IMG/VR virus record: IMGVR_UViG_3300046355_000059
Coordinates: 1-27,172 of that record
From: a virus
Reading direction: 5' to 3' (one strand)
DNA length: 27,172 bases
Positions 1-27,172 of the stretch are shown here, in pieces. Positions within the stretch are counted from its first letter, which is position 1; the number at the start of each line of letters is the position of its first letter. The notes beneath the pieces are model-generated. The model did no database searches. It was not told the origin of the DNA and was given only the letters and a program-made list of their open reading frames with translations. The translations under genes were made by a program, and so were the position numbers.

Positions 1-585
1 AGTGTTAGCATTTTGACCAAGGCCAGTAGCGCCACCGCCACCGCCGCCACTTAGTCTCTGACCCCAGCCGCCGGCAAATCCTTCTCCAGCCACGCCGGCA
101 CCGCCGGAAATTACCGTACTATCAGACTCAGAAAATCCACCACCACCGCCAGAACCACCAGCGCGTCCAACTCCAGAGCCTCCATAGCCACCACCGCCAC
201 CACCGGTAGAACTTATGGAATTAAAACTAGATGATACACCGTCTCCGCCCGCACCGTAGAAGCTGCCACCATTGCTCCCACCAGCGCCGACCACTATAGT
301 TGCGCTGCTTGAAATAGTAGTAGCGGTTATTACCTTGTAACCGCCTCCACCGCCACCACCAAGAGAACCGCCGCCTCCACCGCCTGCGATAATTAATACA
401 TCTGCGGTAAGAACCCCGCCAGTAACATTAAGAGTTCCACTAGAAGTAAAGGCGCGGTAATAGTAAGTTGAGTCTTCAGATAGAATTCCACCAGAAACGG
501 TTGGTGGAAAGGTTACGCCGGTAGATGCGTTTCGATATCTGGTTGGAGCAGACATGCTGCTCTTGCTCATTCTATTGACAGTCAT
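1..585 (-). CDS. Glycine-rich tail protein, C-terminus outside the window
   Basis: The reading frame starts with ATG at 585 and stays open for 195 codons to the window edge. The first 75 or so residues are non-repetitive (it begins MTVNRMSKSSMSAP). The rest is dominated by runs of four to six glycines broken by short Ser/Thr/Val segments. This is the composition of phage tail-tip adhesins built of polyglycine helices, so a host-contact or tail role is likely by analogy. It lies 14 bases after a second glycine-rich gene. There is no Shine-Dalgarno sequence; instead a TATAAT box ends 6 bases before the ATG. Later in-frame Met codons (residues 6 and 11) are possible starts. Confidence 0.75.
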   Translation of the reverse strand, partial: MTVNRMSKSSMSAPTRYRNASTGVTFPPTVSGGILSEDSTYYYRAFTSSGTLNVTGGVLTADVLIIAGGGGGGSLGGGGGGGYKVITATTISSSATIVVGAGGSNGGSFYGAGGDGVSSSFNSISSTGGGGGGYGGSGVGRAGGSGGGGGFSESDSTVISGGAGVAGEGFAGGWGQRLSGGGGGGATGLGQNANT

Positions 586-591
586 ACGTCT

Positions 592-597
592 ATTATA
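592..597 (-). promoter_or_regulatory. Putative -10 box (TATAAT), leaderless spacing
   Basis: On the minus strand GGGTATAAT is followed by exactly 6 bases and then the ATG at 585. Transcription would then begin at or beside the start codon. No convincing -35 box is visible. Confidence 0.5.
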
Positions 598-599
598 CC

Positions 600-1868
600 C
601 TAAGCGTAGCGGATTATGACAATGCCAGAACCGCCAGAGCCGGCAACGTTTACTTGGTCGTTTCCGCCACCGCCAGAGCCAGAGTTTGCAGCACCGCTGC
701 CTGCACCAGTTCCGTAATAGCCACCAGCACCAGCACCGCCGCCGCCACCGGCAGCAGGTGTAATGTTGCCATAGTAAGCACCACCACCGCCACCGCCAGC
801 AAAAGCGTTTCCGTAACCGGTATTAGTTGCTTGGGCAAAAGCAGAATATGCAGATGTTGCAGCACCACCAGCGCCTGGATTAGAGTTGTAGTCGGCCCAT
901 GCTCCAGCGCCTGCAGCGCCACCGCCACCACCACCGGCATAAATAGCAGACCTACCGCTACCACCAGCGTTACCCTGCCCAGATGTTCCAGCGCCACCAG
1001 CACCATTCACTGCGCCACCACCACCACCAGAACCACCAGCGGTGCCCTGCGTTCCACCACCAATAGCAGTAGTAAAGCCCGCAATAGAGGAATTGCTGCC
1101 ACTGGTAGATTGGCCGCCACCAGCGCCAACGGTAACAGTGTATCCGGTTGCTGATAGCGATTGAGAAGATAGTGAAACAACACCACCAGCACCTCCACCA
1201 CCGCCACCAGCGTTCTCTCCGCGACCTCCACCACCAGCGCCTGCAATAACAAGCATTTCAGCGTTTGGAATTGCTGCAGTAGGAGTGAAAGTGCCTGAAG
1301 CCTTAAAGACGTGGTAAGTGTAAGCGCCATTCTGATAAACATCTCCACCAGTTGCCTTAGGCTGAATACCTGCAGCTGGAACCTTAGAGATGCCGTATAA
1401 AGTTACAGTACTATTTTGAACAAAAGTTCCACCAATATAGTTGTCAAAAGTTATTGAAGTAACTGCTGCAGTGCTCGACCAAAGGCCGGCATCTAAAGTC
1501 TGCTTTGCGTCTGATTGGTTCGCCTCTTGAACGTGGTCAATTGAAAATGACTTGTTAGCATTGCCCGCGTAGTTTGGAATATAGAGAGTGCCGTTGCCAA
1601 ATGTATTAGCGGTAAGCCCTGGGTGGTTAGTGTCATTTGCATAATAATCAGTTCTTGAAAAACTTGATGCGGATGTGCCATTGCCCATGAGCTGACGGCT
1701 TGTATATCCGCTGGTGCTTCCATTAAAGTAAATGCCTAGAAAAGCATTATTATTTGTGCGCAGTGAAAATGTAACCATCAAGTCTGTGTAGGTCTGAGGT
1801 ATTGATGTTAGTTGAATTAACGAGGGGGTAGCCCCTACGGTAATTTCCGCAATCTTTGTCATGCTCAT
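600..1868 (-). CDS. Tail protein: beta-type module plus glycine-rich adhesin domain
   Basis: The product is 422 aa from the ATG at 1868. That start overlaps the previous stop as ATGA and has GGAG a few bases upstream; the longer frame would start well inside the neighbouring gene. Residues 1 to about 165 resemble the two genes upstream: a segment like SIPQTYTDLMV, an NG turn and a closing VTLYGIS. After a linker with a Y-x-Y-H-V-F-K-A-S-G-T-F-T segment, about 220 residues are glycine-rich and end in IVIIRYA. Such Gly-rich domains with an IVIIRY end are common in phage tail proteins; a receptor-binding role is inferred. Much of the apparent coding potential on the other strand here comes from the GGN repeats. 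Confidence 0.8.
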   Translation of the reverse strand: MSMTKIAEITVGATPSLIQLTSIPQTYTDLMVTFSLRTNNNAFLGIYFNGSTSGYTSRQLMGNGTSASSFSRTDYYANDTNHPGLTANTFGNGTLYIPNYAGNANKSFSIDHVQEANQSDAKQTLDAGLWSSTAAVTSITFDNYIGGTFVQNSTVTLYGISKVPAAGIQPKATGGDVYQNGAYTYHVFKASGTFTPTAAIPNAEMLVIAGAGGGGRGENAGGGGGGAGGVVSLSSQSLSATGYTVTVGAGGGQSTSGSNSSIAGFTTAIGGGTQGTAGGSGGGGGAVNGAGGAGTSGQGNAGGSGRSAIYAGGGGGGAAGAGAWADYNSNPGAGGAATSAYSAFAQATNTGYGNAFAGGGGGGAYYGNITPAAGGGGGAGAGGYYGTGAGSGAANSGSGGGGNDQVNVAGSGGSGIVIIRYA

Positions 1869-2356
1869 GCTAGAACTCCGTAAAGTGTGAAAGTTGAACC
1901 AGCAGTCCAAGAACTAGCAGACTCGGCAATAATGGTAATAGATGTAATAGCAGCAGTATTCGCCCAACGGTTTGCAAACATAGCAACACGACCTGCTGGG
2001 TCGCTACCACGTCCTAGAAAAACCTTGTGCTTATCAGTAGCATTAGCATCTAAAAAATCACCCTGAAAGTTAGCAATTGTTCCCAAGGTTGACCATCCAA
2101 GCATTCCAAACGTTGTAGCATTGCCAGACTGCGTGACCGCCGATGAGCCGTCACCGTGAGCGCGAACAAAATAATAGTTAGAACCGCTATCGCCATTCAA
2201 ATTAATGAAACAGCCATAGACATTTCCAACTGTATTTGAACCTGTGATAACTAATCGCAAATCTCTATATGTTTGTGGGATATTAGAGAAAGTCACTGTT
2301 GCAGATGCTGCACTCAAAGTAACATTTCCAATTGCCTGCATTGCTGGAGCTGCCAT
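1865..2356 (-). CDS. Tail module protein (paralogue of both neighbours)
   Basis: 163 aa. The ATG at 2356 overlaps the stop of the upstream gene as TAATG, and its own stop overlaps the next start as ATGA, so the three genes are translationally linked. It consists almost entirely of the module shared with the flanking genes: FSNIPQTYRDLRL near residue 25, LNGDSGSNYYF near residue 55 and a closing FTLYGVLA. The alternating hydrophobic pattern suggests an all-beta fold. A structural role at the tail is inferred from position; no enzyme motif is seen. Confidence 0.8.
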   Translation of the reverse strand: MAAPAMQAIGNVTLSAASATVTFSNIPQTYRDLRLVITGSNTVGNVYGCFINLNGDSGSNYYFVRAHGDGSSAVTQSGNATTFGMLGWSTLGTIANFQGDFLDANATDKHKVFLGRGSDPAGRVAMFANRWANTAAITSITIIAESASSWTAGSTFTLYGVLA

Positions 2357-2949
2357 TATTTTACTCCGTATAGACTGAATCGACTGCAGGTAATGAGATT
2401 ACCGCCACTTGGGTAAAGTTGAATTGAAGTTATTGCCGAAGTTGATAACCAGGCTCCAGAGGCCAAAGCAATAACATTTGTAGCCCCGCTATGAGGCACA
2501 CCGCTCAAACTTTTGATTGTCTTATTTTTTGAGGTTGAAGCAAAATCAACTATATCAATAACTATTGGCCCGAATAAGTTAGCAGCCGCAGTTGAACCTG
2601 CGATACTTCCAGCATAAGCAGAAGTCTGACTACCTACACCATATGCCCCCATAGAGCCATTAAATCCATACACTTCATGCCAAGAATAGTTTGAACCACC
2701 ATCGCCGTTGATGCGAATGTACATATCTCTAATTTCTGGAGCAGCGTCACTTCTCGCAGTTACACGAAGCTGTAAATGCTTGTACTGACTATAGTTCTGC
2801 AGATTAGTGAAACTAACAGATGAGACAGAAGAGGTCAGGAACTGCGAACTAATCAACTCAAAGTCGCTAGTCTGCCCATTGTTAGCGGCAACATTAGAAT
2901 ACTTAGACCAGTTACTGATACCTGATTTAGAGAGTGAATAAACACCCAT
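2356..2949 (-). CDS. Tail module protein (paralogue of the next two genes)
   Basis: 197 aa with a GGGAG ribosome binding site before ATG 2949. After about 30 unique N-terminal residues it has the same module as the next two genes: FTNLQNYSQYKHLQLRV around residues 47-63, INGDGGSNYSW around 80-90 and the end FSLYGVK. The residue pattern NGDxGSNY is nearly identical to that in the 1865-2356 gene. The function is probably virion-structural, in the tail or a fibre; the specific role is unknown. Confidence 0.8.
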   Translation of the reverse strand: MGVYSLSKSGISNWSKYSNVAANNGQTSDFELISSQFLTSSVSSVSFTNLQNYSQYKHLQLRVTARSDAAPEIRDMYIRINGDGGSNYSWHEVYGFNGSMGAYGVGSQTSAYAGSIAGSTAAANLFGPIVIDIVDFASTSKNKTIKSLSGVPHSGATNVIALASGAWLSTSAITSIQLYPSGGNLITCSRFSLYGVK

Positions 2950-2963
2950 TAGTTACTCCCTAG

Positions 2964-3293
2964 TTAAGCGATTTCAGAACCGAAGATGTTTACGCTCATG
3001 TTTGAAGACGAAGTATAGACAGTCACAACATCAGTAGCTGCAAGAGTAATACCAAGAGTAAGCGTAGTAGAGTCAGAAGCGCCAACAGCGACATCATATG
3101 CAAGGTACTGGGCGTCGGTCAAGGTTGCACCTGCGACACGCACAGCAAGGCGGAATGAGCCGACTGCAGTTGCTCGGTTAGCGATGACGATAGTTGAAAT
3201 AACTACTGATTTGCCAGCACCTACAGTATATACGTCTGTATTAGTAGTTGCTGCAGGAGCAGACTGTGCTAGAACTTTATAAGTTGTTGCCAT
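2964..3293 (-). CDS. Small virion-type beta protein, function unknown
   Basis: 109 aa, start ATG 3293 with AAGGA upstream. The protein is Ala/Thr/Val-rich with no Cys and alternating hydrophobic residues, as in small beta-sandwich virion proteins. It begins MATTYKVLAQSAPAATTNTD and continues with a VYTVGAGKSVVIS segment. Similar short proteins are common next to phage tail-fibre genes, but I do not recognise a specific family. Neighbours on both sides are fibre-type genes, and spacing is only 9 to 14 bases. Confidence 0.75.
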   Translation of the reverse strand: MATTYKVLAQSAPAATTNTDVYTVGAGKSVVISTIVIANRATAVGSFRLAVRVAGATLTDAQYLAYDVAVGASDSTTLTLGITLAATDVVTVYTSSSNMSVNIFGSEIA

Positions 3294-3302
3294 GATTTAT
3301 CC

Positions 3303-4187
3303 TTACGCGCCCATCAAGAGGAATGAACTGATTGTTTCGCCGGTAGCGGCTGCTGCTGAATTAATCCACTTCGATGAAGCAGAGTCGTAAGTCAATGATT
3401 GACCGTTAGTTGGTGATGTAATGTTTACATCTGTAATATTACCAAACGTGTGTGTATGGCTAGTAGAAGCCTTGCCGGCAAGGTCGGTAGTCAGGTTGGT
3501 GACTTGGGACTGTGCAACAGTTAGAGTTGACTGAGCCTTGTTCTTCCAAAGGCCAGTAGATGATTCATACTGCAGAAGGTCACCATTGGTCTTTGAAGTA
3601 ATAAGCACATCGTGCAACTCATCAAGTTCAAAGCCGTTTTGAACCTTGACTAGAATTTCACCAACAGTTGTTGATGCGCGGGTGACAATGCCAATGTAAA
3701 CCATGTGGTTTGGCGCTACAGGCTTGTTTGATAGACCATAAACTAGCCCACCAGCGGTAGTTGGTGAAAGCCATACTGGGTCGCCGGCAGCTGCTGTTCC
3801 AGTATTTAGTCCACCAAGGAAGCCATCTGTGATTACATAACCTAGGCCATTGTTGGCAAGGTCCTGCACGAGGAGACCAAGGGTCTTTGATGAGGTTGAT
3901 TCACCATTTGCCTGTGAAAGCGAAATTAGCGCATTAGAGCCGTTAGCGCCTGAAACATAAACTGCTTGACCCTTAGTCATTGCAGAACCAGATGAGTTTT
4001 TAACATACTGGCGGATTGCAGTAGTTGATGGGTAGGCTAGTGAGGTCCAAACGGTAGAACCATCGCCATACTTGACTAGACCGGTATCAGTTTCTAGACC
4101 GATTTCACCAGCAGCAAGAGTTGGGTTAGTCGATGTCCAGGTAGCAGCTGTGCTTCTACGGTGCTTAATAATTGTTTGGACTGGCAT
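3303..4187 (-). CDS. Fibre protein with Mtd_N-like N-terminal domain
   Basis: 294 aa. Residues 1 to about 52 fit the N-terminal domain of the major tropism determinant (Mtd_N): HRRSTAATWTSTNPTLAAGE, then IGLETDTGLVKYGDGSTVW. This domain attaches many phage fibres and adhesins to the virion. The remainder has a VKNSSG...KGQAVYVSGANG segment and a HTHTFGNITDV segment near residue 245, both typical of phage tail fibres. The ATG at 4187 overlaps the preceding stop as TAATG. A role as fibre or spike is likely; the receptor is unknown. Confidence 0.85.
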   Translation of the reverse strand: MPVQTIIKHRRSTAATWTSTNPTLAAGEIGLETDTGLVKYGDGSTVWTSLAYPSTTAIRQYVKNSSGSAMTKGQAVYVSGANGSNALISLSQANGESTSSKTLGLLVQDLANNGLGYVITDGFLGGLNTGTAAAGDPVWLSPTTAGGLVYGLSNKPVAPNHMVYIGIVTRASTTVGEILVKVQNGFELDELHDVLITSKTNGDLLQYESSTGLWKNKAQSTLTVAQSQVTNLTTDLAGKASTSHTHTFGNITDVNITSPTNGQSLTYDSASSKWINSAAAATGETISSFLLMGA

Positions 4188-5206
4188 TAGGCCGTGCCTC
4201 CATCAATGAATGAGATATAAGTTGGGTCAAATCCAATTGTCGAACCGACATAAGTGATAGGCAAGGTTCCTGCTAGGTCGCCTAGGTTACCCGCTGGACC
4301 TTGAGGGCCAGTTGCACCCTGAGGGCCCGTAGCTCCAGTGGCACCAGTGGCACCCTGCAGAGCAAGTGGCATCCAGTGAGTTGCCCCAATTTCTGGAACT
4401 TCTCCAACAGTTGGATTTCCTGAAGCAAACCAAGAAGCACCATTATAGTAAACCGCATCGTCATCTACGTAGTCAGTAGAGTTTGACCAGACACCCTGCC
4501 AGTTTAGGCCAGTTGCACCAGTGGCTCCGGTAGCTCCGGTGTTACCGGTGTCACCCTTTTCACCCTTGTCGCCGCGTGGAATAGCGATGTCAAATACTGC
4601 AGCAGTCGTAGTTCCAACATTTGTAACCGATGCGCTTGAACCAGCAGCGCCAGTGGTTACAGTTCCAACATTGATTGTTGCAGCAGTTCCCGCAGCACCG
4701 GTTGCACCAGTGGCTCCGGTAGCACCGGTGGCACCAGTAGGTCCAGTTGGGCCAACTAGGTAGTAGGTTCCACTTGCATCTGGCACAGGTGAGGCGCTTG
4801 TAAGGTCAACAGTTGTGCCCTGCGGTAGTTCAAAGCTGAAGTCTGGGATGCCGCGAGTCGGGGTTCCATCAGCATCAGTTAGGCGGAAGGTTACCTTCCA
4901 GGTCCAGTCAACTGGGTTGTTATCTGCATCATCAGTTGCAACAAGGCGAACACCACGTGTTCCAGAGTAGCCAAGAAGATAGCCCTCTGAGTCAAGGTCG
5001 CATGAGATTGTTGCAGGAAGAATAGTTACAGGTGCAGGAGATGCGCTGACATTCTTTACATAGTTTGGGGATGGTGTAAATAGAACTGAGCCTTTTGCAG
5101 GCATGCCATCTGGATAAAGGTCTCCGTCATTGCTGTCAGAGTAGGCAAGAAGGAAGCGTCCGGTAACTGTACCGTAGCCTACGTTTGATGGGAGTTCATT
5201 AGCCAT
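4187..5206 (-). CDS. Collagen-like fibre protein with carbohydrate-binding-like domain
   Basis: 339 aa. Residues 1 to about 150 form a non-repetitive domain with VTGRFLLAYSDSNDGD near the start. Gly-X-Y repeats (GPTGPTGATGATG, GDKGEKGDTGNTG) occupy about 152-173 and 212-233, with a third block at 285-307. Between the second and third blocks, residues 236-283 contain WQGVW...YVDDDAVYYNGASWFA, the aromatic pattern of CBM5/12-type chitin-binding modules. It ends IDGGTA, a tail shared with other fibre genes here. There is no Shine-Dalgarno sequence; a TAGAAT box lies 9 bases before the ATG. A trimeric, sugar-binding fibre is inferred. Confidence 0.85.
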   Translation of the reverse strand: MANELPSNVGYGTVTGRFLLAYSDSNDGDLYPDGMPAKGSVLFTPSPNYVKNVSASPAPVTILPATISCDLDSEGYLLGYSGTRGVRLVATDDADNNPVDWTWKVTFRLTDADGTPTRGIPDFSFELPQGTTVDLTSASPVPDASGTYYLVGPTGPTGATGATGATGATGAAGTAATINVGTVTTGAAGSSASVTNVGTTTAAVFDIAIPRGDKGEKGDTGNTGATGATGATGLNWQGVWSNSTDYVDDDAVYYNGASWFASGNPTVGEVPEIGATHWMPLALQGATGATGATGPQGATGPQGPAGNLGDLAGTLPITYVGSTIGFDPTYISFIDGGTA

Positions 5207-5215
5207 TGTAACTCT

Positions 5216-5221
5216 ATTCTA
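5216..5221 (-). promoter_or_regulatory. Putative extended -10 box (TGGTAGAAT)
   Basis: Minus-strand TGG directly precedes TAGAAT, 9 bases before the ATG of the collagen-like gene (5206) and just after the stop of the HNH gene (5228). Transcription would start within about 3 bases of the ATG, which fits the absence of a ribosome binding site. Confidence 0.5.
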
Positions 5222-5227
5222 CCATAA

Positions 5228-5602
5228 CTAGGCGGTCTCAGTGTCTTTTTTATAGTCGCCATTTTCCCAAGTCTTGATTCTGTGACATGTCGCGCAAAGA
5301 ACCTGTATGTTGTCGTCTTGTATTAATTTAGCAAGCGAAGCTTTAGTTCTTTTTATACCACTTCTTTTTAGGCCGCCCTTGACGGCGACAATGTGGTCAA
5401 ACTCAAGTCCAGCAAAATGACCATTATACCCGCACTTAGCGCAGCCCGTCTTTACCTTATACTCGTTAAATAGATTGGCGGCCTCTACTCGATATTGCCT
5501 AGACTTTGAGGCGCTGTATCGCCTATAGCAAATTGCACAAGCAGAATTAATTCTTTTGTGCTGAACAAACTCGTGGTCTGCGCATCGCTTTGCTTCTGAC
5601 AT
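5228..5602 (-). CDS. HNH endonuclease (homing type)
   Basis: 124 aa. Two zinc-knuckle pairs are visible: CAICYRRY near residue 22 and CAKCG near residue 55. The HNH core follows: LEFDHIVAVKGG, then NIQVLCATCHRIKTWE. Such free-standing HNH enzymes nick or cut DNA and commonly behave as mobile elements inside phage structural clusters. It sits between two fibre genes. Its ATG overlaps the upstream stop (TAATG) and a promoter-like box follows its stop. It is more Lys/Arg- and AT-rich than its neighbours, in keeping with horizontal arrival. Confidence 0.88.
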   Translation of the reverse strand: MSEAKRCADHEFVQHKRINSACAICYRRYSASKSRQYRVEAANLFNEYKVKTGCAKCGYNGHFAGLEFDHIVAVKGGLKRSGIKRTKASLAKLIQDDNIQVLCATCHRIKTWENGDYKKDTETA

Positions 5603-5823
5603 TAAGCGGTTCCGCCGTCGATTACAGTTCCATCGAATGAACCAGTAGCGCCCGCTGGGCCTTGAATTCCACCATAGGGTAGGTCAAGGTAGTTGTCTAC
5701 TCCGTTGCCAATCTTAAACTGGTCGGTGTCTGTTTCAAGCACCATCTCACGGATAGCGATAATAGGATTAGCGGAGGTCCACTCAGCGAGTGTGCCGCCT
5801 CTAAGTTGAATTTGAACTGCCAT
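5602..5823 (-). CDS. Short Mtd_N-like fibre-attachment protein
   Basis: 73 aa, nearly all one Mtd_N-like domain: LRGGTLAEWTSANPIIA, then VLETDTDQFKIGNG and DLPYGG, followed by one collagen-like triplet stretch (GPAGATG) and the end VIDGGTA. It matches the N-terminus of the 3303-4187 product in order and spacing. It may be an adaptor, or the remnant of a longer fibre cut off by arrival of the HNH gene immediately downstream. Both ends overlap their neighbours as TAATG. Confidence 0.8.
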   Translation of the reverse strand: MAVQIQLRGGTLAEWTSANPIIAIREMVLETDTDQFKIGNGVDNYLDLPYGGIQGPAGATGSFDGTVIDGGTA

Positions 5824-6563
5824 TAAATAATCACGCTTCCGCCATCAATGCTAGGAATACCGCCATAAATACTAGATGGAATACCACCATCAATGTTACC
5901 ATAAGGTGCGCCTGCGGCACCTGCTGGACCTACCAGCGTTGCGAGCCACTCCGACTCAGTTCCAGTGAAACCATCAAGTTGTGCAACTTGATACGCCGAT
6001 AGGCCGGTAAGGCCTTGATTGCCAGTGTCACCCTTATCGCCTTTAAGGCCTTGAGGACCAGCGGGCCCCATAGGGCCTGTAGCGCCATCTGCCCCATTGA
6101 GGCCATCACTTCCAGCAGGACCTTGAGGTCCGACAGCACCTGTTGCGCCCTGCGGTCCTTGTATGCCTTGAGGTCCGGTCTCGCCCTGAATTCCTTGTAG
6201 ACCCTGAGGTCCCATTGGTCCAGCAGCCCCTTCCAAACCATCCGCACCAGCAGGACCTTGTATTCCTTCAATTCCTTGAGGCCCAGTCGCGCCAACTTCA
6301 CCTTGGATGCCCTGCGGTCCTGTAGCGCCTTGAGGGCCTGTAGCGCCCGTAGCGCCGGTTTCTCCTTGAACACCTTGTTCTCCTTGTGGACCCTGCGGTC
6401 CAGCCTCTCCTTGCGGGCCCTGTGGCCCCTGGTTGCCATCAGAGCCAGATGCTCCGGCTCCACCACCAGTCTTCTTATCAAGTTTCTTAATTTCAGACTC
6501 GACCTTATCGGTCCAGTCGCGTGACTGTACCGGAAGATTCGGGTCTGGAAAGTAAATGGCCAT
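5823..6563 (-). CDS. Collagen-like fibre protein
   Basis: 246 aa from ATG 6563 (MAIYFPDPN). A GTG at 6599 would add 12 codons but lies inside a terminator hairpin, so it is rejected. Residues 1-35 form a charged, probably coiled-coil head (WTDKVESEIKKLDKK). Residues of about 38-185 are Gly-X-Y repeats such as GPQGPQGEAGPQGPQGEQG, followed by GFTGTESEWLATLVGPAG near 210, a segment often seen at the end of phage collagen stretches. The C-terminus has three IDGG/YGG motifs. A trimeric fibre is expected. There is no clear ribosome binding site; a TAGAAT box lies 7 bases before the ATG. Confidence 0.85.
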   Translation of the reverse strand: MAIYFPDPNLPVQSRDWTDKVESEIKKLDKKTGGGAGASGSDGNQGPQGPQGEAGPQGPQGEQGVQGETGATGATGPQGATGPQGIQGEVGATGPQGIEGIQGPAGADGLEGAAGPMGPQGLQGIQGETGPQGIQGPQGATGAVGPQGPAGSDGLNGADGATGPMGPAGPQGLKGDKGDTGNQGLTGLSAYQVAQLDGFTGTESEWLATLVGPAGAAGAPYGNIDGGIPSSIYGGIPSIDGGSVII

Positions 6564-6570
6564 ATCTACT

Positions 6571-6576
6571 ATTCTA
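6571..6576 (-). promoter_or_regulatory. Putative -10 box (TAGAAT), leaderless spacing
   Basis: GGTAGAATAG on the minus strand is identical over 10 bases to the element before the other collagen-like gene at 5216. Seven bases separate TAGAAT from the ATG at 6563. No -35 box is evident. Confidence 0.45.
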
Positions 6577-6599
6577 CCTTGTCTTCTTAGAAAATGCAC

Positions 6600-6636
6600 A
6601 AAACCCCCGGAGCGATAAATGCTCGACGGGGGCTTT
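6600..6636 (-). terminator. Rho-independent terminator
   Basis: CCCCCG (6604-6609) pairs with CGGGGG (6627-6632), and GAGC (6610-6613) with GCTC (6621-6624), with a 2-base bulge and a 7-base loop. On the minus strand the hairpin is followed by TTTT. The plus-strand tail (CTTTG) is weaker. Confidence 0.8.
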
Positions 6637-6673
6637 GTTATGCTATCACTGCTAAGGAGGAAAGCAGGACCGC
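6600..6673 (-). ncRNA. Candidate small RNA with anti-Shine-Dalgarno hairpin loop
   Basis: An extended -10 box (TGCTATAAT, 6680-6688) predicts a minus-strand start near 6673, and the terminator at 6600-6636 would end the transcript after about 74 bases. No reading frame occupies it. The first element is a hairpin at 6649-6667: stem CTGCT/AGCAG with loop TTCCTCCTT. The loop includes CCTCCTT, the anti-Shine-Dalgarno core of 16S rRNA. It could pair with AAGGAGG sites such as those in front of many early genes here. Alternatively this is an attenuated leader of the fibre genes. The promoter, ends and function are predictions. Confidence 0.45.
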
Positions 6674-6679
6674 ATGTAT

Positions 6680-6688
6680 ATTATAGCA
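6680..6688 (-). promoter_or_regulatory. Extended -10 promoter (TGCTATAAT)
   Basis: Perfect TATAAT preceded by TGC on the minus strand, just beyond the stop of the 35-aa basic gene. No TTGACA-like box lies 17 bases upstream; extended -10 promoters often lack one. It would drive the predicted small RNA and, by read-through, the fibre genes. Confidence 0.55.
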
Positions 6689-6690
6689 CA

Positions 6691-6798
6691 TTACCTACGC
6701 TTAGTAGTTTTCCTAGCAGTCTTCTTGTGTGACTTCTCACGACGCTTTTCCTTGTGCTTCTTGCCTGAATCTTTTTTTGAGTCTCTATGTACTGCCAT
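6691..6798 (-). CDS. 35-aa highly basic protein
   Basis: The frame runs from ATG 6798 to TAA 6691 with AAAGG upstream of the start. About 20 of 35 residues are Lys, Arg or His (it begins MAVHRDSKKDSGKKHKEKRR) and there are no hydrophobic blocks, so it is probably disordered and able to bind nucleic acid. It stands alone between the terminator that follows the capsid gene and a promoter. A role in DNA packaging or condensation is possible but is only inferred from charge and position. Confidence 0.6.
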   Translation of the reverse strand: MAVHRDSKKDSGKKHKEKRREKSHKKTARKTTKRR

Positions 6799-6814
6799 GA
6801 TTACCTTTCCTAAT

Positions 6815-6852
6815 AAGAAAACCCCCACCCGATGTGGGTAGGGGTTTTCTTT
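6815..6852 (-). terminator. Strong bidirectional terminator after the capsid gene
   Basis: GAAAACCCC (6817-6825) pairs perfectly with GGGGTTTTC (6841-6849), with an inner ACCC/GGGT helix. T-rich tracts occur on both strands. It begins about 12 bases after the capsid stop and should reduce read-through from the head genes into the fibre genes. Confidence 0.88.
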
Positions 6853-6864
6853 GGTTGCTTAGAA

Positions 6865-7974
6865 TTAAGCAGCTGCACCAGTTGATGCAATGGTACCGGT
6901 TGGAAGCAAGAAGCCACCGGTTGCGATGTGACGGATTCGCATCTGGAAGTCGTCGCTGTCGAAGCCACCCTCACGAGCAGGAACTGCACCGCCGCCTAGG
7001 TATAGACCAGCGTCAGCCTTGATGCGAAGCTCAGGAGCCTCGTAACCGCGGAGGAAGCCAAGTACGATACCTGGGTTTAGGGTGTCAGATGGAACTGGAA
7101 GTAGGAACCAGAACTTGTCTGCTGCTGAGTTGTTGTAAATCTTCTTAATCCAAGGGTTTACAACAATCTGGATTGACGAAGCGATTGGGTTGCCAGAAAC
7201 GGTCGAGGTGACCTTTGAGCCAACGGTAACTTCGGTGCGAACCTGCTGGATAGCAAGAATCTTCTTAGCCTCTAGCTCTAGTGCCTGTGGGACAACTAGA
7301 ACGAAGCGGCTTAGGGGGGTGATTGACTTGCCGTTGTAGGTCTGTACGTTAGCAGCGGTGATTGCTGCCTCTAGAGACTCTAGAGATAGTACAGGGTTAC
7401 CAGTTAGGATGTTCTGGTTGCCGGTCTTGAAGTTAGCAGTGTTTAGACCTGAAGAGGTAACTAGCTGCTTGGTAACTTCCTCGTCTTCCTTGCCGGCTGC
7501 CTTGCGAGCAAGCTCTAGAGGTAGACGCTCAAGTAGACCGATGTTGCCATCGTTTACGATTGACTCCCATGAGAAGCGAACGCGAGAACCGGCCTTCTTG
7601 ACCTTGAACTCAGCCTCAGTTAGTGAGAACCAGCCGATGGTAGGGTACTCGTCGTACTCGCCAACGGTAGGAAGTGAACCCTCACGGAAGGTGTCACCCA
7701 TGTTGTCAACGCCGTCATCCTCGTAAGCGAGGTTCTGGTAGTTGACGTTCTTGAAGTCATCTACAACAAGCTTCTGTGCAAATGTGTTCCAGACCTTTGG
7801 CTGGTCTGCGTAGTTTGCAAGCATAATCTTGTTTAGAGTTGGGTTAAGCTGTACTGGCAGGTCAGAGGTAGAGATACCTTCCTGAAGCTTTAGCTTGTCC
7901 ATGCGGTCGCCGCGAAGTGCACCTTCGAGAAGCTTTGCAGCCTCAATCTGGCGGGTAGTGATGTTTTCAGTCAT
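6865..7974 (-). CDS. Major capsid protein (HK97 fold, Mu gpT-like)
   Basis: 369 aa, ATG 7974 with AAGGAA upstream. The protein has a helical, charged N-terminus (RQIEAAKLLEGALRGDRMDK), then features typical of actinophage and Mu-like major head proteins: NTFAQKLVVDDFKNVNYQ, a TEAEFKVKKAGSRVRFSWES strand region and a long FVLVVPQALELEAKKIL segment. The C-terminal end has GFDSDDFQMRIRHIATGG, a common capsid ending. It directly follows the decoration protein and protease genes, as expected for a head operon. It forms the icosahedral shell. The family assignment rests on recognition of these segments plus gene order. Confidence 0.9.
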   Translation of the reverse strand: MTENITTRQIEAAKLLEGALRGDRMDKLKLQEGISTSDLPVQLNPTLNKIMLANYADQPKVWNTFAQKLVVDDFKNVNYQNLAYEDDGVDNMGDTFREGSLPTVGEYDEYPTIGWFSLTEAEFKVKKAGSRVRFSWESIVNDGNIGLLERLPLELARKAAGKEDEEVTKQLVTSSGLNTANFKTGNQNILTGNPVLSLESLEAAITAANVQTYNGKSITPLSRFVLVVPQALELEAKKILAIQQVRTEVTVGSKVTSTVSGNPIASSIQIVVNPWIKKIYNNSAADKFWFLLPVPSDTLNPGIVLGFLRGYEAPELRIKADAGLYLGGGAVPAREGGFDSDDFQMRIRHIATGGFLLPTGTIASTGAAA

Positions 7975-7986
7975 TGTTTATATTCC

Positions 7987-8328
7987 TTACGCTGCTGAAA
8001 CCAGGCGAACGTACACGTCACCAGCGGTGGTTGTAGTCTTTGCCTTGATTGCGTGGCCGATGAACTTGTTACCAGAAGCGGTAACGTTGATAACGCCAGC
8101 AGAGGTTACATAGACATTAGCGCCTACGGTAACTGCTACTAGAGTTGAGAACTTGAAAACGCCGTCTAGCTTTAGGGTGGCGTAGTAGTTGCCATCCTCA
8201 CCTAGAACTGCGTCCTGCTGTGCGACACCAACAACCTGACCAACCTGAACCAAGTCGCCCGATACAACGGTGCTTGCAACAGGGAAGACCAGTTCACTGG
8301 CTACTTTGTAAATCTCGTTAAGAGCCAT
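7987..8328 (-). CDS. Capsid decoration protein, DUF2190-like
   Basis: 113 aa with AAAGGAAA before ATG 8328. The pattern VVSGDLVQVGQVVGVAQQDA, then FSTLVAVTVGANVYVTSAG and GHAIKAKTTTTAGDVYVRL, matches the DUF2190/capsid-cement family: a small beta-barrel with a repeated G-D-x-V...G-x-x-V-Y strand pattern. Such proteins bind the outside of the shell and stabilise it. Its place between protease and capsid genes supports this. Confidence 0.85.
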   Translation of the reverse strand: MALNEIYKVASELVFPVASTVVSGDLVQVGQVVGVAQQDAVLGEDGNYYATLKLDGVFKFSTLVAVTVGANVYVTSAGVINVTASGNKFIGHAIKAKTTTTAGDVYVRLVSAA

Positions 8329-8342
8329 TTACTTTCCTTTAC

Positions 8343-8768
8343 TTACTTGCCAGCGAGGCGTGACACGATTGCGTCAAACTCGTCAGCTGAATTGGTTTTG
8401 GTTGCCTCGGTGATAACACCAGTGGTGTCAGCAACGGTGGCGGTTACAGCAGATTCGCTTACTGCGGTGACGTATGACTTCTCGTCAGCAATTAGCTCAT
8501 CTACAGACTTGGTGTTGGTCTCAGACTTCATTGCCTCAGCTACGCGCTTTAGCGAAATCTTTGGCAGACCTGACTCGTTGAACTTCTCAGCGATTTCTAC
8601 AGGGTCCACAGCTTCAACCTCTTCAGCAGCCTCATCGGTGCCTTCAGTCTCAGCAGGGGTTGCAGACTCTACTAGGGTCTTTACAGACTCAGATAGAGGG
8701 CTGATAGCCTCAACTAGGGCAGACTTTAGGTCAGCGAATGCTGCCTCGAACTCTTCCTTAGTAATCAT
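8343..8768 (-). CDS. Possible internal in-frame scaffold start (residues 185-325 of the protease gene)
   Basis: An ATG at 8768 begins MITKEEFEAAFADL in the same frame as the protease. It is preceded by GGAAGGAAA with 7 bases to the ATG, a good ribosome binding site in the middle of a gene. The 141-aa product would be the whole acidic scaffold region. Phage lambda makes its scaffold Nu3 from an internal start of the protease gene C in the same way. Use of the site is inferred. Confidence 0.45.
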   Translation of the reverse strand: MITKEEFEAAFADLKSALVEAISPLSESVKTLVESATPAETEGTDEAAEEVEAVDPVEIAEKFNESGLPKISLKRVAEAMKSETNTKSVDELIADEKSYVTAVSESAVTATVADTTGVITEATKTNSADEFDAIVSRLAGK

Positions 8769-9320
8769 GCTTTCATTTCCTTCCGATACAGACTCCGAGA
8801 GCGAAGATGCTTCATCGTCCTTTGCTTTGTAACTCTCAAGCAGTGACAAGAACTTGCCGCCTGCTCCGGCTACGGTTACTACATCTACGCTGGTTAGCGG
8901 GTCTGCTACCATCGACTCGATGATTGGGCCCTGTCGGCCCTCTGCCTCACCAAGACGGGAATCACCCATCGCACGGATTGACAGACCAACATCCCCAGCC
9001 ATCTCTTTGATGATTGGGGCGAAGTGTGAATAGAATTCGACATCAGCAACGAGGCCTGAGCCATCAAATTGCGCGTCCGAGACCAACTTACCAGCAAGCT
9101 GGTTTACGTCTCGCTCTGGGCGGTCGTTCGCCTCAGAGATTCCAGGGTGGTTCATGAAGACCTTAGTGCCCTTGGTGAATACCTGTGGGCCAAACTCCGC
9201 CAGCATCTCTGCTGGGTAGTAGCCCGATGAGCCCCAACCGGACTCGATAACCTTAATACGCCACTTCTTACCAGAACCAGTTGCGCTAAAGGCAAGTGAT
9301 TCATTAAGTGAAACAGTCAT
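8343..9320 (-). CDS. Capsid maturation protease fused to scaffold-like domain
   Basis: 325 aa. Residues 1 to about 160 resemble phage prohead proteases: KVFMNHPGI with candidate catalytic His58, DRPERDVNQLAGKL, DVGLSIRAMGD with candidate Ser114, and TSVDVVTVAGAGGKF near 145-157, the usual end of the domain. From about residue 165 the protein is acidic, Ser/Glu/Ala-rich and helical, like a scaffold that the protease removes. ATG 9320 has a GGAG site. An internal in-frame start at 8768 with its own ribosome binding site could give free scaffold. Catalytic residues are proposed by motif only. Confidence 0.85.
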   Translation of the reverse strand: MTVSLNESLAFSATGSGKKWRIKVIESGWGSSGYYPAEMLAEFGPQVFTKGTKVFMNHPGISEANDRPERDVNQLAGKLVSDAQFDGSGLVADVEFYSHFAPIIKEMAGDVGLSIRAMGDSRLGEAEGRQGPIIESMVADPLTSVDVVTVAGAGGKFLSLLESYKAKDDEASSLSESVSEGNESMITKEEFEAAFADLKSALVEAISPLSESVKTLVESATPAETEGTDEAAEEVEAVDPVEIAEKFNESGLPKISLKRVAEAMKSETNTKSVDELIADEKSYVTAVSESAVTATVADTTGVITEATKTNSADEFDAIVSRLAGK

Positions 9321-9351
9321 AATTCTCCAATAAGTTATCCAACTGTATTCA

Positions 9352-9360
9352 AGTATACCA
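9352..9360 (-). promoter_or_regulatory. Extended -10 promoter (TGGTATACT)
   Basis: Located in the 52-base gap between portal and protease genes on the minus strand; TGG plus TATACT. It would give a leader of about 25 bases that includes the GGAG ribosome binding site of the protease gene. Confidence 0.55.
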
Positions 9361-9372
9361 TACAGATATGGA

Positions 9373-10803
9373 CTAAGCTACTGGAGCGTTATCTGCTGCT
9401 CGCTGGTCATTGGCATTATTCTGCATTGAACCTACTGAGCCAGAGTTACCCTGCGAAGGAACCGCAGAAGTGCCAGGCTCGTTGCTTCCAGAACCTGCTG
9501 ATGCATCCATCGGCACAGTGAGGTGCAACTGCGGAACATCAAGGGTCTCGATGATTGCAGCGCGGTACTCGTCCTGCCAGATTGCTCCGGTTTCGTAAGC
9601 AAGTGCAAGAGCCTGAGTCAAGCGCTGTGAAGGCTCAGTCTCAATCTTTGGCCAGTTGACTGCAAGAGCATCATCCTTTGCGCCAAGGAATGCAAGCACA
9701 CGCTTGTAGAACAATGACCAAACCTGCTGGCGAGATTCCATCGCCTTGACGGTTGGAACGTCTAGCGTCTGTGCCGTGCCGTACGCACCCGAGGAACCCG
9801 GGTCCGATAGAAGTGCGACAACCGAGACCTCAAGGGCAGAAGCCACCATTGAACCCAATGGACGGCCATCAGTAAGGTTGATGCTAGAACCTCTAGGCAT
9901 CTGACTAAGTTCCATGTCAGCGCCCATAACAGCTGTAGACCCTGCAGTAGAAGGAGTTGCAATTGTCGCAGCAGCATTGGTCGCACCGGCTTTCGTCTTG
10001 GCCTTAAGCTGCCAAGCGAACATGCTCAGAGCCTTGAGCATACGAGAGCCATCCTTTAGATACTCGTTGTATGCATGCGCCCAAGGTAGTGCAGGGAAAG
10101 CATCTGGGACTCCCCAGATTACGCCAGCACGACGGTTGACTCGGAAGTCAAACATGATGAAGTTTACATCAACTGGCTGGTTGTTGATGCGGCTTGCGAA
10201 ACGGCCGCCCTCTGGCGTGTAGGTGTCAACTGGGTACCAGACATTCATCTGGGTTTCCTTAGCCTGACCGCCAGCAAGTTCCTGCTCACGCTTAGTCCAA
10301 GTACGGCGCAAGTAGCGAACACGCTCTGCGTCATCTGGGTCAGTCACAACAGCAGTGATTTCACCAAACGGAATACGCTGGAATTGCTTGGTCTTTACAT
10401 TAGCAAGTAGGAAGAATTGACCATCTGTGAAGTTTGCACGTTCATTAATGACCTGTGCCTCAGGTGAGAATAGCACTTCCTGGTTGCGTGGGTCCTGAAT
10501 GTACTTCTGCACACGAGGTGGCTGGTCTGCGAATGATACGCCGCGACCGAAGATGTATGAGGTGCGAAGGCCACATCCACGCTTTAGAAGCGGGTTACCC
10601 TCTGTAGTTTCACGAATACGCTTGGCTGCATCCTGCAAAGCGGTCAAATCAAAGCCATCGGTGCCAGTCGAGGTGGCAAGGTCGTTCCAACCGTTGTCCT
10701 CGAAGGTCAAAATGGCGGCAGCCATAGAAGCGTAAGACTCTCGCAGGAGCTCATTCTCGCTAATCATGGCTTGCAAGTTTTCGCTTATGACTGATTCACT
10801 CAT
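9373..10803 (-). CDS. Portal protein
   Basis: 476 aa, ATG 10803 with AAGGA upstream. It has the length, position (just after terminase, before protease) and sequence features of phage portals: a helical N-terminus, NPLLKRGCGLRTSYIFGRGVSF around residues 70-92, PFGEITAVVTDPDDAERVRYLRR in the wing region, and VWGVPDAFP-type segments (GVIWGVPDAFPALPWAHAYN) preceding the stem helices. The C-terminal 60 residues are Ser/Gly/Asn-rich and probably disordered. It forms the dodecameric DNA channel at the capsid vertex. The exact portal subfamily was not determined. Confidence 0.87.
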   Translation of the reverse strand: MSESVISENLQAMISENELLRESYASMAAAILTFEDNGWNDLATSTGTDGFDLTALQDAAKRIRETTEGNPLLKRGCGLRTSYIFGRGVSFADQPPRVQKYIQDPRNQEVLFSPEAQVINERANFTDGQFFLLANVKTKQFQRIPFGEITAVVTDPDDAERVRYLRRTWTKREQELAGGQAKETQMNVWYPVDTYTPEGGRFASRINNQPVDVNFIMFDFRVNRRAGVIWGVPDAFPALPWAHAYNEYLKDGSRMLKALSMFAWQLKAKTKAGATNAAATIATPSTAGSTAVMGADMELSQMPRGSSINLTDGRPLGSMVASALEVSVVALLSDPGSSGAYGTAQTLDVPTVKAMESRQQVWSLFYKRVLAFLGAKDDALAVNWPKIETEPSQRLTQALALAYETGAIWQDEYRAAIIETLDVPQLHLTVPMDASAGSGSNEPGTSAVPSQGNSGSVGSMQNNANDQRAADNAPVA

Positions 10804-10819
10804 CTAAAATCCTTCTATT

Positions 10820-11236
10820 TTATTTAATTATACCATGCTTCTGCATATATTTGACCAAATTCTTTATATTTTTGGCATCATTTTTAAATACACCCTCTAC
10901 CATGTTGCATCTGCGGCATAGGATACCGCGAATGCACTTGCCGCATGTGGCAGAATTTACTGGGCAGCACGAGTGGTCATGGTCTACGCATAGGTTCTGA
11001 ACAGAGCCGCAGACTTCGCAGCCGCCATCAAGCATATCTAGGTAGGCATCTTCATCTAAACCATACTTGCGTTCTATCATTCGTAGCTTTACCGCTTTTT
11101 TATTACGCATATATGAGGCTCTGTTAACTTCTACCTTACATACCTTGCAGCGATGTTCATAGCCACCCTTGGTTTTTGTAGATTTAAAGTAATCTGATAG
11201 TGGTTTTTCTGTTCTACATACTGAGCAAATTTTCAT
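10820..11236 (-). CDS. Endonuclease VII-like HNH endonuclease
   Basis: 138 aa. An N-terminal zinc finger (CSVC at 4-7, CKVC at 30-33) is followed by KYGLDEDAYLDML and the endonuclease VII-type core: CEVCG, NLCVDHDH near 82-88, then CGKCIRGILCRRCN. The DHDH motif holds the likely metal-binding catalytic His. It lies between terminase and portal genes, a common homing-endonuclease site. It is AT-richer than its neighbours. It lacks a Shine-Dalgarno sequence but has a -10 box 6 bases before ATG 11236, and a second promoter-like box overlaps its last codons. Confidence 0.9.
   Translation of the reverse strand: MKICSVCRTEKPLSDYFKSTKTKGGYEHRCKVCKVEVNRASYMRNKKAVKLRMIERKYGLDEDAYLDMLDGGCEVCGSVQNLCVDHDHSCCPVNSATCGKCIRGILCRRCNMVEGVFKNDAKNIKNLVKYMQKHGIIK
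10827..10835 (-). promoter_or_regulatory. Extended -10 promoter (TGGTATAAT) inside the HNH 3' end
   Basis: TGG plus a perfect TATAAT, formed by the last codons of the HNH gene (His-Gly-Ile-Ile). It lies about 24 bases before the portal ATG, leaving room for the AAGGA ribosome binding site. Confidence 0.6.
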
Positions 11237-11242
11237 ATACTT

Positions 11243-11248
11243 AGTATA
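11243..11248 (-). promoter_or_regulatory. Putative -10 box (TATACT), leaderless spacing
   Basis: TATACT ends exactly 6 bases before ATG 11236. The preceding AGACAAGA is shared with the element in front of the HNH gene at 13940-14482. Confidence 0.5.
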
Positions 11249-11275
11249 TCTTGTCTTAATTAGCGTAAATTATGG

Positions 11276-12802
11276 CTACCAAGTCCACTTATCATAGAAG
11301 GGAAACTGCTGGTCCAGATAATTAGTATCAAAGTTCACCATGTCACCCGGTTTCTTATCCGCATAAGGCGCATTTAGGATATGGTCAAGGCTTACGGTGG
11401 CGTAAACTAGCGCATCAAGGCTGTCCGGAGACTTAATTCCACGGCTTCGCATGTCATCCTTGGACTCAATCTGGATTGCACCCTTGGCTGAGAACTTATA
11501 CTGAATCATCAGCAGTTCATCTAGCAAAGCCTTATCGTCTGGGTCTAGGTCAATCTGACCTGCCATCATCTGCTCGCGTAGCGAGTCAAAATTATATGCA
11601 CGAGCATTATGCCAGCGAGTATTATCCGGTGACGCAGCAGAACCGAGCATAGATATAACAGTATACGCACCATTGGCGATATTAGCCACGAGGTCAATAA
11701 TAGGACCACCAAGACCAGCACCGTCAATACGTACTTCGTTGCAGCCATTATCTATCGCAATCCTGTGAATTCTATTAGCAGTCTCAATCGCGGTCGCCTT
11801 TGTCCAGCGCTCCACAACTCTAGCTCGGCCGCCACGGTTTAGGTAGGCAACCGAGTCATCCTCACCGAAACGAGCAACGTCAACGCCGAGTTTAGCAACA
11901 ATGCCGTAGTCTTCGACAATCTCAGTATCGCTTGCGCGGTCTAGCGCACTCTGTGAGAAGAAAGTATTGTCGGCCTCGTCTGGGAACTCGCCCAAGACCT
12001 TTGACTTAAAGCGGGCTGATTCCTCGCCCCATGAAATCTTCTGCTTCTCCACCCAGGCTGGCTGGATTAGAAGAGGCAGCAGGTCCTCGGGTACTTCGTG
12101 CTTCTCGTCTGTGAAGTTTGGGGTATCGTAGGCTGAGATTTTAATCTTGTGCCAAGTTGGGTCTTCGCGGAAGATGCGGTGGAACTCAGTACCACGCTGG
12201 TCGGGGTTACCAATCGCAAGAACGCGAGCACCCTCTGTGTTAGTAACCGCTTCGGTTGCGGTATATAGGTCGTTCGGAATACCGCCAGCCTCGTCAAGGA
12301 TAACCATCACGTAACGGCGGTGAATACCTTGGAAGGAGCTAACTAGGTCTTTATCGGCAGGACGGCGACCCCATGCCATTACGAAACCATCCTCGAGTTT
12401 CCACTCTTGGCTCTGGTTAATCTGACCAGGCAGGTTCACGCCATTGGCTTTAGCCAAGTCGTAGTTGGCCTTAATCTCAGTGAACAAAACTCGGGCAATC
12501 TGCACGTACGTTGGCGCGGAACAAATAACTGCTACATCTCGCGGCTCATGTGTGGCAACCCACCATACTGCAAGCATACCTGCAAGGCCCGACTTGCCAG
12601 CACCGTTACAACTAACTACCGCGGTGTGCGTGTTATTCACAACAGACATCGCAACCTCGCGTTGCTTTGACCACATGTGCTTGCCAAGGACTTCCTTAGC
12701 CCATAGAGCTGGGTCCTCTAAATACTCTGCCTTGCGTGAACGGGCACGAAGGTCAGCAATAACGCCATCAAGTACGCCGTCTATCAATTCCTGCGAACCC
12801 AC
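11276..12802 (-). CDS. terL: Terminase large subunit
   Basis: 508 aa. The ATPase half has the Walker A motif SCNGAGKS (residues 64-71), Walker B VMVILDE (165-171) with the catalytic Glu, and an IGNP coupling segment near 197. The nuclease half has KLGVDVARFGEDDS near 304-317 with the first metal-binding Asp, VRIDGAGLGGPIID, and SPDSLDALVYA near the C-terminus. This motor pumps DNA through the portal and cuts it. The start is GTG 12802, which overlaps the upstream 57-aa gene by 19 bases; no strong ribosome binding site is seen, so translational coupling is likely. Confidence 0.96.
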   Translation of the reverse strand: MGSQELIDGVLDGVIADLRARSRKAEYLEDPALWAKEVLGKHMWSKQREVAMSVVNNTHTAVVSCNGAGKSGLAGMLAVWWVATHEPRDVAVICSAPTYVQIARVLFTEIKANYDLAKANGVNLPGQINQSQEWKLEDGFVMAWGRRPADKDLVSSFQGIHRRYVMVILDEAGGIPNDLYTATEAVTNTEGARVLAIGNPDQRGTEFHRIFREDPTWHKIKISAYDTPNFTDEKHEVPEDLLPLLIQPAWVEKQKISWGEESARFKSKVLGEFPDEADNTFFSQSALDRASDTEIVEDYGIVAKLGVDVARFGEDDSVAYLNRGGRARVVERWTKATAIETANRIHRIAIDNGCNEVRIDGAGLGGPIIDLVANIANGAYTVISMLGSAASPDNTRWHNARAYNFDSLREQMMAGQIDLDPDDKALLDELLMIQYKFSAKGAIQIESKDDMRSRGIKSPDSLDALVYATVSLDHILNAPYADKKPGDMVNFDTNYLDQQFPFYDKWTW

Positions 12803-12957
12803 TTATCATGTTCTAGGTGCCAGAATACTGCAGTATATACATTTAGTTCACTACCATGGTATGACTCTACTTTTTTAAAAGTAATATCAATATTGCGGTA
12901 GTTAGTCCTCATAGCAGCAGCCCACTCTGGCCCGAAGCGATATTTACGCTTGGTCAT
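12784..12957 (-). CDS. Small conserved-position protein between terminase genes
   Basis: 57 aa beginning MTKRKYRFGPEWAAAM, start ATG 12957 with GAGGAG upstream. It overlaps the end of the small-subunit gene by 14 bases and the start of terL by 19 bases in other frames, which argues that it is translated as part of the operon. It is basic at the N-terminus with several aromatic residues. No known domain is recognised. Confidence 0.65.
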   Translation of the reverse strand: MTKRKYRFGPEWAAAMRTNYRNIDITFKKVESYHGSELNVYTAVFWHLEHDKWVRRN

Positions 12958-13471
12958 CAGATTGCTCCTCGTCCATGATTTCATACTTAGCGCGCACAAG
13001 GCCGTCAGCCACAAGAACCTCAAGTTCGCTTCGGCTGATATCTGGGTATCGCTCGGCAAGCTCATTCTTAGCGAAGGTCAAGGCTGAGTCCATTGCGCGT
13101 AGCAGGATGCTCTGCTGGTGCAGTGACAACTTGATTACATTCTCATCAAGCACAGTCTGCTGTGCATCAAGGCGCTTGCCGATTACCTCTAGGGATTTCA
13201 GCAGTAGTCGAGCTGAGTCCAAGTCCTTAGCTTTTAGGGCCATCTCGCGGAGCGAGTCTTTTAGTTCGTGCAGCTCACTAAGTAGCAACTGACGCTGCTG
13301 GTGCTCATCCCAGACGTTCCTGCTATTAAGTAGGTCTTTTACGTGTTGCACGGCCTGCGCAGCAGGAATCCCCGAGATACGCTCCATCTCCTGCGGGCTA
13401 CGACCATCTGCGGCAGCCTTTAGGAGGATGTCGTCGAGGATTGTTGTGCCGCGGTTTGCAGGTAGATTCAT
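12944..13471 (-). CDS. terS: Probable terminase small subunit
   Basis: 175 aa from ATG 13471, which overlaps the preceding stop as TAATG and has AAAGG upstream. The N-terminal third (ILLKAAADGRSPQEMERISG, IPAAQAVQHVKDLL) looks like a helix-turn-helix DNA-binding region. A long helical middle (ELHELKDSLREMALKAKDLD) would serve oligomerisation. Small terminase subunits recognise the packaging site and have this organisation. The call rests on helix-turn-helix character and position one gene before terL; sequence identity to a family was not shown. Confidence 0.7.
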   Translation of the reverse strand: MNLPANRGTTILDDILLKAAADGRSPQEMERISGIPAAQAVQHVKDLLNSRNVWDEHQQRQLLLSELHELKDSLREMALKAKDLDSARLLLKSLEVIGKRLDAQQTVLDENVIKLSLHQQSILLRAMDSALTFAKNELAERYPDISRSELEVLVADGLVRAKYEIMDEEQSDDQA

Positions 13472-13692
13472 TAGAGCCCTTTGCGCCAAGTAACCGACCA
13501 AGGCTTTGAAGAAGTCTGTGGACCTTGGTTGGATGCAATAAGCATGTGGTCAAGCTTACGCTCAAGGTCGATGATGCGGTCGTGAAGTTTGTTCTGGCCC
13601 ATGATTAGTTCGCGGATAACCTGCTGGGTTTCCTCGTCTGGTCCTTGCTCTTCTTCTGGAAGCGGGGCTGGGTCACCAATGCCACGTGTCAT
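13471..13692 (-). CDS. Small coiled-coil protein, unknown
   Basis: 73 aa. The central part (TQQVIRELIMGQNKLHDRII, continuing DLERKLDHML) has heptad spacing of hydrophobic residues, so a coiled coil is likely; the first 20 residues are Pro/Glu-rich. Both ends overlap neighbours as TAATG. Being just ahead of terS, it may take part in packaging, but nothing in the sequence shows a function. Confidence 0.65.
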   Translation of the reverse strand: MTRGIGDPAPLPEEEQGPDEETQQVIRELIMGQNKLHDRIIDLERKLDHMLIASNQGPQTSSKPWSVTWRKGL

Positions 13693-13916
13693 TATACTTC
13701 CAATCTATAGGCTTCAATAGCCAGGTTAATTAAATCCCAAACTTCGACATCCTCGGATGAGTCGACTTCAAAAAATACGACGTAATTATCATCGTGGTCA
13801 ACTTCGGTGAATGTAGCGCACCAAACTTCAGTTGAATCGCTCTCTGCGGCATCGTGCAAAGATAGGTCCAGTTTATAAGTAGTTGAACCGGATATATTAA
13901 TAATTAAATCAGCCAT
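13692..13916 (-). CDS. Small acidic protein, unknown
   Basis: 74 aa, strongly acidic (many Asp and Glu) with alternating beta-type stretches such as YVVFFEVDSSEDVEVW. No domain is recognised. It is the first gene downstream of the HNH gene, with a promoter-like TATGCT box 11 bases before its ATG. Confidence 0.6.
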   Translation of the reverse strand: MADLIINISGSTTYKLDLSLHDAAESDSTEVWCATFTEVDHDDNYVVFFEVDSSEDVEVWDLINLAIEAYRLEV

Positions 13917-13927
13917 GATGCAATCCT

Positions 13928-13933
13928 AGCATA
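13928..13933 (-). promoter_or_regulatory. Possible -10 box (TATGCT)
   Basis: It lies between the HNH stop (13940) and ATG 13916. It is weaker than the other boxes and has no TGN extension, but its position just beyond an HNH gene repeats the pattern seen at 5216 and 10827. Confidence 0.3.
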
Positions 13934-13939
13934 CTGCTT

Positions 13940-14482
13940 TTATAGCAAGCCATGTTTTTCCATATATGCAGTCACGCCGTCAATTTGCTTCCTTGAATAA
14001 ATATGACCCTCAATAGTATTGCAATTTGTGCATAGTACACCACGAATGCAATTGCCGCACGAATTGCCGACTTTATCATAGCCACAGCAGTCATGGTTGT
14101 GGTCTACGCAGAGGTTTTCAAATGAGCCACAGGCTTCGCATCCGGTAGCAAGCATTGCCTTTAATTCTTCGACTCTAATACCATGACGTTTTGCTCGGTA
14201 TCGTAAATTGTCGCAATCACGACAACGTGGAGATAGGCCAACACTACTTTTGCCAACCTTGAAATCGCCATTTGTTTTTTCGACATTACAGTCTGGACAA
14301 AGCCTAGGCCTGTCAGCAAAGTCGCTGAAGGTTGACTTCATAGCATTTGCCTCGTTGTATGCTTTACGACTTGCCGCGTTTACGCAGCTCCTGCAGTAAT
14401 AGTGGAGACCATCCGACATCTTGCGATTACGCGGGAACTCGGACTCTGGCTTGACGCTTTCGCATCGCTTACATTTCTTCAT
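13940..14482 (-). CDS. Endonuclease VII-like HNH endonuclease with two zinc fingers
   Basis: 180 aa from ATG 14482 (MKKCKRCESVKP). Two N-terminal finger pairs (CKRC/CRSC at 4-33 and CPDC/CRDC at 62-90) precede the endonuclease VII core: CEACG at 115-119, NLCVDHNHDCC near 124-133, then CGNCIRGVLCTNCN. The core is close to that of the HNH gene at 10820-11236, so the two are probably duplicates or sister elements. A longer frame upstream was rejected because the finger begins at the chosen Met. It has no Shine-Dalgarno sequence; a -10 box lies 6 bases before the ATG. Confidence 0.88.
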   Translation of the reverse strand: MKKCKRCESVKPESEFPRNRKMSDGLHYYCRSCVNAASRKAYNEANAMKSTFSDFADRPRLCPDCNVEKTNGDFKVGKSSVGLSPRCRDCDNLRYRAKRHGIRVEELKAMLATGCEACGSFENLCVDHNHDCCGYDKVGNSCGNCIRGVLCTNCNTIEGHIYSRKQIDGVTAYMEKHGLL

Positions 14483-14488
14483 ATAAAA

Positions 14489-14494
14489 AGAATA
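14489..14494 (-). promoter_or_regulatory. Putative -10 box (TATTCT), leaderless spacing
   Basis: TATTCT ends 6 bases before ATG 14482. The upstream AGACAAGA is identical to that before the HNH gene at 11236. Confidence 0.45.
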
Positions 14495-14717
14495 TCTTGT
14501 CTGAATCTTTTTACAAATATCTAGGCGGCTACTGCAAAAAATTTTCAAATACTGCATTTATTACCTGCGAATGTGTGCCCCTCAGAAAGCCGCTACCTGG
14601 CTGAATAAAATGATTTGTTTGGAACGCTTTTTGATTTGCTTTTTGGTTTAGGGCGTGCATAAACTTGACTCATCGCCAAGGGGCGGAAGTGAAAACAACT
14701 AGCAAAGGAAAACAGGA
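14495..14717. promoter_or_regulatory. Divergent intergenic region between late and early blocks
   Basis: The gene direction changes here. The 223 bases contain no convincing gene. A plausible plus-strand promoter is TTGCTT (14636-14641), 18 bases, then TAAACT (14660-14665), which would serve the early genes from 14718. The minus-strand late promoter is at 14489. No operator-like palindrome stands out. Confidence 0.4.
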
Positions 14718-14972
14718 ATGATTACCGCGACTTACAAAACAATGCCAGCACTACTTGAGAGCCTAACCCCGTTCAAACACGGCTCGGCTCATGCCACTAA
14801 GGAAGTAACTAGAACACGTATGGAATACCGCGTTTACTCTTACTCAACCCTAATCGGGACTGTTGTCTGGGATGGCTCAGAGGGTGAACTAGAAAAGTTT
14901 TTCAATGACCGCAAGTATTCAATGACAACTTCACGCCTGCAGAACATCATCAAGAAAGCATGGGCAATCTAA
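14718..14972 (+). CDS. Early protein of unknown function (84 aa)
   Basis: 84 aa, start ATG 14718 preceded by AAAGG/CAGGA. It contains a basic middle, a YRVYSYSTLIGTVVWDG beta-type stretch and a C-terminal helix (MTTSRLQNIIKKAWAI). It is the first gene of the rightward block and may be expressed early. I do not recognise the family. Its stop overlaps the next start as TAATG. Confidence 0.65.
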   Translation: MITATYKTMPALLESLTPFKHGSAHATKEVTRTRMEYRVYSYSTLIGTVVWDGSEGELEKFFNDRKYSMTTSRLQNIIKKAWAI

Positions 14973-15094
14973 TGCAGACACTCAAGCAACTTTGGGCAAT
15001 CACTGGCCGACTTGTCGGCGGTTTGCTAATGGTATTCGGTGCATGGCTTGCCGTGTTATCACTCACCTTTATTTTGGAATCGTTAGGAATCTAA
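14972..15094 (+). CDS. 40-aa single-span membrane peptide
   Basis: The frame starts at ATG 14972 inside the previous stop (TAATG) and ends at TAA 15094. After a short polar N-terminus (MQTLKQLWAITGR) come about 22 hydrophobic residues (LVGGLLMVFGAWLAVLSL and onward), enough for one membrane span. Function is unknown; small phage membrane peptides may act in exclusion or membrane remodelling. Confidence 0.55.
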   Translation: MQTLKQLWAITGRLVGGLLMVFGAWLAVLSLTFILESLGI

Positions 15095-15096
15095 TC

Positions 15097-15408
15097 ATGG
15101 AACTTACTCAAGAAATCGTCACCAATGACATGCACAAAATCAAGGGACACTTAGCCCGAATAGGCTTGACCGATGTTTCCGTGGAATACCCCGGTTTTCT
15201 CTCAATCGTATTCGGCGAGCGCGAACTACATGCAGGCTACTCTTACGATTACGAAGAGAAACAGGACGGCGAGATGTTTCAACTTTACGACTTCACCGAT
15301 GGCTACAATCACCCGTTTAGCGTGGACTTTGAAACGAACAACGACACGCAATACATCGCTGGCAAGTTACGCCGACTAATCTTGGCTTATGTAAACGGGG
15401 GTAACTAA
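15097..15408 (+). CDS. Early protein of unknown function (103 aa)
   Basis: 103 aa from ATG 15097 (MELTQEIVTNDMHKIKG); a longer frame back to 14992 would cross the membrane peptide gene and is rejected. It is a mixed alpha/beta-type sequence with a Tyr-rich middle (AGYSYDYEEKQDGE) and a helical end. No motif is recognised. Its stop overlaps the next start as TAATG. Confidence 0.6.
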   Translation: MELTQEIVTNDMHKIKGHLARIGLTDVSVEYPGFLSIVFGERELHAGYSYDYEEKQDGEMFQLYDFTDGYNHPFSVDFETNNDTQYIAGKLRRLILAYVNGGN

Positions 15409-15581
15409 TGCTTGCCTATGTTTTGCCCGAAGATAAGTTTGACTATTGCATCTCTTGCAACTATCTAGAGGAAGTTGTAGCCGTTGTTTGGCTTGACTCT
15501 TCCGATGCCGAAGAACCCCTATGCAAAGAATGCGCGGAAACTATCCCATGCGAATACCTAGCCGAAACGGAAACCCCCTAA
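15408..15581 (+). CDS. 57-aa zinc-ribbon-like protein
   Basis: The frame starts at ATG 15408 (TAATG overlap) and ends at TAA 15581, which overlaps the next ATG. Cys pairs at residues 14/17 (CISC) and 41/44 (CKEC) are spaced like a zinc ribbon, with one more Cys near the C-terminus. It is acidic overall. Its partner is unknown. Confidence 0.55.
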   Translation: MLAYVLPEDKFDYCISCNYLEEVVAVVWLDSSDAEEPLCKECAETIPCEYLAETETP

Positions 15582-15682
15582 TGAAACGTCCCGACTCTAA
15601 GCGAACAGTCACGGCAAAAGCCCGTTCTATCGTCCTAAGAAACGCTAGGCGAACCAAACAACTAACAGGAAGAGGAATCTAA
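15581..15682 (+). CDS. 33-aa basic peptide
   Basis: The frame runs from ATG 15581 to TAA 15682, overlapping both neighbours by one or two bases. It is Arg/Lys/Thr-rich (MKRPDSKRTVTAKARS) with no hydrophobic core. The chain of stop-start overlaps is the main reason to believe it is translated. Confidence 0.4.
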   Translation: MKRPDSKRTVTAKARSIVLRNARRTKQLTGRGI

Positions 15683-15786
15683 TGCTATGCAGACTTTGCC
15701 AATGGCAAGCACTCAACACTCACGACCTAAGTTTCTGCCCGGATTGTGGCGCGGAATCAAACTACCTAATCGAACTAGAGGACTAA
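15682..15786 (+). CDS. 34-aa zinc-ribbon peptide
   Basis: The frame runs from ATG 15682 to TAA 15786. It consists of CRLC (residues 3-6) and CPDCG (19-23), a compact four-Cys zinc ribbon, then an acidic tail. A longer frame starting at 15687 in another register is a shadow of this and the next gene. Confidence 0.5.
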   Translation: MLCRLCQWQALNTHDLSFCPDCGAESNYLIELED

Positions 15787-15789
15787 CTA

Positions 15790-16332
15790 ATGCACGACTA
15801 TCTGAACGAACATCTCACCCTAGAAATCTCACCGACCGAGCGCGTAGCCGTTTACATCGAACAAGACTATTTCCCCGTGGAAGATTTTGTAGGCGATGAG
15901 CTTGGAATCTTCACCTTGCACAAAGACCGTTCACTCTCGAACATCGAACGCGGTGAACATTCACCGGCGTTATACGAACTACTCAACCGCGTAAACCGTG
16001 ACCAAGAGGAATCGGCAATCGGGAAATACCTATCACTTCATAACCTGCACTATAAGTTCGTTACCCTTCGCGGTTACAGCCAGTCCGATTGGGCAGACGT
16101 TGTGATTTATGCAGACGACCCTGCAATCCTGGACTCAGACGAATCTTTGAAATCTTGGTTTCGCGGTGACGTATTCATGCTATGCCACGAGCAACTAATA
16201 ACCTTTACAAGTTCCGACTCAGACCGAGTAATCGAACAATGGGAAACCCTAGACTCAATCGGCGCGGTTATTCTCGACACGCCCGAGGATGTAATAGATT
16301 TTGCAAAAGTAGACTTTGGCATTACGCTATAA
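15790..16332 (+). CDS. Acidic early protein (antirestriction-like character), unknown
   Basis: 180 aa, ATG 15790. The whole protein is acidic, with many Asp and Glu, and contains ERVAVYIEQDYFPVEDFVGD, LGIFTLHKDRSLS and a C-terminal DTPEDVIDFAKVDFG. Highly acidic early phage proteins can mimic DNA, but no specific family is recognised and this is only a suggestion. Confidence 0.6.
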   Translation: MHDYLNEHLTLEISPTERVAVYIEQDYFPVEDFVGDELGIFTLHKDRSLSNIERGEHSPALYELLNRVNRDQEESAIGKYLSLHNLHYKFVTLRGYSQSDWADVVIYADDPAILDSDESLKSWFRGDVFMLCHEQLITFTSSDSDRVIEQWETLDSIGAVILDTPEDVIDFAKVDFGITL

Positions 16333-16379
16333 ACAAGAGATAACAAACACTCACTTCACCTAATCAGAAAGGCAACACA

Positions 16380-16622
16380 ATGGAAACCAAACTAGCAATC
16401 ATCGAACGAGCAAAAGCCGAAATCCGCGAGGACGTTATGGCAGGGGTTATCCCCGGTAACACCTACGACTTTGAAAAGCTGCACGATTACGTGGACGCTA
16501 ACGAATACGGCGGATTCACCGAAGACAACTTCACGACCGATTGGGATTTTGTTGTGGACGTGCAGAACATTCTTGACGCATGGATGAAAAAGACTGGCAT
16601 CGACCTAGAGGGGGAGAACTAA
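16380..16622 (+). CDS. Early acidic protein (80 aa), unknown
   Basis: 80 aa, ATG 16380 with AAAGG upstream after a 47-base spacer. It has a helical N-terminus (METKLAIIERAKAEIREDVM), then FEKLHDYVDANEYGGF and an acidic C-terminus. Its stop overlaps the next start (TAATG). The next product has a similar DxLxEYVDGF-type segment, so the two may be related or interact. Confidence 0.6.
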   Translation: METKLAIIERAKAEIREDVMAGVIPGNTYDFEKLHDYVDANEYGGFTEDNFTTDWDFVVDVQNILDAWMKKTGIDLEGEN

Positions 16623-16924
16623 TGCTCACCAGCTTTCAATCCATAAAATCAGAACTAGCCGATTCGTTTGATTGGCTAACCGAAGACAACCTATACGAAT
16701 ACGTAGACGGCTTTGTCCCGGTCTACACCAATGAGATAATCGCCGAGTGGACAATCATGCCGAACGAATACGACAATACCTGGCAGGAACTAGGACTATC
16801 AGACAAGGCGACAATCACCGACCGAATGAGTGCCGACCTATACAACTATTACCGCGACCAAGTTCAAGCTGCATACGAAGAACTAGTGGCCGAGAACGAA
16901 GCCGAGCAACACGAAACCGACTAG
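16622..16924 (+). CDS. Early acidic protein (100 aa), unknown
   Basis: 100 aa from ATG 16622, with GGGGGAG upstream; an earlier Met at 16580 lies inside the preceding gene and is rejected. It is acidic, with WLTEDNLYEYVDGFVPVYTN near the start and a Glu-rich helical end. It is the last gene before the candidate origin region. Confidence 0.6.
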   Translation: MLTSFQSIKSELADSFDWLTEDNLYEYVDGFVPVYTNEIIAEWTIMPNEYDNTWQELGLSDKATITDRMSADLYNYYRDQVQAAYEELVAENEAEQHETD

Positions 16925-16926
16925 GT

Positions 16927-16935
16927 TGTGGATAA
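16927..16935 (-). promoter_or_regulatory. Perfect DnaA box
   Basis: TGTGGATAA, the exact reverse complement of the TTATCCACA consensus, three bases after the stop of the preceding gene. Confidence 0.6.
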
Positions 16936-17081
16936 CTTTTATTCCGCGCCTTACCCTATCGCCTATAAATACGTGATAATATAATAAATATATATATAAA
17001 GTATTAGGTAATAATCAAAAAGCTGCTATATAAATCATATGCGTTGCAATCCTGCAACATATCCGATTACAATCGAACCGC

Positions 17082-17103
17082 CCGTTACCAAACCGTTACC
17101 AAA
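17082..17103 (+). repeat. Tandem 11-base repeat CCGTTACCAAA (two copies)
   Basis: Two directly adjacent identical copies (17082-17092, 17093-17103) inside the candidate origin; iteron-like. Confidence 0.7.
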
Positions 17104-17223
17104 TAGTGTTATGTTTTATGTCTACGACCTATTAGAATGAAGATATCAGATATAACACTTTTCACCCTGGAAAAAGCCACTCACAGACTTTTCACAGGAT
17201 TCACCTAAAACTAAAGCTGCAAG

Positions 17224-17232
17224 TTATCCACA
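17224..17232 (+). promoter_or_regulatory. Perfect DnaA box
   Basis: TTATCCACA, opposite in orientation to the box at 16927. It abuts the AGGAGG ribosome binding site of the next gene, so bound DnaA could also affect that gene's expression. Confidence 0.6.
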
Positions 17233-17242
17233 GGAGGAAACG

Positions 17243-17440
17243 ATGATTTACAAGATTGAAACCAAGCAAGGATTTATCGAATACGAGTTCGCCGATATGC
17301 AATCTGCCAAAGACTACGTTATGGCCTTCCTATCCTGGTCCGGGACAAAGTATCGTATCGTTCGCGCCAAGCAAACTGTCCCTACCGCTAACCTAATCTC
17401 AACCAAGGAAATCTACGCCGATGCAAAGGAGTGCTACTAA
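17243..17440 (+). CDS. Early protein of unknown function (65 aa)
   Basis: 65 aa, ATG 17243 with a strong AGGAGG site. It begins MIYKIETKQGFIEYEFADMQ; it looks like a small alpha/beta protein. Its stop overlaps the next start as TAATG. It is the first gene after the candidate origin. Confidence 0.65.
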   Translation: MIYKIETKQGFIEYEFADMQSAKDYVMAFLSWSGTKYRIVRAKQTVPTANLISTKEIYADAKECY

Positions 17441-17715
17441 TGGAACAGGTAACGCGCGATTACAAACTGAACGCCTATGCAGACGGCTTTGGCAACTGGC
17501 ATTGTGAAATCATCTTCGCCAGCCCGATGGGCAACACTAATGCAGCTCACGCAACCTTGGTGAATGCTATCCGCAAGGCCAAGGCGCTTATCCGAAGTGA
17601 GATAACCGAACGAATGTCACCAACACCAACAAAGAAGTTGCAGTATGCCGTGACAGCGAATAGACTTACTAATCAGAACCAACTTACATACCTACGCATA
17701 TCAGAGAAAATCTAA
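17440..17715 (+). CDS. Early protein of unknown function (91 aa)
   Basis: 91 aa from ATG 17440 (MEQVTRDYKLNAYADG), which overlaps the previous stop and has AAAGGAG upstream; a Met at 17431 is too close to that site. The segment NAYADGFGNWHCEIIF resembles the YxLNAYA start seen in the 18475-18663 product. The rest is basic and helical. Confidence 0.6.
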   Translation: MEQVTRDYKLNAYADGFGNWHCEIIFASPMGNTNAAHATLVNAIRKAKALIRSEITERMSPTPTKKLQYAVTANRLTNQNQLTYLRISEKI

Positions 17716-17726
17716 GGGGAACAGAC

Positions 17727-18260
17727 ATGAAGAAATCAGAACTTACCGTTGGCAACTACTACGCATATAACCGTAGCCGTGACACCCTGCCGTCTTACGT
17801 GACCAAGGCGAAACTTGTCGGCCTGGATTCAGAGAAGGGGTATCGCGCTAAGTCTGGCACGGTTGCCGTTGAGTTCACACACACCAGAGGATTGGGCGAT
17901 AACCGCGAGGAATACAAGAGCGTTCAGTATGTGCAGCTTTACACCCTAAAGGGTGATTACGAAACCATCGCCAACAAGATTGAACTACGCAAGAAGGATA
18001 TCCAAATCAACAACTTGCAGAATCAGATTGAGAAGAACCGCCGTATTGGCGTTATGAACCAACACAAGGGCGCGTTCATCGAGTTCGGTATCCGGCCATA
18101 TGCATTCAGTGACTACCGCCCAGACTTTACCATCGCGTTCACCGAGGCACAGTTCGTGACCGTATCCAAGTTACTTGCAACCTACAACAAAGACCTAGCC
18201 GAGGCGCAGGCCGATGCTAGAGAATCACAGCAACTATCTCATATGATTGGGAGTAACTAA
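17727..18260 (+). CDS. Early protein of unknown function (177 aa)
   Basis: 177 aa, ATG 17727 with GGGGA upstream. The first 80 residues (VGNYYAYNRSRDTLPSYVTK) look like a small beta-barrel and the middle is a predicted helix or coiled coil (IELRKKDIQINNLQNQIEKN). Nothing points to a specific activity. Its stop overlaps the next start (TAATG). Confidence 0.65.
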   Translation: MKKSELTVGNYYAYNRSRDTLPSYVTKAKLVGLDSEKGYRAKSGTVAVEFTHTRGLGDNREEYKSVQYVQLYTLKGDYETIANKIELRKKDIQINNLQNQIEKNRRIGVMNQHKGAFIEFGIRPYAFSDYRPDFTIAFTEAQFVTVSKLLATYNKDLAEAQADARESQQLSHMIGSN

Positions 18261-18472
18261 TGGCGACCTGGACCGTAGAACAAAAAGTAGAAGTTTGGTA
18301 TAGCACAACCGTTGAGGCCGACACCCTAGAGGAGGCTATCAAAGCTGCAGACGAGAGTAGCGATTGGAATATCCAACCGGCCACCCGAGAGTTTTGCGAT
18401 GAGTATTGGGCGATGAACGAGGACACCACAGACCAGTATTCAGTCCTAAACGGATTGGTAATCAAGGAGTAA
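18260..18472 (+). CDS. Early protein of unknown function (70 aa)
   Basis: 70 aa, ATG 18260 with GGGAG upstream. It begins MATWTVEQKVEVWYSTTVEA, followed by DTLEEAIKAADES, then an acidic C-terminus. The beta-strand plus EEAIKAA helix pattern is common in small phage and bacterial proteins of unknown function. Confidence 0.65.
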   Translation: MATWTVEQKVEVWYSTTVEADTLEEAIKAADESSDWNIQPATREFCDEYWAMNEDTTDQYSVLNGLVIKE

Positions 18473-18474
18473 TA

Positions 18475-18663
18475 ATGTTCGTTGGAACTATTGAGACAAG
18501 CAACTACACGCTAAACGCATATGCAACCACAGCGGAGGCCGTTCACGATTTGCTAGTCGAAGCCTGGGGGAAACACGCAGAGGATACCGGGGCTTGGCTA
18601 TCCTTCGATGAGATGGATGCAAACATCCGTGAGATTGAGGCCGGAAAAGTTTATTGGGAATAA
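18475..18663 (+). CDS. Early protein of unknown function (62 aa)
   Basis: 62 aa from ATG 18475 with AAGGAG upstream; the frame's earlier Met (18406) lies inside the previous gene and is rejected. It begins MFVGTIETSNYTLNAYATT, recalling the 17440-17715 product, and is acidic. Confidence 0.6.
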   Translation: MFVGTIETSNYTLNAYATTAEAVHDLLVEAWGKHAEDTGAWLSFDEMDANIREIEAGKVYWE

Positions 18664-18678
18664 GTATGGGATTTAGTA

Positions 18679-18687
18679 TGGTATAAT
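18679..18687 (+). promoter_or_regulatory. Extended -10 promoter (TGGTATAAT), leaderless spacing
   Basis: TGG plus a perfect TATAAT ending 6 bases before ATG 18694 of the HNH gene. There is no Shine-Dalgarno sequence between them, so transcription should begin at the start codon. Confidence 0.6.
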
Positions 18688-18693
18688 ATAACT

Positions 18694-19089
18694 ATGAAAA
18701 TCCCAGAGAACTACCTAAAAAAAGTAATAAAGACTGATTCATGTTGGCTATGGAACGGACATATAAACAATAGTGGATATGGAAGATTCAACGCCAAGGA
18801 TATGCCAGACAGATATGTTCATAGAGCTATGTTCTATTGGGCTAATGGCTATCTACCTGCAAGACCAAACGTTGTTGGACATAGTTGCGATGTTAGAAGT
18901 TGCGTAAATCCAGGGCATCTATCGGAACAGACTCAGCAAGAAAACGTTAGACAGTATTCACAACGTATCACGAGTTGCCCTAGTGGCCACGAATATGATA
19001 TAAATAATACATACATTAGGAAAGGTGGCTCTCGCAAGTGTCGAGAGTGCAATCGCCTAAGTGAACAAAGGAGATTATCATCGGGTTAG
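18694..19089 (+). CDS. HNH homing endonuclease with C-terminal zinc finger
   Basis: 131 aa. The HNH_3-type core reads YVHRAMFYWANG near residues 41-52, then VGHSCDVRSCVNPGHL at 61-76. A C-terminal finger follows: CPSGHEYDINNTYIRK from Cys95, with CREC at 116-119. The codons are AT-rich (many AGA and ATA) compared with neighbours, which suggests separate origin. It sits between two genes of unknown function, with its own leaderless promoter. The finger resembles the N-terminal finger of the WhiB protein at 23559. Confidence 0.9.
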   Translation: MKIPENYLKKVIKTDSCWLWNGHINNSGYGRFNAKDMPDRYVHRAMFYWANGYLPARPNVVGHSCDVRSCVNPGHLSEQTQQENVRQYSQRITSCPSGHEYDINNTYIRKGGSRKCRECNRLSEQRRLSSG

Positions 19090-19091
19090 AC

Positions 19092-19586
19092 ATGTATCTA
19101 TCCGCACGTAAATATGTAAGCGACTACGCCTACGAAAACGGCAAGGGCAGCTTCGAGATTGGCAACATCCTAGAGAGCGTCGGCCTGGACCGTAGTGACC
19201 TATCAGAAGAATGTCCGTCTGCAACCGTGAGTATCAACATCGCTTACTGGCGCAAGGCTAACGCGATTCACAACTGGTTCATCGAGAACGTGGCAGACGG
19301 CTTGGACGATTGCCAGCCAGTTGAAGTATCACGCGAAGAGCTGCAGGATTTGTGCTATGACATCAAGGAGGTTCTAAAGGTTCGTGACATGCAGGAAGCC
19401 AACCCGGACGAGGCCTTGCCTACGCCAGAAGACATCCTGCCAACCGCTAGTGGATTCTTCTTTGGTGGCACAGAGTATGACGAATACTACTGGGAGTATC
19501 TAGAAAGCACTCTAGACCGTCTACGTTCAATCCTTGGCAACCCTACGTTCGAGGACTTTGATTTCGAGTATCGGGCTTCCTGGTAA
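19092..19586 (+). CDS. Conserved phage protein of unknown function (IHNWF family)
   Basis: 164 aa. It carries a set of segments I recognise from many unrelated phages: MYLSARKY at the start, YWRKANAIHNWFIENVADG near residues 52-70, VSREELQDL, and LPTASGFFFGGTEYDEYYWE near 115-134. No biochemical role has been assigned to this family as far as I know. The conserved His/Trp/Phe and the GFFFG-x-T-x-YDE motif suggest a binding site. The ribosome binding site is weak, possibly altered by arrival of the HNH gene 3 bases upstream. Confidence 0.75.
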   Translation: MYLSARKYVSDYAYENGKGSFEIGNILESVGLDRSDLSEECPSATVSINIAYWRKANAIHNWFIENVADGLDDCQPVEVSREELQDLCYDIKEVLKVRDMQEANPDEALPTPEDILPTASGFFFGGTEYDEYYWEYLESTLDRLRSILGNPTFEDFDFEYRASW

Positions 19587-19606
19587 GCCAACAACAAGGA
19601 GAGAAA

Positions 19607-19945
19607 ATGATTACATCAAGTTATGACCTAAACATCTATTGCGATGGCGAGAAGGTTAGTGCAGCTCTGTATCAGTTGCGATATGACGCAGCTTTCCAGA
19701 CCTACGAAACCAACAGCGAGAAGTATGTAACCATCAGTTACGATATGTCAGACCCAGAGAACCACAACGCCATCGCATTCCTGTTGCACGACTTCGCTTG
19801 GGACCAGGCAGATGACACATACACCGACTACGACACGTGGGAGGATGTGCAGGAATATAAGAAGCATGCACCGAAAGAGCTGCTAGACTTCTTTGAGAAC
19901 TACATGATTGATTACGAATGTGAGGAATACAATGTCAGCGAATAA
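19607..19945 (+). CDS. Acidic early protein (112 aa), unknown
   Basis: 112 aa, ATG 19607 with AAGGAG upstream. It is very acidic with many Tyr and Asp (TYTDYDTWEDVQEYKK; MIDYECEEYNVSE at the end). No domain is recognised. The next gene starts inside its 3' end in another frame. Confidence 0.65.
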   Translation: MITSSYDLNIYCDGEKVSAALYQLRYDAAFQTYETNSEKYVTISYDMSDPENHNAIAFLLHDFAWDQADDTYTDYDTWEDVQEYKKHAPKELLDFFENYMIDYECEEYNVSE

Positions 19946-20108
19946 CGATTTCTACTTTGCAAGTGACGGCTCTTACGGCACAGCAGAGGAACTAACCATC
20001 CTAGACACGACCGAGTGGACAGACGAGGATTGGGAACTGATTGAGTTCTCAACCGATATGGAGCGTAGCACCGTGGCCCAGGGGATTTGGGAGAAATACA
20101 GTGATTAG
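19932..20108 (+). CDS. Small acidic early protein (58 aa), unknown
   Basis: 58 aa from ATG 19932 (MSANNDFYFASDGSYG), with GAGGAA upstream; it overlaps the previous gene by 14 bases. It is Glu/Asp/Trp-rich. No function can be read from the sequence. Confidence 0.6.
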   Translation: MSANNDFYFASDGSYGTAEELTILDTTEWTDEDWELIEFSTDMERSTVAQGIWEKYSD

Positions 20109-20265
20109 TATTGACATCCATCAGAGGGACGTTGAGATAATCCTTGCAGCTCTAAAGACAGCCGAGTCTGCATACACTACCAACGGACAATGGGTAGCCA
20201 GTAAGACAATCAGCAAGATAAACCAGGCATTACACAAACAGATTTATGGATTCGTGAAGGGATAG
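20101..20265 (+). CDS. Small early protein (54 aa), GTG start
   Basis: 54 aa. The likely start is GTG 20101 with GGGAG upstream, overlapping the previous stop by 8 bases. A longer frame from 20041 would sit mostly inside the preceding gene. The sequence (ISIDIHQRDVEIILAALKTA...) is a helical repeat-like small protein. It is unrecognised. Confidence 0.55.
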   Translation: MISIDIHQRDVEIILAALKTAESAYTTNGQWVASKTISKINQALHKQIYGFVKG

Positions 20266-20266
20266 C

Positions 20267-20758
20267 ATGGCAGACAAGAAAGACCTAGACGCGGTAAAAG
20301 CTGCAATCAAATCAGCCCGCGCAACCGAGAAGAACGCTATTGTAAACGCCAAGCGCAAGCTGGCCGACCTAGTAGATGAGATGGTTGCACACGAACATGC
20401 TAACGTAGTGGATGCAATCAGACGTGCTCTAGTGTTACAGATGTCATCGCGTAAGATTGGTGAGGCTTATGGCTCATCAGACCCACACACAATCAAGCGG
20501 CTAATCAACGAGGCCGTGGCCGGAGTTACAAGCAACGATGGTGGAGTTCACCCGGAGTGGAAACTAACACGCAACATGGACGGCACGTTCACCATCACAG
20601 CCTTTGGCTTGGGTGAGAACAAACTATCAGGCGAGGCAGTTTTCAGGGTTGATGAAGACCGTGAGAACTTCACAATGATTGACGGCGACAACTTTGTTGC
20701 CATGCAGCTTTACAAACTAGGTTACAAGGATGATGTTCTAAGAGAGGCGATTGGATAA
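20267..20758 (+). CDS. Helix-turn-helix protein, possible regulator
   Basis: 163 aa, ATG 20267 with AAGGGA upstream. A basic helical N-terminus (KSARATEKNAIVNAKRKLAD) is followed at about residues 60-85 by MSSRKIGEAYGSSDPHTIKRLI, which fits a helix-turn-helix of the resolvase/sigma-4 type (I-G-x-x-x-G-x-x-x-x-T-I-K-R). The C-terminal half has beta-type strands of unknown role. It may bind DNA as a regulator or replication accessory; the target is unknown. Confidence 0.6.
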   Translation: MADKKDLDAVKAAIKSARATEKNAIVNAKRKLADLVDEMVAHEHANVVDAIRRALVLQMSSRKIGEAYGSSDPHTIKRLINEAVAGVTSNDGGVHPEWKLTRNMDGTFTITAFGLGENKLSGEAVFRVDEDRENFTMIDGDNFVAMQLYKLGYKDDVLREAIG

Positions 20759-21003
20759 TGGCAAATGAAGATTACGAAGAACTTACTGAAACCCTGGGTG
20801 AGCTATCTAACTATTACTCTGACACTATTGGGCGCGATATTCGTATGGGGTCTGATATTGATGGTGATGTTTGGCTATCTAGTAACCGCACAAACGGCAA
20901 AGAATATTTCGACTCGATTGAAGAAGCGGAACGCCGAGTAAAGTTGTTATATAACGACTTGCTACCAGACGAAGATGAGATTGACCCGCTAGAAGGCTTT
21001 TAG
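20758..21003 (+). CDS. Small acidic protein (81 aa), unknown
   Basis: 81 aa starting MANEDYEELTETLGELSNYY; acidic throughout, with a WLSSNRTNGKEYFDSIEEAE middle. The ATG at 20758 overlaps the previous stop (TAATG) and its stop overlaps the next GTG (TAGTG). Confidence 0.6.
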   Translation: MANEDYEELTETLGELSNYYSDTIGRDIRMGSDIDGDVWLSSNRTNGKEYFDSIEEAERRVKLLYNDLLPDEDEIDPLEGF

Positions 21004-21254
21004 TGATTGGGATTGTAGCCATTGTGCTATTCACCCTTTGGTATTTGAACCATAAGAAGGAGATAAATGAGCAGAGAACAACTGAGTCCACTGACATTGG
21101 AACAGCGTCAGATGAAGGCAGTCGAGAAGATTATCTCAGAGCCTACCAAGGCAGCTCTCAACGCTTCCCTTATGGGAACGGGGAAGACACTTATGGGCGT
21201 GGAGGTAGCGAAGCACCTTGGCAGTCAGACCATACTAATCGTTGGACCACTTAA
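21003..21254 (+). CDS. Possible small membrane protein overlapping the helicase gene
   Basis: 83 aa from GTG 21003 within a TAGTG overlap. The first 16 residues (MIGIVAIVLFTLWYLN) form a membrane span, followed by a polar, Gly/Ser-rich tail. The last 188 bases overlap the helicase gene in another frame, so the tail may be partly accidental. The coupled start and membrane span favour translation; the overlap argues caution. Confidence 0.4.
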   Translation: MIGIVAIVLFTLWYLNHKKEINEQRTTESTDIGTASDEGSREDYLRAYQGSSQRFPYGNGEDTYGRGGSEAPWQSDHTNRWTT

Positions 21255-21858
21255 CACTTACTGGGGTTGGTGGGATACCATCCAGCGACAGACCGGCTAC
21301 AAGAGCGTCATTCGCAAGATTGACAGTAGCAAGTCTGGCAAGGAGGCGATGCAGTTATTGATTGCTAAGGAACCTGGGTGGTATTTCATCGGCCGTGAGT
21401 ATTTCAGAACGCAGGTCTGGGATAAGATTGTGCCAGATATTGCTATGGTTGATGAATGCCACTTTGCACAGAACCGCAATAGCAAGTCATTCAAGTCGCT
21501 TATGAAGTTGAAGTCCGGCTTCAAGTTGTCAATGTCGGGAACGCCATACGGCAATAAGTTTGAGGGCTTCTGGGCAGTAACGCGATGGCTATGGCCTAGC
21601 GTTGTGCCTAAGAGTTTTTGGTCTTGGGTGTATGACTACTGTCGGACTGGCTATTCACCGTTCAGCAAGATGGATATCCTTGGAGAGTTGGAGCCGGGTA
21701 GGTTTGCCAAGTCTCTTCCATGCTACATTCGCCTTGAGCCTAACCACAATCTAGAAGTCGTGGAGGAAACTAGATTCGTAGACCTTGTGCCAGCACAGCG
21801 CAAGATTTATGAGAAGTTCGAGAAAGACTTGGTTGTGTGGCTAAAGGATAACCCATGA
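21067..21858 (+). CDS. SNF2/DEAD-type helicase, N-terminal ATPase half
   Basis: 263 aa, ATG 21067 with a strong AAGGAGAT site. It has Walker A LMGTGKT (residues 35-41), motif Ia LIVGPLNTYWGWW near 57-69, motif II MVDECH (127-132) and motif III SMSGTP (155-160). These are the first RecA-like domain of an SF2 helicase of the SNF2 kind found in phage replication modules. It ends at TGA 21856-21858, where homologues normally continue into the second domain. The second domain is encoded by the next gene, whose ATG overlaps this stop. The two parts probably act together on DNA. Confidence 0.88.
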   Translation: MSREQLSPLTLEQRQMKAVEKIISEPTKAALNASLMGTGKTLMGVEVAKHLGSQTILIVGPLNTYWGWWDTIQRQTGYKSVIRKIDSSKSGKEAMQLLIAKEPGWYFIGREYFRTQVWDKIVPDIAMVDECHFAQNRNSKSFKSLMKLKSGFKLSMSGTPYGNKFEGFWAVTRWLWPSVVPKSFWSWVYDYCRTGYSPFSKMDILGELEPGRFAKSLPCYIRLEPNHNLEVVEETRFVDLVPAQRKIYEKFEKDLVVWLKDNP

Positions 21859-22415
21859 TTGCAGAAGTCCCGATTGCAGCTCGCATCCGACTACGACAGA
21901 TTACCCTTGCAGTGCCAAGTATCAACGAGGCCAACGAGGTTATCTTCGAGGCAGACGCGGTAAGCACTAAGTACAAAGCGCTTCAGGAAATCATTGAGGA
22001 TAATCCGAATGAACCTATGTTGCTCTTGACTGACAGCCAGAAGTATGCTAACCTTGTTGCAACACGTCTTGGTGATTCTGCTTTCGAGTGGAGTGGCCAA
22101 GCAAACCAGGCACAACGCGAAGCTGCGAAGCAGAAGTTTCTCAAGGGAGAGCTTCAATATATCGTTGCAGTTATTCCAGCGATTGCCGAGGGCGTAGACG
22201 GATTGCAGGATGTATGTTCTACAATCGTCTGGCTATCACATAGCGACAGTAACCTAATGAATCAGCAGGTTATCGACCGCATTCGTAGACGTGGCCAGAA
22301 GAACATTGTAAAGATTTACGACATCGTGGCACGTGATACCTATGACGAAGGTCAGTTGTCTTCGCTTGTAGAAACGCAGCTTGCTATGAACGCAAGCCTT
22401 AGGGAGGAAAAGTAA
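21855..22415 (+). CDS. SNF2/DEAD-type helicase, C-terminal half
   Basis: 186 aa, beginning at ATG 21855 in an ATGA overlap with the N-terminal half and with AAAGGA 7 bases upstream. It has LLLTDSQKYANLV near residue 56 (motif IV region), AVIPAIAEGVDGLQ near 105-118 (motif V) and QQVIDRIRRRGQ near 137-148 (motif VI with the arginine finger). It lacks a Walker A motif, so it cannot be an active ATPase alone. Either two chains assemble, or a -1 frameshift at the junction makes a fused protein. Confidence 0.87.
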   Translation: MIAEVPIAARIRLRQITLAVPSINEANEVIFEADAVSTKYKALQEIIEDNPNEPMLLLTDSQKYANLVATRLGDSAFEWSGQANQAQREAAKQKFLKGELQYIVAVIPAIAEGVDGLQDVCSTIVWLSHSDSNLMNQQVIDRIRRRGQKNIVKIYDIVARDTYDEGQLSSLVETQLAMNASLREEK

Positions 22416-22606
22416 TGTCGCTTATTGATGGACCAATTAATCAACCAGAACACGATTGCTGCGAGGCAGATGAATGTATAGAGCCAGACGAAGAGCAAAA
22501 CATCGAATGCCGATGCGAGAAGCACTACTGCGACAGCTGTGGTTTGCAGTGCAACTGCCGTTGCGACAGCGACTACGACAACTGGAAGGATAGCCAACAT
22601 GACTAA
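22415..22606 (+). CDS. 63-aa cysteine-rich protein
   Basis: Ten of 63 residues are Cys (positions 15, 16, 21, 32, 34, 39, 42, 46, 48, 50) and the protein is acidic. Pairs such as CRC, CDSC and CNCRC suggest a tightly packed metal-binding fold (zinc or iron-sulphur). ATG 22415 has GGGAGG upstream and overlaps the helicase stop. Function is unknown. Confidence 0.65.
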   Translation: MSLIDGPINQPEHDCCEADECIEPDEEQNIECRCEKHYCDSCGLQCNCRCDSDYDNWKDSQHD

Positions 22607-22778
22607 TGAGACACCAATCTACAATCAGATGCAGAAGCACTATGCGATGATGAGAGAGACTATTCGGATAGAACAGCGTATTGAACTCGTAAAGCAACTA
22701 AAGGCAATCAAGAAGCCAGTCAAGCAAGTTCAGGATTTGATTAAGGAGTATGAGAATGCCGAGATTAAAAACACCTAA
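22599..22778 (+). CDS. Small helical protein (59 aa), unknown
   Basis: 59 aa from ATG 22599 (MTNETPIYNQMQKHYAMMRE) with AAGGA upstream; it overlaps the previous gene by 8 bases. It is mainly charged helix, probably coiled coil. A longer frame from 22539 would run through the Cys-rich gene and is rejected. Confidence 0.55.
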   Translation: MTNETPIYNQMQKHYAMMRETIRIEQRIELVKQLKAIKKPVKQVQDLIKEYENAEIKNT

Positions 22779-23121
22779 GCCACCATGCTCTGTAAACGAC
22801 TGCAAGAATCAGAGCTGGCGACTCTACGAGTACTGCCGAATGCACCAGGCTAGAGTCATGAGAACTGGCACAGTAGACGGTATCGCCAGGCTTCGTGCAA
22901 TCAACAAAGAAGCGAAGCAAGAGCGGGCTAAGTTCTGTAAGGAAGAAGGATGCCAAGATAAGGTAGTCCAACGCTTCCGTTGCGAGTGGCACTATGACGA
23001 CTTGATTGAGCGGATGCGAATACGCAACCAACAGAACTATGAACTAATGCAAGAGTACGAAGACATCGACTACGATGACTACTGGGAATGGGTAAAAAAG
23101 GAGCTGAAGTTAGATGCCTGA
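22756..23121 (+). CDS. Double zinc-finger protein (C-x4-C...C-x2-H)
   Basis: 121 aa from ATG 22756, 7 bases after AAGGAG; the Met at 22750 is too close to that site. Two similar fingers are visible: C11, C16, C27, H30 and C61, C66, C76, H79, each with a C-R/E-x-H pattern (YCRMHQ; RCEWHYD). Such fingers occur in phage HNH-associated and DNA-binding proteins. No nuclease core is present. The C-terminus is acidic. Confidence 0.65.
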   Translation: MPRLKTPKPPCSVNDCKNQSWRLYEYCRMHQARVMRTGTVDGIARLRAINKEAKQERAKFCKEEGCQDKVVQRFRCEWHYDDLIERMRIRNQQNYELMQEYEDIDYDDYWEWVKKELKLDA

Positions 23122-23215
23122 ATTTTTGCAAGGTATTTGCATTGGATACTTGTTGTATCCAACAGTAAACAATATAGTTACTGGCCTAATCGCCCTTATC
23201 AAAGGAGAGAAGTAA
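23114..23215 (+). CDS. 33-aa hydrophobic peptide
   Basis: The frame starts at ATG 23114 and overlaps the previous gene by 8 bases. It is largely hydrophobic (FLQGICIGYLLYPTVNN and onward), enough for a short membrane segment. It is too short for the usual gene-finding limits; support is only from the compact overlap pattern and composition. Confidence 0.35.
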   Translation: MPEFLQGICIGYLLYPTVNNIVTGLIALIKGEK

Positions 23216-23284
23216 GTGAGCAAGATGAATGAGCAATGGTTACAAGAGAACTATCCACAACCACGGGAGGAAGCCGATGAATAA
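23216..23284 (+). CDS. 22-aa possible leader peptide, GTG start
   Basis: The frame runs from GTG 23216 to TAA 23284, with AAAGGAG well placed upstream, and its end overlaps the start of the next gene. It may only serve to couple translation to the next gene. Confidence 0.3.
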   Translation: MSKMNEQWLQENYPQPREEADE

Positions 23285-23558
23285 AGCAGAGATGGTAACA
23301 GAGTATCTACATTGGCGAAACAACAAGGCCAATCAGTTCCGATATTCAGGCGAAGACGAGTTCTCGCCCGAGGCTTGGATTCAGGAAACCTTAATGTCTG
23401 ATGCTCTTGTTAGAATCAATCTGATTAAGGACGTTCTGGAGAGAACAGACCCAGACCCGATTGAACTTGCAAGCATCATTCACGCTCTGGTTTACGACGA
23501 CCTAAGCAAGCCAATCGTAATTGATGACCCTTACGAGGATGAAGAAGAATTGGAATAA
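23277..23558 (+). CDS. Early protein of unknown function (93 aa)
   Basis: 93 aa from ATG 23277 (MNKAEMVTEYLHWRNNKANQ) with GGGAGG upstream. It is helical and acidic at the C-terminus, with FSPEAWIQETLMSDALVRIN in the middle. The stop is directly followed by the ATG of the WhiB-type gene, so the two are probably co-translated. Confidence 0.65.
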   Translation: MNKAEMVTEYLHWRNNKANQFRYSGEDEFSPEAWIQETLMSDALVRINLIKDVLERTDPDPIELASIIHALVYDDLSKPIVIDDPYEDEEELE

Positions 23559-24077
23559 ATGAGCGAATATCAGTGGGAACAAGCGGATAAGAACAATCCG
23601 TGGGGTAAGAAGAGAGCCAGGGGAAGTCACTGCTCTAAGGGGCATGAGTTCACCGAGGAGAATACTTTTATTCGCCCACTTGATAACGCTCGTGTCTGCC
23701 GACAGTGCCGCAAAGAATATGCCAAGATGAAGTATCAGGAAAAAAAGATACAGAACAACGGCGTGGCCCGGACGAAGAAAGAAAAGATTCAGGTCTTTGA
23801 ACTATCTGAATCAGTTCCACTACTTGACAAAGCAATCCCATTCTGGGATAATCTACAAAAGGGTTTACGAGAAACAGACGTAGCCTGTACTGATGACCCA
23901 GCAGCTTGGGTTGATTACTCAACTAAGATGTCGTGGCAAGAAGCCGAAGAGATGTGCCATATGTGCCCACTCATCAAGGCCTGTTATGACTTCGCGATTG
24001 CACAAGAAGTAAACGCCGGTATCTGGGGCGGTATTCACTTTGACGAGGAAGAGGGTGGCTTGTTTGACATTGACTGA
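23559..24077 (+). CDS. WhiB-family regulator with an N-terminal HNH-type zinc finger
   Basis: 172 aa. The C-terminal half has the WhiB signature: Cys110, Cys133-x2-Cys136 and Cys142, expected to bind a [4Fe-4S] cluster, followed by GIWGG at 154-158. WhiB proteins act with the primary sigma factor to redirect transcription and occur in Actinobacteria and their phages. Residues 25-50 form an extra finger (C25, H29, C47, C50) closely resembling the C-terminal finger of the HNH protein at 18694. A basic linker (about 52-78) joins them. It probably regulates phage or host promoters; the extra finger may add DNA contacts. Confidence 0.88.
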   Translation: MSEYQWEQADKNNPWGKKRARGSHCSKGHEFTEENTFIRPLDNARVCRQCRKEYAKMKYQEKKIQNNGVARTKKEKIQVFELSESVPLLDKAIPFWDNLQKGLRETDVACTDDPAAWVDYSTKMSWQEAEEMCHMCPLIKACYDFAIAQEVNAGIWGGIHFDEEEGGLFDID

Positions 24078-24093
24078 TGCACAAGTAAAGGAG

Positions 24094-24765
24094 ATGACTG
24101 TTGGTTTATTCCTTCAGGAATCAGAAAGAGACAAGCAGCACAAGGTTGGGGCATCGCAGATATCCGACCCTTGTACTAGGCATCTAGCTCACGCACTTGT
24201 GCGCACAGAGCAAGGGCCACAAAAGTATTGGATGGGAGGCAAGATTGGTACAGCTATTCACGGATTTATTGAGCGTTCTATTGCCGATAGCGATAATGTT
24301 CTTTTCGATGGCGCTCTTGTCGAACAAAAAATCGGACTTGGTGTTCTTGACGGGTATGGTTCTATATCTAGTAAGCCTGACCTGGTTCTGGTATCTAGCA
24401 ACCACCTAATCGACTGGAAGACAACATCACGTGCTAAGGTTAAGAAGCTGCAGAACTTTGTGGCCGGACTAAAGCATGACTCAGCATCAGAGTATACACT
24501 TCGCAAGTATGTTGGCCAAGCGCAACTCTATGCTTGGGGATTAAACCAAGGAGGCATCAAGATTGATAAAGTTACTTTGGTATTTATTAATCGTGATGGT
24601 ACTTATGATAATGACATCTGGACTTTCAGTGTGGACTACGATTCACAGTTCGCACTTACACTATGGACCAGGCTAGAAGCAATTTGGTCTGAGCTGCAAG
24701 ATGGACTTCATCCAGAATCATATGCGCCACACCCTGATTGCTACAAATGCTCTACGGGTATTTAA
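24094..24765 (+). CDS. Cas4/RecB-like PD-(D/E)XK exonuclease
   Basis: 223 aa from ATG 24094. Motifs: GTAIHGFIE near 52-60, KPDLVLV with Asp96, the DWK core at 107-109 and GQAQLYAW at 141-148, the order found in RecB-family and Cas4-like nucleases. Cys27 and Cys216/Cys219 could be part of an Fe-S site, but the usual fourth Cys is not evident. It probably resects DNA ends for recombination. The start is uncertain: AAAGGAG abuts ATG 24094, and in-frame TTG codons at 24064 and 24070 with GAGGGTGG upstream are alternatives that would overlap the WhiB gene. Confidence 0.82.
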   Translation: MTVGLFLQESERDKQHKVGASQISDPCTRHLAHALVRTEQGPQKYWMGGKIGTAIHGFIERSIADSDNVLFDGALVEQKIGLGVLDGYGSISSKPDLVLVSSNHLIDWKTTSRAKVKKLQNFVAGLKHDSASEYTLRKYVGQAQLYAWGLNQGGIKIDKVTLVFINRDGTYDNDIWTFSVDYDSQFALTLWTRLEAIWSELQDGLHPESYAPHPDCYKCSTGI

Positions 24766-24846
24766 CGACACGCCGATAGAAGTCTCTACTAGGTTTCTAG
24801 AATCATATGTGTTATACTGTACAAACAAGAAACAAGGAGGAAACAA
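24766..24846 (+). promoter_or_regulatory. Intergenic region with extended -10 promoter (TGTTATACT)
   Basis: TGT plus TATACT at 24810-24818 precedes a good ribosome binding site (AAGGAGGAAAC) and ATG 24847. It is the only sizeable gap in this stretch, so the recombination genes probably have their own transcription start. No terminator is seen after the nuclease gene. Confidence 0.55.
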
Positions 24847-25581
24847 ATGAGTGAAGCAACAAAGGCACCACAGCCAGCATTTCTAAAGATGATTCACAAG
24901 GCTGAGACACTGAACCGACCTAAGTCAATGCTGTTCTACGGTGACGCAGGACGTGGCAAGACTTGGCTTGCAGCTTCGATTTCAGAGGTTGCAGAGTTCG
25001 GTCCGGTTCTACTAATTGATGCCGAGGGTGGCTCATCGGCCATCGCCCGTGACTTCAAGACCGTAGATGTTATTCAGGTTGAGAAGCACGAGCAGTTCCA
25101 AGCGGTCTACGACTGGCTAATGGAAGGCGACCACAAGTACCAGACAATCATCATCGACACCATCGGCGTTGTGATGGACCGAGCCGAGAAGTTTTTCGGC
25201 GAAAAGCCAGAGAATAAGGGCAACAAGTTTGGTAAGTGGGGCGACCTAAAGAACTGGGCGAATGAAATCTTCCGCACGTTCCACACCGCCCCATTTGTGA
25301 GCATACTTATTGCTCACGCCTTCGATGACAAGGACGAGAACAGCGGTGCTATCAAGACCACTGCGATGCTTCCTGGCTCTTTCAAGGCAACCCTTCCATC
25401 TATCCCAGACATCGTTGGTTACATGACCATCGAGGCGCAGGAAGATGGCCCACCACAGCGAGTCCTCGTAGTTGGACAGTCTGACCGATTGGTTACCAAG
25501 AACCGCTTCGGTTTACCGGCTAAAATCTACGACCCATCCATGAAGTCAATCATGGAACTTATCAATAAAGGAGGAAAGTAA
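24847..25581 (+). CDS. Sak4-like RecA-fold ATPase (recombinase)
   Basis: 244 aa. Walker A is GDAGRGKT (residues 32-39) and Walker B is TIIIDT around 100-105, followed by VVMDRAEKFFGEKP. The size and motif spacing match the AAA_24/Sak4 group of phage single-strand annealing or RecA-like proteins, which act in homologous recombination together with an SSB-like partner. That partner is plausibly the DUF669-like gene two genes downstream. A strong promoter and AAGGAGG site precede it. The next gene starts in its stop (TAATG). Confidence 0.85.
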   Translation: MSEATKAPQPAFLKMIHKAETLNRPKSMLFYGDAGRGKTWLAASISEVAEFGPVLLIDAEGGSSAIARDFKTVDVIQVEKHEQFQAVYDWLMEGDHKYQTIIIDTIGVVMDRAEKFFGEKPENKGNKFGKWGDLKNWANEIFRTFHTAPFVSILIAHAFDDKDENSGAIKTTAMLPGSFKATLPSIPDIVGYMTIEAQEDGPPQRVLVVGQSDRLVTKNRFGLPAKIYDPSMKSIMELINKGGK

Positions 25582-25793
25582 TGGCTAAGAAGAATAAGTC
25601 AGAACCAAAGAAGGTGCACCGTTCACCAGAGGAAATCGCGCCAGCACTACTACAGGCGCACATTGAAATCGAGTTGGCAAGCAAGGTAACCAACGCAGCT
25701 TTCGATGCACAGCGTAACGCAGAGCGTGTTCTCGCAGAGATTCACGCAGAAATCAAAGAGGCCCTAGAGGCAGCACAACAGGAGGTACAGTAA
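25581..25793 (+). CDS. Small helical protein between recombination genes
   Basis: 70 aa, beginning with a lysine-rich tail (MAKKNKSEPKKVHRSPEE), then long predicted helices rich in Ala and Glu (AQRNAERVLAEIHAEIKEAL). It overlaps the ATPase stop as TAATG and lies 1 base before the DUF669-like gene, so it is co-translated with them. It may be an accessory factor; the role is unknown. Confidence 0.65.
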   Translation: MAKKNKSEPKKVHRSPEEIAPALLQAHIEIELASKVTNAAFDAQRNAERVLAEIHAEIKEALEAAQQEVQ

Positions 25794-25794
25794 T

Positions 25795-26265
25795 ATGTCA
25801 GCAATCAAGCTCAACATCACCCAGGATGCACTAGATTCAACCACCGGCGGAGACTACACGCCAGTACCAGAGGGCTCATACAACGCAACAATCTTTGATG
25901 TCAAGTCAGAGGAAGTTCGTTCAGGCGAGAACGCCGGTAAGCCACGCTTCAACATCCAGTTCCGACTATCAGGCCCAGGCGTTGACAACCGTCGCGTCTT
26001 CAGTTACGTGCCACTGTACGTAGCAAAGGACTTCTGGAAGACCAAGGCATTCTTTGCGGCTCTTGGTATCGACATGACCGTTGGTTCGTTCACGGTTCCG
26101 ACCCCAGATGAACTTGCCGGTAAGGCCATTGGCGTTCGCGTCAAGATTGGCACCGACATGGAAGGTAAGCCTCGTAACGAGGTAGGTGGCTTTGATAAGC
26201 CAACTTCAGACGCAGCTTCATTGCTTGCAGCTTCAGGCGCAAAGCCAGTTGGCGATGTCTGGTAA
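25795..26265 (+). CDS. DUF669-like protein, likely ssDNA-binding
   Basis: 156 aa. YTPVPEGSYNATIFDVKSEE near residues 21-40, KPRFNIQFRLSGPG and a KDFWKTKAFFAALGID helix resemble the DUF669 family, whose members sit beside Sak4 or other phage recombinases and are thought to bind single-stranded DNA. The C-terminal 35 residues are flexible and end in GDVW. AGGAGG precedes ATG 25798 region; the annotated ATG is 25795. Binding activity is inferred from family and neighbourhood. Confidence 0.75.
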   Translation: MSAIKLNITQDALDSTTGGDYTPVPEGSYNATIFDVKSEEVRSGENAGKPRFNIQFRLSGPGVDNRRVFSYVPLYVAKDFWKTKAFFAALGIDMTVGSFTVPTPDELAGKAIGVRVKIGTDMEGKPRNEVGGFDKPTSDAASLLAASGAKPVGDVW

Positions 26266-26279
26266 TACCTAAATGGGCA

Positions 26280-26388
26280 GTCCTGAGACATGACTTAAAA
26301 CTGTCTCACAAGTCCCCGCTGGTGCTATACGCTTTCTATCTCTCCCTCCTTTGTGCGTATAACTCCGGTTCGATTCCGGGTCGGGACA
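26280..26388 (+). ncRNA. tRNA-like RNA with canonical T-arm but abnormal body
   Basis: The 3' part is a normal tRNA end: T-arm TCCGG-TTCGATT-CCGGG (26364-26380) followed by TCGGGAC and a discriminator A. That strand pairs fully with GTCCTGA at 26280-26286 (one G-T pair), or with one mismatch to GTCCCCG at 26312. No normal anticodon arm lies between. Instead there are a GACA/TGTC hairpin (26287-26305) and a 7-bp hairpin TATACGC/GCGTATA (26326-26361) with a 22-base loop containing CCTCCTTT. It may be a degenerate tRNA or a tRNA-mimic; no amino acid is assigned. Confidence 0.45.
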
Positions 26389-26549
26389 CGGAATACCCAG
26401 AGATGTACTGCAGACGGATACTGGTGCCCATACAAGGTTGCATTCTTAGCGGAACTTGTAACTACTTAGCGGTAGTTATGTAATCCATGAGGGCTATACT
26501 ACTACTCGCCGTTCGTTGAGAACGGAAAGAGGGCAGGTAGCCTTCGTAT
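26389..26549 (+). other. Structured spacer with possible tRNA-cluster promoter
   Basis: 161 bases with no gene. Hairpins: ACAAG (26432-26436)/CTTGT (26455-26459); GTAACTAC (26458-26465)/GTAGTTAT (26472-26479) with a 6-base loop; CCGTTC/GAACGG near 26509-26525. The octamer CTTAGCGG occurs twice. A TATACT box at 26495-26500 could start transcription of the tRNA-Asn. I cannot fold a complete tRNA here. Confidence 0.4.
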
Positions 26550-26621
26550 TGCCCCCTAGCTCAATGGCAGAGCAGGAAGCTGTTAACTTCAAGGTTGCTG
26601 GTTCGAGTCCAGCGGGGGCAG
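26550..26621 (+). tRNA. tRNA-Asn (GTT)
   Basis: Acceptor TGCCCCC/GGGGGCA, D-arm GCTC-AATGGCA-GAGC, anticodon loop CTGTTAA giving GTT, T-arm GCTGG-TTCGAGT-CCAGC, discriminator G. The outermost anticodon-stem pair is a G-A mismatch. CCA is not encoded. Confidence 0.92.
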
Positions 26622-26625
26622 CAAA

Positions 26626-26708
26626 CAGTAACAACGGTCAGTGAGCCTAGCGTAAACTAACCCCCGCCTGTACTTTCATGTCTGGTGCTAGGATGTTAGT
26701 TGTTACTG
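26626..26708 (+). ncRNA. Strongly structured spacer RNA, possible pseudoknot
   Basis: A perfect 10-bp helix closes the element: CAGTAACAAC (26626-26635) with GTTGTTACTG (26699-26708). Inside, CCTAGC (26646-26651) pairs with GCTAGG (26687-26692). AACTAAC (26655-26661) is complementary to GTTAGTT (26695-26701), which would cross the inner helix as a pseudoknot or compete with the outer helix. A further GGTAGGC/GCCTGCC hairpin follows (26709-26730). It is not a recognisable tRNA. Confidence 0.45.
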
Positions 26709-26735
26709 GGTAGGCTCTGCAGGGCCTGCCAATTT

Positions 26736-26811
26736 GCCTCAATAGCTCAGTTGGTAGAGCGCCATACTTGTAATATGGATGTCGCGGGTTCAATTCCTGC
26801 TTGGGGCTCCA
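26736..26811 (+). tRNA. tRNA-Thr (TGT), CCA encoded
   Basis: Acceptor GCCTCAA/TTGGGGC, D-arm GCTC/GAGC with GTTGG in the loop, anticodon stem CCATA/TATGG, loop CTTGTAA giving TGT, T-arm GCGGG-TTCAATT-CCTGC, discriminator T, then CCA. Confidence 0.95.
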
Positions 26812-26857
26812 ACAGGCAGAGAAACTGTCTCGGAGGCATCTGAGATAAGTCAAACCT

Positions 26858-26939
26858 GGAACTATAGTACAATGGCAGTACGCAGAGGTCTGAATGCAGG
26901 ACATAATCTGAAATCTTGGTTCAAATCCAAGTAGTTCAT
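26858..26939 (+). tRNA. Atypical tRNA-like element with an enlarged anticodon arm
   Basis: Acceptor pairs 2-7 form (GAACTA/TAGTTC, first pair G-A), the D-arm is GTAC-AATGGCA-GTAC and the T-arm CTTGG-TTCAAAT-CCAAG is perfect. The 32 bases between D- and T-arms are about 10 too many. They fold as CAGA/TCTG enclosing GTCT/GGAC with loop GAATGCA, which lacks the invariant U33. An alternative loop GTCTGAA would read CTG (Gln) but its stem hardly pairs. No isotype is assigned; it may be decaying or specialised. Confidence 0.5.
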
Positions 26940-26943
26940 TTAA

Positions 26944-27014
26944 GGGTTCTAAGTGTTACGGTAGCACAACGGTCTCCAACACCGTTAGCGAAGGTTCGAC
27001 TCCTTCAGAATCTG
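26944..27014 (+). tRNA. tRNA-Trp (CCA)
   Basis: Acceptor GGGTTCT/AGAATCT (two G-T pairs), D-arm GTGT-TACGGTA-GCAC, anticodon stem ACGGT/ACCGT with loop CTCCAAC giving CCA, T-arm GAAGG-TTCGACT-CCTTC, discriminator G. CCA is not encoded at the 3' end. Confidence 0.92.
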
Positions 27015-27046
27015 CGGAGAGTAAATAATCAATCAAAGGAGGATAT

Positions 27047-27172
27047 ATGCAGACAGGCGATTTTCTAGCCTCCGTCTATGGCGATGCCAAAGGTCTAGCG
27101 ACCATCGTAACCAAGGGTGCGACTGGTGAATTGACCGAGCAGAAGTTCTTCGAGTACCCAGCACAGGCTGAA
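27047..27172 (+). CDS. Probable phage primase (primase/helicase), N-terminus only
   Basis: 42 codons from ATG 27047 with an AAAGGAGG site; open to the window edge. The start (MQTGDFLASVYGDAKGLATI, then FFEYPAQAE) resembles the N-terminus of actinophage primase-helicase proteins, which begin with a D-F-L...GDA-x-G-x-A pattern and an F-F-x-x-P-x-Q segment. The catalytic part is outside the window, so the call depends on recognition of a short stretch. Confidence 0.55.
   Translation, partial: MQTGDFLASVYGDAKGLATIVTKGATGELTEQKFFEYPAQAE

Follow-up and report, generated by a model that had tools for sequence, protein, structure and literature searches.

How WhiB proteins find their promoters is puzzling, as nearly all of them are without a recognised DNA-binding domain. 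A gene at 23559..24077 (+ strand) of IMG/VR virus record IMGVR_UViG_3300046355_000059 bears on this question. Within the window, as the 27,172 nucleotides analysed are called here, this gene encodes a 172-residue protein in which a zinc finger precedes a WhiB domain. Is the join real, where did the finger come from, and what might it add to a WhiB regulator?

Architecture and occurrence of the finger-WhiB protein

The open reading frame and its translation have homologues on 59 contigs. The protein consists, in order, of an N-terminal finger, a basic helix with a linker, and the WhiB domain. The finger unit (residues 20–64; 23616..23750, +) has the pattern C-x2-GH-x17-C-x2-C, with C25, H29, C47, and C50 as ligands. 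It is followed by a linker (residues 65–104; 23751..23870, +) that holds the recombination breakpoints visible in nucleotide identity profiles. In the WhiB domain (residues 110–163; 23886..24047, +) the cluster residues C110, C133, C136, and C142 and the turn G154-I-W-G-G158 are all intact; these residues, like the frame itself, are just as the earlier note gave them. The domain scores 41.3 bits against PF02467 (E 2.3e-10; curated cut-off 23.6), displays the Wbl cysteine series C-xn-C-x2-C-x5-C and the G(V/I)WGG turn, and matches by sequence the structures of WhiB3, WhiB7, and WhiB1, some of them solved in sigma complexes. Across 38 aligned members (38/38), neither the eight metal-ligand residues nor GxWGG vary. 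A model of the whole protein is of low confidence (mean pLDDT 63.5); its best structural matches are WhiB3 and WhiB7 bound to region 4 of sigma-A, with non-significant E-values.

The full fusion was found on 59 IMG/VR contigs in two scans, at identities from 100% down to 45%, and the collected loci hold 46 distinct fused sequences. The terminase is closest to those of Arthrobacter phages (47%), consistent with an actinobacterial host. Among cultured phages, none of 50,697 phage records covers at least 80% of the query. One scan of bacterial chromosomes with two peptide patterns, which could miss distant fusions, returned no fusion; its sole match was a multi-fingered HNH protein of Mycobacterium montefiorense. 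The join of finger and WhiB domain is thus confirmed as real and as conserved in viruses of actinobacteria. A single WhiB protein was found in 18 of 20 records searched, many of which are fragments. Besides its finger-WhiB, the contig of L104 encodes a plain WhiB (L171:1254-1541) that lies between the exonuclease and Sak4 genes, and that of L034 has a second WhiB protein (L170:757-1248) whose C-terminal helix-turn-helix resembles AsnC/WhiA types.

The earlier note would have counted its reading as refuted if the finger proved to belong regularly to an established WhiB subfamily. It is indeed standard in a phage subfamily, but that subfamily was found in no family model or paper. A search of mostly non-subscription literature found no paper uniting WhiB, phage, zinc finger, and HNH, and a survey of WhiB in actinophages mentions neither HNH nor zinc (PMC8612146).

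The setting of the gene is constant. In 27 compared loci, as far as they reach, an SNF2 helicase precedes it and a block of exonuclease, Sak4, and p25795 follows. In the window the helicase is encoded by two frames that overlap by 4 nt (21067..22415, +; phrog_62), and a gene for 109 amino acids of unknown function (23229..23558, +) ends in a TAA directly before the finger-WhiB ATG. Downstream are a Cas4/RecB-like exonuclease (24094..24765, +; phrog_1674, E 1.1e-25) and a Sak4-like ssDNA annealing protein (24847..25581, +; phrog_124, E 1.1e-46); helicase, exonuclease, and annealing protein are all syntenic neighbours. Upstream of the 109-residue gene, L004 and L005 carry a segment of about 414 nt containing small ORFs (L004:5245-5659) that is absent from the window (at 23219). 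At the end of the early arm lie genes for four tRNAs (Asn, Thr, Gln, Trp; 26550-27015).

Relationship of the finger to those of phage nucleases

An HNH_3 endonuclease encoded at 18694..19089 (+) of the window carries the same finger at its C terminus (residues 95–119; nt 18976-19050). The earlier note held that the two fingers match residue for residue in layout. Homology is upheld by pairwise comparison (13/32 identities, E 9e-6), but not the exact layout: the spacing from H to C is 17 residues in finger-WhiB and 16 in the HNH protein. Independent profiles of phage HNH proteins match the finger half (phrog_1492, E 6.4e-12; phrog_826, E 1.8e-10) and the finger part alone, while WhiB PHROG profiles match the C-terminal half. 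These profiles, the Pfam WhiB match on the other half, and the superposition of folds described below argue that the likeness is not due to chance. No HNH catalytic domain was found in finger-WhiB by a Pfam search, which gave WhiB only.

An alignment of 63 diverse finger segments built from DNA references (A5) shows C, H, E, C, and C to be invariant. The AlphaFold2 model derived from it (mean pLDDT 91.2) runs from a Cys/His knuckle through a short β hairpin to a basic helix that has C47-x2-C50 at its start, a topology that can be read as treble-clef-like. The phage LittleE HNH endonuclease can be superposed on this predicted fold with a TM score of 0.87 and an rmsd of 1.0 Å, as can many further HNH proteins from actinophages. 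The predicted folds are thus related, contrary to the possibility, raised in the earlier note, that structure prediction would separate them. Both this fold and the signature C-x2-GHE...N-T...R-x-C-x2-C of the HNH-associated phage finger are present. Against Pfam the 63 segments give scattered weak matches, and no Pfam model covers the finger. Related fingers occur in HNH_3 proteins (35 of 54), in endonuclease VII (7), and in one ROS/MUCR-type protein. The finger is homologous to those of HNH and endonuclease VII proteins.

Phage HNH_3 endonucleases (phrog_826, phrog_1492) carry a C-terminal C-x2-GH...C-x2-C finger that is the same by profile and predicted fold, whereas finger-WhiB is without the nuclease domain and has its finger at the N terminus, joined to WhiB. 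Other combinations were seen. L066/L153 have the reverse order, WhiB followed by two fingers; the same finger is joined to a ROS/MUCR-like protein at L077:5425-6198; and at L151:3731-5008 an HNH-type protein with two fingers is joined to a calcineurin-like phosphoesterase. In the window a protein of 123 residues (22750-23121) has two Cys/His-rich stretches that match phrog_5351 and phrog_1271; no HNH domain was found in it by Pfam, and it may be a second protein that has nuclease fingers without being a nuclease. A tblastn candidate for a reverse fusion, gp58 of Gordonia phage Twister6, was set aside, as its translation has the finger without the WhiB cysteine pattern.

Constraint and exchange of the two halves

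Codon differences between L017 and L026 are distributed very unevenly. In the finger half (columns 1–64) 27 are silent and 3 are replacements; in the WhiB half the counts are 17 and 23. These ratios argue for strong purifying selection on the finger, which by this measure is constrained more tightly than the WhiB half. A finger of this kind is typical of phage HNH proteins, and it might be what is left, and kept by chance, of an HNH homing gene that integrated next to whiB and then lost the nuclease part. Such an origin is very improbable: the four ligands are invariant down to 46% protein identity, selection is strong, and the finger changes state few times on the tree discussed below.

Comparison of the window with L008 and L006 shows that more than constraint is at work. 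Nucleotide identity is about 90–97% in the finger half, falls to about 40–70% in the linker and WhiB half, and rises again to about 83–93% at the gene end. Fourfold-degenerate sites of the window and L008 differ at 2 of 18 positions in the finger, 7 of 13 in the linker, and 11 of 13 in the WhiB half, a pattern of DNA replacement and not of selection on the protein alone. The window, L006, L007, and L008 have a finger in common and differ in the WhiB half; L010 and L011 have the WhiB half in common and differ in the finger; L107 and L117 have only the finger in common. The two halves have been exchanged independently between close relatives, near the domain border.

History of the fusion

Sister phages have a finger-less WhiB at the same position (L204, L215, L228, L231, L243, and others), and in several of these loci a second small WhiB lies between the first and the exonuclease. 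The finger-less proteins occupy an orthologous position, and their WhiB halves are about 33–50% identical to that of finger-WhiB; they differ from it in being encoded by ORFs of 93–158 amino acids, in having no finger, and in being acidic (7 tested). A tree of exonuclease and Sak4 with 46 fingered and 24 finger-less loci requires at least two changes of state. A single fingered clade was rejected at p-AU 0.022, although the tree was a quick one and the tested set had been defined by reference to the trait. The tree does not distinguish between repeated gain of the finger unit, its loss, and its transfer.

The HNH gene at 18694 was found among the compared loci only in the window and L004, and is therefore an improbable donor of the finger in this lineage; it would be a late arrival. 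It was not found in L008, L009, or L028, which cover its site and have finger-WhiB, and was rejected as donor on that ground. The earlier proposal that a finger spread from HNH genes into a regulator is supported in part, by the homology, the join to WhiB, and the finger-less orthologues at the same locus; the resident HNH gene is not supported as source, and the spread may have run in either direction.

A possible role in promoter contact

The N-terminal finger module of fingered members has a median net charge of +10. The C-terminal tail is acidic (median −4), as is the WhiB half, and the seven finger-less orthologues tested carry net charges of −10 to −14. A basic module with a treble-clef-like fold, set on an otherwise acidic protein, suggests that the finger is the likely DNA-contacting part, and this is the best inference. 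A DNA-binding role of the finger in HNH proteins is assumed here.

Fingers of the treble-clef type bind proteins or RNA as well. The finger might instead do so here, in a sigma-binding host-takeover factor or repressor tied to RNA polymerase or to the adjacent replication proteins. The fixed place upstream of exonuclease and Sak4 would suit such a role. In sequence comparison with the Protein Data Bank, the finger profile weakly matched only the ribosomal protein uS14, an RNA binder (E 0.006), and foldseek matches in the same database were mostly of RING type, all non-significant. The relatives in DNA nucleases and in the ROS/MUCR-type protein, the positive charge, and the long basic helix speak against this alternative, which is somewhat unlikely.

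In known WhiB proteins the four cluster cysteines and GxWGG are the parts that dock on region 4 of sigma-A. The earlier note suggested that the finger might supply specificity in place of reliance on sigma. The stronger conservation of the finger relative to the WhiB half would agree with a protein that takes its DNA specificity from the finger alone. This idea is improbable, since the docking residues are invariant in 38/38 members and WhiB halves have been swapped for other intact WhiB halves, with no decay. Their retention makes it more likely that the finger acts in addition to sigma.

Known DNA contacts of WhiB proteins are made by C-terminal basic residues, by an Arg-rich motif in WhiB3, or by the AT-hook of WhiB7 (PMC10245118, PMC6282962), and a 2018 review recognises a DNA-binding motif in no Wbl other than WhiB7/WblC (PMC6282962). 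Finger-WhiB resembles WhiB7/WblC in its cluster cysteines, in GxWGG, and probably in pairing a sigma-docking domain with a separate DNA-contacting element (PMC6282962, PMC10245118). The extra element of WhiB7/WblC is a C-terminal AT-hook, whereas finger-WhiB has an N-terminal finger and an acidic C-terminal tail; the AT-hook (RGRP) is absent from that tail, where GIWGG is followed by IHFDEEEGGLFDID. A second likeness is found in Streptomyces phages (Beephvirinae): Zeigle gp65, FlowerPower gp63, and Treat gp67 combine WhiB with a short C-x2-GH...C-x2-C finger, and an exonuclease gene lies downstream. They differ in that the finger is C-terminal, its loop is shorter, and GxWGG is degenerate (YWTVR). 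PHROGs places them in phrog_1333, "unknown function", and these reverse-order proteins of cultured phages are apparently undescribed. Only a shared pattern and a weak tblastn match link their short finger to the HNH finger.

Start codons and promoter-like sites

Several members (L011, L028/L123, L032/L129, L103, L104, L107, L116, L117, L124, and L128) have no ATG, TTG, or well-placed GTG before the finger. Their start reads ATC-GTA-GAY-TAY-AAR, in register with ATG-GTG-GAC-TAC of L015/L018, and mostly has a purine-rich, Shine-Dalgarno-like stretch 4–7 nt upstream, which suggests a conserved AUC start codon.

A candidate promoter-like site close to consensus, TTGACA-17-GATAAT preceded by TG, lies inside the gene at the finger/WhiB junction (23824..23852, +). 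A site at this junction is also present in L020, L089, L096, L129, L130, and others; L086 and L088, which have a different WhiB half, are without it. Such sites occur at two positions within the gene, with L128–L130 differing from the rest, and in 13 of 38 members the best site has a synonymous-shuffle p of 0.03 or less, uncorrected for relatedness.

Repeats and a recurring motif were examined for an operator, and no regulon motif was accepted. The candidate RATTMAGRCAAGA was rejected: of its zero-mismatch copies, two closely precede the two related endonuclease VII genes and the third falls in a short ORF. The two endonuclease VII genes have an upstream stretch in common, ACAAGATAT(A/T)CT...TATATGAA (window 11220-11262 and 14478-14523, −), which resembles a promoter of leaderless transcription; the second gene may start near 14482 instead of 14557.

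Implications

Finger-WhiB is probably a phage-encoded transcription factor of the Wbl family to which a zinc finger that contacts DNA has been added. Its WhiB half would hold a [4Fe-4S] cluster and dock onto the host's primary sigma factor at region 4, while the treble-clef-like finger and basic helix, on a flexible linker, would touch promoter DNA. The finger could thereby pick the promoters that the WhiB–sigma complex turns on or off; its targets are likely to be promoters of the phage, among them perhaps the one that drives its own recombination operon. More tentatively, and with some doubt, these proteins may form a class of WhiB in which a zinc finger reads promoters while WhiB docks sigma, and in which phages reassort the halves and so rewire promoter use. 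Fingers of phage nucleases also turn up in regulators, and a separable finger, together with natural pairs that share one half, makes promoter choice by WhiB directly testable.
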